From Aliarcobacter sp. (GTDB taxonomy: Bacteria > Campylobacterota > Campylobacteria > Campylobacterales > Arcobacteraceae): DNA of 64,000 nt. This document shows, piece after piece, positions 1 to 64,000 of this stretch (position 1 is its first letter; each line of letters opens with the position of its first letter). The stretch lies in assembly GCA_028690445.1 (NCBI GenBank), contig JAQVBE010000011.1, positions 28,143 to 92,142 on the forward strand, in the 5' to 3' direction. The notes under the pieces were generated by a model, which had not been told where the DNA came from, searched no databases, and saw only the letters and a list, made by a program, of their open reading frames with translations. The position numbers and the translations under genes were made by a program.

Positions 1-117
1 TCTTCATATAATATTAAAACTACTCAAGTAGTACACAAAAAAGCTGAACATAAACCAATAAAAAAAGAGACTAAAATAGTTTCAAATAAATCTGATAGTG
101 AGTGGGAAAGTTTTTAA
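1..117 (+). CDS. C-terminal tail of a methyl-accepting chemotaxis protein (partial, 5' end outside window)
   Basis: Frame 1 is open from the window edge and ends at TAA 115-117. Only 38 residues are visible. They are Lys/Asn/Ser-rich and end in DSEWESF, nearly the same as the DAEWESF end of the complete chemoreceptor at 27064-29070, whose last ~90 residues are a similar flexible Lys/Asn-rich tail. I therefore infer this is the tail of another chemoreceptor. In E. coli Tar and Tsr a C-terminal W-x-x-F pentapeptide tethers the CheR methyltransferase; EWESF fits that pattern. The signalling domain itself is not in the window, so the family assignment rests on the tail only. Confidence 0.6.
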   Translation, partial: SSYNIKTTQVVHKKAEHKPIKKETKIVSNKSDSEWESF

Positions 118-143
118 AAGTCTGAAATAAATTTCAGACTTTT
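116..143 (+). terminator. Hairpin after chemoreceptor tail
   Basis: A perfect 13-bp stem, AAAAGTCTGAAAT / ATTTCAGACTTTT with a 2-base loop, starts inside the stop codon of the partial chemoreceptor. The right arm ends in TTTT. It fits an intrinsic terminator that separates the chemoreceptor from the diguanylate cyclase unit. Confidence 0.7.
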
Positions 144-181
144 AAAATAGGTATTATAAATTTTGAGAAGGTTTTAGAAGA

Positions 182-1789
182 ATGAAAAGAATATTAATAA
201 TTGATAATTCAATAGTAATAAGAAGTGTTATTAGAAATTTATTTGTAGATAATCAAAGATTAATAATTTTTGAAGCTAGCTCTATGGAAGAAACAGAAAA
301 ACTAATAAAAGAGAATGATTTTTTCGTAGTTATTTCTAACTTATTTTTAAATGATAGTCCTAATTCTCAGATTTTAGAATTATTAGAAAAAGAAAATATT
401 CCAACTATCATTTTTAGTTCAACTTTAGAAAAAGAGCTTTTATACAAGTACTCAAATATTCTTGATTATGTTTTAAAAGATTCTAATGGGTTTAGATATA
501 TTTATAATTTGGTTTCTGCAATGAAATTTTGTTGTAATGAAAGTGTTCTAATAGTTGAAGATTCAAATACAGTTTCTAATCAAATTAAACAAATTTTAGA
601 AAAACTCTTATTAAAAGTAACCATTATTGAAGATGGAGTAAAAGCCCTTGAAATATTAAACCAAGAAAAAAAATTTTCATTGATTATAAGTGATTATGAA
701 ATGCCAAATTTAGATGGTTTAGAACTTACTCGAAGAATAAGAGCTTTGAATTCTTACAAAAATTCCCCTATTATCATAATTACTAAAAGTAATGAAAATG
801 AATTAAAAACAAAATTCTATAAATATGGTGCAAATGATATTATTTTAAAACCTATTTTACAAGAAGAGCTAATTTCAAAGGTTATAAATATATTTTTGAA
901 TTTAAAACAAATTCAAGAGATAAAAGCTTTTAATAATTTGATTGATAAAAATATAATTACTTCTAGCACAAATATAAAAGGAAATATAATATCTGTTTCT
1001 GAAGCTTTTTGTAAAATATCTGGATATACAAAAGAAGAATTATTAGGAAAAAAACACAATATTCTAAAACATCCTGATATGAGTGATTCCATATATAAAG
1101 AGTTATGGGAAACTATTAGTAAAGGAAAAGTTTGGAAAGGTGAATTAAAAAATCTTAAAAAAGATAGAGATTATTATTGGGTTAAGGCAATAATTGAACC
1201 AAACTTTTCAAAAGAAGGAAAAATTATTGGTTATAGGGCAATCAGATATGATATTACCGATAAAAAATTAATTGAAATTATAAGTATTACAGATGGACTT
1301 ACAAATATCTATAACAGAAGATATTTTGATGAAATTTTTCCTAAAATCATAAATAATGCAAAAAGGAAAAATGAATTAGTATCATTTTTATTTATGGATA
1401 TTGACCATTTTAAACAATATAACGATAATTATGGACATCAAAAAGGCGATGATGTTTTAGTAAAATTTGCAACTTGTTTAAAAGAAAGTTTACATCGTTC
1501 TTCTGATTTTGCTTTTAGATTGGGTGGAGAAGAATTTGCTATTGTCTATCAAACGGATACAAAAGAAAAAGCTATTGAATTTGCAAATAATATAAAAAAC
1601 AATATAGAAAATTTAAAAATCATTCATGAGTTTAATAGTGCAAGTCCCTATATAACAGCGTCTATGGGATTAATATGTAAAAATGCAGATGATATTATTG
1701 TTGATGAAGTTTATAAAGAGGTAGATAACTTATTATATGAAGCAAAAAGAAGTGGTAGAAATCAAATAAAAGTTAATGAATTAACATGA
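182..1789 (+). CDS. Diguanylate cyclase with two receiver-like domains, PAS and GGDEF (REC*-REC-PAS-GGDEF)
   Basis: Cytoplasmic two-component output protein predicted to make c-di-GMP. Residues ~1-115 look like a receiver (start KRILIIDNS, Lys at 'VLKD'), but the phosphoacceptor position in 'VVISNLFL' is Asn53, so this copy is probably not phosphorylated. Residues ~121-245 are a full receiver with acidic pair 'VED', Asp171 in 'ISDYEMPNLDG', Thr201 and Lys223 in 'LKP'. A PAS domain follows at ~265-360 ('CKISGYTKEELLGKKHNI'). The GGDEF domain (~365-535) carries GGEEF at 448-452, preceded by RSSD five residues upstream, which matches the RxxD inhibitory site. It overlaps the next gene by 4 bases (ATGA) and lies in one run with the sensor kinase downstream, its likely partner (inference). 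Confidence 0.9.
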   Translation: MKRILIIDNSIVIRSVIRNLFVDNQRLIIFEASSMEETEKLIKENDFFVVISNLFLNDSPNSQILELLEKENIPTIIFSSTLEKELLYKYSNILDYVLKDSNGFRYIYNLVSAMKFCCNESVLIVEDSNTVSNQIKQILEKLLLKVTIIEDGVKALEILNQEKKFSLIISDYEMPNLDGLELTRRIRALNSYKNSPIIIITKSNENELKTKFYKYGANDIILKPILQEELISKVINIFLNLKQIQEIKAFNNLIDKNIITSSTNIKGNIISVSEAFCKISGYTKEELLGKKHNILKHPDMSDSIYKELWETISKGKVWKGELKNLKKDRDYYWVKAIIEPNFSKEGKIIGYRAIRYDITDKKLIEIISITDGLTNIYNRRYFDEIFPKIINNAKRKNELVSFLFMDIDHFKQYNDNYGHQKGDDVLVKFATCLKESLHRSSDFAFRLGGEEFAIVYQTDTKEKAIEFANNIKNNIENLKIIHEFNSASPYITASMGLICKNADDIIVDEVYKEVDNLLYEAKRSGRNQIKVNELT

Positions 1790-2397
1790 CTTGCAAAAAT
1801 AGAGTAAAACCAAAACTTTTAAGAGATATAAAAACAGAAGCACTTTTAGTATTTATAAGAACAACATTAGAACAATCTTTTCAGCAAATAGATAATTTTG
1901 GTTATAGCTTTGAATTAGGTAATGATGAAGATAAAGAATTAGTTTATTCTTCTTTAAAAAAATTACTAGAACACCTTCAAGATACCGTAATAAACTCAAC
2001 TTATTTAAGAAGTTTAATAGAAAATGCCCATAAAAATGCGACTTTAAAATTACTTGCAAAAAAAGAAGAACCTTTGATGATTTATTATGATACTTTAGTA
2101 AAAACAATTGAAGTATGTTTGCCAAATGGGAGTTTTTGGATACCTGAATTAGTTGTTATTTCACTTTTAAGTGAATGGATAATTGAAGAAGAGAAAACTG
2201 CTTATTTTTATCCGTATTTAAAAGATATAAATTATTTAGATTTAATAAATAGATATGATAATAGTAAAAAAGATTTAAATAATGAAAAAAAAGATATTAT
2301 GATGGATATGTATAAACTTTCTTCAAAATTAATAGAGAAATTAAAAAAAGTTGAGTATAAAATAAATACTTCTAGAAAGAAATCTAAGAGAAAATAA
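1786..2397 (+). CDS. Hypothetical protein, translationally coupled to the diguanylate cyclase
   Basis: 203 residues with no domain I recognise. The ATG overlaps the cyclase stop codon (ATGA), so the two are very likely co-translated. The sequence reads as a soluble, mostly helical protein: no signal peptide or membrane segment, a short hydrophobic patch around 'WIPELVVISLLSEWIIEE', and a highly basic C-terminus (KKSKRK). The antisense ORFs listed over it are shadows. Its position between a c-di-GMP synthase and a sensor kinase suggests an accessory signalling role, but nothing in the sequence proves that. Confidence 0.75.
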   Translation: MTCKNRVKPKLLRDIKTEALLVFIRTTLEQSFQQIDNFGYSFELGNDEDKELVYSSLKKLLEHLQDTVINSTYLRSLIENAHKNATLKLLAKKEEPLMIYYDTLVKTIEVCLPNGSFWIPELVVISLLSEWIIEEEKTAYFYPYLKDINYLDLINRYDNSKKDLNNEKKDIMMDMYKLSSKLIEKLKKVEYKINTSRKKSKRK

Positions 2398-2470
2398 TTC
2401 CATAAATAATGTAAACTTTTATTCAAATAATAATATACTAAAGTTTAAAAATAATTATAAAGTACAATAA

Positions 2471-4930
2471 ATGGTATCTATAAACTTTACAAGTAAATAT
2501 ATATTAGCCTTATTGATTCTAGGGTTTTTATCAATATTTACATATATAAATATTAATACAATAATAAATTTACAAACTAATGATAGTAAAACTATTAACT
2601 TAAGTGGTAAACAAAGAATGTTAAGCCAAAGAATTTATAATTCTATAATAACTTCAAATTTAGAAGTTTTTAAAGAGAGTATTAATAATATGCATTCTTC
2701 TCATAATTATTTAATTTCTCTTCCTATGAGTAAAGAAGTTAATAATTATTATTTTAATTCTCCTATTCAATTAAATAAAAAAGTTAATGAGTATTTAGAA
2801 AAATTACAATTATTGCAAAATTTCAAAGATAATAGCAGTGATTATTTACTTAAAGAATCTGAAAGTTTATTAATGCATTTTGATAAAATTACATCACTTT
2901 ATCAAATAGAATCAGAAAATAAAATCAAAGAACTAAAAGAAGTTGAATTTTATATTTTACTTATGTCTTTATTTACACTTTTAATTATTGGGTTTTTTAT
3001 TTTTAGACCTGCGAATAGGAAGTTTATACAAAGTAATAATGAAATACTTAATGAAAAAAACTATTCTAATACCATAATTGAATCTAATACAAACGCAATT
3101 ATCGCTGTAGAAAAAAATTTAAATGTAAAAACTTTTAATAAAGCTGCTGAAATAATGTTTGGATATTCAAAAGAAGAAATGATAGGCAAAAATTCTTTAC
3201 TAAAAATTGTACCTAATATATATCAGAATGCACATGAAAATGGGATAAAAAAATATTTCACTACAAGTATTTTTAAACATAAAGGAATGAATCTAGAGTT
3301 TGAGGCAATAAAAAAAAGTGGTGAGCTATTTCCTATTAGAATTTCATTTGGGAAAAACATAAATGAAGGTGAAAATGAAAAATTAGTTATTGCAAATATT
3401 CAAGATATTACTATAGAAAAAGAAAAAGAAAAACTACTTATGGCAAATGAAAAAATATATAAAGATTTATTTGAATTAAATAAATTAATTATTATATTAG
3501 TAAATCCTACAAATGGAAATATTGTAAATGTAAATAATAGTGCAATCGATTTTTATGGATATACCTTAAGTGAATTTTTATCATTAAATCTAGTAGATAT
3601 TAATATTATTCCTATAAATGAAATTGAAGAAAAAATGAATTTTGCACGAGAAAATGAGCAATCTTTTTTTGAGTTTGTACATAAACTCAAAAATAATGAA
3701 CAAAAATATGTAAGAGTAAGTTCATCACCAACATTTTATAAAGATGAAATAGTTTTATATGTAACAATAACAGATATAACCGATGAATTAAAAGCAAAAG
3801 ATAGACTAGTATCCTTAGAAAAAGAGTTTAATAATTTTTTTGAAATATCAATAAATTTACATTTAATTACTACCTCAACCGGACTTATTCTTCAAATAAA
3901 TAATGCTTGTAAAAATATTCTAGGATATGATAAAGAAGAACTTGTTAATAAATCTTTCTTAAGTTTTATTCATCCAGATGATATTGAGAAAACAATTAAT
4001 GAAATGAAAAAGCTAGAAAATTATGAAGCAGTACATTTATTTGAAAATAGATACCAACATAAAAATGGAACATATGTCACTTTAGTATGGTCTGCAAATA
4101 TTGATATTGATAATAGATTGATTTATTCTTCAGCTCAAGATATTTCGTCCATAAAGTTAATTGAATTAGAGCAAGAAAGACAAGAAAAAATAATACAAAA
4201 ACAATCTAAAATGGCTTCGATGGGAGAAATGCTTGAGAATATTGCTCATCAATGGAGACAGCCTCTTTCAATTATTTCTACTGCATCTTCTGGACTAAAA
4301 TTAAAAAAGGCAATGAATATATTGGAAGAGGATGATATTGAATTTACTATGAATTGTATTAATAACTCTGTTCAACATTTATCTCAAACAATTAATGACT
4401 TTAGAGACTTCTTTCATAATGAAAAGAATAAAAATGAATTTAAAATTAATAATACATTTGAAAAGACTTTTAACCTAATATCTTCAGAATTTAAAAATAA
4501 AAATATAGTTATAGAACAAAATATACAAGATATTTCTATATTTTCATATGAGAATGAATTAATTCAAGTACTAATAAATATTTTAAATAATGCGAAAGAT
4601 GAATTAATAAAAAAAGACCCAAAAGAAATAAAACTCATAATAATAGATACTCTTTTAAAGGACAATATTTTGGAGATATATATAAAAGATAATGCAGGAG
4701 GAATTCCAGTAGATATCATAGATAATATATTTGAATCTCACTTTACAACAAAAGAAAGTACAAATGGAACTGGAATAGGATTATATATGTCAAAAATGAT
4801 CGTTGAGGAGCATTTATATGGAACTATTGAAGCAGAAAGTATGAGTTTTAATTATAAAGACAACTCTTATTATGGAGCTCAGTTTAAGATTTCTTTACCA
4901 TTATTACATAAAAATAAAGGAGATGAGTAA
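2471..4930 (+). CDS. Membrane sensor histidine kinase with PilJ/NarX-like sensor and three PAS domains
   Basis: Inner-membrane histidine kinase, 819 residues. Membrane segment ~8-30 is followed by a periplasmic region holding 'NLSGKQRMLSQRI', the signature of PilJ/NarX-type four-helix sensor domains; a second membrane segment lies at ~158-178. Three PAS units follow (~190-310, ~320-440, ~445-565; 'FGYSKEEMIGK', 'YGYTLSEFL', 'LGYDKEELVNK'). The kinase core has the H-box AHQWRQPL with His593, then N-box 'NILNNAKDEL', G1 'DNAGGIP' and G2 'GTGIGLYMSK'. The HQWRQPL form is common in Campylobacterota. There is no stand-alone response regulator next to it; the REC-containing cyclase upstream is the nearest candidate partner. 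Its stop overlaps the start of the hemerythrin gene by one base. The sensed signal is unknown. Confidence 0.88.
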   Translation: MVSINFTSKYILALLILGFLSIFTYININTIINLQTNDSKTINLSGKQRMLSQRIYNSIITSNLEVFKESINNMHSSHNYLISLPMSKEVNNYYFNSPIQLNKKVNEYLEKLQLLQNFKDNSSDYLLKESESLLMHFDKITSLYQIESENKIKELKEVEFYILLMSLFTLLIIGFFIFRPANRKFIQSNNEILNEKNYSNTIIESNTNAIIAVEKNLNVKTFNKAAEIMFGYSKEEMIGKNSLLKIVPNIYQNAHENGIKKYFTTSIFKHKGMNLEFEAIKKSGELFPIRISFGKNINEGENEKLVIANIQDITIEKEKEKLLMANEKIYKDLFELNKLIIILVNPTNGNIVNVNNSAIDFYGYTLSEFLSLNLVDINIIPINEIEEKMNFARENEQSFFEFVHKLKNNEQKYVRVSSSPTFYKDEIVLYVTITDITDELKAKDRLVSLEKEFNNFFEISINLHLITTSTGLILQINNACKNILGYDKEELVNKSFLSFIHPDDIEKTINEMKKLENYEAVHLFENRYQHKNGTYVTLVWSANIDIDNRLIYSSAQDISSIKLIELEQERQEKIIQKQSKMASMGEMLENIAHQWRQPLSIISTASSGLKLKKAMNILEEDDIEFTMNCINNSVQHLSQTINDFRDFFHNEKNKNEFKINNTFEKTFNLISSEFKNKNIVIEQNIQDISIFSYENELIQVLINILNNAKDELIKKDPKEIKLIIIDTLLKDNILEIYIKDNAGGIPVDIIDNIFESHFTTKESTNGTGIGLYMSKMIVEEHLYGTIEAESMSFNYKDNSYYGAQFKISLPLLHKNKGDE

Positions 4931-5361
4931 TGAATTCTATGATATGGAATGATAAAACAATGAGTTTAGGAATACCTTTTATAGATGAACAACATAAAGA
5001 ATTATTAAATATTATTAATCAATTAAGCACTTCAATTTATAGCAATACGCAAAAGAAAGATATTTTTATAATAATTAATAAACTAATAGATTATGCAAAT
5101 TTTCATTTTACTTGTGAAGAAGAACTATTTAATAATCTTAAATATAATAAGAAAGATGAACATAAAAATGAACATAGAGAATTTCTAAATAAATTCACAA
5201 AATATCATAATCAGATTTCAAATAGTGAATATTTAAACCAAGCAGAAATTATAATTTCACAAGAAACACTTATATATCTTGTAGATTGGTTTTTACATCA
5301 TATAGCAGGAACGGATAGGATATATGCTGAGATATTTATAGGTAAAGAGCCTGTAAAATAA
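4930..5361 (+). CDS. Bacteriohemerythrin
   Basis: Single-domain O2-binding non-heme diiron protein, 143 residues, cytoplasmic (no signal peptide). All ligand motifs are present in order: 'IDEQHKEL' (His), 'HFTCEEE' (HxxxE), 'HKNEH' (HxxxH) and 'HHIAGTD' (HxxxxD), and the usual N-terminal Trp is in 'MIWNDK'. Start and the preceding kinase stop overlap (TAATG), so it is the last gene of the signalling run. Family members store, deliver or sense O2; here a link to the neighbouring kinase is an inference from gene order. Confidence 0.92.
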   Translation: MNSMIWNDKTMSLGIPFIDEQHKELLNIINQLSTSIYSNTQKKDIFIIINKLIDYANFHFTCEEELFNNLKYNKKDEHKNEHREFLNKFTKYHNQISNSEYLNQAEIIISQETLIYLVDWFLHHIAGTDRIYAEIFIGKEPVK

Positions 5362-5452
5362 ACTGTATAAAACCCGTTGCCCTTTTAATTCTTCTTTATT
5401 TAATATATGTTTGTAAATCCTTAAATAAAAGGACAATTTTATAGGCTCACCT

Positions 5453-5836
5453 TTATATCTCTAACTCAAAAAAGCTCTCTTCAACTTTTTCGTATTTTGA
5501 AACTGAACAAGTGATTTTTTTTGCATTTTCATAGTCTTTAAACTCTTCTATAAATAACTTTTGTAATTTTTCAATTTCAACTGCTCTAAAAATAAAATAA
5601 CCTAAAACTTCTGTTCCTCTTGAACCTGTTTTTTCTATTCCAAAACTATCAAATTTCCAGTCAATTCCCCTTGAAAAGAAAAAAACTTCTGATAATCTTT
5701 TTTCTAATTCATCTCTTACACCATTATTATATGCTTTTAAATGTATGAAAAAAGCTACATTTGTATTAAACTGTGATTGTACTAACTTTTCTTGTTCTGG
5801 TGTCATTGGTTTTTCTATAATATTTATATTACTCAT
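5453..5836 (-). CDS. Conserved-looking hypothetical protein
   Basis: 127 residues, ATG start, no signal peptide or membrane helix. I do not recognise the family. It has alternating beta and helix character, an aromatic stretch 'VFFFSRGIDWKFDSFG' and an acidic C-terminus. It is convergent with the hemerythrin gene and divergent from the tandem hemerythrin gene, and seems to be a single-gene unit. The frame is intact with codon use like its neighbours, so it is probably real. Confidence 0.7.
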   Translation of the reverse strand: MSNINIIEKPMTPEQEKLVQSQFNTNVAFFIHLKAYNNGVRDELEKRLSEVFFFSRGIDWKFDSFGIEKTGSRGTEVLGYFIFRAVEIEKLQKLFIEEFKDYENAKKITCSVSKYEKVEESFFELEI

Positions 5837-5949
5837 CTTTAAATGCTTCCTGTTTTTTCGTGTATTATAGTAAACTATCTTAAAATAAAGCTTGTATTAA
5901 TAATTTAAATCTATAATAAAAGTAATATAAAAAAATATTAAAGGCTTTC

Positions 5950-6789
5950 ATGAACAGCAACTCAAATTCAATAATTTGGAAATCTGAATACAATATTCAT
6001 AATTTCAAAATTGACAAAGAACACCAAAAACTTTTTACAATTGCTAGAGAAGCCATGAATATTTCAAAACTAAAAGATGATGATAAGATTAGAATAAGAC
6101 TAAAAGATGTTATCTCAAAACTTTTTGATTATGTGGGAACACATTTTGCTAATGAACAAAAATATATGGCACAAATAGATTATCCAGAACTTAGCTCACA
6201 CAAACTTCTTCATAAAAATATGTTAGATATGCTTACTATTTTGATTTCTGAATTAAATAACTTAAAATTACAAGATATTGAAAAATCTCTTATAGATTTT
6301 ATTGAAGATTATTTTATAAGACATATTGTTTTAGAAGATAAAAAAATCCAACTTTGGAATACTTCCTTATCAGAGTTAAAAAAGAATTTTGGATGGAAAG
6401 ATATTTATAGTATTGAAGATAAAAAAATTGATGCTGAACATAAAAAACTTTTTGATATTGCAGAAGAAGCATTTACAGAAGTTGAACCAGAACAAAGAAC
6501 TGCAAAAATAAAAGAAGTTTTAACAGATTTATATTCATATATGAAATCACATTTTAAACATGAAGAACTATTTATGCAAGAAATGAAGTATCCTTTTCTT
6601 GAAGAACACAAAGCACTACATTTTAATATAATCGAAAAAATAAATACTTTTGTAAAACAACTTCCAACTATGGATGAAAGTCTTTTTGAAAAAGAATTAG
6701 CAAAAATAATAGATATTGCACTTGTTCATCATATAATTCAAGAGGACAGAAAAATAATTTCTTGGTCAAAATCAAATACACAGGCTTAA
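5950..6789 (+). CDS. Tandem (double-domain) hemerythrin
   Basis: 279 residues forming two consecutive hemerythrin domains with no other domain attached. Domain 1 (~5-135): 'IDKEHQKLF', 'HFANEQ', 'HKLLH', 'HIVLED'. Domain 2 (~145-275): 'IDAEHKKLF', 'HFKHEE', 'HKALH', 'HIIQED'. Both therefore keep the full His/Glu/Asp diiron ligand set. Each domain also begins with a Trp ('IIWKS', 'FGWKD'), suggesting duplication of one bacteriohemerythrin. The protein appears soluble. Two sites in one chain could allow cooperative O2 binding, which is only an inference. It stands alone ahead of the efflux operon. Confidence 0.9.
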   Translation: MNSNSNSIIWKSEYNIHNFKIDKEHQKLFTIAREAMNISKLKDDDKIRIRLKDVISKLFDYVGTHFANEQKYMAQIDYPELSSHKLLHKNMLDMLTILISELNNLKLQDIEKSLIDFIEDYFIRHIVLEDKKIQLWNTSLSELKKNFGWKDIYSIEDKKIDAEHKKLFDIAEEAFTEVEPEQRTAKIKEVLTDLYSYMKSHFKHEELFMQEMKYPFLEEHKALHFNIIEKINTFVKQLPTMDESLFEKELAKIIDIALVHHIIQEDRKIISWSKSNTQA

Positions 6790-6852
6790 TTATTAATATT
6801 TTATTAATATAGATGTTATACAATCAATTAATTTATTATCAAGGCTACCAAA

Positions 6853-7995
6853 GTGTCAAAACAATCTAAAATTTTTATTTTAATAACTGCTACATTGATA
6901 TTGTTAAGTGGTTGTGAAAATAAAGTTTCTTCAAATCCACAAATTCAAATTATAGAAGTTGGTGTTATTACACTTCAAGAACAACCAATCCTATTACAAC
7001 AAGACTTAAGTGGGAGAGTGAAAGCAAAATTGGTTTCTCAAGTTAGACCACAAATTAGTGGCATTATTACTAAACAACTTTTTACAGAAGGAAGCTTCGT
7101 AACTCAAGGTGAAATCTTGTATCAAATTGACTCAGCATCTTATCAAGCTAATTTTTTTCAAGCAAAAGCTTCACTTGAAAGTGCAAAAGTAGATGCTAAA
7201 AATGCTAAAACTAAAAGTCAAAGATATGAAGAATTATTAAAATTTGATGGTACCTCGAAACAAGAAGCAGAAGATGCAAAAGCAATTTATCTTCAAGCAG
7301 AAGCTTTGGTTGAAGAAAAAAAAGCAAATCTTGAAAGTGCAAAAATTGATTTAGAAAGAACAAATATTAAAGCCCCTATTTCTGGATATATTAGTATTTC
7401 AAGTGTAACAAAAGGAGCATTAGTAAACACAAATCAAACTGATGCATTAGCTACTATTAGAGATACCTCTAGTGTTTATGTGGATTTAAGTCAATCAAAT
7501 ACTCAACTTTTAGCTTTACGAAAACTTTTAAGCCAAGAAAATATTCAAAAAGGAAATACTGAAGTTACTTTAACATTAAGTGATGGAAGTATTTATGAAC
7601 ATAAAGGTGAACTACAACTTCAAGAAATTGCAGTTGACGAAAGTACAGGTTCCGTAACTCTTCGAGCTTTATTTCCAAATGAAAAAGGTATTTTATTACC
7701 AGGAATGTTTGTAAAAGCAACTGTTCAAGGAGCAATTAATACAAAAGCATTTTTATTGCCTCAACAAGCAGTTTCAAGGGATGCAAAAGCAAATCCTATA
7801 ATTACTCTTTTAAAAGAAGATAATTCAATTATAAAACAAATGATTACTATTGAAAGAGCTATTGGGAACAGATGGCTAGTAAGCGCAGGAATTAATAACA
7901 ATGATAAAATTATTATTGAAGGTTTAAATAAAATCAATGAAAAAAGTAAAGTAAATTCTATTGATGTAAGCAGTAAATATATTGAAAACAAATAA
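6853..7995 (+). CDS. RND efflux periplasmic adaptor lipoprotein (AcrA/CmeA-like)
   Basis: 380 residues. GTG start with AAGG about 8 bases upstream. The N-terminus is a lipoprotein signal ending in the lipobox 'LLSGC' (Cys21). The rest follows the membrane-fusion family: half-lipoyl segment 'VRPQISGIITKQLFTEGSFVTQGE', a helical hairpin, the second half-lipoyl 'IKAPISGYIS' and the C-terminal barrel. It links the inner-membrane pump to the outer-membrane channel. First gene of a three-gene efflux operon, 24 bases before the pump. No TetR-type repressor gene lies beside it, unlike the cmeR-cmeABC arrangement known in Campylobacter. Confidence 0.93.
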   Translation: MSKQSKIFILITATLILLSGCENKVSSNPQIQIIEVGVITLQEQPILLQQDLSGRVKAKLVSQVRPQISGIITKQLFTEGSFVTQGEILYQIDSASYQANFFQAKASLESAKVDAKNAKTKSQRYEELLKFDGTSKQEAEDAKAIYLQAEALVEEKKANLESAKIDLERTNIKAPISGYISISSVTKGALVNTNQTDALATIRDTSSVYVDLSQSNTQLLALRKLLSQENIQKGNTEVTLTLSDGSIYEHKGELQLQEIAVDESTGSVTLRALFPNEKGILLPGMFVKATVQGAINTKAFLLPQQAVSRDAKANPIITLLKEDNSIIKQMITIERAIGNRWLVSAGINNNDKIIIEGLNKINEKSKVNSIDVSSKYIENK

Positions 7996-8019
7996 TAAAA
8001 ATAGCCAAAAAGGTTTAAT

Positions 8020-11000
8020 ATGTTAGCAAGATTTTTTGTTTTTAGACCTATATTTGCATGGGTTATCTCTTTGGTAATTATGATTGCTGGAATTGTAAGT
8101 CTATACGTACTTCCAATGGAACAATATCCAGATATTGCACCTCCCCAAATCAATATTTCTACCACTTACACAGGAGCATCTGCGCAAACTGTTGAAAATA
8201 GTGTTACTCAAATTATTGAACAACAACTAACAGGACTTGATGGAATGATTTATTTCTCTTCAAGCAGTAGTTCTTCTGGAAATTCAAGAATAAAAATAAC
8301 CTTCCAACAAGGAACCGATCCAGACATTGCTCAAGTACAAGTACAAAATAAAGTCCAACAGATTCTTTCTCGTTTGCCAGATGATGTTCAAAGACAAGGG
8401 CTAAGAGTTGTTAAATCACAATCAGATTTTTTATTATTAGCTTCATTATATGATGAAACAGAAAAGGCAGAAAAAGCTGATATTGCTGATTATTTAATAA
8501 GTAATCTTCAAGATAGTATTTCAAGACTGGAAGGTGTTGGAGATGTTCAAGTTTTTGGGGGACAATATGCAATGCGTATTTGGCTTGACCCAATAAAATT
8601 AGAATCTTACAAGCTAATGCCTTCAGACATAGAATCAGCAATAAGCGCACAAAACTCTCAAGCATCAGCCGGTAAACTTGGTGGATTACCTGTAATTAAC
8701 AATCAACAATTATCAGTAACGGTTACTACTAGATCAAAATTCAAAACTGTATCAGAATTTGAAAATATTCTTGTAAAACATAATAGTAATGGTTCATTTG
8801 TTAAATTAAAAGATGTAGCAAGGATTGAAATAGGAGCTCAAACATATAGTAATATCACGGCTTTAAATGGTAAACCATCTTCTGGTATTGCAATTCAATT
8901 AGCTTCAGGGGCAAATGCCATAAAAACAGCTAATAGTATAAAAGCACTTTTGAATAAGTATGAGGGGAATCTCCCTGTTGGATATAAAATAGATTATCCA
9001 AGAGATACAACACTTTTTATTCAAGCTTCAATTAATGAAGTAGTTAAAACACTTTTTGAAGCTATTTTATTAGTTGTTTTTGTAATGTATATTTTCTTAA
9101 AAAGCTGGCGAGCAACTTTAATACCTGCTATTGCTGTTCCTGTTGTTTTACTTGGAACTTTTGGTATTTTAAATATTCTTGGTTATTCAATTAATACTCT
9201 TACAATGTTTGGAGTAGTCTTATCCATTGGACTTTTAGTTGATGATGCTATTGTTGTTGTAGAAAATGTTGAACGAAATATGAGAGAAAAAAAACTTCCT
9301 GCAAAAGAAGCAACTATTATTTCTATGCAAGAAATTACAAGTGCTTTAGTTGGAGTGGCTACCGTGCTTTCAGTGGTTTTTTTACCAATGGCATTTTTTA
9401 GTGGTTCAACAGGAGTTATTTATAGACAATTTTCAGTTACAATTATTTCCTCTATGATTTTATCTGTTATTGTAGCTTTAACCTTAACTCCCGCATTGTG
9501 TGCGACTATATTAAAACCCCATGATGAAAATGAAAAACAAAAAGGCTTTACTCACTGGTTTGGAAACAAATTTGATTCTATTACTTCAAGATATAAAAAT
9601 GGTGTTACAAAAGTATTACAAACGCCTATTCGTTGGATGATTATTTATGTTGGTATTATTGGGTTATTAGCTTTTGTTTTTATAAAACTTCCTACTAGCT
9701 TTCTTCCAAAAGAAGACCAGGGTAGTTTAATGATTCAATACACTTTACCAGTAGGTGCAATTACTTCAAGAACTGTTGAAGTTGCAGAAAAAATTAAAGA
9801 TTATTTCTTAAAAGAAGAAGCCCATAATATAAATAGTATTTTTACCATTTCAGGATATAGCAGTAACAGCAGTGGACAAAATATTGGGACAGCTTACATT
9901 TCTCTTAAAAGCTGGGAAGAAAGACCTGATATAAGTAGCCGTTCTGATATTATTGGTCGTAGAGCAGCAGTGATATTTGCAAATCCAACTTCACCTTATT
10001 TTATTCGTGACGCAAAAGTTATTTCTATGAATCCTCCTGTTGTTCAAGGTTTAGGGCAAACAGATGGGTTTGAATTCCAACTTCAAGCAGATGCAATAAC
10101 TTCAAGAATTACTCTTGCAGAGGTAAAAGAAAAGATATTATTAGAAGCAGGACAAAATAATAAAATTAATTCAATTCGGGCAGATGGTTCAGACGAAACT
10201 CCTCAACTAAAAATTGAATATGATACGGAAAAAGCTTTATCTTTGGGTCTTTCTATGAGTGATATTGATTATACCCTTAGTGCTGCTTGGGCTGGTATTT
10301 ATGTAAATGATTTTATTGATAGATCAAGAGTAAAAAGAGTTTATATTCAAGGAGATGCTCCTTTTAGGTCAAAACCTGAAGATTTATATACATGGAAAGT
10401 TAGAAATATAAATGGAACTATGACTTCTTTTTCAGAATTTGCAACCACAAAATGGGAATATGGTCCAGAAGAATTAAGCCGTTATAATGGTTTTGCTTCA
10501 TATCAAATTCAAGGTTCAGCAAACAGTGGAATAAGCTCAGGCTCTGCCATGAATGAGATGGATAAGATTGCAGATAAGCTCTCAAATGGAACAATGCATT
10601 CATGGAGTGGACTTTCATATCAAGAAAGATTATCGACGGGACAATCAGGTTTGCTTTATGCAGTTTCTATATTAATTATCTTTTTATGTTTGGCGGCATT
10701 ATACGAAAGTTGGTCTGTTCCTTTTTCTATTTTAATGGTTGTGCCATTAGGTATCGTAGGAGCCGTTTTAGCTGTTTATTTTAGAGGATTGGATAATGAT
10801 GTATATTTTCAAGTGGCACTTCTTACAACTATTGGACTAGCCGCTAAAAATGCTATATTAATTGTTGAATTTGTGGATACCTCATACAAAAATGGTAAAC
10901 CACTTCTTGAAGCTGCTGTTGAGGGAGCAACTTTGCGATTAAGACCTATTATGATGACTTCTTTAGCATTTATAGCAGGAATCATGCCCCTTGCTTTATC

Positions 11001-11154
11001 CACTGGAGCTGGTGCAAATAGTAGAATTTCTATTGGAACAGGAATTGTTGGGGGAACTTTAACTGCAACAATTTTAGCAATATTCTTTGTTCCTTTATTT
11101 TTTGTTTTAATTAAAAAAGTTTTTTCATCAAAAAAGGCAGGACAAAATGTTTAA
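8020..11154 (+). CDS. RND multidrug efflux permease (AcrB/CmeB-like, HAE1 family)
   Basis: 1044 residues, full length for the family. It starts 'MLARFFVFRPIFAWVISL', has the usual twelve membrane segments in two sets and two large periplasmic loops. The proton-relay Asp pair is in 'GLLVDDAIVVVENVER' of TM4. 'MEQYPDIAPPQINISTTYTG' near the N-terminus is typical of HAE1 pumps. It would export hydrophobic or amphiphilic toxic compounds by proton antiport, as a trimer with the adaptor and channel encoded on either side. The 3' end overlaps the outer-membrane factor gene by 8 bases. Substrate range cannot be read from the sequence. Confidence 0.95.
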   Translation: MLARFFVFRPIFAWVISLVIMIAGIVSLYVLPMEQYPDIAPPQINISTTYTGASAQTVENSVTQIIEQQLTGLDGMIYFSSSSSSSGNSRIKITFQQGTDPDIAQVQVQNKVQQILSRLPDDVQRQGLRVVKSQSDFLLLASLYDETEKAEKADIADYLISNLQDSISRLEGVGDVQVFGGQYAMRIWLDPIKLESYKLMPSDIESAISAQNSQASAGKLGGLPVINNQQLSVTVTTRSKFKTVSEFENILVKHNSNGSFVKLKDVARIEIGAQTYSNITALNGKPSSGIAIQLASGANAIKTANSIKALLNKYEGNLPVGYKIDYPRDTTLFIQASINEVVKTLFEAILLVVFVMYIFLKSWRATLIPAIAVPVVLLGTFGILNILGYSINTLTMFGVVLSIGLLVDDAIVVVENVERNMREKKLPAKEATIISMQEITSALVGVATVLSVVFLPMAFFSGSTGVIYRQFSVTIISSMILSVIVALTLTPALCATILKPHDENEKQKGFTHWFGNKFDSITSRYKNGVTKVLQTPIRWMIIYVGIIGLLAFVFIKLPTSFLPKEDQGSLMIQYTLPVGAITSRTVEVAEKIKDYFLKEEAHNINSIFTISGYSSNSSGQNIGTAYISLKSWEERPDISSRSDIIGRRAAVIFANPTSPYFIRDAKVISMNPPVVQGLGQTDGFEFQLQADAITSRITLAEVKEKILLEAGQNNKINSIRADGSDETPQLKIEYDTEKALSLGLSMSDIDYTLSAAWAGIYVNDFIDRSRVKRVYIQGDAPFRSKPEDLYTWKVRNINGTMTSFSEFATTKWEYGPEELSRYNGFASYQIQGSANSGISSGSAMNEMDKIADKLSNGTMHSWSGLSYQERLSTGQSGLLYAVSILIIFLCLAALYESWSVPFSILMVVPLGIVGAVLAVYFRGLDNDVYFQVALLTTIGLAAKNAILIVEFVDTSYKNGKPLLEAAVEGATLRLRPIMMTSLAFIAGIMPLALSTGAGANSRISIGTGIVGGTLTATILAIFFVPLFFVLIKKVFSSKKAGQNV

Positions 11155-12571
11155 AAAAACCATTTCAATAGCTCTTGCTTCAACTCTTTTCAGTGGTTGT
11201 TTTTCTTTAGAGCCAAAATTAGAACCATTAGATTCTAAGGTTATTCCCCTTGAATGGAACACTCCAGTTGAAGCAAAAAACCAAGAAGATTTAACTCAAA
11301 TAAAACCTTCATGGGAAGATTTTGTTCAAAATGATACTTTGAAAAAAGTTGTTGACCTAGCTATAAAAAATAACAGAGATTTAAAAATAGCTCTTTTAAA
11401 TATCCAATCAGTAAGGGCAACATATAGAATTTCAAACTCTGATAGTTTTCCAACCCTTGAAGCAAATGGTGATATGAAAAATACAAAAACCATAAACTCT
11501 TCAAATGGAACTTCGATTTCACATAATTATTCTGCAAATATATCAGCTTCTTACGAAATAGATTTATTTGGAAAAATACAAAGTCTAAATGAAAGTGCCT
11601 TACAAAGTTATCTTTCAACACAATTTGCAGCAAATACAGTAAAAGTTAGTTTGATTTCTGAGACAATTAACGCATGGCTTACATTAGCAACCCACAATGA
11701 ACAATTGAAACTTTCAATGCAAACAGTTGAAAACCTACAAAAAGCTTATGAACTAACACAAAAAAAGTTTAATGCAGGTGTGATTTCTCAAGCTGATGTA
11801 TTAGATGCAAGTGCCTCACTAAAAGAAGCTCAAATAAATGTTATTTCATATAACACAATGATAAAACAAGATAAAAATGCACTAGAACTACTTATTTCTC
11901 AACCTTTAAATGATGAGTTTTTACCAAAAGAGTTTAAAGAGTATGAAAATTGGCTAATGATTGTAAAAGCTGGAATTTCATCAAAAGTTTTATTAACACG
12001 ACCAGATATAATGGAAGCAGAACATAACCTAAAAGCAAAAAATGCAAATATTGGAGCTGCAAGAGCTGCCTTTTTCCCATCGATTTCACTAACTGCAAAT
12101 ACAGGAATTGCTAGTAAATCTCTCTCTTCACTTTTTGATGGAGGAGCGCAAAGTGTATGGTCTTTTTCACCAAATATAACTCTTCCAATATTTAATGGTG
12201 GACAAAATAGTGCAAACTTGGATTATACTTATGCACAAAGGGATATAGCTCTAAATCAATATGAAAAAACTATCCAAACAGCATTTAAAGAAGTAAATGA
12301 TGCACTGGCAACTAGAGCCACAATAAATGAGCAAATAAATAAACAAAAAGAAGTTGTAGAAGCTGTTTCTAAAAGTCATAATTTAGCACTTGGAGCTTAC
12401 AAAGTAGGAACTGGCTCATATTTAAATGTTTTAATTTCACAAAGAACTTTATATTCAGCCCAACAAAATTTGATTAATAAATACCAAGAAGATTTAACAA
12501 ATCGAGTAAGTTTGTATAGTACGCTTGGAGGAAATGAAAAAGTTGAAGAGATAAATAAAGAGAATCAATGA
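11147..12571 (+). CDS. Outer-membrane efflux channel lipoprotein (TolC/OprM/CmeC family)
   Basis: 474 residues. Signal sequence with lipobox 'LFSGC' (Cys18), like NodT/OprM-type factors. Two repeats of the OEP domain follow, with 'YEIDLFGKIQSLNESA' and 'DVLDASASLKEAQ' in the first and 'LTRPDIMEAEHNLKAKNANIG' leading the second. It forms the outer-membrane tunnel of the tripartite pump. The start lies inside the end of the pump gene and the stop overlaps the next small ORF (ATGA), so all belong to one transcript. Confidence 0.94.
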   Translation: MFKKTISIALASTLFSGCFSLEPKLEPLDSKVIPLEWNTPVEAKNQEDLTQIKPSWEDFVQNDTLKKVVDLAIKNNRDLKIALLNIQSVRATYRISNSDSFPTLEANGDMKNTKTINSSNGTSISHNYSANISASYEIDLFGKIQSLNESALQSYLSTQFAANTVKVSLISETINAWLTLATHNEQLKLSMQTVENLQKAYELTQKKFNAGVISQADVLDASASLKEAQINVISYNTMIKQDKNALELLISQPLNDEFLPKEFKEYENWLMIVKAGISSKVLLTRPDIMEAEHNLKAKNANIGAARAAFFPSISLTANTGIASKSLSSLFDGGAQSVWSFSPNITLPIFNGGQNSANLDYTYAQRDIALNQYEKTIQTAFKEVNDALATRATINEQINKQKEVVEAVSKSHNLALGAYKVGTGSYLNVLISQRTLYSAQQNLINKYQEDLTNRVSLYSTLGGNEKVEEINKENQ

Positions 12572-12792
12572 ATATAGAGTTTAGATTTTTGCAAAAAGCG
12601 ATTCTTGCTAAAAACTACATTAGCTTCACTTACGGAAATCAAAGTTTTAAAAATATTAAACCTTTAAAACTTGATTCTAAAAATAGACTTTTTTGTGATA
12701 AAGGTAATAGAATCATTATTAACCTTCGTCATTTTATTTCCCCAAACTCTTCCCAACCAAATACCCACTCGCCCACGCAAATTGAAGATTAA
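12568..12792 (+). CDS. Small WYL-like protein, 3' end overlapping a convergent gene
   Basis: 74 residues starting at an ATGA overlap with the outer-membrane factor gene. The segment 'LQKAILAKNYISFTYG..SFKNIKPLKL' resembles the start of a WYL ligand-binding domain ('lr.Ai.....l.i.Y......r.i.Pl.l'), but the rest of that domain and any HTH are missing. The last ~19 residues (Ser/Pro/Asn-rich) lie antisense to the end of the flavoprotein gene and are probably a run-on to the first available stop. It may be a shortened regulator remnant or a small functional protein. I am moderately sure it is translated. Confidence 0.5.
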   Translation: MNIEFRFLQKAILAKNYISFTYGNQSFKNIKPLKLDSKNRLFCDKGNRIIINLRHFISPNSSQPNTHSPTQIED

Positions 12793-13960
12793 AACCTCCC
12801 CTATTTCCCACTATATCCAGAACTTCTCCAGCAAAGTATAGATTTTTTACTAACTTACTCTCATAAGTTTTATTATCCACCTCAGCGGTTCTAACACCTC
12901 CACCACTTGCTTCTGCGTGTCCAAAACCTTGTGTATCTACAACTTTCATTTTCCATTGGTTTAACTGATAGGCTAATGCTTTGATTTGTTTTGCGTTTAC
13001 ATCGGCAGCTTTTGTATCTATATTAATTTTACAAATATCTAATAAAACTGGTGCTATTTTATTTGATACCATTCCTGTTAAAATATCTACTGCTTTTTGA
13101 GTTGGGATAGTTTTGAATAGTGTTTGGATTTGGTCGGCTAAGTCATTTCTATTTATTTTTGGGAAAAAGTTTATAGCTATTTTTACATCATGATAAGAAC
13201 TTAGATTTAAAACTGCTAATTGAGAAATATCAAGTATTGCAAAACCTGAAACTCCATAACTTGTAAATAACACATCGCCAAAAATCTCTTGTTCTAAATT
13301 TCCATTTATAAACAAACTTACATTACACTCTTTTTTTACGCCTTGAAGTTTTCCATTGTAAGTATTATCTGTTTGAAGTCCTACAAGTGAAGGATAAGTT
13401 GGGTTGAAACTATGTCCAAATTTTGAAGCGAAATCCAAACCACTTTCGTTTGCATTTAGTTGTGGCGCTGCTCCTAAACCATTTGAGATTAGGATTTTGT
13501 CGTAGTTTTTGTATTCTAGCTCATCGGTTTTTATTGTAAATTTCTCTTCTACTTTTTCTATATCTTTTATGAAGTGTTCTAAGTAGATATTTACTCCTAA
13601 CTCTTTTAATGCCAACTCCAAAAGATTTACTACTGATTTTGCTTCATTTGACAAAGGATATACTTTTCCACTTGGTTTTATATCAAGTAAAAGTCCAATA
13701 CTTTTGCAAAACTTCTCAAAGACTTTAAAATCAAACTCTTTTAGTGCATGGTTTACAAAATCTGGATTTTCACCTATATAGTTTTTTGAAGTGATTGTTG
13801 TATTTGAGATATTACATCTTCCATTTCCCGAAGCTAATATCTTTTTACCTATACTTTTATTTGCATCAAATATATCAATGTGTAAGTTTTTATTTAATCT
13901 TTTGGCGGTAATAGCAGCCATTATTCCTGCTGCTCCTGCGCCTATTATTGCTATTTTCAA
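12734..13960 (-). CDS. NAD(P)/FAD-dependent oxidoreductase, HI0933-like flavoprotein family
   Basis: 408 residues. TTG start with AAGGA upstream at good spacing. The N-terminal Rossmann FAD motif is 'IIGAGAAGIMAA'; family-typical pieces are 'NKSIGKKILASGNGRCNISN' near residue 45, 'GEVLDIVGNRGGFNLQFAWASG' at the C-terminus, and 'GHAEASGGGV' before it. This is the HI0933/YhiN (BaiN-like) family, whose physiological substrate is mostly unknown. It follows the cupin gene after 9 bases, so the two probably form a small operon. Its 3' end overlaps the convergent small ORF by 59 bases. Confidence 0.9.
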   Translation of the reverse strand: MKIAIIGAGAAGIMAAITAKRLNKNLHIDIFDANKSIGKKILASGNGRCNISNTTITSKNYIGENPDFVNHALKEFDFKVFEKFCKSIGLLLDIKPSGKVYPLSNEAKSVVNLLELALKELGVNIYLEHFIKDIEKVEEKFTIKTDELEYKNYDKILISNGLGAAPQLNANESGLDFASKFGHSFNPTYPSLVGLQTDNTYNGKLQGVKKECNVSLFINGNLEQEIFGDVLFTSYGVSGFAILDISQLAVLNLSSYHDVKIAINFFPKINRNDLADQIQTLFKTIPTQKAVDILTGMVSNKIAPVLLDICKINIDTKAADVNAKQIKALAYQLNQWKMKVVDTQGFGHAEASGGGVRTAEVDNKTYESKLVKNLYFAGEVLDIVGNRGGFNLQFAWASGYLVGKSLGK

Positions 13961-13969
13961 ATTTTTCCT

Positions 13970-14284
13970 TTAGTAAAACACTGCAAACCAAATAGTTGGT
14001 TCATTTAAACTTGTAAACTTAACCCTATGTTTTTCCATTGCTTCAATATTTAAACAATCACCTTTTTTTAATTCCACTTCCCTATTCTCAAACTCAAGTA
14101 TTGCAAAACCTTCTAAAAGTAAAATAAATTCACTTTTTTCTTGCTCATACCAAAAATTTTCTGGTGAAGTTTGACCATTTGAAACTATTTTTTCTATTTT
14201 TATTGTTTCATTTTTGAAAATTTCAAAAAAAAATTCTTCTGTTTTATCTACTATTATTTTCTCAAAAATGTTATACTTTTCCAT
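13970..14284 (-). CDS. Cupin-domain protein
   Basis: 104 residues from ATG 14284; the ORF track extends five codons to a TTG at 14299, which has no better ribosome site. The body is a small beta-barrel: 'SEFILLLEGFAILEFENREVELKKGDCLNIEAMEKHRV' is the double cupin pattern with glycine turns and one His near the end. The metal-binding His set is incomplete (first motif lacks HxH), so metal use is uncertain. Similar single-domain cupins are often annotated as phosphoribosylaminoimidazole-carboxylase-like or simply cupins. It is co-directional with and upstream of the flavoprotein gene. Confidence 0.75.
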   Translation of the reverse strand: MEKYNIFEKIIVDKTEEFFFEIFKNETIKIEKIVSNGQTSPENFWYEQEKSEFILLLEGFAILEFENREVELKKGDCLNIEAMEKHRVKFTSLNEPTIWFAVFY

Positions 14285-14424
14285 ATAAAAACTGTCCAAG
14301 ATGTTGATTTATTGGTATTTTAACTTAAATTTACTTAATCATCTGATATAATCTTGACAGATTTAATTGAGTTATTAATCTACACCCTATTTAAAGGGTA
14401 TTATATTAATTGTGATTAAATTAC

Positions 14425-14453
14425 TTGACATTGATAAAAAAATGTTCTATAAT
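14425..14453 (+). promoter_or_regulatory. Consensus sigma-70 promoter for the metY-cys operon
   Basis: TTGACA (14425-14430), a 17-base spacer and TATAAT (14448-14453): both hexamers are perfect. The -10 ends 43 bases before the metY ATG. The ORF track's TTG start for metY is the first three bases of this -35 box, which shows that start is false. Upstream (14388-14403) lies the short inverted repeat ACCCT-n-AGGGT, and 14360-14381 holds AGATT/AATCT arms; either could be a regulator site but neither is strong. Confidence 0.85.
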
Positions 14454-14496
14454 TTCAACATATAAAGAAAATAACAAAAAAAATGAAAGGGAAAAA

Positions 14497-15765
14497 ATGC
14501 AAAACGAAACTATAGCAATACATGCAGGTTATAACAAAAAAGAAGGTTATGGAACAATGAGCGTTCCAATTTCTCAAACAACTGCTTATGCATTTAGAGA
14601 TTCTGAACATGCGGCAAATTTATTTGCCCTAAAAGAATTAGGTCCAATCTATACTAGATTAAATAACCCAACAACTGATGTTTTAGAACAAAGATTTGCA
14701 GCCCTTGAAGGTGGAGCAGCTGCTATTTGTACATCTTCTGGACAAGCAGCATCATTTTATGCAATTGCAAATGTAGCTGAAGCGGGAGATAATATTCTTA
14801 TTTCTGATAAATTATACGGTGGAAGCGTTACTTTATTAACTTACACTATGAAAAGATTTGGAATTACAGCAAAAGTATTTAAAAGTGATGATGCTTCTGA
14901 TTTAGAAAGTTTAATTGATAATAGAACAAAAGCTATTTATTTTGAATCATTATCAAACCCTCAAATTGCAATTCCTGATGTGGAAAAAATTGCAACTATT
15001 GGGAAAAAACATGGTGTTTTAACTATTTGTGATAATACAGTTGCAAGTGCTGCTTTATTTAATCCAATTAAATGGGGAATTGATGTTGTAGTTCATTCAA
15101 CTTCAAAATACACAAATGGTCAAGGAACTGCAATTGGTGGTATTGTAGTAGAAAGAGACGGATTAGCTGAATTCTTTAAAGCTAACTCAAATAGATATTC
15201 ACACTTTACAACTCCTGATGAGTCATATCATGGATTAGTTTATACGGATGTTCCTCTTCCAAATTTTTGTTTAAGAATTAGATTATCACTTTTAAGAGAT
15301 ATTGGAGCAGTTCCAGCACCTTTTAATTCATGGTTATTAATTCAAACATTAGAAACATTAAGTTTAAGAGTTGATAAACACTCTGATAATGCTTTAGTAG
15401 TTGCAAAATTCCTAGAGTCACATCCAAAAGTAAAAGCTGTAAATTATCCAGGATTAGAGTCAAATAAATATTATGATAGAGCTCAAAAATATTTCAAAGG
15501 TGGAAAATCATCAGGACTTATCTCTTTTGATGTTGAATCATTTGAAGAAGCAAAAAGAGTAATTGATAGTGCAAAACTATTTAGTGTAGTTGTAAATATT
15601 GGAGATAGTAAATCACTTATTGTTCATCCAGCATCTACAACTCACTCACAAATGAGTCCTGAAGATTTAGTAAAAGCTGGTGTAAATCCTGTAACGATTA
15701 GACTTTCTATTGGTTTAGAAAACACAATTGATCTTATTGAAGATTTAAACCAAGCACTGAATTAA
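14497..15765 (+). CDS. metY: O-acetylhomoserine sulfhydrylase (PLP enzyme)
   Basis: 422 residues from ATG 14497, preceded by GAAAGGGA; the upstream 24 codons in the track overlie the promoter. Belongs to the Cys/Met-metabolism PLP family: 'IHAGYNKKEGYGTMSVPISQTTAY' at the N-terminus, 'PIYTRLNNPTTDVLE', the PLP lysine in 'VHSTSKYTNGQG' and 'IVHPASTTHSQM' near the end, all typical of OAH sulfhydrylases (MetY/Cys3 group) rather than cystathionine synthases. It makes homocysteine from O-acetylhomoserine and sulfide, the product of the reductive genes downstream. First gene of the operon and 4 bases before the Rrf2 regulator. Confidence 0.92.
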   Translation: MQNETIAIHAGYNKKEGYGTMSVPISQTTAYAFRDSEHAANLFALKELGPIYTRLNNPTTDVLEQRFAALEGGAAAICTSSGQAASFYAIANVAEAGDNILISDKLYGGSVTLLTYTMKRFGITAKVFKSDDASDLESLIDNRTKAIYFESLSNPQIAIPDVEKIATIGKKHGVLTICDNTVASAALFNPIKWGIDVVVHSTSKYTNGQGTAIGGIVVERDGLAEFFKANSNRYSHFTTPDESYHGLVYTDVPLPNFCLRIRLSLLRDIGAVPAPFNSWLLIQTLETLSLRVDKHSDNALVVAKFLESHPKVKAVNYPGLESNKYYDRAQKYFKGGKSSGLISFDVESFEEAKRVIDSAKLFSVVVNIGDSKSLIVHPASTTHSQMSPEDLVKAGVNPVTIRLSIGLENTIDLIEDLNQALN

Positions 15766-15769
15766 GAAA

Positions 15770-16183
15770 ATGCCATTAATATCAACAAAAGGTGTATACG
15801 GATTAACTGCCATGTATGAGTTAAGTAAGCATCAAGCAGATACTCCAATGCAAATCAAGGATATATCTGCAAATGCTAATATCCCTCAAAATTACTTAGA
15901 ACAACTTTTAAGTAAATTAAGAAGAGCAGACCTTGTAAAAAGTATACGAGGTGCAAGGGGAGGATATGTACTTGCTAGAAGTGCTAAGGAGATTAAGATA
16001 GTTGATATTCTAATCGCTTTAGAAGATGATATTAAGATAATTGACACAAAAGCTGAAAATCCAATCTTGAATATCTTTTTTGATGAATCAAAAAATAGTA
16101 TGAAAAAAATCTTTGATGTTTCTCTAGACAAGTTAGATGAATATCAAGAAAAATACAATAAATTTTTACATTACAACATATAA
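15770..16183 (+). CDS. Rrf2-family transcriptional regulator, CymR-like (no Fe-S cysteines)
   Basis: 137 residues. The winged helix-turn-helix is clear: 'STKGVYGLTAMYELSKH', 'ISANANIPQNYLEQLLSKLRRADLVKSIRGARGGYVLAR'. The C-terminal part lacks the three cysteines that hold the Fe-S cluster in IscR/NsrR/RirA, as in the cysteine-metabolism repressor CymR of Firmicutes. It lies between metY and cysK in one tight run (4 and 11 bases). CymR is known to work with CysK as cysteine sensor, so the adjacency to cysK is suggestive; a role as operon repressor is inferred. Confidence 0.88.
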   Translation: MPLISTKGVYGLTAMYELSKHQADTPMQIKDISANANIPQNYLEQLLSKLRRADLVKSIRGARGGYVLARSAKEIKIVDILIALEDDIKIIDTKAENPILNIFFDESKNSMKKIFDVSLDKLDEYQEKYNKFLHYNI

Positions 16184-16194
16184 AGGAAAACAAA

Positions 16195-17127
16195 ATGAAA
16201 TATGCAAATAACATAACAGAATTAATCGGTAACACACCTTTAGTAAAATTACAAGGTGCAAGTAATACAAGTGGAGCAACAGTTTTAGGTAAATGTGAAT
16301 TTATGAATCCATCACATTCTGTAAAAGATAGAATTGGTACAAACATGATAAATGCAGCTTTAAAAGCTGGATTAATTAAAGAAGGTACAACTGTAATTGA
16401 ACCAACAAGTGGAAATACAGGAATTGCCTTAGCTTCTGTTTGTGCAGCTTTAGGAATTAAATTAGTTCTTACAATGCCTTCATCAATGAGTATTGAAAGA
16501 AGAAGATTATTAAAAGCTTTAGGAGCTGAATTAGTATTAACTGCACCTGAAAAAGGAATGAAAGGTGCTATTGAAAAAGCTGTTGAATTACAAGAAGCAA
16601 CTCCAAATTCTTTTATTCCTCAACAATTTGCAAATGCAGCAAACCCAGAAATTCACAGACTTACAACTGCAAAAGAGATTTTAGCAGATACAGATGGAAA
16701 AATTGATATTTTTGTAGCTGCTATTGGAACAGGTGGAACAATTACAGGAACGGGTGAAGTTTTAAAAGCTCACAATCCAAATATTCAAATTATTGCAGTT
16801 GAGCCAGATGCATCACCTGTTTTAAGTGGTGGAAAACCAGGACCTCATAAAATCCAAGGAATTGGAGCTGGGTTTGTACCAGATGTTTTAAATACAAAAG
16901 TTTACAATGAAGTTATTCAAGTATCAAATGATGATGCAATTGCAACTTCAAGAAAAATCGCTCAAAAAGAAGGATTATTAGTTGGTATTTCTGCTGGTGC
17001 GAATATTTATGCTGCAGAATTAATCGCATCAAGACCTGAAAATAAAGGTAAAACTGTTGTTACAATTTTATGTGACACAGGTGAGAGATATCTAAGTTCT
17101 GGTTTATATGATTATGATGAAGAGTAA
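16195..17127 (+). CDS. cysK: Cysteine synthase A (O-acetylserine sulfhydrylase)
   Basis: 310 residues. PLP lysine in 'NPSHSVKDRIG', substrate loop 'EPTSGNTGIALA', phosphate-binding 'GTGGTITGTGEVL', and C-terminal 'CDTGERYLSSGLYDYDEE'. Makes L-cysteine from O-acetylserine and sulfide in the cytoplasm. AAAGGAAA upstream serves as ribosome site. It follows the Rrf2 gene by 11 bases and precedes the DUF2061 gene by 43. The 'GKCEFMNPSHSVKDR' form is typical of CysK; a CysM or cystathionine-synthase role is less likely. Confidence 0.95.
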   Translation: MKYANNITELIGNTPLVKLQGASNTSGATVLGKCEFMNPSHSVKDRIGTNMINAALKAGLIKEGTTVIEPTSGNTGIALASVCAALGIKLVLTMPSSMSIERRRLLKALGAELVLTAPEKGMKGAIEKAVELQEATPNSFIPQQFANAANPEIHRLTTAKEILADTDGKIDIFVAAIGTGGTITGTGEVLKAHNPNIQIIAVEPDASPVLSGGKPGPHKIQGIGAGFVPDVLNTKVYNEVIQVSNDDAIATSRKIAQKEGLLVGISAGANIYAAELIASRPENKGKTVVTILCDTGERYLSSGLYDYDEE

Positions 17128-17170
17128 GAACTCTTTATCGTAATTGCTTTAATTAATTATAGGAAAACAA

Positions 17171-17401
17171 ATGCACGAAAAACCGTATAGATCGGTTGTA
17201 AAAGCCATATCATGGCGAACAGTCGGAACAATTGACACAATGATTGTTTCTTATTTTATTACTGGAAATTTAATTATGGCAGCTTCAATTGGTTCAATTG
17301 AAGTAGTTACAAAAATGGCTTTATACTATTTTCACGAAAGAGCTTGGAATAAGTTATCTTTTGGAAAAGTAAAACCACCAGAAACTGATTATCAAATTTA
17401 G
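17171..17401 (+). CDS. DUF2061 small membrane protein
   Basis: 76 residues. The core 'RSVVKAISWRTVGTIDTMIVSYFITGNL' plus 'ASIGSIEVVTKMALYYFHERAWNKL' is the DUF2061 signature, with about two membrane segments. These proteins are often encoded next to cysD/cysN/cysH or fused to them, and their function is unknown. Here it lies between cysK and cysH, 8 bases from the latter, so it is part of the sulfate-assimilation transcript. Confidence 0.9.
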   Translation: MHEKPYRSVVKAISWRTVGTIDTMIVSYFITGNLIMAASIGSIEVVTKMALYYFHERAWNKLSFGKVKPPETDYQI

Positions 17402-17409
17402 GTTATAAA

Positions 17410-18114
17410 ATGAGTAATAAAGAATTAATACAAAATATAAATAAGGAGTTAGAAAATAAATCTACACAGGAAGTGATAGAGTATTTTTTAACAAAATTCG
17501 GAAATGTAGCACTAAGCTCAAGCTTAGCAGCAGAAGACCAAGTTTTGACAGATGTTATTTTAAAACAAAATAAGAATGCAACAATATTTACATTGGATAC
17601 AGGAAGATTACACCCTGAAACTTATGATGTTATGGATGCAACAAATTTAAAATATGGTGTAAAAATTGATGTATTTTTCCCAAACAGTCAAGAAGTACAA
17701 GAGTTATATCAAACTCAAGGTGTAAATGGTCACTATGAAAGTATAAACAACAGAAAAAACTGCTGTAATATTAGAAAAATTGAACCTTTAAAAAGAGCTT
17801 TAAAAGATGTTGAAGTTTGGATTACAGGACTAAGAGCTGCTCAAAGTATTACAAGAGTTGATATGCCTTTAGTTGAGTGGGATGAAAACTTCAAAGTAAT
17901 AAAAGTAAATCCTTTGATTAACTGGAGTGAAGAAAATGTGTGGGATTATATAAAAGAAAATAAAGTTCCTTATAATAAACTTCACGATAAGGGCTTTCCA
18001 AGTATTGGATGCGCTCCTTGTACACGAGCTATCAAAGATGGTGAAGATATAAGAGCTGGAAGATGGTGGTGGGAAAACCCTGAACACAAAGAGTGTGGTT
18101 TACACAAGAAATAA
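17410..18114 (+). CDS. cysH: Phosphoadenylyl/adenylyl-sulfate reductase, APS-reductase type with [4Fe-4S] cysteines
   Basis: 234 residues. Nucleotide-binding '[16 protein letters not shown]' near residue 40, '[16 protein letters not shown]', then the cluster cysteines '[11 protein letters not shown]' and '[10 protein letters not shown]', and the catalytic tail 'ECGLHKK'. The CC...CxxC set marks the assimilatory APS reductase group that reduces APS directly to sulfite; E. coli-type PAPS reductases lack it. Consistently, there is no APS kinase (cysC) in the operon and CysN carries no CysC fusion. The stop codon overlaps the region of the cysD starts. Confidence 0.93.
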
Positions 18115-18128
18115 TGGAGAATACTAAA

Positions 18129-19040
18129 ATGATAAGTACAGAAAGATTAACTCATTTAAAACAGCTTGAAGCTGAATCAATTCATATTATTAGAGAAGTT
18201 GTTGCTGAATTTGGCAATCCTGTAATGATGTATTCAGTTGGTAAAGACTCAGCGGTTATGTTACATCTTGCATTAAAAGCTTTTGCACCTGCAAAGTTAC
18301 CATTTCCACTTTTACATGTGGATACTTTATGGAAATTTAAAGAGATGATTGCATTTAGAGACCAAAGAGCAAAAGAAGAAGGTTTTGAACTTTTAGTTCA
18401 TACAAATCCAGAAGGTATTGCAAATAATGTAGGACCATTTACTCATGGGAGCGCTGTTCATACAGACATTATGAAAACACAAGGTTTAAAACAAGCATTA
18501 AACAAGTATAAATTTGATGCTGTTTTTGGTGGTGCTAGACGTGATGAAGAGAAAAGTAGAGCAAAAGAGAGAATCTACTCTTTTAGAGATAAAAATCATA
18601 GATGGGATCCAAAAAATCAAAGACCAGAACTTTGGAATGTTTACAATGGTAGAGTTCATAAAGGTGAATCTATAAGAGTTTTCCCTATTTCAAACTGGAC
18701 AGAACTAGATGTTTGGCAATATATTTATCTTGAAGGTATTCCAATCGTTCCTTTATATTTTGCTGCAAAAAGACCAGTTGTTGAAAAAGATGGTGTTAAA
18801 ATCATGGTTGATGATGAAAGAATGCCAATAGGTCCTGATGATGTTATAAAAGAAGAGATGGTAAGATTTAGAACTCTTGGATGTTATCCACTAACAGGAG
18901 CAGTTGATTCAACAGCAACAACACTACCTGAAATTATTCAAGAGATGTTATTAACAAAAACAAGCGAAAGACAAGGAAGAGTTATTGATAATGACTCAGC
19001 TGGTTCAATGGAAAAGAAAAAAATAGAGGGGTACTTTTAG
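18129..19040 (+). CDS. cysD: Sulfate adenylyltransferase subunit 2
   Basis: 303 residues from ATG 18129, chosen because GGAG lies 9 bases upstream and the product then matches the usual CysD length and start ('[20 protein letters not shown]'). The track start 18093 is inside cysH, and ATG 18114 overlaps its stop codon without a ribosome site. The PP-loop ATP-binding motif is '[14 protein letters not shown]'; '[14 protein letters not shown]' is also family-typical. With CysN it forms ATP sulfurylase and makes APS from sulfate and ATP. One base from cysN. Confidence 0.94.
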
Positions 19041-19041
19041 G

Positions 19042-20451
19042 ATGTCAAATTTAGAAACAAAAATAGCTAACGATATAGAGGCGTACTTAAAAGAGCATGA
19101 GAATAAACAACTATTAAGATTTATTACTTGTGGAAGTGTTGATGATGGAAAATCTACGTTAATTGGAAGACTATTACACGATTCAAAAATGATTTTTGAA
19201 GACCAATTAGCTGCTATTAAAAATGATAGTAAAAAAGCTGGAACGACTGAGGGTGAGTTTGACTTAGCTTTATTAGTTGATGGTTTACAATCGGAGAGAG
19301 AACAAGGTATTACGATTGATGTTGCTTATAGATATTTTACAACTGATAAAAGAAAATTTATCATTGCAGATACTCCAGGGCATGAACAATATACTAGAAA
19401 TATGGCAACAGGAGCAAGTACTGCTGACTTAGCAATTATTTTAATTGATGCTAGATATGGTGTTCAAACACAAACAAGACGACATTCATTTATCGCAAAA
19501 TTACTTGGGATTCATCATATCGTAGTTGCTGTTAATAAGATGGATTTAGTTGATTTTAGTGAAGATAGATACAATGAAATTTGTGCTTCTTATTTGGAAT
19601 TTGCAAAAGAATTAGGAATGACAGAAGATATTACGTTAATTCCATTATCTGCACTAAATGGGGACAATGTTGTAAATGTAAGCCCTAAATCACCTTGGTA
19701 CAAAGGTGATACTTTAATGCATGTTTTAGAAACTATTAAAATTGATGAAGATAGAGATTTAGTTCACTTTAGACTTCCTGTTCAATATGTAAATAGACCA
19801 AATCTAAACTTTAGAGGGTTTTGTGGAACAATTGCAAGTGGAATTATCAAAGTTGGTGATCCAATCACTGTTTTACCATCAGGAAAAAGCTCAACTGTAA
19901 AAGAAATCGTAACTTACGATGGAAATTTAGAATATGCTTATGCACAACAAGCAATTACACTTACTTTAAATGATGAAATAGATATTTCAAGAGGTGACAC
20001 AATTGTAAAAAGTGATGAGCAACCAGATCATGCGTGTGCATTAGATGTTGATATTGTATGGATGAGTGAAGAACCTCTTATAAAAGGTAAACAATATTTT
20101 ATAAAAAGAGCAACAACTCAAACAGTTGGAACTATTGATAAATTCTATTATAAAACAGATGTAAACACTTTAGAGCAAAGTGAAGCAAATGTTTTAAATC
20201 TAAATGAGATTGCACATGCAAAATTAGATTTAGAACAAAATATCGCTTTTGATGCTTATGATAAAAATAAAGTTATGGGAAGTTTTATCATTATTGATAG
20301 AATTACAAATAACACAGTTGGTGCTGGAATGATTAGAAATAAATCAATTGACCAAAGCAAAAAGGATACTCAATATTCAGAATTTGAAATTGAATTTAAC
20401 GCTCTTGTGAGAAAACATTTCCCTCATTGGGAAGCTAAAGAAATTTTTTAA
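19042..20451 (+). CDS. cysN: Sulfate adenylyltransferase subunit 1 (GTPase)
   Basis: 469 residues. EF-Tu-like GTPase: P-loop '[18 protein letters not shown]', G3 '[12 protein letters not shown]', G4 'NKMDLVDF', then two beta-barrel domains. It couples GTP hydrolysis to APS synthesis by CysD. The length shows that no C-terminal APS kinase domain is fused, in line with an APS-type CysH. It starts directly after cysD and stops 8 bases before the NiR/SiR-like gene. Confidence 0.95.
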
Positions 20452-20459
20452 GAAATTTT

Positions 20460-21548
20460 ATGTCACAAAACCTAAACTTAGAAAATATTAAAAAAGAAAA
20501 GGATGGAATAGATGTCTTAGCTGACATCTTTTTTCATGCTGTTTTTGGCGAATTAGTAACTCCTGCCGATTTAGAAAGATTCAAATGGTATGGGGTTTAT
20601 GCACAAGATGAAAAACAAGAATATTTTAAATTAAGAGTTCCTTTATCTTTAGGAGAATTAAATTTAAATCAACTAAAAACACTCAGTTTAATCTCAAAGA
20701 AATTTGGCGATGATACTTTGATTTTTTCAAATGAACAAAAAGTAGAGTTTAAAAATCTAAAAATTTATGACTTACCTAATATCTTTAATCTTCTTTTAGA
20801 AGCAAAATTAAATACACATTTTGAAGCAGGTCATACAATAAGAAGAGTTCTTACCTGTCCAGTAAATGGGATAGATGATACACAATTAGTTGATGTTGAA
20901 CCGCTTGCAAATAAATTAAATGATACTTTTATTGGAAATAAGAATTTCTCAAACTTACCAAATAAACTTCAAATTGCAATAAGTGGTTATGAAGAGGGAT
21001 GTAATGTTCAGTTTATTCCTGATATTAGTTTTAATGCAACAAAAGATGTAAAAAATAAAATTATTTTTGCTATAAAAATTTTGGATAAAACTATTGGTTA
21101 TATAACTCCTGCACAAGTTGTAAAAACAGCAATTGCCCTTGCAAATATTTACAAAGATTTTGGGGATAGAACAAATCCACAGAATAGCTCTTTTGAATTT
21201 TTAGTAAATAATTGGGGAATAAATAAATTTTTTGATATTTTAAACTCAACAGTAAATTATAAAATAGAAAAAAATAAAACTATCCAAGAACAAACCATTC
21301 CTAAAAAACCAAGAATGGGAATAAACAAAAGTAAAATTAAAAAACAAAGTTACATAGGTTGTAAAATTACTTCTTCAACCATACAAAGTTCAAATTTAGA
21401 TAATTTATCATCTTTACTTGAAAAATATAGTGCTTCAAAAATTAAAATTACCCATAAAGGAAATATCATAATTTTAGATGCACTATCAAATAGTGCAAAT
21501 GATTTAGCTATTGAACTTGAGAAAATAGACTTTAATCCTTTTGTATAA
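20460..21548 (+). CDS. Short nitrite/sulfite reductase-like protein lacking the Fe-S/siroheme cysteines
   Basis: 362 residues, compared with ~550 for full NiR/SiR proteins. Residues ~15-90 ('ADLERFKWYGVYAQDEK...YFKLRVPLSLGELNLNQLKTL') and the C-terminal ~285-360 look like the two ferredoxin-like half-domains of the family. The middle has 'RRVLTCPVNGIDDTQLVDVEPLANKLN', the first catalytic-fold segment. The C-x5-C and C-x3-C cluster motifs of the second catalytic segment are absent; only three cysteines occur in the whole protein. No leftover reading frame follows before dgt, so it is a compact form and not an obvious frameshift. Position at the end of the sulfate operon implies a role in sulfite reduction or siroheme handling, but catalysis alone looks doubtful. 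Confidence 0.8.
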   Translation: MSQNLNLENIKKEKDGIDVLADIFFHAVFGELVTPADLERFKWYGVYAQDEKQEYFKLRVPLSLGELNLNQLKTLSLISKKFGDDTLIFSNEQKVEFKNLKIYDLPNIFNLLLEAKLNTHFEAGHTIRRVLTCPVNGIDDTQLVDVEPLANKLNDTFIGNKNFSNLPNKLQIAISGYEEGCNVQFIPDISFNATKDVKNKIIFAIKILDKTIGYITPAQVVKTAIALANIYKDFGDRTNPQNSSFEFLVNNWGINKFFDILNSTVNYKIEKNKTIQEQTIPKKPRMGINKSKIKKQSYIGCKITSSTIQSSNLDNLSSLLEKYSASKIKITHKGNIIILDALSNSANDLAIELEKIDFNPFV

Positions 21549-21556
21549 AAGAGATT

Positions 21557-22894
21557 CTAATCTCCCATTCCATTTAGCTGATTTGCTACATATTTTGCGT
21601 AATTATCAGTCATTCCTACAATATAATCAATAACTCTTTGGTACATTGTATAAAGAGATTTATCTTCATTTGGTAAATCCTCTCCCATTAGTTCCAAAGC
21701 TCTTTTGTTTCTAAATGAAAGTTTTGATAACTCTTTTTTCTCATATAATTCATAAGTTGCGGGAATTAAATTATTAAGTAAAGTTTCAATTATATTATAA
21801 GCACCAAGTTCCAATTCAATTTTTCTTTTCTCATTAAAAATCTTATTTGTTGCCAAATCTTTAGCTTCTTTAAGACCTTTTTTTAACCTATCATCCGAAA
21901 ACTTCTCTATCAAATCATTTGGTTGATTATCACTAATTATTTCATCATAGTTGTTTTCAAATACCTCCATTACATGTCTTGCTAATTTATCAATTGAAAT
22001 AGCAACCAGTTTAGAGACTTTTTTTAATTTAGAGATATTTTCTTCATACACTTTTGAAACTATTTCTTCTGCACAAAATAATTCAAATATTTTTCGAACA
22101 TCATTTTCTTCTATTATATTTAATTCAAAAGCATCTTGTAAATCTAAAAGTCCATAACAAATATCATCCGCGGCTTCCATTAAAAAAGACAAGGGATGTC
22201 TTTTATATGTACCATTTTCTTTTACAAGATTAAGTTCATTAAAAACCGATTTAAAAAAATCTTTTTCACTTTGAAAATAATTAAATTTTGATTTACCACT
22301 AATTTTACAATTGGCTGAAGAATAAGGATATTTTATTAATGTTCCTAAAGTTGCAAAAGTTAAACTCATTCCTCCTAAAAACATATTATTTTCAATTTGA
22401 CTTACTATTCTAAAACTTTGAGCATTTCCATCTAAATGTAAAAAATCATTCATCTTTTTCTTTGATAATTTTTTCAAATATTTTTTTTTCTTATGATTCG
22501 CAAACCACTCTTTTATAACTTCTTCTCCAGCATGACCAAAAGGAGGATTTCCTATATCATGAGCTAAACAAGCAGTTTGAACAATATATGCAATATCATA
22601 TGGATTTATTTCAATTTCTGGAAATTTTTCATTTAAAAATTTTCCAGCTCTTAAGCCTAAACTTCTACCAACACTTGCAACTTCTAAACTATGGGTTAAT
22701 CTATTATGAACATGATCATTTTTTGATAAAGGATGAACTTGTGTTTTTTTTGATAATCTTCTAAAAGAATTAGAAAATATTATTCTGTCATAATCTTTGT
22801 GAAAACTATTTCTATAAAAATCATCATTTTTATCAGCTTTAATTTCTTCAAAACTATAAAATCTTTTTTTACATAATAAATTATTCCAATCCAC
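21557..22894 (-). CDS. dgt: dGTP triphosphohydrolase (dGTPase-like HD hydrolase)
   Basis: 445 residues, GTG start with AGGA just upstream. HD-domain metal ligands are in '[17 protein letters not shown]' (His) and '[17 protein letters not shown]' (HD), both signature pieces of the dGTPase family; '[18 protein letters not shown]' at the N-terminus and '[19 protein letters not shown]' also fit. It cleaves dNTPs to nucleosides and triphosphate and helps balance the nucleotide pool. Convergent with the cys operon, only 8 bases apart. Confidence 0.92.
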
Positions 22895-23044
22895 CTGAAT
22901 TCCTTTAATTAACTATTTTTTATATAATGCCATAATTTTAAAAGATAATAATATATATTTTGCTTCTTAAATATGATTCTTATCTAAAATAATATAAAAT
23001 TATAATCTTAATAACTATAACGAATTAATAATGAGTAAATAAAA

Positions 23045-24346
23045 ATGAACAAAAATATCTTTAGACCTTTTTTCAATGAAAATACAGATGTATTAAATTT
23101 TATTAGATACAACACTATTGGAAAGAATAAAAAAGAATATTTTGACTATACAGCTTCAGGACTAGCTTTTAGACAAATTGAAAATAGAATCCATGATGTC
23201 CTTGAAACTTATGCTAATACACACTCAAAAGAGGCTTCAAATGCTGATAAAACTACAAATTATTATGAATTAGCAAGAAGTAGTTTAATAAAAAATCTTG
23301 AACTCTCAAATGATTTTGCAATTCTTCCAAGTGGTTATGGAACAACTGCTGCGATTAAACATTTCCAAGAATTATTAGGGCTTTATATTCCACCTGCTAC
23401 TAAAAAGAGATTTAGCTTTAAAATAGATAAAAAAACTGCTCCCTTAGTAATAGTAGGACCATATGAACATCACTCAAATGAAGTTTCATTTAGAGAGGCT
23501 ATATGTGAAGTACAAAGAATAAATTTAGATAAACAAGGTTTGGTTGATTTAAACCATCTAAAAGAAGTATTAGAAAAAAATAAACACAGGGAAATAATAG
23601 CTTCATTTACTATAGCTTCAAATGTAACAGGAATCATCACTCCTTATGAAGAACTTTCTAAAATATTAAGAAGTTACAATGCAATAGTTTGTTTTGATGC
23701 AGCGGCTAGTAGTCCATATATGAATATTCCATCTCATCTTTATGATGCTATGTTTATGTCACCACACAAACTTCTAGGTGGTCCTGCTTCGTGTGGATTA
23801 TTGATAATTAGAAAATCTTTAGTTGATACTTCAATCGCTCCCACATTCGCAGGTGGTGGAACAGTTTTATATGTTAATAAAACTTCACAAACTTATCAAA
23901 ATGACATAGAAACAAGAGAAACAGCAGGAACTCCTCCTATTTTACAGTTCATTCGTGCATCTTTGGCATATCAACTAAGAAATGAGATAGGTTTTAAATT
24001 TATAAAAAAACAAAAAGATGAACTAAAAGAATATTTTATAAGTGAATTAAGAAAAATCCCAAATTGTGAAATTTATGGAAACCAAGAAGCTTCAAATATT
24101 GGAATTATATCGTTTAATATAAAAGGGTTAAATCCTTATGAATTATGTAACCGTTTATCTTTAAAAGATAATTTCCAAACAAGAGCTGGATGCTCATGTG
24201 CCGGACCGTATGGACATGATTTATTAGAAATCGAAGAATTTGACGTAGATAATCGACCAGGTTGGATTAGAGTTTCTATTCATTTTTCTCAAACAAAAGA
24301 AGAGATAAAAAGTTTAGTTGATGGAATTAGGAAAATAGTTGGATAG
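23045..24346 (+). CDS. Class V aminotransferase, cysteine-desulfurase-like
   Basis: 433 residues, PLP-dependent fold type I. PLP lysine in 'FMSPHKLLGGPASCG', substrate-contact 'PYEHHSNEVSFRE', Asp in 'VCFDAAASSPYMNI' and a C-terminal Cys loop 'QTRAGCSCAGPYGHD' like the active-site Cys region of SufS/CsdA enzymes. It is therefore likely to mobilise sulfur from cysteine or a related compound, but family members with this length (insertion after 'PPATKKRFSF') are mostly uncharacterised. Stands alone between dgt (divergent) and an outer-membrane protein gene (convergent). Not adjacent to iscU or nifU. Confidence 0.8.
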   Translation: MNKNIFRPFFNENTDVLNFIRYNTIGKNKKEYFDYTASGLAFRQIENRIHDVLETYANTHSKEASNADKTTNYYELARSSLIKNLELSNDFAILPSGYGTTAAIKHFQELLGLYIPPATKKRFSFKIDKKTAPLVIVGPYEHHSNEVSFREAICEVQRINLDKQGLVDLNHLKEVLEKNKHREIIASFTIASNVTGIITPYEELSKILRSYNAIVCFDAAASSPYMNIPSHLYDAMFMSPHKLLGGPASCGLLIIRKSLVDTSIAPTFAGGGTVLYVNKTSQTYQNDIETRETAGTPPILQFIRASLAYQLRNEIGFKFIKKQKDELKEYFISELRKIPNCEIYGNQEASNIGIISFNIKGLNPYELCNRLSLKDNFQTRAGCSCAGPYGHDLLEIEEFDVDNRPGWIRVSIHFSQTKEEIKSLVDGIRKIVG

Positions 24347-24446
24347 AACACGAACTTATATAAATGATAAAATTAAAGATTTGAAAAACAATATTCTTCT
24401 AATTACATTGGTTAAAATAGTCCATAAAAAAGAAGTTTATTAGGAA

Positions 24447-24464
24447 CTTGAAACTTGTTTCAAG
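24447..24464 (+). repeat. Hairpin between aminotransferase and terminator
   Basis: CTTGAAAC-TT-GTTTCAAG gives an 8-bp perfect stem. It has no T-run on the plus strand. With the terminator hairpin 20 bases further on it forms a two-hairpin 3' region of about 70 bases, which could be a processed 3' UTR or a small RNA. Confidence 0.5.
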
Positions 24465-24484
24465 CTGTATTGTATAAAGGCTGA

Positions 24485-24511
24485 CCGAAACTAAGTTTCG
24501 GTTTCCTTTTT
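24485..24511 (+). terminator. Intrinsic terminator of the aminotransferase gene
   Basis: Stem CCGAAAC(T)/(A)GTTTCGG with a tiny loop followed by TTTCCTTTTT on the plus strand. The T-rich tract is only on this side, so it terminates plus-strand transcription and not the convergent outer-membrane protein gene. Confidence 0.75.
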
Positions 24512-24539
24512 GATTTTGAAATTAGGAGAATTTCAAAAA

Positions 24540-25118
24540 TTAGAATTTGTAGTTGATTCCTGCAGACATTGATGTTGAGTTTTCTAGTTCAACTTTTTCA
24601 GTATAGCTTATTCCACCAATATTCCCACTAGTTGTTTTATCAAGATTATATTTTGAATAAGCAAGACCTAATTCAAATTCAATATTTTTTGTAATATCAT
24701 AAATAGCCCCAACTTGTGCACCATATACTGCGCCAGTCATTTTAAAGTCATCATCTGTCTTATAGTTAGCATGACCTAAATGTAATCCAGCTAAAAATCT
24801 AAAATCTTCGTTTATTGGGATTAAATAATCATAGTTTCCTAGAATTATTCTAAAATCACCACCATCTTCAATGCCGTAATTTATATGAGACAATGAAACT
24901 CTATGAGTTTTATCTAAAATAATACCTAATTTTAATTTTAAATCTGAAGCATTATCATCAATTGATTCACTTCCACTATATCCATTTGAAGCATCTAGGT
25001 TATATTTACCGCTCATATCTCCTCTTTCAACACCTGCACCTAAGAAATACTGTAAATCCATCGCCATCATAGATGTACTCGCTACAACTAAACTTGCCAT
25101 TACTATTGTTTTTTTCAT
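24540..25118 (-). CDS. Small outer-membrane beta-barrel protein
   Basis: 192 residues from ATG 25118, which has GGAG 6-7 bases upstream; the track's TTG start four codons earlier overlaps that site. Signal peptide 'MKKTIVMASLVVASTSMMAMD' precedes alternating beta-strand segments with Gly/Tyr/Asp-rich turns, ending in the aromatic 'SAGINYKF', typical of the C-terminal Phe of outer-membrane barrels. It looks like an eight-strand OmpA/OmpW-like barrel with no periplasmic domain. Divergent from an XRE regulator, with shared operator-like repeats between them, so it is a likely target of that regulator. Confidence 0.8.
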   Translation of the reverse strand: MKKTIVMASLVVASTSMMAMDLQYFLGAGVERGDMSGKYNLDASNGYSGSESIDDNASDLKLKLGIILDKTHRVSLSHINYGIEDGGDFRIILGNYDYLIPINEDFRFLAGLHLGHANYKTDDDFKMTGAVYGAQVGAIYDITKNIEFELGLAYSKYNLDKTTSGNIGGISYTEKVELENSTSMSAGINYKF

Positions 25119-25139
25119 TCCCGACTCCAAATAATTTAT

Positions 25140-25215
25140 AATGTTCTATTGAACATTGTTAGAAAATAATAACTTTTTTTACACTTAGTTTTAAATTAAT
25201 ACCTATAGAACATTG
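25140..25215. promoter_or_regulatory. Repeated operator-like sites between the OMP and XRE genes
   Basis: A perfect inverted repeat AATGTTC-TATT-GAACATT spans 25140-25157. A second half site, CTATAGAACATTG (25203-25215), repeats CTATTGAACATTG (25146-25158) with one mismatch 57 bases away. One copy sits upstream of each divergent gene, and the second ends 7 bases before the XRE start codon. This is the layout expected for an autoregulating XRE repressor. Confidence 0.7.
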
Positions 25216-25222
25216 GAATATA

Positions 25223-25495
25223 TTGCAAACTGACGATAAAAATACTCAAGAATTAGAACTATTTTATAAGAAAATTGGTGAAAATGTTAAAAGATTGAGA
25301 ATTCAAAGAGGATTCAGTCAATTAAAACTTGCAAATGCTATGGGATACGATTCTGTGGGGCATATTGCTAAAGCAGAAATTTATAAATACGGGAAGAAAT
25401 TTAATTTAGAACATCTTTTTAAAATTTGTTCTATTTTAGAAGTATCTATATTGGAAGTTTTTGAGGGGACAGATGAGTTTTTAGGAAAATACTAA
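25223..25495 (+). CDS. XRE-family helix-turn-helix regulator
   Basis: 90 residues, TTG start with only a weak ribosome site (GGAA). The HTH covers ~20-75: 'IGENVKRLRIQRGFSQLKLANAMGYDSVGHIAKAEIYKYGKKFNLEHLFKICSILEVSILEVFEG'. Nothing follows the DNA-binding domain, so it acts as a small dimeric repressor with no ligand domain. Operator-like repeats precede it and the divergent outer-membrane protein gene. I see no toxin partner; a toxin-antitoxin role is not supported. Confidence 0.85.
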   Translation: MQTDDKNTQELELFYKKIGENVKRLRIQRGFSQLKLANAMGYDSVGHIAKAEIYKYGKKFNLEHLFKICSILEVSILEVFEGTDEFLGKY

Positions 25496-25579
25496 GCTTT
25501 TCTATTTCAAATTTCAAAACTACACAAAATCTACATACTTCATTTAAACTTCATTAACCAACAAAGCATACAATCCTAA

Positions 25580-26698
25580 ATGAATTTCATATTGTTTTTT
25601 TCACTTTTTTTTGTTGCTTTTGCTTTTCAATCTTTGATAATAAAAAAGCGTCTTATAAATAAACTCGATTTTACTTATAAGACGAAAAAATATCTTAGCC
25701 TAATTTTATATATCACTTTTTTGGGTGTAATTTTATACCCAATGGCTAGATATTTCCCCGTAGTGCCAAACTGGCTCTATTTTGTCCTTTCCTTACCAAT
25801 TGGGGTGATTTTTTTAACATTTATTATTACAATATTTCACGAAATCATCTCTTTTGGAATTAACAAAACAACATTCAAAAAAAACCGAAGAGAATTTTTC
25901 AAAAAAGGTTTAGACATTGGAGCTATTTCTTTAGTAATTGCCACAAATGCAAAAGCTATGGATAATGCAAAAAATGTTCAACTTGAAATAGTTGATGTAA
26001 AAATAAATAATTTAGCCCAACCTTACACTATTATTCAAATAAGTGATATTCACATTGGTGGATTGATTGATAAAAAATTTATAAAATCTCTTGTAGATAA
26101 AATTAATATTTTAAATGCTGATGCTGTTGTAATTACAGGTGATTTAGTTGATACAAAATTAGAATATGCAATTCCCGCTCTTAATGAACTTAAAAATATA
26201 CAATCAAAATATGGAACTTATTTTATAGTTGGAAACCATGAATATTTTCATGGGGTTAAACCAATTATTGATTATGTAAACTCATTGGGAATTAAAACTT
26301 TAGAAAATGAAAATATCTATATTGGAGAAAAAGATAAAGGTTTTAATCTTTGTGGAGTTTATGATTGGTTTGGAAATAAATATGGTTCATACAAACCAAA
26401 TATAAATAAAGCTTTAGAAAACACAGATAATCAACCTACAATTTTATTAGCACATCAACCAAAATATATTACTCAACTTGAAACTACAAAAGGAATAGAT
26501 TTAGTCCTTTGTGGACATACTCATGGTGGACAAATTTTCCCTTTTAATTTTTTAGTAAAACTTCAACAACCTTATGTAAAAGGTCTTCATCAACACAATG
26601 AATTTACTCAAGTTTATGTAAATAAAGGCACAGGATTTTGGGGTCCACCCATGAGATTGGGCGCTAGTAGCGAAATAACTATTCTAAAACTTTCTTAA
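25580..26698 (+). CDS. Membrane metallophosphoesterase (YkuE-like)
   Basis: 372 residues. The N-terminal ~90 residues hold about three membrane segments, with another hydrophobic stretch at ~110-120, then a calcineurin-type phosphoesterase: 'QISDIHIGG' (DxH), 'VITGDLVD' (GDxxD), 'VGNHEYF' (GNHE), 'LAHQP' and 'LCGHTHGGQIFP' (GHTH). All dimetal ligands are present. The catalytic domain probably faces the periplasm or membrane surface, as in YkuE-like enzymes whose substrates are not well defined. Single-gene unit. Confidence 0.9.
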   Translation: MNFILFFSLFFVAFAFQSLIIKKRLINKLDFTYKTKKYLSLILYITFLGVILYPMARYFPVVPNWLYFVLSLPIGVIFLTFIITIFHEIISFGINKTTFKKNRREFFKKGLDIGAISLVIATNAKAMDNAKNVQLEIVDVKINNLAQPYTIIQISDIHIGGLIDKKFIKSLVDKINILNADAVVITGDLVDTKLEYAIPALNELKNIQSKYGTYFIVGNHEYFHGVKPIIDYVNSLGIKTLENENIYIGEKDKGFNLCGVYDWFGNKYGSYKPNINKALENTDNQPTILLAHQPKYITQLETTKGIDLVLCGHTHGGQIFPFNFLVKLQQPYVKGLHQHNEFTQVYVNKGTGFWGPPMRLGASSEITILKLS

Positions 26699-26774
26699 TT
26701 CAAAACCGCAATACTTACTATATAGCTATTTTATAAATTTACTCTTCTTATTCATGTATAATGATTTTAATTAA

Positions 26775-27057
26775 AAAATAATTGTATTTCCTGAAAAAAC
26801 TAAAGAGTTTTTTGTTGATGTTGAGATTATTGCAGACATGACCAATTCAATTCCAATGCCATCAATTGAAATAAAAAAATATCTTCTAAAATCTTTTAAT
26901 GAAAATAGAAATATTATTGAAGCAACTAAATTTTGCTTGGGCTGATTTTGACCCTATAAATAATAAAATTCAAATGAAGAGTATATTATTTGTCGTTCAA
27001 AGTAGTGGAAATAGTTCTTTAGGTGTAAAAGTTAATGTTAAAATCTTAGCAGATTAG
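26775..27057 (+). pseudogene. Decayed coding sequence with frameshift
   Basis: The 365-base gap between the phosphoesterase and the chemoreceptor contains two abutting open segments in different frames. One reads 'IIVFPEKTKEFFVDVEIIA...' from 26775 to TGA 26943; the other continues from about 26935 as 'AWADFDPINNKIQMKSIL...VKVNVKILAD' to TAG 27055. They join smoothly near 26934 if one base is added or removed, so this looks like a broken gene of ~90 residues. No good start codon or ribosome site is visible at the 5' end. I do not recognise the family. Confidence 0.6.
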
Positions 27058-27063
27058 AAGAGT

Positions 27064-29070
27064 TTAAAAACTCTCCCACTCTGCATCCTCTTTTGTATTA
27101 GGCTTAGAAACAACATGGTTTGATTCATGTTTTACAGTTTTTGGCGTTATTTTATTTGTATTTGGTGCTACTATTTTATTATGACTTTCAGCATTATGTA
27201 TAGCTTTTGCAGCTGATTTTACATTTTTTGCTTTTACTTCATTTTTACCTTTGAATTCTTTTTCATCAGCATTTGTTACAACTAATTTTGCTATTTGATC
27301 TGTTAATACAGCAACATCATGAGTTTGTGAGGCAACTGCTGCATTTTGTTGCGTTTGTTGGTCTAATTGATTTACTGCATCATTTATTTGTTCAATTCCA
27401 AGTAATTGCTCTTTTGAAGCATTTTGAATATCTTGTATCAAGTTTATAGTATGAGTGATATTCCCATTTAATTGTTTATATCCCTCTATCATATTTCCAG
27501 CAATTTTTTTACCATCATTTGCTTTCTTTGTTGCATTTTCAACTATAGATTTTATCTCTTTAGCTGCATCTGCACTTCTTGAAGCTAAATTTCTTACTTC
27601 TGCTGCAACTACTGCGAATCCTTTTCCAGCTTCTCCTGCCGTTGCTGCTTCTACTGCTGCATTTAAAGAAAGAATATTTGTTTGGAATGCTATTTGGTCA
27701 ATTACACTTATTGCTTCATTTATTGCATTTACTTGAGTATTTATTTCATCCATTGACACTGTTGTTTGATTTGCTAAACTTTCACCTTGAGACGCAGAAG
27801 CGGTTACCTCATTTGAAAGCAATGCCATCTTTGAAATATTCTCTGTATTATTTCTAATATTAGAAGTTATCTCTTCAATTGCGGCTGCTGTTTCTTCAAG
27901 ACTTGCTGCTGCTTCATTTGAGCTTTGGTTTAATTTATCTACATTTACAAGTAAAATATTTGAACTTTCATCCAAAGTCAATCCATTTGTTTTATTTTCA
28001 ACTAACATTTGAGTAATTGAATTTTGTAAAGTATTAATCCCAAAAACTAATCTTTCAAACAATCCACCTCTTTCATCAGTTGCTTTCATTGTTAAAGTAG
28101 GAATATAATTAAGTTTTGCATACGCTTCTAAGATTTCATCAACTTCTGCAAATCTATCTCTTGTACTTTTTATCATTTGATTTACATTATTTTTAAATTC
28201 TTCCAATGAAGTATTTGAAGTTGATTTCTCAATAAATTGTGAATACCATCCATTATTTACTCTAGTCATTACTACTTTTGCATCTTCAATTAATGCTACA
28301 TCTTGATTTAAAGTATTTTCAATTTGTTTGATATTTTCATTTACAAAAACTGCCATTTCACCAAACTCATCTTTTGCACTATCTTCTAATAATGAAATTT
28401 TTGTAGTTTTTTTATTTAAATAATCAAAGAAAGAGATTAATCCATTTTTAAAATCATTTAATGATTTTGTAACAATACTTGAAATAAATAAAGAAAACAT
28501 TATAAAAATCAAAATTGAAACTATTACTAAAATCATAAGAATATTATTTAATAAACTATGAGCTTCTTCTTTTAATTGTAGAGCATTTTTATTTATTTCA
28601 ATAATTTTACCTTCTAAAACAATTCCTGATTCTGACATTGTTTTAATAGTATTTTTTATTTGATCTGTTTCATCTTTAATACCATTTTTTTGATTTTCTA
28701 TCAACATTGAGTCAACTATATTAAAGTTATTTACATACTCTTTTGAAGAAATCAAAATTTCATCACTTAAGTCTATATTTTTTTGAAAAACTAACTCTTT
28801 CTTTAACTGTAATACTTGATTATCCAATACTTTAAAAGTATCTATTACTTTTTGCTTATTTACTTCAGTTGGAGCTCTTAAAAATTGATAAACAGAAATT
28901 CTTCCTTTTAATAATTGTTGAATAAAATTTTCTGTTTCAATAGATACTTGATTTCTTGAATTTTCTAATCCACTATAGTGAATATATACAAATCCTGATA
29001 CTGCTACTATTATTACAAACATAAAGGGAAACAATAGTAGTTTCATTTTTGTATTGATGTTTTTTATCAT
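27064..29070 (-). CDS. Methyl-accepting chemotaxis protein
   Basis: 668 residues. Membrane segments at ~9-30 and ~172-196 enclose a periplasmic helical sensor domain. Two HAMP-like linker regions follow, then the MCP signalling domain with the conserved hairpin tip '[37 protein letters not shown]' cut around residue 455. A long Lys/Asn-rich flexible tail ends in AEWESF, a likely CheR/CheB docking pentapeptide. It signals through CheA/CheW to the flagellar motor; the ligand is unknown. Single-gene unit with an AT-rich 170-base upstream gap in which I see no clear feature. Confidence 0.95.
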
Positions 29071-29240
29071 TATCTTTCCTAATTATTTAATTATAAATAA
29101 TTATATACTCTTTTTATATTAATAATTATTAAATGTGTATTCTTTTATAGACAAAATACTTTAATTAAGCCCAAAAAATACAATATATTAACTCTTAAAC
29201 TTTTAACAACTAAACTATCTATATAAAGAATATACAATAT

Positions 29241-30266
29241 TCAAATCCCTGCTCCATCTTGGAATGTTCTTAATTCTCTTGGAATTATTCCAATAATATC
29301 ACCTTTATTAAGGTTTTTATTTTTAAATTCATGATGTGATATTTCAACTAAAATCGTTTTTGTATTATCTTCTATATCTTCTAAATCAATTTTAACTTGA
29401 GAACCTGCTAATTGTATATATTTAATTTTAGCTTTTGAAATAATATCTTTATCTTCACTTGAAACTATTTCTAACTCATGTGGACGAATATGATATTTTT
29501 GTTCTGAATCATTTTTTCGTTCATGAAATAGATTTACATTTCCTAAAAAGTTGATTACAAACTCATTTGCAGGATTATGAAATACCTCTTCAGGTGTTCC
29601 TATTTGCTCTATTTTTCCCTTTGAAATTACTACAATTCTATCAGCAACTTCAAGTGCTTCTTCTTGGTCATGAGTTACTAAAATAGTTGTAATTCCTAAT
29701 TCTGCTTGAAGCTCTTTTAACCATTTTCTCAAATCTGCTCGAACCTTTGCATCTAATGCACCAAAAGGTTCATCTAAAAGTAATACTTTTGGCTCAACTG
29801 CTAAAGCCCGTGCTAATGCAACTCTTTGTCGCTGACCACCTGAGAGTTGCCAAGGAAATCTGTTTGCAAAACCATCAAGTTGAATAAGTTCTAAAAGTTT
29901 TGTAACTTTTTTATTGATTTGTTCATTTGATAATCGCTCTTTTTTGGGTTTTACTCTTAATCCAAAAGCAATATTTTCAAAAACAGTCATATGTTTAAAA
30001 AGTGCGTAATGTTGGAATACAAATCCAATATCTCTTTCACCTATATTTTTTTTTGCAACATCTATTTTATTAAATAAAATCTCACCACTATCAATATCTT
30101 CAACTGTTTCAAGACCTGCTATCATTCTTAAAAGTGTAGTTTTCCCACTTCCTGATGGTCCTAAAAGTGCCAACAGTTCACCTGGGATTATCTCTAAATT
30201 TATATTTTTAAGAGCAACAAAGTTACCAAAATTTTTTGTTAAATTTTTTACTTCAATTTTCATCAT
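29241..30266 (-). CDS. cysA: Sulfate/thiosulfate ABC transporter ATP-binding protein
   Basis: 341 residues. Walker A '[14 protein letters not shown]', signature '[16 protein letters not shown]', Walker B '[12 protein letters not shown]', His switch '[11 protein letters not shown]', then a C-terminal regulatory TOBE-like part. The family '[28 protein letters not shown]' is typical of CysA. It energises sulfate import through CysT/CysW. Last gene of the sulfate operon, 16 bases after cysW. Confidence 0.95.
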
Positions 30267-30282
30267 TTTTTCCTATTGTTTA

Positions 30283-31140
30283 TTATTGCTTTTCTAATTT
30301 GTATAATTCTCTTTGTACTTTCCATTCTAAAATATATTTTAGAACCAAAGTTAAAAGAGCAAGTATTGCCAAAAGAGTTGAAACAGCAAAGGCTGCTACA
30401 AAGTTATATTCGTTATATAAAATTTCAACTTGTAAAGGTATCGTGTTTGTTACACCTTGGATATGTCCAGAAACAACTGAAACTGCCCCAAACTCTCCCA
30501 TTGCTCTTGCATTACATAAAATTACTCCATAAATGAGTCCCCATTTTATATTTGGCAAGGTTACTTTCCAAAATGTTTGAAAACCTGTTGCTCCAAGTAA
30601 AAGTGCAGCTTGTTCTTCATCATTTCCTTGTTCTTGCATAAGAGGAATTAATTCTCTAGCAACAAAAGGAAAAGTTACAAATATAGTCGCTAATACAATT
30701 CCAGGAACTGCAAAAATTATTTGTACATCATTTGCAATTAACCAATGTCCAAACCAACCTTGCGCCCCAAAAAGTAAAACATAAACAAATCCCGAAATAA
30801 CTGGACTTACAGCAAAAGGTAAATCAATCAAAGTTATCAAAAAACTTTTTCCAAAAAACGAATATTTAGCAATTGCCCAAGAAGCTGCAACTCCAAAAAC
30901 TAAATTTAAAGGAACTGCAATTGCAGCTGTTATAAATGTAAGTTTTATTGCTTGTAAAACATATTCATTTGTAAATGATTCAAAATATGCTTCGTAACCT
31001 TTTCTAAAAGCTTCTGCAAAAATTGTAATCAAAGGAGCAACTAACATAATCAACAAAAATGCAACCGCAGATCCAATTAATATATATTTAACTAATCTTG
31101 ATTCACCTTGAGATGATTTTGAATTACTAATAGTTTTCAT
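30283..31140 (-). CDS. cysW: Sulfate ABC transporter permease CysW
   Basis: 285 residues from ATG 31140, which has GGAGG a few bases upstream and forms an ATGA overlap with the cysT stop; the track start is 11 codons earlier, inside cysT. Six membrane segments with the permease EAA loop 'LLGATGFQTFWKVTLPNIKWGLIYG', and the sulfate-specific 'RAMGEFGAVSVVSGHI'. Inner-membrane half of the sulfate channel, paired with CysT. Confidence 0.94.
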   Translation of the reverse strand: MKTISNSKSSQGESRLVKYILIGSAVAFLLIMLVAPLITIFAEAFRKGYEAYFESFTNEYVLQAIKLTFITAAIAVPLNLVFGVAASWAIAKYSFFGKSFLITLIDLPFAVSPVISGFVYVLLFGAQGWFGHWLIANDVQIIFAVPGIVLATIFVTFPFVARELIPLMQEQGNDEEQAALLLGATGFQTFWKVTLPNIKWGLIYGVILCNARAMGEFGAVSVVSGHIQGVTNTIPLQVEILYNEYNFVAAFAVSTLLAILALLTLVLKYILEWKVQRELYKLEKQ

Positions 31141-31991
31141 ATTGCCTCCATACCTTTTCTTCTTGAGCTCCATCTTTGAAGCATATTAATTAATAACAAC
31201 ATTACAAATGAAATCAAAAGCATCACAACTGCAATTGTAGTTGCGCCTGCATAATCATATTGTTCAAGTTTTGTAATAATCAAAAGTATACTAATCTCTG
31301 TTTTCATTGGCATATTTCCAGCAATAAAAACAACCGAACCATATTCACCAAGAGCTCTTGCAAATGACAAAGCAAAACCTGTCAAAACAGATGGAAAAAT
31401 AGTAGGAAGAATCACTTTATAAAATATTTGCCATCGTGTAGCTCCCAAACTTGCCCCTGCTTCTTCTTGTTCTATTTGAATCTCTTCAAGAGCTGGTTGA
31501 ATTGTTCGAACTACAAAAGGAAGTCCTATAAAAATCAGAGCTATAGTAATTCCTATTGGTGTAAAAACTACTTTTATTCCAAGTGGTTCTAAGTATTGTC
31601 CAAACCAACCTTGAGTCGAATACAAAGTCGTAAGTGCAATTCCTGAAACTGCCGTGGGCAGCGCAAAAGGCAAATCAACAATCGCATCAAAAATTCTTTT
31701 TCCAAAAAATGTATATCTTACTAAACACCAAGCAACAATCAAACCAAAAACAGTATTTACAAGAGCTGCAATTAATGAAGTTAAAAAAGTAAGCTTATAA
31801 CTTGCAATTACCCTATCACTTGTTGTTGCATTTATAAATGCTTGCCATCCCATACTAAAAGCTTCAGAGAATAGCGCAATTAGAGGAATTATAACTATGA
31901 TACTTAGATAAAAAATCGTATATCCCATAGTTAATCCAAAACCTGGAATTGGTGATTTTTGCCTTTTTAATATTCCAAAATTTAGTCTCAT
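31137..31991 (-). CDS. cysT: Sulfate ABC transporter permease CysT (CysU)
   Basis: 284 residues. Six membrane segments; EAA loop 'EAGASLGATRWQIFYKVILPTIFPSVLTG', 'ARALGEYGSVVFIAGNMP' and the N-terminal 'LKRQKSPIPGFGLTMGYTIFYLSIIVIIPL' are all typical of CysT. AGGAG precedes its ATG. It starts 1 base after the EAL-protein stop, so translation is probably coupled, and overlaps cysW by 4 bases. Confidence 0.94.
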   Translation of the reverse strand: MRLNFGILKRQKSPIPGFGLTMGYTIFYLSIIVIIPLIALFSEAFSMGWQAFINATTSDRVIASYKLTFLTSLIAALVNTVFGLIVAWCLVRYTFFGKRIFDAIVDLPFALPTAVSGIALTTLYSTQGWFGQYLEPLGIKVVFTPIGITIALIFIGLPFVVRTIQPALEEIQIEQEEAGASLGATRWQIFYKVILPTIFPSVLTGFALSFARALGEYGSVVFIAGNMPMKTEISILLIITKLEQYDYAGATTIAVVMLLISFVMLLLINMLQRWSSRRKGMEAI

Positions 31992-31992
31992 T

Positions 31993-33219
31993 TTAAAATT
32001 TCTCCTTTTTTAAATCTTTTACATTTTTTGGTTCATCAAACCAATATCCTTGAAAATAATCAATTTCTAAATTTTTACAAGTTTCATAAATTTCTTTGGA
32101 AGAAACAAACTCTGCAACAGTTTTTATTCCTACTTTTTTAGCAAAAAAAACTATCGCTTCAACTACTGCTTTTGCTGATTTAGTTTTGTTTATATCTTGA
32201 ATAATAGAGCCATCAAGTTTTATAAAATCTGCTTGTAACTTAACTAAATATGAAAAATTCGAATATCCCGTTCCAAAATCATCAATGGCAATTTTTACTC
32301 CAAGATTTTTTACAACTTTGATAAATGAGATTACCTCTTCAATATTATCAATACCTTCACTCTCTGTTATCTCTATAGTTAGGAAATATCCTATGTCAAA
32401 CTCATAAACTTTTTGAATTAAAAAATCAACAACATCTTTTTCTAAAATGTCACTTATTGATAAATTAATACTAAATTCAATATTTTTATTTTCAAAAAAT
32501 TCAAAAGATTTTTGTATTATTTTTTTTGTAATTTCACTATATAAATTTATTTTTTTTGCCCTATTAATGAAAAAATATGGACTTATAATTTCATCTTTTG
32601 AGTTTTTCATACGAACTAATATTTCATATTTTTTTTCGAACTGATTGCTTATACTTTGAGCAAAAATTTCAAATTTATCCCGTTTAATTGCTTGAATAAT
32701 TTGGGCTTCCCAATATAAATCTTGCTCAATTGATAAAGAGTTTGGATGACAAAAATGTTGTTGTTCTCCATCATAAATAACTAGATTATGTTTTATAACC
32801 CTTGTTTGTTTTAAAGCAAATTCTGCACTAAATAAAAGTTCAGGATAATTTAACGCAACACCAACTCGTAAAGGAATATAAACTCTAAAACCATCTAATT
32901 CAATAGGCGAATAACCAAAATACCAAATAATCGATTTGATTGTTTGTATAAATTTATCTTTTGAAATATCTTCACTTGAAGCAGACGCAAAAATATCTGC
33001 TCCTAGATAATAAATTTTGCTATTTAAAAATTTATTCTCCAATCTTAAAGAGATAACTTTTAATACCTTTTCCCCAAAATCGTACCCATAATAATGATTT
33101 ATATTTCCAAAACCATTAATATCAAAAATAGCTACTTTATTGAATTTATTGTTTTTATTATCTTCTAAAAACTCTTTTCTATTTGGAAGATTAATTTCAT
33201 TTTCTTCATCTATTTTCAT
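31993..33219 (-). CDS. EAL-domain c-di-GMP phosphodiesterase with degenerate GGDEF, inside the sulfate operon
   Basis: 408 residues from ATG 33219 (GGAG upstream at a rather long spacing); the track's TTG start at 33237 overlaps that GGAG, so the start is not certain. Residues ~10-150 are GGDEF-like, but the active site reads 'LGADIF' instead of GGDEF, so cyclase activity is unlikely. The EAL domain (~170-400) keeps the catalytic set: 'YEILVRM', 'FSINLS', 'IEITES', 'IDDFGTG', 'FIKLDG', 'VAEFV', 'QGYWFDEP'. It is probably an active phosphodiesterase, cytoplasmic with no membrane helix. It lies 28 bases after sbp and 1 base before cysT, all in the same direction. Confidence 0.9.
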   Translation of the reverse strand: MKIDEENEINLPNRKEFLEDNKNNKFNKVAIFDINGFGNINHYYGYDFGEKVLKVISLRLENKFLNSKIYYLGADIFASASSEDISKDKFIQTIKSIIWYFGYSPIELDGFRVYIPLRVGVALNYPELLFSAEFALKQTRVIKHNLVIYDGEQQHFCHPNSLSIEQDLYWEAQIIQAIKRDKFEIFAQSISNQFEKKYEILVRMKNSKDEIISPYFFINRAKKINLYSEITKKIIQKSFEFFENKNIEFSINLSISDILEKDVVDFLIQKVYEFDIGYFLTIEITESEGIDNIEEVISFIKVVKNLGVKIAIDDFGTGYSNFSYLVKLQADFIKLDGSIIQDINKTKSAKAVVEAIVFFAKKVGIKTVAEFVSSKEIYETCKNLEIDYFQGYWFDEPKNVKDLKKEKF

Positions 33220-33247
33220 ATTAAATTTAAACTCCAAGAATTTTTAG

Positions 33248-34333
33248 CTATTTATAAATAGCGTCAAATGTTCCACCATCGTCAAAATGTGTTTTTTGTG
33301 CAACTGCCCAACCATCAAACACATCATTGATTTTTACAAGTTCAAGTTTTGGGAATCTTGCTATATCTTCTTTATCTGCAAGTTCTGGTTTATATGGTCT
33401 ATAGTAGTTTTTTGCTGCTAATTTTTGACCTGCTGGTGAATATAAATATTCTAAATATGCTTTTGATACTTCATAAGTTCCGTGTTTTTTTGCATTTTCA
33501 TCAACAACAGCAACAGGAGGTTCAGCAACTATTGATATACTAGGAACAACAATTTCAAATTCATCTTTTCCCAACTCATTAATAGCTAAAAATGCTTCAT
33601 TTTCCCAAGCAAGCAACACATCTCCAATTTTTCTTTGAACAAAAGTATTAGTAGCTCCCCTTGCACCAGAATCAAGAACTGGAACATTTTTGAATAACTT
33701 AGAGATATATTCAAGTGCTTTTTTATCAGCATCTTTATACTTTTGCGAATTTTTATCAACTTTAGTTAAATCACCCAACTCTTTTTTTAAAGCATAAGCA
33801 TAAGCTGCTAAATAGTTCCATCTTGCACCTCCCGAAGTTTTTGGATTTGGAGTAATCACAGAAACTCCATCTTTTATTAAATCATCCCAATCTTTTATGC
33901 CTTTTGGATTTCCTTTTCTAACTAAAAATACAATAGTTGAAGTATATGGCGATGAATTATTTTCTAATTTTGATTGCCAATCTTTTGGAAATAAAGCAGC
34001 TTTTTGGCTTATTACATCTACATCATAACCTAAAGCTAAAGTCACAACATCTGCTCCTAAACCATCAATTACAGCCCTTGCTTGTTTTCCTGAACCACCA
34101 TGGGATTGTTTAATAATTAATGTCTGCCCCGTTTTCTCTTTCCAATAAAATACAAAATCTTTGTTATATGAAGCATATAACTCCCTTGTTGGATCATATG
34201 AAACATTTAAAATCTCTAATGACTTTTTAGAAGCCTCTGCTTTTGAATCATAACTCTCACTTGAAATCCCTAATATTGGTATTAATAATGCGCTTAATAC
34301 AATATTTCTTAAATTTTTTACTATTTTTTTCAT
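33248..34333 (-). CDS. sbp: Periplasmic sulfate-binding protein
   Basis: 361 residues with signal peptide '[27 protein letters not shown]'. Family motifs: '[20 protein letters not shown]', '[28 protein letters not shown]', '[19 protein letters not shown]' and '[15 protein letters not shown]'. This is the SBP/CysP family that delivers sulfate or thiosulfate to the CysTWA complex. First gene of the operon; transcription starts from the consensus promoter at 34511-34539 covered by an Rrf2-type operator. Confidence 0.95.
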
Positions 34334-34488
34334 CTTGTTGTCTCTTTATAATATAATACACACTAAATGAGTGATAATTTAAAGATTTAAAAAAAATCTC
34401 ACCTTCTCTTTTTCCTAATTAATATACTTTTTTACACATACTACTCATCATTCTGGACCTTTTTTGAGTTTTCTTATAGGTTTTAATC

Positions 34489-34539
34489 TATCACCTACTA
34501 AATTGGTGAAATTATAATCACTTTTTTTAACTTTGTCAA
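34489..34539 (-). promoter_or_regulatory. sbp-cysTWA promoter with Rrf2-type operator
   Basis: On the minus strand TTGACA (34534-34539), a 17-base spacer and TATAAT (34511-34516) form a perfect promoter. An operator-like sequence, TCACCTA-n3-AATTG-n-TGAAAT on the plus strand, lies at 34489-34515 over the -10 and start region. It matches 22 of 27 bases with the sequence upstream of the Rrf2 gene at 35069-35095. Binding there would block RNA polymerase. Confidence 0.85.
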
Positions 34540-34603
34540 CCAATTGATAAAAAGTATCTGGATTTTGAACTATTTTTTTAAAACAAAAGATATAGATTAA
34601 GTA

Positions 34604-35065
34604 TTAAATACCTAATCCACCAATAAATTCTTCTTTATAAACATCTTCTTTTGTTATTGGAGTTTGAGCCAAACAAGAGGCAATTGTTGTTCTATCAAGT
34701 ATTTGAGCTGTTAAATTTCTAATATTTAAAAAAATTCTTCTAAAGTGACATTTTTTCTCTTGGCTGCATGATTCATAACTTGAAACCGAAACACATGAAA
34801 TCATTGCTATCATTCCTTCAAAAAATCTAATAACTTCACCTAAAGTAATTTCATCAGATCCTTTTGCCAAAGTATATCCACCATATCTTCCTGGAATACT
34901 TCTAACCCAACCTGCTTTATTCATCTCAAGCATTATATTTTCTAGGAATCTTCTAGGAACATCTGTGGATTCAGAAAGTTCTCGTATAGAAATAGAATTC
35001 TCTTTTATCTCTGCAATTGCAAATAAAGCTCGAAGAGCATAATCTGTTTTTTTTGATATCTTCAT
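34604..35065 (-). CDS. Rrf2-family regulator with three-cysteine (Fe-S type) motif
   Basis: 153 residues from ATG 35065, with AGGTG upstream; the track's GTG start three codons earlier lies inside the operator. The winged HTH reads 'KKTDYALRALFAIAE', 'SIRELSESTDVPRRFLENIMLEMNKAGWVRSIPGRYGGYTLAKG'. The C-terminal half carries C-x8-C-x5-C ('SCVSVSSYESC', 'EKKCHF'), close to the cluster cysteines of IscR, NsrR and RirA. It likely senses Fe-S, sulfur or redox status and represses itself and the adjacent sulfate importer, since both have the same operator. The ligand type is inferred. Confidence 0.88.
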   Translation of the reverse strand: MKISKKTDYALRALFAIAEIKENSISIRELSESTDVPRRFLENIMLEMNKAGWVRSIPGRYGGYTLAKGSDEITLGEVIRFFEGMIAMISCVSVSSYESCSQEKKCHFRRIFLNIRNLTAQILDRTTIASCLAQTPITKEDVYKEEFIGGLGI

Positions 35066-35068
35066 AAT

Positions 35069-35119
35069 TTTCACCTATTTAATTGATGAAATCATATTAG
35101 ATTAATCATTTCATGTCAA
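35069..35119 (-). promoter_or_regulatory. Promoter and operator of the Fe-S-type Rrf2 gene
   Basis: On the minus strand TTGACA (35114-35119), 17 bases, then TATGAT (35091-35096). The operator copy at 35069-35095 begins in the -10 and runs into the ribosome-binding site of the Rrf2 gene. Geometry is the same as in the sbp promoter, which supports autoregulation. Confidence 0.85.
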
Positions 35120-35332
35120 GTGCGTTTAATAAAATGACTTAGAATCAGCCAATCTTCACAATTCTAAATGCAACGGCATGCTCATAAATTTTTTTCATTA
35201 CTCAAATTACACCTCCCATACTAATAAATTCTAGTCACATTTATCTAAATATAAACTAAATTATTTTATTACCCAACAATTTGGCTGTATAGCTATTATG
35301 CATAAGTAAATGATTATTTTTTATAAGCTAAA
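35120..35332. other. Intergenic stretch with no gene seen
   Basis: The gap between the Rrf2 gene and typA is 324 bases. Its ends hold the Rrf2 promoter-operator and the typA terminator. The middle is AT-rich, has stop codons in all frames at short intervals, and shows no tRNA-like or strong hairpin structure. Confidence 0.5.
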
Positions 35333-35365
35333 AAAAGGGGAAGGATAAAATATCCTTCCCCTTTT
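35333..35365 (-). terminator. Intrinsic terminator of typA
   Basis: A perfect 15-bp stem AAAAGGGGAAGGATA / TATCCTTCCCCTTTT with a 3-base loop. On the minus strand it is followed by more T residues (six in a row in total), so it terminates typA; the AAAA/TTTT ends also allow some activity on the plus strand. Confidence 0.92.
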
Positions 35366-35389
35366 ATAAAACAATTAAAAAAATATAAA

Positions 35390-37204
35390 TTAGTTATATT
35401 TCTCTTTTTTTGCAGTTCTTTTTCTTACTGTTGGATCTAATTCTCTTTTTCTAACTCTTACAGAAATAGGTGTGATTTCAACTGATTCATCTTCTTCAAT
35501 CCATTCTAATGCATTTTCTAAAGACATAGTTCTTGGTGGAACTAACTTAATAGCTTCATCAGCACCTGATGATCTAACATTCGATTGAGCTTTCCCTTTA
35601 GTTGGGTTAACATCTAAATCATTATCTTTTGCATGTTGACCAATTACCATTCCAACATATACTTTATCTTGAGGTTTAACAAACATAATTCCCCTATCTT
35701 GTAAGTTGAAGATTGAATAACCAACAGCTTCTCCAGCTTCCATAGAAACTAATGCTCCATATTTTCTTGATTCAACCATTCCTGAGTATGGTCTAAACTC
35801 TAAGAATGAGTGATTCATAACACCCTCACCTTTAGTTTCAGTTAAGAACTCAGTTCTAATACCAATTAAACCACGAGCAGGAATTTCAAACTCTAATCTT
35901 GTATAACCAGCACCCATTGGTACCATGTTTGTCATATTAGCTTTTCTTTTTCCAAGTTTTTCAATAATAGCACCTGTATGTTCATCAGGTAAATCAATAA
36001 CTAAATGCTCAAATGGTTCAGTTTTTACACCATTTTCAATTTTTGTAATAACTTCTGGTCTTCCAATACAGAACTCAAAACCTTCTCTTCTCATATTTTC
36101 AGCAAGGATACAAATTTGTAATTCCCCTCTTCCGTTAACTTTGAATTTACCTTCACCAATTTGCTCATAATTCATAGCAATATTAGTATTCATTTCAGCT
36201 GCTAATCTTTCGTTAATTTTATTTGAAGTAACAAATTTACCTTCAGTTCCAGCTAATGGAGAATCATTTACAGAAAAAGTTACAGATAAAGTAGGCTCTT
36301 CAATATGCATAGGATCCAATGGCATTGGATTTAAAGGATCACAAAGTGAATCTCCAACATCAATAGTTTCAAAACCAGCAACGGCAACAATATCACCTGT
36401 ACCTGCTGTTTTAATATCAAATCTTTCCATACCTTTAAATCCGATAAGTTTAGAAACTCTTCCTTTTACTTTTTCACCATCAGCTTTAACTAAAAGAACA
36501 GTTTCACCCATTGAAATTGTACCGTTGAAAATTCTAGCGATTCCAATTTTTCCAATGAAGTTATCATAGTCAAGTGTAAATACTTGTAATTGTAAACCAT
36601 TTTCATCATTACCTTGTGGTTTTGGAACTTCATTTAAAATTGTTTCAAATAATGGAGTTAAATTTACATTCTCATCAGCTAAAGCAAGTTTTGCATAACC
36701 ATCTCTAGCAGCTGCATAAACAACTGGGAAATCTAATTGTTCTTCAGTTGCATCCATTTGAGCAAAAAGGTCAAATACTTCATCAACAACCCTATCTGGA
36801 TCTCCACCTGGTTTATCAATTTTATTAATAACAACGATTGGTCTGTGTCCTAAAGATAAAGCTTTTTTAACAACGAATTTTGTTTGAGGCATAACACCTT
36901 CTTGCGCATCAACAAGTAATAAAACAGAGTCAACCATTTTTAAAACCCTCTCAACTTCCCCACCAAAATCGGCGTGTCCTGGAGTGTCGATAATGTTAAT
37001 TCTTACACCTTCATAATCAATTGCTGTATTTTTAGAAAGAATAGTAATCCCTCTTTCTTTTTCGATAGCATTGCTATCCATTACTCTTTCATCAACATTT
37101 TGGTGTGCTGAAAAAGTTCCTGATTGTTTTAATAACTCATCTACTAGCGTAGTTTTACCGTGGTCAACGTGCGCAATTACAGCGATATTTCTAATGTCTC
37201 TCAT
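35390..37204 (-). CDS. typA: Ribosome-associated translational GTPase TypA/BipA
   Basis: 604 residues. G1 '[19 protein letters not shown]', G2 '[12 protein letters not shown]', G3 '[20 protein letters not shown]', G4 'NKIDKPG', then EF-G-like domains II, III and V and the TypA-specific C-terminal domain ('[36 protein letters not shown]'). It binds the ribosome and helps subunit assembly and stress responses. Single gene with its own strong terminator. Confidence 0.97.
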
Positions 37205-37372
37205 TGATTCTCTTTGATATAAATTTTCGCGATTATACTAAAAAATAGCTTAAAAAAATTGCCATTTTAATACTTTTTCTTTATAAATTTTAAAATTTAC
37301 CTATTTTAAATTAACTCTTTATTAATCATATTTATATATAATCTCATTTCAACACCAATTAAAAGGTTTTTT

Positions 37373-38989
37373 TTGAAACAAATTTCTCAATATAAATTAA
37401 TATTATTTACGGCTTTTCTTTTTGCCATTTTTTATAATTTTTCATTTTTTAAAAATATATTAATTACTTATCCGAATGAGGGATTAAACATTATTTATAT
37501 TTCTTCTACTTTTATCTTATTAGTAAGTTTTATTGTATTTGTATTCACTCTTCTTTCATCTAAATATACAACTAAACCTTTACTAATACTTACTTTAGTG
37601 GTTTCGGCATTTACGGCTTATTTCATGGATACTTATCACATAGTTATTGATGATAGTATGATTAGAAATTCTTTACAAACTAACTTAAGTGAATCATCAG
37701 ATTTATTTACTCCTAAACTTATTGTTTATGTTTTAATTTTAGCAATAGTTCCTACATATTTTATATTTAAGACTAAAATTGAATACAAATCTTTTAAAGA
37801 GGAATCTTTTAAAAAACTAAAAACTTTATTTTTATCTTTAGTAATTATTTTAATAATATTATTTAGTTTTAGTAAATTTTATACTTCATTTTTTAGAGAA
37901 CATAAATCTTTAAGATTTCACATAAATCCAATTTATTGGATTTATAGTATTGGGAATTATGTAAATAAAACCCTAACAAGTGGTCCAATAATAGTTAAAG
38001 AAATAGGTAAAGATGCAATAATAAAAGTGGATATGTCTGGAAAAACTGAAAAAACTAAAATTGTTATTATGGTTGTAGGGGAAGCAGCACGAGCTGATAG
38101 ATTTTCATTAAATGGATATGGAAAAGAAACTAATCCTTTATTAAAAGAAGAAGAAGAAATTACAAATTTCTCAAATATGTACTCTTGTGGTACATCAACT
38201 GCCGAATCAGTTCCTTGTATGTTTTCTATGTTCGGCAGAGCAAATTATGATTATAAAAAAGGAATATCAACTGAAAATATTCTTGATGTTTTAAAACATA
38301 CAAATGATATAAAAATTTTATGGAGAGATAATAATTCTGATTCAAAAGGTGTTGCACTAAGAGTTGATTTTGAAGATTATAGAACTTCTAAAACTAATAC
38401 TATTTGTGATGAAGAATGTAGAGATGAGGGAATGCTAGTTGGACTTGATGAATATATTAAAAATAATCAAGGTAAAAATATTTTAATTGTACTTCATCAA
38501 ATGGGAAATCATGGTCCGGCATATTATAAAAGATACCCAAAAGAATTTGAAAAATTTACGCCTGTTTGCAAATCAAATCAGTTAGAACAATGTACACAAG
38601 AAGAAGTAAGTAATGCTTATGATAATGCTGTATTATATACTGATTATTTTTTATCAAAGGTTATTAATTTCCTAAAACCTTATTCAAATACTTATGAAAC
38701 AGCTATGCTTTATATGAGTGATCATGGTGAAAGTTTGGGTGAAAATGGAATCTATTTACATGGTCTTCCATATTTTATGGCTCCGGATGAACAAAAACAT
38801 ATAGGTTCGCTTATATGGTTTGGTGGTGAAATAAAAGATGAAATAGATGTAGAAAAACTTAATACTTATAAAAATCAACCTTTTTCTCAAGATAATTTAT
38901 TTCATACACTTTTAGGTTTATTTGAAGTAGAAACTACGGTTTATAAAAAAGAGATGGATATTTTATATAATGCTAATAAACCTCAATAA
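37373..38989 (+). CDS. Phosphoethanolamine transferase (EptA family)
   Basis: 538 residues, TTG start with AAAAGG 6 bases upstream. Five membrane segments in the first ~190 residues, then a periplasmic sulfatase-fold domain: 'VVGEAARADRFSLNGYG' (metal Glu), nucleophile Thr in 'SCGTSTAESVPCMFS', 'LHQMGNHGPAYYKRYP', 'YMSDHGESLGENGIYLHG'. It moves phosphoethanolamine from phosphatidylethanolamine to an envelope target, by family most often lipid A; in Campylobacter the related EptC also modifies the flagellar rod. Diacylglycerol is released, which fits dgkA two genes downstream. The 3' end overlaps the PAP2 gene by 20 bases. Confidence 0.92.
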   Translation: MKQISQYKLILFTAFLFAIFYNFSFFKNILITYPNEGLNIIYISSTFILLVSFIVFVFTLLSSKYTTKPLLILTLVVSAFTAYFMDTYHIVIDDSMIRNSLQTNLSESSDLFTPKLIVYVLILAIVPTYFIFKTKIEYKSFKEESFKKLKTLFLSLVIILIILFSFSKFYTSFFREHKSLRFHINPIYWIYSIGNYVNKTLTSGPIIVKEIGKDAIIKVDMSGKTEKTKIVIMVVGEAARADRFSLNGYGKETNPLLKEEEEITNFSNMYSCGTSTAESVPCMFSMFGRANYDYKKGISTENILDVLKHTNDIKILWRDNNSDSKGVALRVDFEDYRTSKTNTICDEECRDEGMLVGLDEYIKNNQGKNILIVLHQMGNHGPAYYKRYPKEFEKFTPVCKSNQLEQCTQEEVSNAYDNAVLYTDYFLSKVINFLKPYSNTYETAMLYMSDHGESLGENGIYLHGLPYFMAPDEQKHIGSLIWFGGEIKDEIDVEKLNTYKNQPFSQDNLFHTLLGLFEVETTVYKKEMDILYNANKPQ

Positions 38990-39659
38990 ACAAATAATAA
39001 TTACAGCTATTTTATTAATATCTGTAATTGCAATTTTTCAATTTACTGACTTAGATATTTTTATCCAGAGCTTTTTTTATAATTTTGATACAAAAAATTG
39101 GCTGATTGATAAAGACGAACCTATATTAAAATTCTTTTTTTATGATGGAATTAAAAATTTATTAATTCTATTTGCAGTGGCAATTTTATTTTCTTTAATT
39201 TTTCTAAGAAAAAAAGAATTTATTCAAGAGTATAAAAAAGGCTTAATTATCGTTTTATTAGCTGCTATTTTTGTACCTGTAATTATTGGTTCATTAAAAG
39301 CAATTTCAAATACTCCATGCCCTTGTAATATTGTAAATTTTAATGGAACATATCCAGAGACTAAAGTATTTGATTCATATCCAAAAGATTTTATTCAAAC
39401 TTCAAAAGCAAAATGTTGGCCAGCAGGTCATGCAAGTGGTGGGTTTGCTTTAATGGCTCTGTTCTTTCTATTTAAAACACCTAAAAATCAAAAAAGAGCA
39501 TTAGCCGTAGCATTAGTTATTGCATGGAGCATGGGTTTATATAAAATGCTTTTAGGTGACCATTTTTTAAGTCACACAATTATTACAATGATTATGGCTT
39601 GGCTTATTATCTTAATAATAGTAAAATTAACGCAATTTAAACAAAGGCAAGAAATTTGA
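38970..39659 (+). CDS. PAP2-family membrane phosphatase (LpxE-like)
   Basis: 229 residues with about five membrane segments. Phosphatase motifs: 'PAGHASGG' (variant of PSGH) after 'KCWPAG', and 'LLGDHFLSHTI' (GDHF with the catalytic His). An Asn/Pro-rich loop 'SNTPCPCNIVNFNGTYPE' follows the Lys of motif 1. The family removes phosphate from lipid A, undecaprenyl pyrophosphate or phosphatidyl lipids. Between the phosphoethanolamine transferase and dgkA it most likely acts on envelope lipids. It overlaps dgkA by 4 bases. Confidence 0.88.
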   Translation: MLINLNKQIIITAILLISVIAIFQFTDLDIFIQSFFYNFDTKNWLIDKDEPILKFFFYDGIKNLLILFAVAILFSLIFLRKKEFIQEYKKGLIIVLLAAIFVPVIIGSLKAISNTPCPCNIVNFNGTYPETKVFDSYPKDFIQTSKAKCWPAGHASGGFALMALFFLFKTPKNQKRALAVALVIAWSMGLYKMLLGDHFLSHTIITMIMAWLIILIIVKLTQFKQRQEI

Positions 39660-40015
39660 GAAATCAACCAAAATATAATTTTTTTAAAAACACTTCTTAC
39701 GCATTAAAAGGCTTAATTGATTTAATAAAAACAGAAACTTCTTTTAAAATAGAGTTAATTATCACTCTTATTTTACTTCCTGTAATTATTTTTATAGATG
39801 CAACTTTAACAAATAAGGCTTTATTATTTATCTCTTTAATGGGAATGCTTTTAGCAGAAGCTACAAATAGCGCCATTGAAAGAGTTGTTGACTTAGTAAC
39901 CCTTGAACATCATAATATGGCTGGACGAGCTAAAGATGTAGGAAGTACTATTGTATTTATAAGTATTTTTATATTTGTGATTACTTGGGCTATCGTTTTA
40001 ATCGATACTTTTTAA
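39656..40015 (+). CDS. dgkA: Diacylglycerol kinase
   Basis: 119 residues, TTG start overlapping the PAP2 stop (TTGA). Three membrane helices and the signature 'LAEATNSAIERVVDLV' (E-x2-N-x-A-I-E). It phosphorylates diacylglycerol to phosphatidate and so recycles the by-product of phosphoethanolamine transfer. Third gene of the eptA-PAP2-dgkA run. Confidence 0.95.
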   Translation: MRNQPKYNFFKNTSYALKGLIDLIKTETSFKIELIITLILLPVIIFIDATLTNKALLFISLMGMLLAEATNSAIERVVDLVTLEHHNMAGRAKDVGSTIVFISIFIFVITWAIVLIDTF

Positions 40016-40019
40016 ATTT

Positions 40020-40036
40020 TGTCAAGAAAATGTCAA
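40020..40036 (+). promoter_or_regulatory. Candidate OmpR-family binding site upstream of the cytochrome cluster
   Basis: TGTCAA-n5-TGTCAA, two direct repeats with an 11-base period, 70-86 bases before the first cytochrome ATG. OmpR/PhoB/CpxR-type regulators bind such direct repeats one helical turn apart, and the cluster encodes one. A -10-like TTATAT element lies closer to the gene. Confidence 0.5.
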
Positions 40037-40105
40037 TAAAACTAACAAAAAAAATTTAAACTATTCCTTTATACTTCGGTTATATAAAAAAACAGAGGTA
40101 TAAAA

Positions 40106-40507
40106 ATGAAAATTCTACTACTATCATCCCTACTTTTAAATCTATGCTTTGCTAGTGTTGCTGATGATTATCTTAGTTCTTTAAAACAAGAAGTTTTAAA
40201 AGAAAATCCCAACTTTACAAATTTTGATGCAAAAAGAGGTGAAGAGATTTTTGTCTCAAAACATATTGGTAAAAAAGGTAAAGAGATTTCATGTACATCT
40301 TGTCATGGAGTAGACTTAAACAAATCAAGTGAAAACTTCTTTACAGGAAAAGTAATTGAGCCGCTTTCACCAAAAGCAAATCCAAAAAGATTTACAGATT
40401 TAGCTGAAATTGAAAAATGGATAAAAAGGAACTTCAACGATGTTTACAATCGTGAAGGAACTGCCCTTGAAAAAGGCGATGTAATAACTTACATTATAAA
40501 TAAATAA
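40106..40507 (+). CDS. DUF1924 (SHP-like) monoheme c-type cytochrome
   Basis: 133 residues with signal peptide 'MKILLLSSLLLNLCFASVADD'. One heme site 'SCTSCHG' (CxxCH), with 'RGEEIFVSKHIGKKGKEISC' before it and 'PKRFTDLAEIEKWIKRNFNDVYNREGTALEKGDVITYI' after it, which is the DUF1924/sphaeroides heme protein signature. SHP proteins bind O2 or NO at the heme through an Asn ligand. Periplasmic. First gene of the cytochrome cluster. Confidence 0.9.
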   Translation: MKILLLSSLLLNLCFASVADDYLSSLKQEVLKENPNFTNFDAKRGEEIFVSKHIGKKGKEISCTSCHGVDLNKSSENFFTGKVIEPLSPKANPKRFTDLAEIEKWIKRNFNDVYNREGTALEKGDVITYIINK

Positions 40508-40517
40508 AGGAATAACC

Positions 40518-41030
40518 ATGAAATATTTAATTTTTTTAGCACTTATTATAAACTCTTTATTGGCAAGTGATAATTATAATACAAAAACCGATGTGGCACC
40601 TGTAAATAATCAGCTTTATATTAAAGAGTGTGGTTCTTGCCATTTCCCTTATCAACCAGGGTTACTTCCATCTAATGCTTGGAATAAAATGATGACAAAT
40701 TTAGAAAATCATTTTAATAATGATGCTTCATTAAATGAAGCTAATTTACAAACTTTAACTAAATATCTAAATGATAATAGTGCAGAAAAAAATATGCAAT
40801 ATAAAAGAAGTAATAGAATTGTTTCAAGTTTGGCTAAAAACCAAATTCCTGACTCAATTTCTACAACTCCTTATATGATTAAAAAACATGAAGATATCAG
40901 AAAAAATTTAATTACACAAAATGAAGTTAAAGGATTATTTAACTGTATAGCTTGTCACAAAACAGCTGATAAAGGTATATATGGAGAAAGAGATATAAAT
41001 ATCCCAAATTTTGGAAGATGGAAAGATTAA
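40518..41030 (+). CDS. Diheme cytochrome c (DHC family)
   Basis: 170 residues with signal peptide 'MKYLIFLALIINSLLAS'. Two heme sites: 'KECGSCHFPYQPGLLP' and 'NCIACHKTADKGIYGERDINIP'. Matches the DHC family that usually accompanies SHP and a cytochrome b and passes electrons to SHP. Periplasmic. It is very similar to the C-terminal part of the next gene product. Confidence 0.92.
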   Translation: MKYLIFLALIINSLLASDNYNTKTDVAPVNNQLYIKECGSCHFPYQPGLLPSNAWNKMMTNLENHFNNDASLNEANLQTLTKYLNDNSAEKNMQYKRSNRIVSSLAKNQIPDSISTTPYMIKKHEDIRKNLITQNEVKGLFNCIACHKTADKGIYGERDINIPNFGRWKD

Positions 41031-41041
41031 AAGGATAAATT

Positions 41042-42160
41042 ATGCAAAAGTCATATATTTGGTCATTACCAACAAGAGTTTTTCACCTCTTGTTTGTTGT
41101 ATTTATTTTATTGGCATTTCTAAGTGATGATGAAGATAGCCTTTTAAACTACCATGCTATTGCTGGATATGCAATTCTACTTTTACTTATTTTTAGATTT
41201 TTCTGGGGATTTTGGGGTCCTAAATACTCTTTATTTAAAGATTTCCCAATTGGAATACAAAATGTAAAAGATTTCTTAGTAAATATTTTCGATTCAAATC
41301 AAAAGTATATAGGTCATAATCCACTTGCCTCTTATGTAATGTTTGGAATGTTAATAGTTACTTTTTTAACTATAATTACAGGTATTTTGGCTTTTGGAGT
41401 GCAAGAAGGAAAAGGAGTTTTATCTTTTCTAAATAGTTCTTATTTTAAAGAAATGAAACTATTTAAAGAGATTCATGAGTTCTTATCATCAGTTTTAATA
41501 GTACTTATAATTGCTCATATTTCAGGTGTTTTGTTTGATAGATTACTTCATAAAAAACATGAAACTTTAAAATCAATAGCTACTGGATTTAAAGTTACCA
41601 AAGAAAATGAAAGTATAAAATTAAATATATTTCAAAAAATATTTGCTTTTCTTATGTTTATAGCTTTTATTAGTTTTTTAATATTTAGTTTATATGAACC
41701 AAAAAATATTTTAACGGCATCTATTCATAAACCAATAGATTACAAAGTGGAAAACCCACTTTTTGCAAAAGAGTGTGCATCATGCCATATTTTATATCCA
41801 CCAAATCTTTTGCCTAGAAAATCATGGGAAACAATGATGAGCAATTTAGAAAATCACTTTGGAGATGACGCATCAATAAATGAAGAATCAAATAAAGAAA
41901 TATTGGCTTTTTTAGTAAAAAATAGTGCCGAAACTTCTACAACAAAAGCTTCTTGGAAATTTTTAAATTCAATAGAAAATAAAGATATAATTGCTCTAAC
42001 AAAAACAACTTTTTGGGAAAAAAAGCATAAAGATATTCCAAAAGAGCTTTTTTTGCATAAAGAGATAAAAAGTAAAGCAAACTGTAAAGCTTGTCATAGT
42101 GATGTGGAAAAAGGATTAATAGAAAATGAAAATATTAAAAATCTTTCTGATTTTAAGTAG
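41042..42160 (+). CDS. Cytochrome b561 fused to a C-terminal diheme cytochrome c domain
   Basis: 372 residues. The first ~180 are a four-helix b561-type cytochrome with 'IWSLPTRVFHLLFVVF', 'LNYHAIAGYAILLLLIFRFFWGFWGPKYS', 'HNPLASY' and 'EIHEFLSSVLIVLIIAHISGVLF' (heme b His ligands). A fifth membrane segment (~200-220) leads to a periplasmic DHC-like domain with CxxCH in 'ECASCHILYPP' and 'NCKACHSDVEKG'. It would take electrons from the quinol pool and pass them to the periplasmic cytochromes. The 3' end overlaps the next gene by 35 bases. Confidence 0.92.
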   Translation: MQKSYIWSLPTRVFHLLFVVFILLAFLSDDEDSLLNYHAIAGYAILLLLIFRFFWGFWGPKYSLFKDFPIGIQNVKDFLVNIFDSNQKYIGHNPLASYVMFGMLIVTFLTIITGILAFGVQEGKGVLSFLNSSYFKEMKLFKEIHEFLSSVLIVLIIAHISGVLFDRLLHKKHETLKSIATGFKVTKENESIKLNIFQKIFAFLMFIAFISFLIFSLYEPKNILTASIHKPIDYKVENPLFAKECASCHILYPPNLLPRKSWETMMSNLENHFGDDASINEESNKEILAFLVKNSAETSTTKASWKFLNSIENKDIIALTKTTFWEKKHKDIPKELFLHKEIKSKANCKACHSDVEKGLIENENIKNLSDFK

Positions 42161-42515
42161 TTTATATCTATGTTTAAATGCAGATGATGGACATAAAAAA
42201 TATAAACATTCATATAAAAATCTTGATTTTTTACATCTAAACTCTACTCAATTGGAAAAAATAAAAACTATCCTAATTGATTTTAAGAAAGAGTATAAAG
42301 AATTCTATGAATACAAAGAGGAACAAGAAGATTTACTTAAAGATTTAATAGAAGATAAAGAGTTTAATGAAAAGCAATATCTTAAAATTTTAACAGATAT
42401 AAAAACAAAATCAGCTATTTTAGAAGTAGCAAGATTAAAAAAAATACATACCATATTAGATGAAAAACAAAGAGAAGAATTTGCAGATTATTTGGAGGAA
42501 TGGGAAATTGAGTAA
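42126..42515 (+). CDS. Periplasmic CpxP/Spy-like helical protein
   Basis: 129 residues with signal peptide 'MKILKIFLILSSLYLCLNADDG'. The mature part is a long charged alpha-helical protein: 'LDFLHLNSTQLEKIKTILIDFKKEYKEFYEYKEEQEDLLKDL', 'VARLKKIHTILDEKQREEFADYLEEW'. Size and the 'L-x2-Q-x2-K' helix start with 'ILDEKQREEF' recall CpxP/Spy/ZraP-type periplasmic proteins, which often modulate a partner sensor kinase. Encoded directly before an OmpR-type regulator and its kinase, so it may inhibit that kinase, by analogy only. Confidence 0.7.
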   Translation: MKILKIFLILSSLYLCLNADDGHKKYKHSYKNLDFLHLNSTQLEKIKTILIDFKKEYKEFYEYKEEQEDLLKDLIEDKEFNEKQYLKILTDIKTKSAILEVARLKKIHTILDEKQREEFADYLEEWEIE

Positions 42516-43173
42516 AAAAGTTTTATTAATTGAAGATGATTTACAAATGCAAAAATTTATATCTGAATATCTCAAAGATTATGGATTTATTTGTACAGCT
42601 TTTGCTCACCCAAAAGATGCTATTGAAAATTTTAAACATGAAGAAAACTACGAAATAATAATACTTGATTTAATGCTTCCTGATATGGATGGTTTTGATT
42701 TATTTAAAAAACTAAAATCCATAAGAAATATTCCCATTATTATCTCTTCAGCACGAGGTGATATAGGAAATAAAATTCATGGTTTTGAGCTTGGGGCTGA
42801 TGATTATTTAGCAAAACCTTATGAACCACGAGAATTGATTTTAAGAATTGAGCATATTTTAAAAAAGAGTTTTAACAAAACCATTAAAATAAATGATCTT
42901 ATAATAGACAAAGAAAATAGAACCGTTTTATTGGATGATTTTCCTATTGATTTTACAAAAATTGAATTCGAGATTTTTGTTTTTTTAAGTGAAAACCTAA
43001 ATAAAATCTCATCAAGAGAACAAATCCTACATGCAACTTCATTAGATATAAATACAAAAAATAGAACCATAGATATGCATATTTCAAACATAAGATATAA
43101 AATAGGAGATGATTCAAAAAATCCTAAATACATAAAATCTGTTTGGGGTATTGGTTATAAGTTTGTAGGTTAA
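42508..43173 (+). CDS. OmpR-family response regulator
   Basis: 221 residues from TTG 42508, chosen because GGAGG lies 9 bases upstream and the protein then begins 'LSKKVLLIEDD'; the track's extra 16 codons lie inside the previous gene. Receiver: acidic pair 'IEDD', Asp in 'IILDLMLPDMDGF', Lys in 'YLAKPYEPRELI'. C-terminal winged helix: 'IDFTKIEFEIFVFLSENLNKISSREQIL', 'RTIDMHISNIRYKIG', 'YIKSVWGIGYKF'. It overlaps the CpxP-like gene and is followed by its kinase after 1 base. Confidence 0.93.
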   Translation: MSKKVLLIEDDLQMQKFISEYLKDYGFICTAFAHPKDAIENFKHEENYEIIILDLMLPDMDGFDLFKKLKSIRNIPIIISSARGDIGNKIHGFELGADDYLAKPYEPRELILRIEHILKKSFNKTIKINDLIIDKENRTVLLDDFPIDFTKIEFEIFVFLSENLNKISSREQILHATSLDINTKNRTIDMHISNIRYKIGDDSKNPKYIKSVWGIGYKFVG

Positions 43174-43174
43174 A

Positions 43175-44365
43175 ATGTCAATATTTAAAAAAATCTCCCT
43201 TTTATTTCTTCTGAGCCTTATTTTAATGAGTGTTATAGGATTTTGGACAAATAGCATTAATTCAAAAAGAATGAATAAATTAGTACAAGAAAAATATCAA
43301 ACTATTATAGATGATATTTTAAGAAATATTGAAAATAAAAACTACATAAATACTATTCTTTTAAAAAATAATCTTAAAATCCTAAAAGAATTACCAAATT
43401 CTAGCAATCAAATAATTTATAGCCAAGATTATACCTTTGGAAAAATTGAAATTCTAAAAGAGATTTTTGATAATGAATTCTTAATAAAGATAAATTATTT
43501 AGATGAAGAATATATTCTAAAAACTCCAGATGAAGAAAACTTAAATGAAAAAAATATTCTAAATTTCCTAGTTTTTCTTGATATATTTGTACTTTTTTTA
43601 ATATTTTTATATATATTGACTCTTTTAAGTCCACTAAAAAAAATTACAAAACAGATTACAAACTTCGCAAATGGTGAACTTTCAAGTCGTATAAATATAA
43701 ACTCAAAAGATGAAATAGGAATTCTTGCAAATACTTTTAATAATATGGCAACTTCTTTAGAAAATTCAATTAAAACAAGAGAAGAACTCTTAAGAGATAT
43801 TGGGCATGAACTACGAACTCCAATTGCAAAAGGTAAATTTGCAATAGAAAAAATAGATGATTTTTCTCAAAAAGAGTTATTAAAAAAGATATTTATTGAT
43901 TTAGAAATATTAACAAATGAACTAATAGAACTTGAAAAACTAGACCTTACAAAATTAAATCTTACAAATTTTACAGTTGAAACTTTAATTGTAGAATCTC
44001 TTGAAAAACTCTATTTAGAAGATGAATCAAAAATAGAAATAAATATAAATGAAAACTTTAAATTAACAGCTGATTTATATTATTTATCAACTGCACTTAA
44101 AAATCTAATTGATAATGCTTTAAAATACGCTATTTCATATCCAATAATCATAGAAGCAAATAAAAATGAAATCTCTATTTCAAATAAAGGACAAAAACTT
44201 TCAAAAGAAATAGAATATTACTTAAAACCTTTTACTCAAGAGTTATCTCAAAGAGATGGTTTTGGCTTGGGGCTTAGTATTGTAAAAAAGATTATTGATA
44301 AACATAATTTTAAATTAGATTACTTTTATGAAAATGAAAATAATATTTTTAAAATATATTGGTAA
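43175..44365 (+). CDS. Sensor histidine kinase, partner of the OmpR-type regulator
   Basis: 396 residues. Membrane segments at ~5-25 and ~128-150 with a periplasmic loop of ~100 residues, then HAMP (~150-200, 'LSPLKKITKQITNFANGELSSRI'), H-box 'DIGHELRTPIAKGKFA', N-box 'LKNLIDNALKYA' and G2 'DGFGLGLSIVKKIID'. The G1 box is weakly conserved ('ISNKGQKL'). Together with the response regulator and the CpxP-like protein it forms a Cpx-type module at the end of the cytochrome cluster. The signal is unknown. Confidence 0.92.
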   Translation: MSIFKKISLLFLLSLILMSVIGFWTNSINSKRMNKLVQEKYQTIIDDILRNIENKNYINTILLKNNLKILKELPNSSNQIIYSQDYTFGKIEILKEIFDNEFLIKINYLDEEYILKTPDEENLNEKNILNFLVFLDIFVLFLIFLYILTLLSPLKKITKQITNFANGELSSRININSKDEIGILANTFNNMATSLENSIKTREELLRDIGHELRTPIAKGKFAIEKIDDFSQKELLKKIFIDLEILTNELIELEKLDLTKLNLTNFTVETLIVESLEKLYLEDESKIEININENFKLTADLYYLSTALKNLIDNALKYAISYPIIIEANKNEISISNKGQKLSKEIEYYLKPFTQELSQRDGFGLGLSIVKKIIDKHNFKLDYFYENENNIFKIYW

Positions 44366-44548
44366 AAAATATTTTACTATTTTAATTACTATTAAGTTAA
44401 TTTCTATTAATATTCCATCAGATTTGTGGTACAAATAGAGATACAAAAATAAATTTTTAATCTCATCAAATAGGATATTTATGCTTTTAAACTCATAAAA
44501 GTTTTATCCAGAATTTCAAAAATAAAACATATTGTTAGGGGAACTTGA

Positions 44549-45751
44549 ATGGATTATTTCAAGCAATTTAAAAATACCTATTTGGTCGGTTTTTGGAAGC
44601 CAACACCAGCTGTTATAGCACTTGGTGTATTGGCTGCATATTATTTTGGTATAACTGGTACTTATTGGGCAGTTACGGGTGAGTTCACACGATGGGGTGG
44701 ACATATTTTACAATTTGCTGGTGTTGATATTAGCAATTGGGGATATTATAAAATCATGAAAATGGATGGAAATAGTCTTACTCGAATCGATGGTGTCATG
44801 ATTATTGGTATGTTTGCTGGTTGTATTGCTGCTGCTTTTTGGGGGAATAACGTAAAACTTAGAATGCCTGCAAGTAAAATTAGAATTGCACAAGCATTAA
44901 TTGGTGGAATCATTGCAGGATTTGGGGCACGTCTAGGAATGGGCTGCAACCTTGCTAGTTTATTTACAGGAATTCCTCAGTTTTCACTTCATGCTTGGTT
45001 TTTTACCCTTGCTATGATTATTGGTGTTTATTTAGCTGTAAAAGTAACTGCACTTTCTTTTTTTCAATCAAAAATAAAACTACAAAAAGTATCTTGTAGT
45101 AAAGATTTACAAAAAGATAAACAACAAGTAAAATCATTATTTACAATTGGTTCTTTTGTATTTATAGCTATGATTATTTGGGCTTTATATTTAATATTTA
45201 TTGCAAATAGTATGAAACTTGGAATTGCAATGCTTTTTGGAGCAGCTTTTGGTTTACTAATTGCAAAAGCTCAAATTTGTTTTACATCTGCTTTTAGAGA
45301 TATATTTACAACAGGAAGAAGCGAACTTGCAGTTGCTATTGTAATTGGAATGGCTGTTTCAACTATTGGTGTATTTTCTTATATTATGATGGGTGCACCT
45401 CCTAAAATCATGTGGGCTGGACCAAATGCAATTATTGGTGGATTATTATTTGGATTTGGTATTGTTCTTGCAGGTGGTTGTGAATGTGGTTGGATGTATC
45501 GAGCTGTTGAAGGTCAAGTTCACTTTTGGATTGTTGGAATTGGAAATGTAATTGGTGCTACTTTACTTGCATTTACATGGGATAGTTTTTCAGTATCTCT
45601 AGCTACATCTTGGCCAAAAATAAATCTACTTGAATCGTTTGGTCAGTATGGTGGTTTATTTATGAATTATATTTTCTTGTTTTTACTATTTTTATTGATT
45701 TTAAAATTAGAAAGAAACTATAGATTTAAATTACAAAATAAAGGAAATTAA
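44549..45751 (+). CDS. YeeE/YedE-family transporter (sulfur compound importer, TsuA-like)
   Basis: 400 residues with about ten membrane segments, two similar halves. Conserved Cys-Gly motifs lie in the membrane: 'GARLGMGCNLASLFTG', 'AKAQICFTSAFRDIF' and 'LAGGCECGWMYRAVEG'. YeeE/TsuA proteins import thiosulfate by relaying it along such cysteines, while YedE homologues are tied to selenium. AGGGG precedes the ATG. It lies 1 base before a TusA-like gene, the usual partner. Confidence 0.9.
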   Translation: MDYFKQFKNTYLVGFWKPTPAVIALGVLAAYYFGITGTYWAVTGEFTRWGGHILQFAGVDISNWGYYKIMKMDGNSLTRIDGVMIIGMFAGCIAAAFWGNNVKLRMPASKIRIAQALIGGIIAGFGARLGMGCNLASLFTGIPQFSLHAWFFTLAMIIGVYLAVKVTALSFFQSKIKLQKVSCSKDLQKDKQQVKSLFTIGSFVFIAMIIWALYLIFIANSMKLGIAMLFGAAFGLLIAKAQICFTSAFRDIFTTGRSELAVAIVIGMAVSTIGVFSYIMMGAPPKIMWAGPNAIIGGLLFGFGIVLAGGCECGWMYRAVEGQVHFWIVGIGNVIGATLLAFTWDSFSVSLATSWPKINLLESFGQYGGLFMNYIFLFLLFLLILKLERNYRFKLQNKGN

Positions 45752-45752
45752 T

Positions 45753-45992
45753 ATGCAAAAAGAAAATATAATTCCAGATTACAGACTTGATATGCAAGGG
45801 GAGCCTTGTCCATATCCTGCTGTTAAAACACTTGAAGCAATGGAAAGTTTAAAAAAAGGCGAAATATTAGAAATCATTAGTGATTGCCCACAAAGTATAA
45901 ATAATATTCCAATTGATGCAAAAAATCATGGTTACAAAGTTTTAAGTATTGATAGTAGCGGTCCTACTATTCAGTATTTAATTCAAAAATAA
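45753..45992 (+). CDS. TusA-family sulfur carrier
   Basis: 79 residues. 'YRLDMQGEPCPYPAVKTLEAMESLKKGEILEIISDCP' contains the CPxP active Cys of TusA/YedF proteins. It likely accepts sulfane sulfur (or selenium) from the membrane partner or a desulfurase and hands it to cytoplasmic acceptors. Follows the YeeE/YedE gene after 1 base and ends in a strong terminator. Confidence 0.92.
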   Translation: MQKENIIPDYRLDMQGEPCPYPAVKTLEAMESLKKGEILEIISDCPQSINNIPIDAKNHGYKVLSIDSSGPTIQYLIQK

Positions 45993-46014
45993 AAGAGGAT
46001 TTTTATCCTCTTTT
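45991..46014. terminator. Bidirectional terminator between tusA and the HD-domain gene
   Basis: Stem AAAAGAGGAT / ATCCTCTTTT with a TTTT loop. The A-tract and T-tract ends let it work on both strands, and it starts in the tusA stop codon and ends 1 base before the stop of the convergent gene. Confidence 0.9.
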
Positions 46015-46015
46015 T

Positions 46016-47593
46016 CTAAAATTTATCTTTAAATGCTTCTCTAATTTTTAGAAATTCATCTAAATGTTCAAAGAAAATATCTATAAGTTTTGGGTCAAAA
46101 TGTTTTGCTCTCTCTTCTTTAAAAAGATTAAATATTTTTTCATCATCCCAAGCTTGTTTGTAAACTCTATCACTTCCTAAAGCATCAAAAACATCAGCAA
46201 GAGCAGTAATTCTTCCATAAATATGAATATTTTTACCACTTAAACCATTTGGATAACCACTTCCATCCCATTTTTCATGATGTTCGTTTGCTACAATTGC
46301 AGCTGTTTTTAAAAGTGGTCTATTTGAATGTTTAAGCATTTCATATCCTAAAGCTGCGTGAGTATTCATAATTTCTCGCTCAGATTCATCAAATCGACCA
46401 GGTTTATTTAAAACAGCATCAGGAATTGCTACTTTTCCAATATCGTGCATAGGACTTGCTTGTTTTAGCATTTCAGCTTCTTTTTCATCCAAACCATAAT
46501 AAAGTGCCAAAAGTTTTGAATATTCAGCAACTCTTTTTACATGATTTCCCGTTTCTTTACTTCTACTTTCACCAATAGCACCCATAGTAAATACAACTTC
46601 TTTTTGTGTATTTTCTATTTCGTGATTTAAATTTATAATTTCAGTTAAACCATCTTCAATTTTTATTTCAATTTCATCTACAGATAAACCAACATTTTTG
46701 TAAACTTTGTAAGCTAAAATCATCAAAAAGCCTATTACACTTATTAATAGTATTAAAATACTTAAATAAGTAATATTTATAAAATCCCCTGAAAGTTGCT
46801 CTATTCTTGTTTCTATTTTTGAACTGTAATCTTTGTTTAAATTAATGATATTTAAACCTTTATTTCTTACTTCTAACTCTTGTTCTTCAATATTTTTTAT
46901 TTTAACAACATCATTACCTACTTTTTCAACTATTTCTAGATATTTTTTAGTATCTAAATTATCAAAACTATTTTTAAATAATTGAACTTTTCCTAACCAT
47001 TTATCAAAAGTCTCTTTATCTCGTTTTTGATAAAGTACCTCTTTACTATAATATTTCACATCACTAAATAATTGAGAAAGTTTGAAATTTTCTCGTTCAC
47101 TCACTTCATGTTCAAGTTTTTTTCTTATTTCATTTTCAACTGGATAATCTTTACTAAATTGTTCAGATAACTCTATTTTTTTCTCTTGTAAAATATATAT
47201 TAAATCAAAAGCTTCTTCAATCTCTTTTTCACTTTGGAATAATAAATTTAAATTAATAGCAATTATTTCATCTGCATTAATATCTGATATAAAAAAATCT
47301 ACTAAATCATTTTGCTTATCTTGCTCAAATTTTTCTCGTATTTTTTCAAAATTTAATTCATAATTGATAAAATCTTCTTTAGCTTTATCCAACTTATCGA
47401 TAGAATCCATAGTTATGGTATCTTTTAAAAGTTCATTCATTCTTTCTTGCATAAAAACTAAGTTATTAATTGATTGTTTTGTTGAATTATTCTCTTTTAT
47501 TTGATAAATTACTATTGTATTTATAATTCCTATAACTGCAATTATGAATAAAATCAATATAAAACTGATTTTAATTACTTTTTTTATACCCAT
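46016..47593 (-). CDS. Membrane HD-domain (HD-GYP-like) phosphodiesterase
   Basis: 525 residues. Membrane segments at ~7-28 and ~272-295 border a long helical periplasmic sensor region. The C-terminal HD-GYP domain has 'HDIGKVAIPDAVLNKPGRF', 'THAALGYEML', 'ANEHHEKWDGSGYPNGLSG' (GYP) and 'ITALADVFDALGSDRVYK'. The family hydrolyses c-di-GMP. A short linker with coiled-coil character joins the second membrane segment to the catalytic domain; no HAMP domain is obvious. Divergent from thyX. Confidence 0.92.
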   Translation of the reverse strand: MGIKKVIKISFILILFIIAVIGIINTIVIYQIKENNSTKQSINNLVFMQERMNELLKDTITMDSIDKLDKAKEDFINYELNFEKIREKFEQDKQNDLVDFFISDINADEIIAINLNLLFQSEKEIEEAFDLIYILQEKKIELSEQFSKDYPVENEIRKKLEHEVSERENFKLSQLFSDVKYYSKEVLYQKRDKETFDKWLGKVQLFKNSFDNLDTKKYLEIVEKVGNDVVKIKNIEEQELEVRNKGLNIINLNKDYSSKIETRIEQLSGDFINITYLSILILLISVIGFLMILAYKVYKNVGLSVDEIEIKIEDGLTEIINLNHEIENTQKEVVFTMGAIGESRSKETGNHVKRVAEYSKLLALYYGLDEKEAEMLKQASPMHDIGKVAIPDAVLNKPGRFDESEREIMNTHAALGYEMLKHSNRPLLKTAAIVANEHHEKWDGSGYPNGLSGKNIHIYGRITALADVFDALGSDRVYKQAWDDEKIFNLFKEERAKHFDPKLIDIFFEHLDEFLKIREAFKDKF

Positions 47594-47654
47594 ATCTAAC
47601 CCTAATGTTCTTTTTTGTATAATCTATTTTAATTATACTACAAGGTACTATAAA

Positions 47655-48494
47655 ATGATAAAAATGATAAATAAAAAAGAGAATATATTTGGTGATAATA
47701 TTGCTTTTGTCGAGAATTGGGATTTCTCAAAAGCTAATCTAAATGAAGAAAATAGAATATTAGCAATCACTCAAGTTGCCTCGATTTGTTATCAATCACC
47801 AAAAGCTTTGGGAAGTGAAAGTTTATACAATAGACTTATGGCAGAATCTCAAGGGTTACCATCATCATCTTTTGAATTTGTACCTGTATTACTTGATCCA
47901 ACAAATGAAAAACATAAAGAAATTTTAACTCCTGTTTATTCAAATGTAAAAAAATTTGGAGAGCAAATTTGTAATGGAAAATATCTACTTACAAATTATA
48001 GAGCTTTAGTTTATGATTTTGAAAACAATCCAAAAGCTTATAGTTTTGATATTAGAACTATTTACAATACACTTGAAGAGTGCGAAATTATAAAAGAGCA
48101 TTTCAAAGTATTTTTATTTAAAGTTGATTTTCCAACTCGTTCTCAAATGGTAAGACATAGAGTAAACTGGCAAGAGCTTAGTAGAAGATATGTAAGTGGG
48201 AAAAGAGTTCCTTTTGATTTTTATGTAAGTGAAAAAATGAAAGATGTTACTAGTGAAGCTAGAACAACAGAACAAATTTTAAATATTTGTTTAGAGCATT
48301 ATTACAAAGCTTTAGAAGATGGTGTAAAACCTCAAGAAGCAAGAAGAATAATCCCACAAGCTGGATATTCACAAATTTGGGGAGGTTTCCAACCAACTCA
48401 ACTAGAAAACTATTTTAAACTAAGACTTGATTCTCATGCTCAATGGGAAATTAGAAAAACAGCAGAGGCAATGAAAGAATTATTAGAAAATTAA
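47655..48494 (+). CDS. thyX: FAD-dependent thymidylate synthase (divergent ThyX)
   Basis: 279 residues from ATG 47655 (AAGG 9 bases upstream); the track's longer start runs back into the divergent gene. Flavin/dUMP motif 'MVRHRVNWQELSRRYV' is the ThyX RHR-x-S motif but has six residues between RHR and Ser instead of the usual seven. The C-terminal 'EARRIIPQAGYSQI' and 'LRLDSHAQWEIRKTAEAM' fit the family. It makes dTMP from dUMP with methylene-THF and FAD. It differs clearly from the RHR..SVKSTRY form I recall for Campylobacter and Helicobacter ThyX. Confidence 0.85.
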   Translation: MIKMINKKENIFGDNIAFVENWDFSKANLNEENRILAITQVASICYQSPKALGSESLYNRLMAESQGLPSSSFEFVPVLLDPTNEKHKEILTPVYSNVKKFGEQICNGKYLLTNYRALVYDFENNPKAYSFDIRTIYNTLEECEIIKEHFKVFLFKVDFPTRSQMVRHRVNWQELSRRYVSGKRVPFDFYVSEKMKDVTSEARTTEQILNICLEHYYKALEDGVKPQEARRIIPQAGYSQIWGGFQPTQLENYFKLRLDSHAQWEIRKTAEAMKELLEN

Positions 48495-48909
48495 TTGGAT
48501 TATCAAAAAGTTTTAGAATAGATAGAAAAAGAGATTCAACCTTTTCTAAATGAGAGAAAATTAGCAAACTATATTCCTGTTTTAGCAAATGTTGATGACA
48601 AAAAGTTTGCCATTTTTAGCAAATCATGGAGTAAATCCACTGACAAATAAACAAATAATTACAGAATCAAAAGAAAAAAGAATAAACTCTTTAATATTAA
48701 CTTGTGGTCATTATGATGCAAGTGGAGATTTTGCTTATAAAGTTGGACTTCCTGGAAAAAGTGGAGTTGGTGGGGAAATTGTGGCAGTTGTTCCTAAAAA
48801 AATGGCAATTTGTGATTATTCTCCAAAACTAAATCTACAAGGAAATTCTCTAGTTGGCACAATTGCTTTAGAACTATTTACCACAAAAACTGGTTTATCA
48901 ATTTTTTAA
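48495..48909 (+). pseudogene. glsA: Glutaminase pseudogene with internal deletion
   Basis: The first part (48495 to ~48612) reads 'LDYQKVLE', then an in-frame TAG at 48519, then 'IEKEIQPFLNERKLANYIPVL', which is the start of bacterial glutaminase. The second part, in a different frame from ~48613, reads 'LANHGVNPLTNKQ', 'LTCGHYDASGDFAYKVGLPG', 'KSGVGGEIVAVVPKK', 'LNLQGNSLVGTIALELF', the glutaminase C-terminus. About 170 middle residues, including the catalytic Ser-x-x-Lys region, are missing. The track's 106-residue ORF at 48589 is the leftover 3' part and is unlikely to be functional. Confidence 0.88.
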
Positions 48910-48925
48910 ATTTTAAAGGAAAAGT

Positions 48926-49540
48926 ATGAGCGCTTTAGAAATTGCTGATATTGTTGGAATAATTTGTTTTGCATTGAGTGGATTTTTAATTTCTGTTCAC
49001 TATAAACTTGATATTTTAGGTGTTTTTATCTCTTCATTCTTAACAGCTCTTGGTGGAGGAATGATTAGAGATGTTTTAGCTGATAGAACTCCTTATGTTT
49101 TTACAACAAATCTTCCTGTTATTTTAGTAGTTATAACAGTAGTAATTGCTCTTTTATTTAAACTTCATAAAATCGCTGATTTAGAAGGAAAAACTGTATT
49201 TATAATCTCTGATGCTGTTGGTTTAGTATCTTTTTCAATCACAGGTTCAATAGTTGCTATTCAAAATGATTTTAATTTTTTAGGTGTTTTAATATTGGCC
49301 TTTCTAACGGCCGTTGGCGGTGGAACAATTAGAGATATTCTAATAAACCGTGTTCCCTCTATTTTAGTATCAGAGTTTTATGCAACTGTCGCATTAATAG
49401 TAGCTTCAATTATATTTGTATTAGAACTTCTACACCTAAGAAGTTTACCTACACTTACATTAGTTTTTATTTTTGGTGTTGTATTAAGAATTCTTGCATA
49501 TTATAAAAAATGGCATTTACCAACTTTGTCAAAAGAGTAA
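48926..49540 (+). CDS. TRIC/UPF0126-family membrane protein
   Basis: 204 residues with about seven membrane segments made of two repeats, each with a Gly-rich loop: 'ALGGGMIRDVLADRTPYVF' and 'AVGGGTIRDILINRVPSIL'. Bacterial members are trimeric intracellular-cation-channel homologues (or glycine-family transporters by some annotations). AAAGGAAA precedes the ATG. It follows the glutaminase remnant; whether it once functioned with it is unclear. Confidence 0.9.
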   Translation: MSALEIADIVGIICFALSGFLISVHYKLDILGVFISSFLTALGGGMIRDVLADRTPYVFTTNLPVILVVITVVIALLFKLHKIADLEGKTVFIISDAVGLVSFSITGSIVAIQNDFNFLGVLILAFLTAVGGGTIRDILINRVPSILVSEFYATVALIVASIIFVLELLHLRSLPTLTLVFIFGVVLRILAYYKKWHLPTLSKE

Positions 49541-49611
49541 TTATTTCTTTTTAACTTTTCATTTACTTTTTGTTGGTATGATTACATAATTTTCAAAATT
49601 TAGGAGAAAAA

Positions 49612-50067
49612 ATGATAAAAAAATTACTATTTACAATTTTATTAGGTTTAAGTGCATTTGCAAATACACTTACAGTAGGAAGCAATATTCCAACACTTAC
49701 AATAAAAGATCAGTTTGAAAAAGACAACATTGTTAATGAAAATATTAAAACAATAATCTTTGCTGCAACAAAAACTGAGAATACAACTATTAAAGAATTC
49801 TTACAATCAAAAAACAAAGAACTTTTAGCAACTAATAAAGCTGTTTATATTGCTGATATTACAGGAATGCCTAGCTTAATTACAAAATTTGTTGCTATGC
49901 CTAAAATGAAAAATTATTCATTTTCTATTCTTCTAATAGATGAAGCTAATAAAACATTATTTCCAGTTAAAGAAGATATGATTTCTATTATTTCTTTAGA
50001 AAATGGGAAAGTTATTGATATAAAATATATTAAAACTGCTGCTGAATTAGGTGAATTTTTAAAATAA
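49612..50067 (+). CDS. Exported protein of unknown function, thioredoxin-fold-like
   Basis: 151 residues with signal peptide 'MIKKLLFTILLGLSAFANT'. The mature part begins 'LTVGSNIPTLTIKDQFEKDNIV', like the start of peroxiredoxin/thioredoxin-fold domains, but there is no CxxC and no Cys at all. AGGAG precedes the ATG and an extended -10 (TGGTATGAT) lies ~45 bases upstream. Single-gene unit ended by a palindromic terminator. Family unknown to me. Confidence 0.75.
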   Translation: MIKKLLFTILLGLSAFANTLTVGSNIPTLTIKDQFEKDNIVNENIKTIIFAATKTENTTIKEFLQSKNKELLATNKAVYIADITGMPSLITKFVAMPKMKNYSFSILLIDEANKTLFPVKEDMISIISLENGKVIDIKYIKTAAELGEFLK

Positions 50068-50073
50068 GATTTT

Positions 50074-50097
50074 AGCTACTAGTTTAAACTAGTAGCT
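50074..50097. terminator. Bidirectional terminator (24-base perfect palindrome)
   Basis: AGCTACTAGTTT / AAACTAGTAGCT, with TTTT after it on the plus strand and AAAATC-type sequence on the other side. It overlaps the purN stop codon (50084-50086) and so serves the convergent pair of genes. Confidence 0.9.
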
Positions 50098-50665
50098 TTT
50101 GAAATGCTTCAATAATTGCTATACTCTCTAAATCTTTGATTTTATTTTCTAAACTATCAATCGTTTCATTTTGAGCAATTTCTAACTCTTTTATTAAAAT
50201 CTTTTCACCTTCATCATAAACTTCATTTACATAATGAATTGTAACACCAGATTTTTTTTCACCATTTTTTATAACAGCTTCATGTACAAATTTTCCATAC
50301 ATTCCTGTTCCACCATAAATAGATGGAAGAATCGCTGGATGAGTATTTATTATTTTATTTGGGAAAGCATTTAAAAGTTTTGATTCGATTTTTTTCATAT
50401 AGCCTGATAAAAATATATAATCACAACCAAACTCTAAAAGTAATCTAGCTATTTTGTCATCTATATCTTGACCTGGGTATCTTTTATCATTTATAATAAA
50501 ATAAGGAATATTGTAAGATTCGGCTTTTTCCAAAACTCCTGCATTTGTGTTATTTGTTATTACAACTACAACTTTTGCATTTAGTTTTTTTTCAATAATA
50601 GCTTTTTGTATAGTTTCAAATCCACTTCCATTATAAGAAGCTAATATTCCAATTTTTTTTATCAT
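50084..50665 (-). CDS. purN: Phosphoribosylglycinamide formyltransferase
   Basis: 193 residues. Catalytic Asn and His are in 'IINTHPAILPSIYGGTGMYG', and the Asp in 'VTIHYVNEVYDEGEKI'. N-terminal 'IGILASYNGSGFETI' is the phosphate-binding loop. It transfers formyl from 10-formyl-THF to GAR in purine synthesis. 51 bases downstream of ruvC on the same strand, probably co-transcribed. Confidence 0.93.
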   Translation of the reverse strand: MIKKIGILASYNGSGFETIQKAIIEKKLNAKVVVVITNNTNAGVLEKAESYNIPYFIINDKRYPGQDIDDKIARLLLEFGCDYIFLSGYMKKIESKLLNAFPNKIINTHPAILPSIYGGTGMYGKFVHEAVIKNGEKKSGVTIHYVNEVYDEGEKILIKELEIAQNETIDSLENKIKDLESIAIIEAFQKLLV

Positions 50666-50716
50666 TATTTATCCTAAATTTTTAAGGGGTCGGATTATAT
50701 CTATTTTAAAATTAGT

Positions 50717-51181
50717 TTACAATCTTTGAGCATGGGTTAAAGCAATTGCAATTGCATCTGTAATATCCAATGGCTTAATCTCTTTTTTAACCCCCAAAAG
50801 TCGTTTCACCATAAAAGCAACTTGCTCTTTTGTAGCTTTTCCATTTCCCGTTACTGCTTTTTTTACTTGAAGTGGAGTGTATTCTGCAAAATTACCAAAT
50901 TTTTGTAAAACTTTTAAAGAAATCGCACCTCTAAACTGAGCTAATCTAATAACTGTTTTTGGATTAAAGGCATAAAACATATCTTCTATTGAAACTTCAT
51001 TTATTTCATGTTTTCCAAAAATTAAATCAAAACCCTCTGTCATCTCAACAATTTGTTCTTGTAAAATCTTTGTTTTTATTTTTATTAACCCAGCTTCTAT
51101 AAGTTTTATACTATTTCCATTTTTTTCAACAATGGCATATCCACAGTTTCTAGTTCCTGGGTCAATTCCTAATATTTTCAA
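50717..51181 (-). CDS. ruvC: Holliday junction resolvase
   Basis: 154 residues, TTG start. First catalytic Asp in '[14 protein letters not shown]', Glu in '[12 protein letters not shown]', and the C-terminal acidic pair in '[15 protein letters not shown]'. It resolves four-way DNA junctions with RuvAB. Divergent from dnaA across the candidate origin. Confidence 0.94.
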
Positions 51182-51182
51182 C

Positions 51183-51304
51183 TATTCACTCTTTCTATTT
51201 AATTTCTATTCACATATATCTATAGCCGGTATAATGGTATCTTTTTAATAAAAATGAACTTAAAGGAAAAATTTTATTCACTACTTATTCACTATGTGTA
51301 TAAC
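51183..51304. other. Candidate oriC: cluster of DnaA boxes upstream of dnaA
   Basis: The ruvC-dnaA gap holds TATTCACTC (51184-), CTATTCACA (51206-51214), TTATTCACT twice (51274-51282 and 51285-51293, exactly 11 bases apart) and, reversed, TGTGTATAA (51296-51304, i.e. TTATACACA). The TTATTCAC core matches DnaA boxes of Campylobacterota. The rest of the gap is AT-rich, as expected for an unwinding element. Confidence 0.65.
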
Positions 51305-51407
51305 TTATTTTCTTTGATAAATTTAAACCACTTACTTTTAAATGAAGCTGTTTTATAAAAATTTTAGATATAATATTTCTAATTACGATTAAAGAGTTTA
51401 CAAATAT

Positions 51408-52724
51408 ATGACAACCAAAGATTTCCAAACAATAATTCAAAAAGAAGCTTCAAAAACAGATTTTGAAAGATACTTAAAACAATTAGTTTATAAAAAAATA
51501 TCTTCTGACGAAAAAATCGCTATTTTTGAAGTAAATAATAAGTATATAGCCTCTTGGATAAAGAGTAAATTTACTGGATTAATACAACACTGTTTTGAAA
51601 TTTTTGATGGCTCAAAGCCTTCAATAGAAATAAAACTTGCAGGTGAAAAAAAGTCTAAAAAAGAGATTTTAAAAGAGCAAGTTCAAAATGAAACTGCCGA
51701 AAGTACGATACTTAATCCATCTTATACATTTGATTCATTTGTTGTTGGACCTTCAAATCAAATGGCATATAATGCCTCACTTGCTGTTTCAAATAAACCA
51801 GGTATTCAATATAATCCTTTGTTTATTTATGGGGGGACTGGACTTGGAAAAACTCACCTTTTACAAGCGGTTGGAAATTATGCAATTGAAAAGGGAAATA
51901 CTGTTATTTATGTAACTATTGAGCAGTTTATGAATGATTTTACATTCTCTTTAAAAAACAAAAGTATGGAACATTTTAGAAATAAATATAGAAAATGTGA
52001 TGTACTTTTAATTGATGATATTCAGTTTTTAAGTGGAAAAGAGCAGACTCAAGAGGAGTTTTTTCACACTTTTAACGAACTTCACAATGCAAAAAAACAA
52101 ATTGTTATGACATCTGATAGACTTCCTTCACAAATAGCGGGACTTGTTGATAGGTTAAAATCAAGATTTGAGTGGGGATTAACAGCAGATGTTCAAATTC
52201 CAGGACTTGAAACAAAAATTGCAATTATTGAAAAAAAATCTGAATTAAATGGAATTTCTCTAAGTAGAGAAATTATTAATTTTATTGCAACAACCCTTGA
52301 TAACTCTATTAGAGAAATTGAAGGTGTATTAATCAGAATAAATGCAAGTGCATCTTTATTAAATCAAGAAATCACTTTACAAATGGTTCAAGGTTTACTA
52401 AAAGATCAAATAAAAGAGACAAAGGAAAATATCAAACTTCCTGATGTTATAAATATTGTTGCAAATCAGTTAAATATTAAGCCAAGTGATATAAAATCTA
52501 AAAAAAGAACGGCAACAGTTGCAAATGCTAGAAGAATCGTTATTTATTTAACAAGAGAATTAACACATAACTCTATGCCAGATATTGCAAAATTCCTTGG
52601 AATGAAAGATCATAGCTCTATTTCGCATAATATTAAAAAAGCAAATGAGTTAATTGAAAAAGATGAAAACTTTAAATTAATTATTGAAAATTTAAAGAAT
52701 AAAATCATAAATAAGGAATGGTAA
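51408..52724 (+). CDS. dnaA: Chromosomal replication initiator DnaA
   Basis: 438 residues. Domain I at the N-terminus (~1-85) with a short linker, AAA+ domain with Walker A 'YGGTGLGKTHLLQA', Walker B 'LLIDDIQFL', sensor 'MTSDRLPSQIAGL', and DNA-binding domain IV with the signature 'ANARRIVIYLTREL', 'MKDHSSISHNIKKA'. It binds DnaA boxes and opens the origin. DnaA-box clusters flank the gene on both sides. Confidence 0.97.
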   Translation: MTTKDFQTIIQKEASKTDFERYLKQLVYKKISSDEKIAIFEVNNKYIASWIKSKFTGLIQHCFEIFDGSKPSIEIKLAGEKKSKKEILKEQVQNETAESTILNPSYTFDSFVVGPSNQMAYNASLAVSNKPGIQYNPLFIYGGTGLGKTHLLQAVGNYAIEKGNTVIYVTIEQFMNDFTFSLKNKSMEHFRNKYRKCDVLLIDDIQFLSGKEQTQEEFFHTFNELHNAKKQIVMTSDRLPSQIAGLVDRLKSRFEWGLTADVQIPGLETKIAIIEKKSELNGISLSREIINFIATTLDNSIREIEGVLIRINASASLLNQEITLQMVQGLLKDQIKETKENIKLPDVINIVANQLNIKPSDIKSKKRTATVANARRIVIYLTRELTHNSMPDIAKFLGMKDHSSISHNIKKANELIEKDENFKLIIENLKNKIINKEW

Positions 52725-52755
52725 AACTTTAGAACAAAAATAAGTTTTAAAGACT

Positions 52756-52848
52756 TATGTGAAAAGATGTGAATATAAAGACAATTTTAATCACTGGGGT
52801 AAAGTTCGCCTCCATAGTGTTTTAAAAGGTATTTTCATCTTTTCACAT
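52756..52848. other. DnaA-box-like cluster between dnaA and dnaN
   Basis: The 168-base gap has TGTGAAAA (52758-52765) and TGTGAATA (52768-52775) on one strand and TTTTCACA (52840-52847) on the other. TGTGAATA is the exact complement of the TATTCACA core upstream of dnaA. This could be a second half of a bipartite origin, as known for Helicobacter pylori, or DnaA-dependent control of dnaN. Confidence 0.5.
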
Positions 52849-52892
52849 GAACTACTACTTCCACTAAATTAAATAAAAATATAGGAGATAAA

Positions 52893-53963
52893 ATGAGGTT
52901 TGTAATTACAAAAAATATCATTGAAAATGTCGTAGCATCGATGCAACCTTTTTTAGAAAAAAAAGATTCTAGTGCAATTACATCACATATATATTTAGAA
53001 ATAGACAATGCAAAATTAATTATAAAAGCAACAGACTATGAAATTGGTTTAGAATCATATATTGATAACATAACTGATACAGTAGATGGAAAAGCAACTG
53101 TTAATGGTTCTAATCTTTTAGGAATTATTAAAAGATTAAAAAATGAAGAAATTACTATTGAAGCTACAAATAACAATTTAGTAATAAAACAAAACAAATC
53201 AACTTTTAAATTACCTACTTATGATGCAGATGAATTTCCATCATTAAACAAATCAGAAAATTTAAAAGAGTTATCAATTTCAACTATTAACTTTATAAAT
53301 TCTATTAGAAAAATTACACCTGCTATTGATAATAATAATCCTAAATTTGAATTAAATGGTGCATTATTAGATATAAAAAGTCAAAAAATTAATTTTGTTT
53401 CAACTGATACTAGAAGATTAGCAGTTTCATATTTACAAAATATTACAAACCAAGAAACTCAATTTATCATTCCTAAAAAAGCAATTGTTGAAATTCAAAA
53501 ACTATTTTTAGATGAAGCTAAAATTTCTTATGATGATACGAATCTTGTAATTTCAAATGAAAACACTAAATTTTTTACAAAATTAATAAATGGTAAATTC
53601 CCTGATTATGAAAGAATTATTCCAAACACTTTAAAATATAATTTTCCATTACCAAAAAGTATGTTAGTGGAATCTATAAAACTTGTAACTTCATTATTTT
53701 CTAATATTAAAATTACATTTAACTCAAAATCAATTTTATTTGAATCTCTTGATGAAGATAGTGAATCTAAAACTCAAATTGATATTGATTTAAATATAGA
53801 AAAAGAGTTTTATTTAGCTGTTAATGCTAAATATTTATTAGATTTTTTAAGCATGTCACACAACGAAAAAATCAAAATTGGTTTTAATGAATCTAACTTA
53901 CCATTTTTATTAGAAGATGATAAATTCTTTACTATTGTAATGCCAATAGTTTTAGAAAAATAA
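52893..53963 (+). CDS. dnaN: DNA polymerase III beta subunit (sliding clamp)
   Basis: 356 residues, three clamp repeats. 'MRFVITKNIIENVVASMQPFLEKKDSSAITSHIYLEI' at the N-terminus, 'LNGALLDIKSQKINFVSTDTRRLAVSY' in the second repeat, and the C-terminal 'EDDKFFTIVMPIVLEK' (P-[MI] groove end). AGGAGA precedes the ATG. It forms the ring that tethers polymerase III to DNA. Confidence 0.96.
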   Translation: MRFVITKNIIENVVASMQPFLEKKDSSAITSHIYLEIDNAKLIIKATDYEIGLESYIDNITDTVDGKATVNGSNLLGIIKRLKNEEITIEATNNNLVIKQNKSTFKLPTYDADEFPSLNKSENLKELSISTINFINSIRKITPAIDNNNPKFELNGALLDIKSQKINFVSTDTRRLAVSYLQNITNQETQFIIPKKAIVEIQKLFLDEAKISYDDTNLVISNENTKFFTKLINGKFPDYERIIPNTLKYNFPLPKSMLVESIKLVTSLFSNIKITFNSKSILFESLDEDSESKTQIDIDLNIEKEFYLAVNAKYLLDFLSMSHNEKIKIGFNESNLPFLLEDDKFFTIVMPIVLEK

Positions 53964-53973
53964 AAAAAATTAA

Positions 53974-56316
<2,343 letters not shown>

Positions 56317-56329
56317 AAATTGATTAATT

Positions 56330-56367
56330 AAAATATAACAATAATATATTTATTATTGTTATATTTT
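56330..56367 (+). terminator. Intrinsic terminator of gyrB
   Basis: A perfect 17-bp stem AAAATATAACAATAATA / TATTATTGTTATATTTT with a TATT loop, 13 bases after the gyrB stop. It is AT-only apart from one G-C pair, but long and ending in TTTT, so it can act as a terminator for gyrB. Confidence 0.75.
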
Positions 56368-56439
56368 GTACTATTTTCCTCTATTTAAATAATAAATTAA
56401 GATATAATAATTTCATATATTATAGATTTGGAGGAAAAA

Positions 56440-56757
56440 ATGAATTTGTTAATTAAAAATATTGCTGAACTTTTAGATATTGCCTTAAAAACTACTTCTT
56501 TTGATGAAATGTTACTTCTGAAAAATCATTCATCAATGTCAATTAGAAGAAACTTAGCCAGAAATTCAAACTTAAATCAAGAAATTATTAATTCCTTATT
56601 ATATGACCCTGTTGAAAATGTTTCTTATATTGCTTCAATAAATCCAAATAACAAAAATTTTGAACGAACTTTTGCTAATTTAAGACCTTGTGTTTTATGT
56701 AATAAAAATCAAAGTGATTGTGATTTGTGTCAAGAAACAATGAGTCATAGTTTTTAA
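56440..56757 (+). CDS. Small protein with HEAT/LRV-like helices and a C-terminal CxxC pair
   Basis: 105 residues from ATG 56440 with GGAGG before it; the track's TTG start is the beginning of that ribosome site. Middle part 'SSMSIRRNLARNSNLNQEIINSLLYDPVENVSYIASINPN' resembles leucine-rich-variant/HEAT-type helical repeats. The end has 'CVLCNKNQSDCDLC', two CxxC motifs that could bind zinc or a cluster. I do not know the function. Single gene between gyrB and queF. Confidence 0.75.
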   Translation: MNLLIKNIAELLDIALKTTSFDEMLLLKNHSSMSIRRNLARNSNLNQEIINSLLYDPVENVSYIASINPNNKNFERTFANLRPCVLCNKNQSDCDLCQETMSHSF

Positions 56758-56826
56758 ATAGTAACTCTTATAAGTCTTTTTTAGGTAAAATAGGTAAAAA
56801 TTATATTTATTAAGGTTATAAAAATT

Positions 56827-57210
56827 ATGGAAATGAAATATGGTGAAAAAGAAATATTAGAATTTGATATTAATAAAGAAGAAAATTTTTGGCCAAATAT
56901 ACATGAAAAAAATTATATTATAGATATTGAATTACCTGAATTCATGGCAAAATGTCCAAGAAGTGGATACCCAGATTTTGCAACAATTAAATTGCAATAC
57001 TCACCAAATAAAAGAGTTATTGAATTAAAAGCATTAAAAATTTATATTAATTCATTTATGTTTAGAGAAGTTTCACATGAAAATTCTATAAATGAAATTT
57101 TTGATACTTTATACTCTAAATTAGAGCCTAAATGGATGAAAGTTATTGGAGATTTTAAACCAAGAGGAAATGTACATACAGTTATTGAAATAGATAGCTC
57201 AAAATTTTAG
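56827..57210 (+). CDS. queF: NADPH-dependent 7-cyano-7-deazaguanine reductase
   Basis: 127 residues, short (YkvM-type) QueF. Catalytic Cys and Asp in 'EFMAKCPRSGYPDFATI', QueF motif 'ELKALKIYINSFMFREVSHE' with the substrate Glu. It reduces the nitrile of preQ0 to preQ1 in queuosine synthesis. 10 bases before the next gene. Confidence 0.95.
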   Translation: MEMKYGEKEILEFDINKEENFWPNIHEKNYIIDIELPEFMAKCPRSGYPDFATIKLQYSPNKRVIELKALKIYINSFMFREVSHENSINEIFDTLYSKLEPKWMKVIGDFKPRGNVHTVIEIDSSKF

Positions 57211-57220
57211 GACTTAAACC

Positions 57221-57841
57221 TTGGAAAGATTAGTTACTACTTCTCAAGCAGCTGAAATATTGGGCTTGTCTTTACAAGGTATACATTATCGAATTAAAAA
57301 AGACCAGTTAAAATCTATTAAAAAAGATGGTAAAACTTTTGTTTATATTAGTGATGAACTAAAAAATGATGATAATCAAAATAAATCAAAAGTTGAAACT
57401 TCATCTATAAAATCATCTAGTTTTGATTCTATAAATGCTGTTATTGACGTTAAAAATGAACAAATTGAACTTTTAAAAAAATCAATGAAATGGATGAAAA
57501 AACAATATATTTCAGAAATTTTTAGATTAGAAAAAAATCAAAAAAGAATTATTGAAGTTTTTAATTCAGAAATAAAACTTTTACAAAGTGCATTTAATGA
57601 AATGCGTTCTATTTATAAACCACAAATAGAATCAAATTTAAAAAATAAAATAGATGAAAATAAAGCTGATTTTATTAGTGTAAAAGATTTTTTTGTTTTG
57701 ATGAAAAGATATAATAAAACAGAACAAGATATAAAATCAATGATTTTTAATGGAATAAAAATTGGTGATAAAAGATTTATTTATAATAAAGTAGAAAAAA
57801 AGTTGTTGATTTTGAATTCAGATTTTTTGGATTTGATATAA
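57221..57841 (+). CDS. HTH-containing protein of unknown role
   Basis: 206 residues, TTG start. The N-terminus 'LVTTSQAAEILGLSLQGIHYRIKKDQLKSIKKDGKTFVYI' is a MerR/excisionase-like helix-turn-helix. A predicted coiled coil follows (~85-150, 'IDVKNEQIELLKKSMKWMKKQYISEIFRLEKNQKRI'), then a C-terminal region with a second DNA-binding-like segment 'ISVKDFFVLMKRYNKTEQDIKSMIFNGIKIGDKRFIY'. It could be a small DNA-binding or structural protein. Co-directional with queF, 10 bases away. Confidence 0.8.
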   Translation: MERLVTTSQAAEILGLSLQGIHYRIKKDQLKSIKKDGKTFVYISDELKNDDNQNKSKVETSSIKSSSFDSINAVIDVKNEQIELLKKSMKWMKKQYISEIFRLEKNQKRIIEVFNSEIKLLQSAFNEMRSIYKPQIESNLKNKIDENKADFISVKDFFVLMKRYNKTEQDIKSMIFNGIKIGDKRFIYNKVEKKLLILNSDFLDLI

Positions 57842-57844
57842 AAA

Positions 57845-57864
57845 AAGAGTACAAAAGTACTCTT
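57845..57864 (-). terminator. Intrinsic terminator of the SRP RNA gene
   Basis: On the minus strand AAGAGTAC-TTTT-GTACTCTT followed by further T residues (eight-base stem, then TTTT). The T-run is on the minus strand, directly after the SRP RNA closing helix. It might also aid termination of the plus-strand gene ending at 57841. Confidence 0.85.
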
Positions 57865-57962
57865 CTCCAGATACCCAAACACACCATTAAATAAAGTGCC
57901 TTGCTATGTTCCCATCCTGGGGCTTTGCCTTAGATAATAATTGTAAGGGTCTAAAGAAGAGC
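57860..57962 (-). ncRNA. ffs: Signal recognition particle RNA (4.5S type)
   Basis: On the minus strand the apical part reads CCCAGG-ATG-GGAA-CAT-AGCA-AGG: a 3-bp stem capped by a GGAA tetraloop and flanked by the CAGG / AGCA symmetric internal loop, the SRP54 (Ffh) binding site of all SRP RNAs. The ends close by a long helix, GCTCTTCTTTAGA with TCTGGAGAAGAG, and inner segments such as ATTATTA / TAATGGT also pair. Length ~103 nt is right for the small bacterial form, and an intrinsic terminator follows. The ends are approximate. The RNA joins Ffh in targeting membrane proteins. Confidence 0.9.
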
Positions 57963-58052
57963 ATTCAAAATATTTAAAATATTCTCAATGCTTTTCTTTT
58001 AAAGATGGGAATTATATCTTAAATATCTTTATATTTGCTTTGAAAGAGAAAA

Positions 58053-58460
58053 ATGGTTTATTTAATACTTTTTATTACTTCACTTATTTCGGCGACTTTA
58101 TTTCCTCTTGGGAGTGAAGCTTTACTTATTTATGATATTAAAGAAGGATATAATTTATCTTTATTGCTTTTATTCTCAACTATTGGGAATAGTTTGGGCT
58201 CAGTTATAAACTATTTTTTAGGTTTAAAAGGCGAAGAGTATCTTTTAAAAAAATCTTTAATAAAAGAAAATTATATAACAAAATGCAAAAAGTATTTTGA
58301 TAAATATGGCTTATATACAATTCTTTTTTCTTGGTTACCAATAATTGGAGACCCTATTACTTTTGTGGCCGGAATTTTAAAATATGATTTTAAGAAATTT
58401 TTGATTTTTGTAATTATTGCTAAGTTTTCTAGATATTTATTTTTAGTAATTATTATATAA
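58053..58460 (+). CDS. Small YqaA/DedA-like membrane protein
   Basis: 135 residues with about four membrane segments. 'SATLFPLGSEALLIYDIKEGYNLSLLLLFSTIGNSLGSVINYFLGLKGEEYL' and 'YGLYTILFSWLPIIGDPITFVAGILKYDFKKFL' match the YqaA branch of the DedA/SNARE-associated family. A membrane transport or lipid-flipping role is known only for other DedA proteins. Stands alone before the molybdate operon. Confidence 0.88.
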   Translation: MVYLILFITSLISATLFPLGSEALLIYDIKEGYNLSLLLLFSTIGNSLGSVINYFLGLKGEEYLLKKSLIKENYITKCKKYFDKYGLYTILFSWLPIIGDPITFVAGILKYDFKKFLIFVIIAKFSRYLFLVIII

Positions 58461-58461
58461 A

Positions 58462-58532
58462 TTATCGTTGTATATTAAGTTATATAATGGTAAAATTTTT
58501 TTATTTATCGTTGTATAAGTTTATATATAACA
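58462..58532 (+). promoter_or_regulatory. Two ModE-type operator sites upstream of modE
   Basis: TTATCGTTGTATA occurs twice (58462-58474 and 58505-58517), each followed by TATATAA-type sequence at 58481-58487 and 58522-58530. The half-site pair CGTTGTATA ... TATATAAC resembles the E. coli ModE box (CGTTATATA ... TATATAACG). The sites are 43 bases apart, about four helical turns, and lie just before modE. Control by ModE is inferred. Confidence 0.75.
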
Positions 58533-58544
58533 AAAAGGATTTAA

Positions 58545-59327
58545 ATGGAGATTTTATCAAATTTAACTTTAGAAATTTTTAATCAACCTTTTTTATTAGA
58601 AAAAAGAATTGAGTTATTAATTGCAGTTAAAAGAACAGGCTCAATTAGCAAAGCTGCGAAAGAAGTTCCTATGAGTTATAAAGCTGCATGGGAAGCTATT
58701 GAAGCTATGAATAATCTATCAACTATACCAATTGTACAAAGAGAAACAGGTGGAGTTGGAGGTGGAGGAACGACACTTACACCTTATGGGGAAAATCTTA
58801 TAGAAACCTTTGAAATTTTAAGAAATGAACAAAAAAAGTTTCTTAAGAATTTAAGCCAAATAACTGATATAAATACAGGGACATTAAAAACTATAAGGAA
58901 ATTATCAATGCAAATCAGTGCTAGAAATCAGATTAGTGGTATTGTTGAATTAATTGAACATGGGAAAATAAATGCACAAGTGTTTATTAAGTTAAAAAGT
59001 GGAAATACTCTTGTTTCGGTTATTACAAATACAGCAGCAAATAATCTAAATTTAGAAATTGGTGATGATGTGGTAGCTATTTTTAAATCAAGCACCGTAT
59101 TAATTACAACAGATATGGTATTAAATATTAGTGCAAGAAATAAATTTGATGGAATAGTTGATTCTATTAATCAAGATGAAATTAATACAGAATTAGTAAT
59201 TGATATTGGAAATAATGAAAAAATTGCTTCTATAATAACTTCAAGTTCAGCTGAAAGGTTAAAAATAAAAAAAGGGTCACAGGTGAGTGCTATTATAAAA
59301 GCCTCAGATGTAATAATTGGAAAATAA
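58545..59327 (+). CDS. modE: Molybdate-responsive regulator ModE
   Basis: 260 residues. N-terminal winged HTH: 'EKRIELLIAVKRTGSISKAAKEVPMSYKAAWEAIEAMNN', with the Gly-rich 'RETGGVGGGGTTLTPYG' wing. Two Mop/TOBE domains follow, 'MQISARNQISGIVELIEHG' (~125) and 'LNISARNKFDGIVDSINQD' (~190), each with the SARN molybdate-binding motif. It binds molybdate and represses the mod genes. First gene of the operon, with two operators before it. Confidence 0.93.
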   Translation: MEILSNLTLEIFNQPFLLEKRIELLIAVKRTGSISKAAKEVPMSYKAAWEAIEAMNNLSTIPIVQRETGGVGGGGTTLTPYGENLIETFEILRNEQKKFLKNLSQITDINTGTLKTIRKLSMQISARNQISGIVELIEHGKINAQVFIKLKSGNTLVSVITNTAANNLNLEIGDDVVAIFKSSTVLITTDMVLNISARNKFDGIVDSINQDEINTELVIDIGNNEKIASIITSSSAERLKIKKGSQVSAIIKASDVIIGK

Positions 59328-59336
59328 GGAGAAAAA

Positions 59337-60113
59337 ATGAAAAAGATAATCTTAGGTTTTATGGTTTTATGTTCAAGTATATTTGCTGGTGAAATAACTG
59401 TTGCAGCTGCTGCAAATGTTACTTACGCTATGGATAAATTAGTAAAAAAATTTAATGTTACAAACCCTGATACAAAAGTAGTTGTTACATTAAGTAGTAG
59501 TGGAAAATTAGTTTCACAAATCGAAAATGGTGCACCATTTGATATTTTTATGTCAGCTGATATGAAATTCCCTCAAGCATTATTTGATAAAAAATTAACT
59601 AAAACAGCACCTGTAATTTATGCTCAAGGTGCATTAGCAATGTTAAGTTCAAAAGAGCTTGATTATTCAAAAGGTATAAATGTATTAAATGATAGTTCAA
59701 TATCAAAAATTGCAGTTGCAAATCCAAAAACTGCACCTTATGGAGCAGCGGCTGTTGAAGCAATTAAAAATGCAAAAATAGGAAATGGTGTTGAAAGTAA
59801 ATTTGTATTCGCAGAATCAATTTCACAAGCTGTAACTTATGCAATTACTGCTGCTGATGTTGGTTTTATCGCAAAAACATCTTTATATGAGGGTAATATG
59901 ACTAAATATAAAGAGAACAAAAATTGGATAACTGTTGATCCAAAACTTTATACTTCAATTGACCAAGGAATCGTAATAATTGACCATTCAAATAGCCTTG
60001 TTGGATTAATTAAAGATAACAATAAAAAAGAAGAAGTAAAAGCTTTTTATGATTTTATCTTAAGTAAAGAAGCTAAAAAAATATTTGAAGATTATGGTTA
60101 TATAACAAAATGA
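59337..60113 (+). CDS. modA: Molybdate-binding periplasmic protein
   Basis: 258 residues with signal peptide 'MKKIILGFMVLCSSIFAGE'. Family motifs: 'ITVAAAANVTYAMDKLVKKF', 'LSSSGKLVSQIENGAPFDIFMSADMKFPQ', 'ANPKTAPYGAAAVEAI', and 'FYDFILSKEAKKIFEDYGY'. Delivers molybdate (or tungstate) to ModB/ModC. AGGAG precedes the ATG and the stop overlaps the next gene (ATGA). Confidence 0.94.
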   Translation: MKKIILGFMVLCSSIFAGEITVAAAANVTYAMDKLVKKFNVTNPDTKVVVTLSSSGKLVSQIENGAPFDIFMSADMKFPQALFDKKLTKTAPVIYAQGALAMLSSKELDYSKGINVLNDSSISKIAVANPKTAPYGAAAVEAIKNAKIGNGVESKFVFAESISQAVTYAITAADVGFIAKTSLYEGNMTKYKENKNWITVDPKLYTSIDQGIVIIDHSNSLVGLIKDNNKKEEVKAFYDFILSKEAKKIFEDYGYITK

Positions 60114-60511
60114 GCCAATTAGTTGCAACAATAAAAAAAATAAATTCTATTGATAATCTAAATATTGTAGAGTTTGATTTTCATGGATTAACTTTAAAAA
60201 TGATGAGTTTAGATTTAAATACTGATGTACAAGTAGGTAAAAAAGTAAAACTTTCTGTTAAACCCACAAACATCTCTATTGCTAAAAATCTAATAGGTGA
60301 AATAAGTTTATCAAATCAAATTGTTGTAACTATTGAAAATATAGAAAATGGGCAATTACTCTCTAGTGTTAGCCTAAAAGTTCATAATACACTACTTGAA
60401 AGTATTATAACCGTAGATTCATCAAAAAGAATGAATCTACAAATTGGTGAAGTTGTTACAATTTTGATAAAAGCAAGTAATTTATCTATTGGTGAAGTGT
60501 TAAATGATTGA
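60110..60511 (+). CDS. Mop-like double TOBE-domain protein
   Basis: 133 residues that fit two Mop/TOBE-like halves: 'LVATIKKINSIDNLNIVEFDFHGLTLKMMSLDLN..VQVGKKVKLSVKPTNISI' and 'VVVTIENIENGQLLSSVSLKVHNTLLESIITVDSSKRMNLQIGEVVTILIKASNLSI'. The usual SARN motif is missing in both, so molybdate binding is likely altered. It lies between modA and modB with 4- and 8-base overlaps. It may store or pass on molybdate in the cytoplasm. Confidence 0.82.
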   Translation: MSQLVATIKKINSIDNLNIVEFDFHGLTLKMMSLDLNTDVQVGKKVKLSVKPTNISIAKNLIGEISLSNQIVVTIENIENGQLLSSVSLKVHNTLLESIITVDSSKRMNLQIGEVVTILIKASNLSIGEVLND

Positions 60512-61205
60512 AATATTAAGAAATATTGAATTTGGACCGTTTATACTCTCTTTTAAATTAGCAGGAATTACTACATTAATTTTGTTTCTTATTAGTCTAC
60601 CAATTGCTTGGTATTTATCTCAAACTAAATCAAAAATTAAACCTATATTAGAAGCAGTTACTGCTTTACCTATTGTTTTACCTCCTTCTGTTTTAGGATT
60701 TTATATACTTGTTTCTTTGTCTCATAATTCACCAATAGGTCAGTTTTTTCAAGAATATTTTGGTATAAAATTGGTTTTTAATTTTACAGGTTTAATAATT
60801 GCTAGTTGTTTTTATAGTTTACCTTTTATGGTTCAGCCTTTACAAGGTGGATTAGAAAGTATAAATAAAAACATGCTTGAAGCTAGTTATATAAGTGGCA
60901 AAAGTAAACTAGAAACTCTTTTTAGAGTTGCACTACCAAATATTAAACCTGCTTTATTAACAGCAATCATTATTACATTTTCTCATACTGTTGGAGAATT
61001 CGGTGTTGTTTTAATGATTGGAGGAAGTATCCCCAGTGAAACAAAAGTAGCATCAATTGCTATTTATGAATTCACAGAAACTATGGATTATACAAATGCT
61101 CATATTTATAGTGCAATTATGATAACTCTTAGTTTTCTTACACTTTTAGGTGTTTATATTTTTAATGGAAAACAAAAAAAAGTATTTGCAGGACTTAGTA
61201 AATGA
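60504..61205 (+). CDS. modB: Molybdate ABC transporter permease
   Basis: 233 residues with about five to six membrane segments. 'LPIVLPPSVLGFYILVSLSHNSPIGQFFQEYFGI' and the EAA-type loop 'LEASYISGKSKLETLFRVALPNIKPALLTAIIITFSHTVGEFGVVLMIGG' are typical of ModB. It overlaps the Mop-like gene by 8 bases and modC by 4. Confidence 0.94.
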   Translation: MIEILRNIEFGPFILSFKLAGITTLILFLISLPIAWYLSQTKSKIKPILEAVTALPIVLPPSVLGFYILVSLSHNSPIGQFFQEYFGIKLVFNFTGLIIASCFYSLPFMVQPLQGGLESINKNMLEASYISGKSKLETLFRVALPNIKPALLTAIIITFSHTVGEFGVVLMIGGSIPSETKVASIAIYEFTETMDYTNAHIYSAIMITLSFLTLLGVYIFNGKQKKVFAGLSK

Positions 61206-62056
61206 TAAAAATTGATATAAATAAAAAACTTTATGGTGCAAATGGAGAGATGGATTTAAATATAAATCTTGAAATAAAACAAGGTGAATTTTTAGCACTT
61301 ACAGGATTTAGTGGAAGCGGGAAAACAACACTTTTACGAATTTTAGCAGGACTTGAAGAGGCAAAAGGAACAATAAATATTGATAATGATATTTGGTTAA
61401 ATAATAAATTTTCTTTGGCCCCTCAAAAAAGAAATATAGGTTTTGTATTTCAAGATTATGCTTTATTTCCTAATTTTTCAGTGCTTGACAATCTTTTATA
61501 TGTAAATAAAGATAAAGAATTAGCTCATTATTTATTAAAAATGACAGAATTAGAAGAATTAAAAAATAGATTCCCTCAAACATTAAGTGGTGGACAAAAA
61601 CAAAGAATTAGTTTATGCCGAGCTTTAATGAATAGACCAAAAATATTATTATTAGATGAACCTTTATCTGCACTTGATCCAGATATGAGAACAAAACTTC
61701 AAAATGAAATCCTAACTTTACATAAAGAATTTGGAACAACAACAATCATGGTAAGTCATGATTCAAGTGAAATTTATCGTTTAGCAAATCGTATAGTAGT
61801 TTTAAATTATGGACAAATAATAAATGATGGAATACCTAAACATATACTTTTGAAAACAAAAGGTAGCCAAAAATTTTCATTTGAAGGTGAGCTTTTAGAT
61901 ATAGTAAAAGTTGATGTAATTTATGTGGCAATAGTCTCCATTGGGCAACAATTAGTTGAAGTTGTTGTTAGTAAAGATGAAGTAATAAATTTAGAAATAG
62001 GACAACGAGTAACTCTTTCTACAAAAGCATTTTCACCAACAATTCAAGGTCAATAA
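61202..62056 (+). CDS. modC: Molybdate ABC transporter ATP-binding protein
   Basis: 284 residues. Walker A '[15 protein letters not shown]', signature 'LSGGQKQRISLCRALM', Walker B 'ILLLDEPLSALD', His 'IMVSHDSSEIYRL'. The C-terminal ~60 residues ('SFEGELLDIVKVDVIYVAIVSIGQQLVEVVVS') are a single TOBE-like domain; overall it is shorter than E. coli ModC. It energises molybdate import. Confidence 0.93.
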   Translation: MIKIDINKKLYGANGEMDLNINLEIKQGEFLALTGFSGSGKTTLLRILAGLEEAKGTINIDNDIWLNNKFSLAPQKRNIGFVFQDYALFPNFSVLDNLLYVNKDKELAHYLLKMTELEELKNRFPQTLSGGQKQRISLCRALMNRPKILLLDEPLSALDPDMRTKLQNEILTLHKEFGTTTIMVSHDSSEIYRLANRIVVLNYGQIINDGIPKHILLKTKGSQKFSFEGELLDIVKVDVIYVAIVSIGQQLVEVVVSKDEVINLEIGQRVTLSTKAFSPTIQGQ

Positions 62057-62075
62057 GTCAATCTAAAGGAAAACT

Positions 62076-62888
62076 ATGGGATTAATTCAAACAAATTTGG
62101 ACATTTTAGATTTTGCAAAACTTTATAAAGAACAAATGAAAAGCTCAACTTTTAAAGGTAAAAATAGTCAAGATTGGGATAAAAGAGCAAGTGGCATGAA
62201 TTTAAATGTTCATAAAAGCATCTATACAAAAACTTTTATTGATAAAATTAATACTACAAATACCTCTTCTCTTTTAGATGTTGGATGTGGTCCAGGAACA
62301 ATTTGTCTAGGAATTGCTTCTAAAATGAAAAAAGTTTACGCTCTTGATTATTCAGAGGGAATGTTAGATTGTGTAAAAAACAATTGTAAAGAAAAAAATC
62401 TTTCAAATGTAACTACTATTCATAAATCTTGGGATGATAATTGGGATGATGTACCAAAAGCAGATATTGTCGTAGCTTCAAGGTCAATGGAAGTAAAAGA
62501 TATAAAAGATGCACTTATAAAACTAAATTCAAAAGCAAATAAAAGAGTTTACCTAACTACAAAAGTTGGTGGAAGTTTTATAGATACACAGATTTTAAAT
62601 CAACTAGAAAGAGAAGTTTATCCAAGACCTGATTATATTTATTTAGTAAATGTTTTACATAGTATGGGAATATTTGCACGAGTAGATTTTATTTTAAGTG
62701 AAAATACAAAATTTGAAAGCTCTACAGATGAGGAGTTTGTTGAAAAAGTTGGTTGGAGTTTAGGTGAACTTTCAGCTGAAGAAAAAGTTATATTAAAAAA
62801 CTATTTTAATACAACATATAAATATAAAAAAGATAGTCATTATTTAAATTGGGCTTTAATTTCGTGGGAAATAGAAGAAAATATATAA
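62076..62888 (+). CDS. Class I SAM-dependent methyltransferase in the molybdate operon
   Basis: 270 residues. SAM motif I 'LLDVGCGPGTICLGIASKMKKVYALDYSEGMLDCVKNN' and later 'ADIVVASRSMEVKDIKDAL'. The N-terminal ~75 residues before it ('WDKRASGMNLNVHKSIYTKTFIDKI') are family-specific. Its substrate cannot be told. It starts 19 bases after modC, with AAAGGAAA before the ATG, and modD follows ~100 bases later in the same direction. It may act on a molybdenum-related cofactor or metallophore (inference). Confidence 0.85.
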   Translation: MGLIQTNLDILDFAKLYKEQMKSSTFKGKNSQDWDKRASGMNLNVHKSIYTKTFIDKINTTNTSSLLDVGCGPGTICLGIASKMKKVYALDYSEGMLDCVKNNCKEKNLSNVTTIHKSWDDNWDDVPKADIVVASRSMEVKDIKDALIKLNSKANKRVYLTTKVGGSFIDTQILNQLEREVYPRPDYIYLVNVLHSMGIFARVDFILSENTKFESSTDEEFVEKVGWSLGELSAEEKVILKNYFNTTYKYKKDSHYLNWALISWEIEENI

Positions 62889-62985
62889 AAGATTACAATA
62901 CAAGATTCTGAAAAAGTAATCTATTGATTTCCCTCCTATTTTTTTTTATTTTTTGTAGCACTAAATTTTTTTGAAAAGAGAAAAA

Positions 62986-63831
62986 ATGTTTAATTTATCA
63001 ATAAGCGAATTAGAAAAATATATACAAGATGATTTACCATATTTTGATTTAACCACCAGTTTGCAAAATTGTAATAATGCAAAAGCACAAATTGAAGTTT
63101 TTACAAGGGAAGAGATTATTGTTTCATGCAGTGAAGAAGCTGCAAAAATAGCTGAACTTTTGGATTGTAAAGTTGAATTTTTTATACAAAGTAAAAATAA
63201 AGTTGAAAAGGGAAATACTATTTTGAAATTTTCTGGTCTTTATGAAGATGTTCATAAAGCTTGGAGATTAACACAAATACTTTTAGAATATAGTTGCAAA
63301 ATAAGTACCTATGCTTACCAAATGAAAGAGAAAATAGAAAAAATCAATCCCTCTTGTGAACTTTTAACAACCAGAAAAACTTTTCCTTTTTCAAAAAGAT
63401 TTTGTATAAAAGCCACAATTTGTGGTGGAGCAACAATTCATAGATTAAATTTATCTGAAACTATTTTATTTTTTGATGGACATAGAATTTTATTTAAGAA
63501 TAATGAAGAATTTTACAAAGATTTAGAAAGAATAAAAATAAAAATTCCAGAAAAAAAACTAAATGTGGAAAGTTACACTTTTGAAGATAGTATAAATCTA
63601 ATGAAATATAGTGTAGATGTAATTCAACTTGATAAGATAAATTTAGATGAGTTAGAGAAAATTGTGATTTATAGAAATAAAAACTTCCCGAATATAAAAA
63701 TAACAGTGGCTGGTGGAATAAACCTTTCAAATGTTGAAGAATATGTAAAAAAAGGTGTAGATGGAATTGTTACAAGTTCTGTATATAATTGTGGAATGGC
63801 AGATATTAGTAGTAAATTAAAAATTATTTAA
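62986..63831 (+). CDS. modD: ModD, nicotinate-nucleotide-pyrophosphorylase-like molybdenum operon protein
   Basis: 281 residues from ATG 62986 (AGAG just upstream); the track's TTG start five codons earlier overlaps that site. NadC-like fold: 'IQDDLPYFDLTTSLQN', 'FTREEIIVSCSEEAAKIAELL', 'CELLTTRKTFPFSKRFCIKATICGGATIHRLNLSETILFF', 'VESYTFEDSINLMKYSVDVIQLDKIN', 'ITVAGGINLSNVEEYVKKGVDGIVTSS'. The 'TRKT' and 'GGAT..HR' positions match ModD proteins of molybdate operons, whose reaction is unknown. NadC is the alternative but the neighbours argue for ModD. Confidence 0.88.
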   Translation: MFNLSISELEKYIQDDLPYFDLTTSLQNCNNAKAQIEVFTREEIIVSCSEEAAKIAELLDCKVEFFIQSKNKVEKGNTILKFSGLYEDVHKAWRLTQILLEYSCKISTYAYQMKEKIEKINPSCELLTTRKTFPFSKRFCIKATICGGATIHRLNLSETILFFDGHRILFKNNEEFYKDLERIKIKIPEKKLNVESYTFEDSINLMKYSVDVIQLDKINLDELEKIVIYRNKNFPNIKITVAGGINLSNVEEYVKKGVDGIVTSSVYNCGMADISSKLKII

Positions 63832-63854
63832 ATATAAGGAGTTTCCCTATATTT
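63829..63854 (+). terminator. Hairpin after modD
   Basis: AAATATA-a-GG / CC-c-TATATTT with a five-base loop, starting in the modD stop codon. The stem has one A/C mismatch and no long T-run, so it is a weak terminator candidate. Confidence 0.5.
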
Positions 63855-63906
63855 AAACTATTTTAGTTTATAAGAGACCGTTAAATATTCCGTGTCAAAG
63901 TAATTC

Positions 63907-63926
63907 TGATAGGAGAAATCCTATCA
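63907..63926. terminator. Hairpin near the end of the minus-strand gene
   Basis: TGATAGGA-GAAA-TCCTATCA, a perfect 8-bp stem with a GAAA loop, 10 bases past the stop of the minus-strand gene entering the window. It lacks a clear T-run on either strand and may be a terminator or RNA-stability element. Confidence 0.45.
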
Positions 63927-63935
63927 CACCTGAAC

Positions 63936-64000
63936 TTAAATTTTAAGCTCACTATCTAATCTACCTTCGAAAAATATTGCCAATTGTGAAAGTGTTAAGT
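63936..64000 (-). CDS. 3' end of an unidentified minus-strand gene (partial)
   Basis: The minus strand is open from the window edge to TAA (63936-63938) and encodes '...LTLSQLAIFFEGRLDSELKI'. The residue pattern is like a real C-terminus and differs from the random AT-rich shadows, and a hairpin follows 10 bases later. It is convergent with the molybdate operon. Too short to assign. Confidence 0.45.
   Translation of the reverse strand, partial: LTLSQLAIFFEGRLDSELKI

Follow-up and report, generated by a model that had tools for sequence, protein, structure and literature searches.

Two adjacent transcription units on the minus strand of a 64,000-nt stretch of Aliarcobacter sp. DNA (the window), one encoding an Rrf2-family regulator and the other a sulfate-uptake operon headed by sbp, raise the question of whether both are controlled by one regulator, and of what that regulator senses. 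The genes follow one another in the order rrf2, sbp, an EAL-domain gene, cysT, cysW and cysA (Table 1). When both promoters were re-read, TTGACA-17-TAT(A/G)AT was found upstream of sbp and of rrf2, as originally predicted, with a 17-nt spacer in each and 12 of 12 consensus bases at sbp and 11 of 12 at rrf2. The plus-strand pattern TCACCTA-n3-AATTG-n-TGAAAT is likewise correct at both sites, and the shared 27-base sequence is identical at 22 of 27 positions (P(>=22/27) = 5e-8). The 27-base stretch overlaps the -10 box and so counts some positions twice; the independent agreement is therefore that of the promoter-independent 19-bp core, 16 of 19 positions (P(>=16/19) = 1.6e-6). Both P values were computed at window base composition and hold for one pair of places. 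The core is a dyad, TCACC-N9-GGTGA, located 0-1 nt downstream of the -10 box. At rrf2 its right arm AGGTGA (35071-35076) is positioned to serve as the ribosome-binding site too; the start codon of rrf2 is likely the ATG at 35065 and not an upstream GTG.

Table 1. Features of the sbp and rrf2 region and the second rrf2 gene of the window.
Feature	Position	Strand	Remarks
Second Rrf2	15770..16183	+	cysteine-free, CymR-like, in cys-biosynthesis operon
cysA	29241..30266	-	ATPase; TIGR00968
cysW	30283..31140	-	permease; TIGR02140
cysT	31137..31991	-	permease; TIGR02139
EAL-domain protein	31993..33237	-	degenerate GGDEF
sbp	33248..34333	-	sulfate ABC transporter binding protein; NF008022 and TIGR00971 above cut-off
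Conserved leader blocks	34351..34404	-	AGGTGAGATTTTTTT and ATCAC-CATTTAGTGTGTATTATAT, between mini-ORF and sbp
Leader mini-ORF (predicted)	34419..34451	-	MMSSMCKKVY; MMCDMC... in most relatives
5' hairpin of sbp mRNA	34476..34498	-	GUAGGU/ACCUAU, first arm within operator
Predicted operator of sbp	34491..34509	-	19 bp, TCACCAATTTAGTAGGTGA; profile score 56.6 bits
-10 of sbp	34511..34516	-	TATAAT
-35 of sbp	34534..34539	-	TTGACA
rrf2	34604..35065	-	Rrf2-family regulator, 153 aa; D8/C91/C100/C106
Predicted operator of rrf2	35071..35089	-	19 bp, TCATCAATTAAATAGGTGA; profile score 35.8 bits
-10 of rrf2	35091..35096	-	TATGAT
-35 of rrf2	35114..35119	-	TTGACA

In the window the pattern has exactly two matches at three mismatches or fewer, against 0.12 expected, the pattern having been built from these two. 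The whole host genome contains two perfect matches and two with three mismatches. The latter (L003, L004) were rejected as sites, being without such a promoter and not exceeding in number a reversed-pattern control. A profile of promoter plus operator returned the same two clear sites only, at sbp and rrf2, and the next-best matches in this genome (~23.6 bits) agree in the promoter half only. Searching the genome for the motif at other genes thus gave sbp and rrf2 as the only host targets, and the common promoter-operator module at these two genes is confirmed. The weight originally placed on the consensus -35 box as a special feature did not hold up, since promoters with 12 of 12 consensus bases are also present at other host operons. 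A perfect TTGACA-17-TATAAT stands upstream of two tRNA operons (L101, L102), the promoter of the cysteine-biosynthesis (metY-cysK) operon at 14425 likewise has 12 of 12, and promoter matches of 11-12 of 12 are not more frequent in the window (6) than in shuffled sequences (3-11). A consensus -35 box therefore indicates a strong promoter and is no hallmark of this regulon. At both tRNA operons (L101:1665 and L102:1438) the perfect promoter is followed by an identical sequence, TCCAGTCCAATTTAAGTA.

Of the 31 Aliarcobacter genomes compared, 25 encode an ortholog of the regulator (at least 82% identity), a few strays lie elsewhere, and the predicted operator is kept at orthologous rrf2 and sbp promoters throughout the genus. 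The 48 distinct site sequences collected from these promoters have almost invariant arms, with the operator 0-2 nt from the -10 box. On the profile, true sites score 32.8-57.6 bits and the remainder about 28 bits or less, mostly through the promoter half only. Operators with up to three mismatches are present in 24 of the 25 genomes that carry this rrf2 and in none of the six that do not (Fisher p = 1e-5, phylogeny uncorrected). From these six sbp is missing as well; rrf2, sbp and the site have been gained and lost together, so that the co-occurrence shows linkage and is by itself no proof of binding. Several species (G002, G010, G017, G029) have an sbp without a site of its own, whose transcription probably starts at the rrf2 promoter. 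Base 19 of the operator is T only in the five relatives whose DNA-binding helix reads ISTK instead of ISIR, in agreement with this protein as owner of the site, though the two changes may go back to one single event. The case for one shared regulator, drawn originally from the geometry of two promoters, is thus borne out by the conservation of the site at orthologous promoters, by its distribution (24/25 vs 0/6) and by its presence at other sulfur operons.

Some features of individual genomes were also recorded. In G023 (L005, upstream of 1474), whose Rrf2 is identical to that of the window, the -35 region of rrf2 is missing and the operator is retained. The host sbp is 95-96% identical to those of G021 and G029, whereas the rrf2 genes of these two are only 82-83% identical (L052-L056 vs L006, L008, L028, L029); judged from these identities, sbp and rrf2 seem to have differing histories (recombination). 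Copies of the rrf2-sbp-cysTWA module with an operator ending in GGTGT are present in genomes labelled Sulfurospirillum and Sulfurimonas (L085, L087) and in almost no other Campylobacteria; either the cassette was transferred horizontally or the contigs were binned wrongly. The EAL gene of the window (31993-33237) is part of the sulfate operon, with sbp before it and cysT after it; its counterpart in the relative G005 (L032) has its own operator-bearing promoter, a hint that sulfur supply and c-di-GMP may be connected.

Further targets became apparent in the relatives. The site is located upstream of cysTWA where these genes are split from sbp (L035, L037, L039, L042-L044), upstream of the alkanesulfonate genes ssuA/ssuD (L034, L036, L038, L040), upstream of an amino-acid/cystine-type ABC transporter (L038, L040), and upstream of an sbp that heads a larger cluster (L034-L037). 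The genes after this sbp encode CysK, a JAMM peptidase, a CysO/ThiS-like carrier, a ThiF-rhodanese protein, an encapsulin of type 2A and a cysteine-desulfurase-type class V aminotransferase. The encapsulin downstream of the operator-bearing sbp promoter is SrpI-like in several Aliarcobacter (L034, L035, L037); in Synechococcus, sulfate starvation induces SrpI encapsulin with cysteine desulfurase (PMC8049743). Among the sites examined in relatives none precedes Fe-S assembly (isc/suf), iron or NO-detoxification genes, and with the sites found at sulfur-uptake genes the regulon is one of sulfur acquisition. More distantly, six rrf2 genes, of which five belong to Anaerolineae (Chloroflexota) and the sixth to an unassigned bacterium, have a TTGACA-16/17-nAtAAT promoter with a CGA-type dyad directly behind it (e.g., AACGA-N9-TCGTT, AGCGA-N9-TCGCT), which differs in its bases and is the same in architecture. 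A clear matching dyad was not found at three other distant relatives (L090, L091, L092). Relatives of rrf2 in Planctomycetota and Verrucomicrobia are near sbp-cysT genes, and those in Anaerolineae adjoin cysK.

The regulator belongs to the Rrf2 superfamily (TIGR00738, 108.1 bits, cut-off 73.3) and contains the predicted C-x8-C-x5-C motif as Cys91, Cys100 and Cys106. Across 16 sequences, with identities as low as 49%, these three residues and Asp8 never vary, in contrast to Cys131. The winged-helix fold predicted for the protein (mean pLDDT 83, with lower values in the Cys loop) matched CymR best in Foldseek (2y75, 3lwf, also 3t8t), followed by IscR, RsrR and NsrR. None of the named subfamily models for CymR, NsrR, IscR, RirA and the SUF regulator reached its cut-off (76.5 bits against 195 for CymR, 61.7 against 182 for NsrR and 61.8 against 207.6 for IscR), and the neighbours are sbp-cysTWA and not an isc operon. 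With CymR, the repressor of cysteine metabolism in Bacillus and Staphylococcus, the protein has in common the Rrf2 fold and, as read from the sites in relatives, a regulon comprising uptake of sulfur sources and cysteine synthesis. CymR carries no cluster (PMC9338935) and its equivalog family is marked by the absence of cluster-ligand cysteines, whereas the present protein and its relatives keep D8, C91, C100 and C106 throughout. The [4Fe-4S] cluster of NsrR is held by three cysteines and Asp8 of the partner subunit (PMC5411485), and the same four residues are present in the same fold; the present protein differs from NsrR in its sulfur-acquisition regulon, its C-x8-C-x5-C spacing and its score under the cut-off. 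IscR, RirA and the SUF regulator have the fold and a three-Cys motif in common with it, but their curated cut-offs were missed and the examined sites are not at Fe-S assembly or iron genes. From its residues the protein would somewhat more probably than otherwise carry an Fe-S cluster, and the best reading of it is a putative CymR-like sulfur-acquisition repressor on an NsrR/IscR-type scaffold; candidate signals are cluster status, iron, cysteine and redox state. The host genome encodes a third Rrf2 protein (L097:1480-1893, contig C21) with several cysteines in a different spacing.

Taken together, the protein encoded at 34604-35065 very probably represses its own gene and the sbp-EAL-cysTWA operon through the 19-bp dyad, and is released on sulfur shortage. 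Comparative evidence favours this reading, namely the common site, its conservation, its co-occurrence with rrf2 and the sulfur-acquisition regulon in relatives. An Rrf2 dimer would occupy the dyad TCACC-N9-GGTGA 0-1 bp downstream of the -10 box; as the dyad covers the transcription start, placed here from the -10 position, the bound dimer would block RNA polymerase at two strong sigma-70 promoters. The same operator lies over this start at the regulator's own promoter and at those of its targets, as is expected of an autoregulated Rrf2 repressor. When the supply of sulfur falls (cysteine, or the Fe-S clusters made from it), the repressor would let go and uptake would be induced. A bound cluster, if there is one, would be held by Cys91, Cys100 and Cys106 together with Asp8 from the partner subunit, the arrangement found in NsrR. 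Of the original proposal of one repressor acting on both promoters, the single regulator, the autoregulation and the connection with sulfur uptake are upheld; repression itself, as opposed to activation, we infer, together with direct binding and release on sulfur or cluster shortage.

Another candidate for the operator is the second, cysteine-free Rrf2 protein (15770-16183), with the adjacent rrf2 as merely one more of its targets. This protein is encoded in the cysteine-biosynthesis operon, between a metY-like gene and cysK-cysH-cysD-cysN, it is nearer to CymR than the 34604-35065 protein (112.9 vs 76.5 bits, cut-off 195), and operators of Rrf2 proteins can be alike. It is, however, present in 31 of 31 genomes of the genus, including six without any operator, and so does not track the site. 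The dyad is absent from the promoter of its own operon, which has a different conserved sequence, while the site is autoregulatory at the other rrf2, and distant orthologs of that gene show the same architecture. By occurrence and promoter the 34604 protein is the better owner of the site, and control by the second Rrf2 is improbable. The sulfate-assimilation operon at 14425-21548 (metY-like, the CymR-like Rrf2, cysK, cysH, cysD, cysN and a nitrite/sulfite-reductase-like gene) has its perfect promoter at 14425 followed by a conserved TYCAACATA, and probably forms a regulon of its own under the cysteine-free Rrf2. A regulator of NsrR or IscR type, sensing NO or iron/Fe-S status instead of cysteine and controlling sulfur genes since Fe-S clusters require sulfur, is rather unlikely, though less so than the second Rrf2: Asp8 and the three cysteines are as in NsrR (PMC5411485) and the Foldseek matches include IscR, RsrR and NsrR, but the scores of the protein fall well short of the cut-offs for NsrR, IscR, RirA and the SUF regulator, and the sites examined in relatives are at sulfur-acquisition genes only. 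Cluster sensing as such is compatible with repression by the 34604 protein on sulfur sufficiency, which allows it. A recent duplication of promoter DNA, without any common regulator, could also leave two adjacent genes with the same -35 box, spacing, -10 box and 19 bp; this is very improbable, as among the 48 distinct site sequences spacers and flanks vary while the operator arms are kept, and unlinked operons carry the site as well.

Conservation of the sbp leader extends for ~150 nt past the operator, and ssuA leaders carry the same element. The right half of the operator pairs with a downstream complement as the 5' hairpin of the mRNA, and one pair of this hairpin is compensated (G-C, G-U and A-U in 8, 3 and 5 leaders). 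In sbp and ssuA leaders the hairpin precedes the mini-ORF and competing pairings; the arm is also present in nine cysT leaders, where it gives a stem of roughly 10-12 pairs ahead of a U-run, as in an intrinsic terminator. Most of the 28 leaders with a ribosome site encode MMCDMC, which is common to sbp and ssuA leaders with tails of varying sequence and length. Five of these six first residues are Met or Cys, as expected of an attenuator for sulfur amino acids. Among 104 family genomes, 21 contain the core sequence of the mini-ORF, with 25 occurrences in all, and their positions are those of sbp or ssuA leaders. Cys codons have been lost in some species (MMSSMC in the host; MMYDMC; MMCPMN), and synonymous and non-synonymous changes are seen alike, so that the mini-ORF may be kept either for its peptide or for RNA pairing. 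For the sbp/ssuA leaders RNAalifold gave only a weak consensus, in which the mini-ORF pairs with the distal block (-5.1 kcal/mol); we therefore commit to no one structure. An Rfam search with the sbp leader returned no convincing RNA family. Predicted cysteine leader peptides have been described in actinobacterial cys operons (PMC1262725), also as short ORFs with Cys codons ahead of sulfur genes; there the Cys run is near the stop, whereas MMCDMC is at the N terminus in Aliarcobacter and is combined with an Rrf2 operator and hairpins that reuse half of it.

The mini-ORF and the operator-derived hairpin suggest repression plus a possible attenuation, and regulation by the leader has about even odds. 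As a second layer, the right half of the operator would become the mRNA hairpin arm, and translation of the Met/Cys-rich mini-ORF of sbp and ssuA leaders could report the supply of sulfur amino acids. It is just as probable that mini-ORF and hairpins are non-regulatory, the block being an untranslated spacer or a secondary promoter, and that Rrf2 alone controls sbp. The loss of one Cys codon in some species and the weak consensus fold agree with a non-regulatory leader; the retention of MMCDMC in sbp and ssuA leaders despite differing tails and lengths, its restriction to these leaders among 104 genomes, the compensatory changes in the hairpin arms, and the stem and U-run of cysT leaders argue against it. 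The fuller scheme, in which one DNA stretch would have two jobs, as Rrf2 operator and as mRNA hairpin arm, and sulfur uptake in Aliarcobacter would come under double control, from an Fe-S-type Rrf2 on the DNA and from the progress of the ribosome over Cys/Met codons of the nascent RNA, is put forward tentatively, at somewhat less than even chance.

A search of the open literature found neither an Rrf2 regulator of sbp/cysTWA nor a description of the control of sulfur assimilation in Campylobacterota; a concrete regulator, operator and regulon are thus now given for Aliarcobacter. The original prediction is mostly right on the regulon; added here are a second, cysteine-free CymR-like Rrf2 and a conserved RNA leader, which contains a predicted mini-ORF rich in sulfur amino acids. 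If the regulator carries a cluster, a CymR-type regulon would be joined to an NsrR/IscR-type sensor and sulfur uptake would be tied to Fe-S status. The sulfur-rich leader is a testable second layer, in which one sequence would act as both operator and RNA hairpin.
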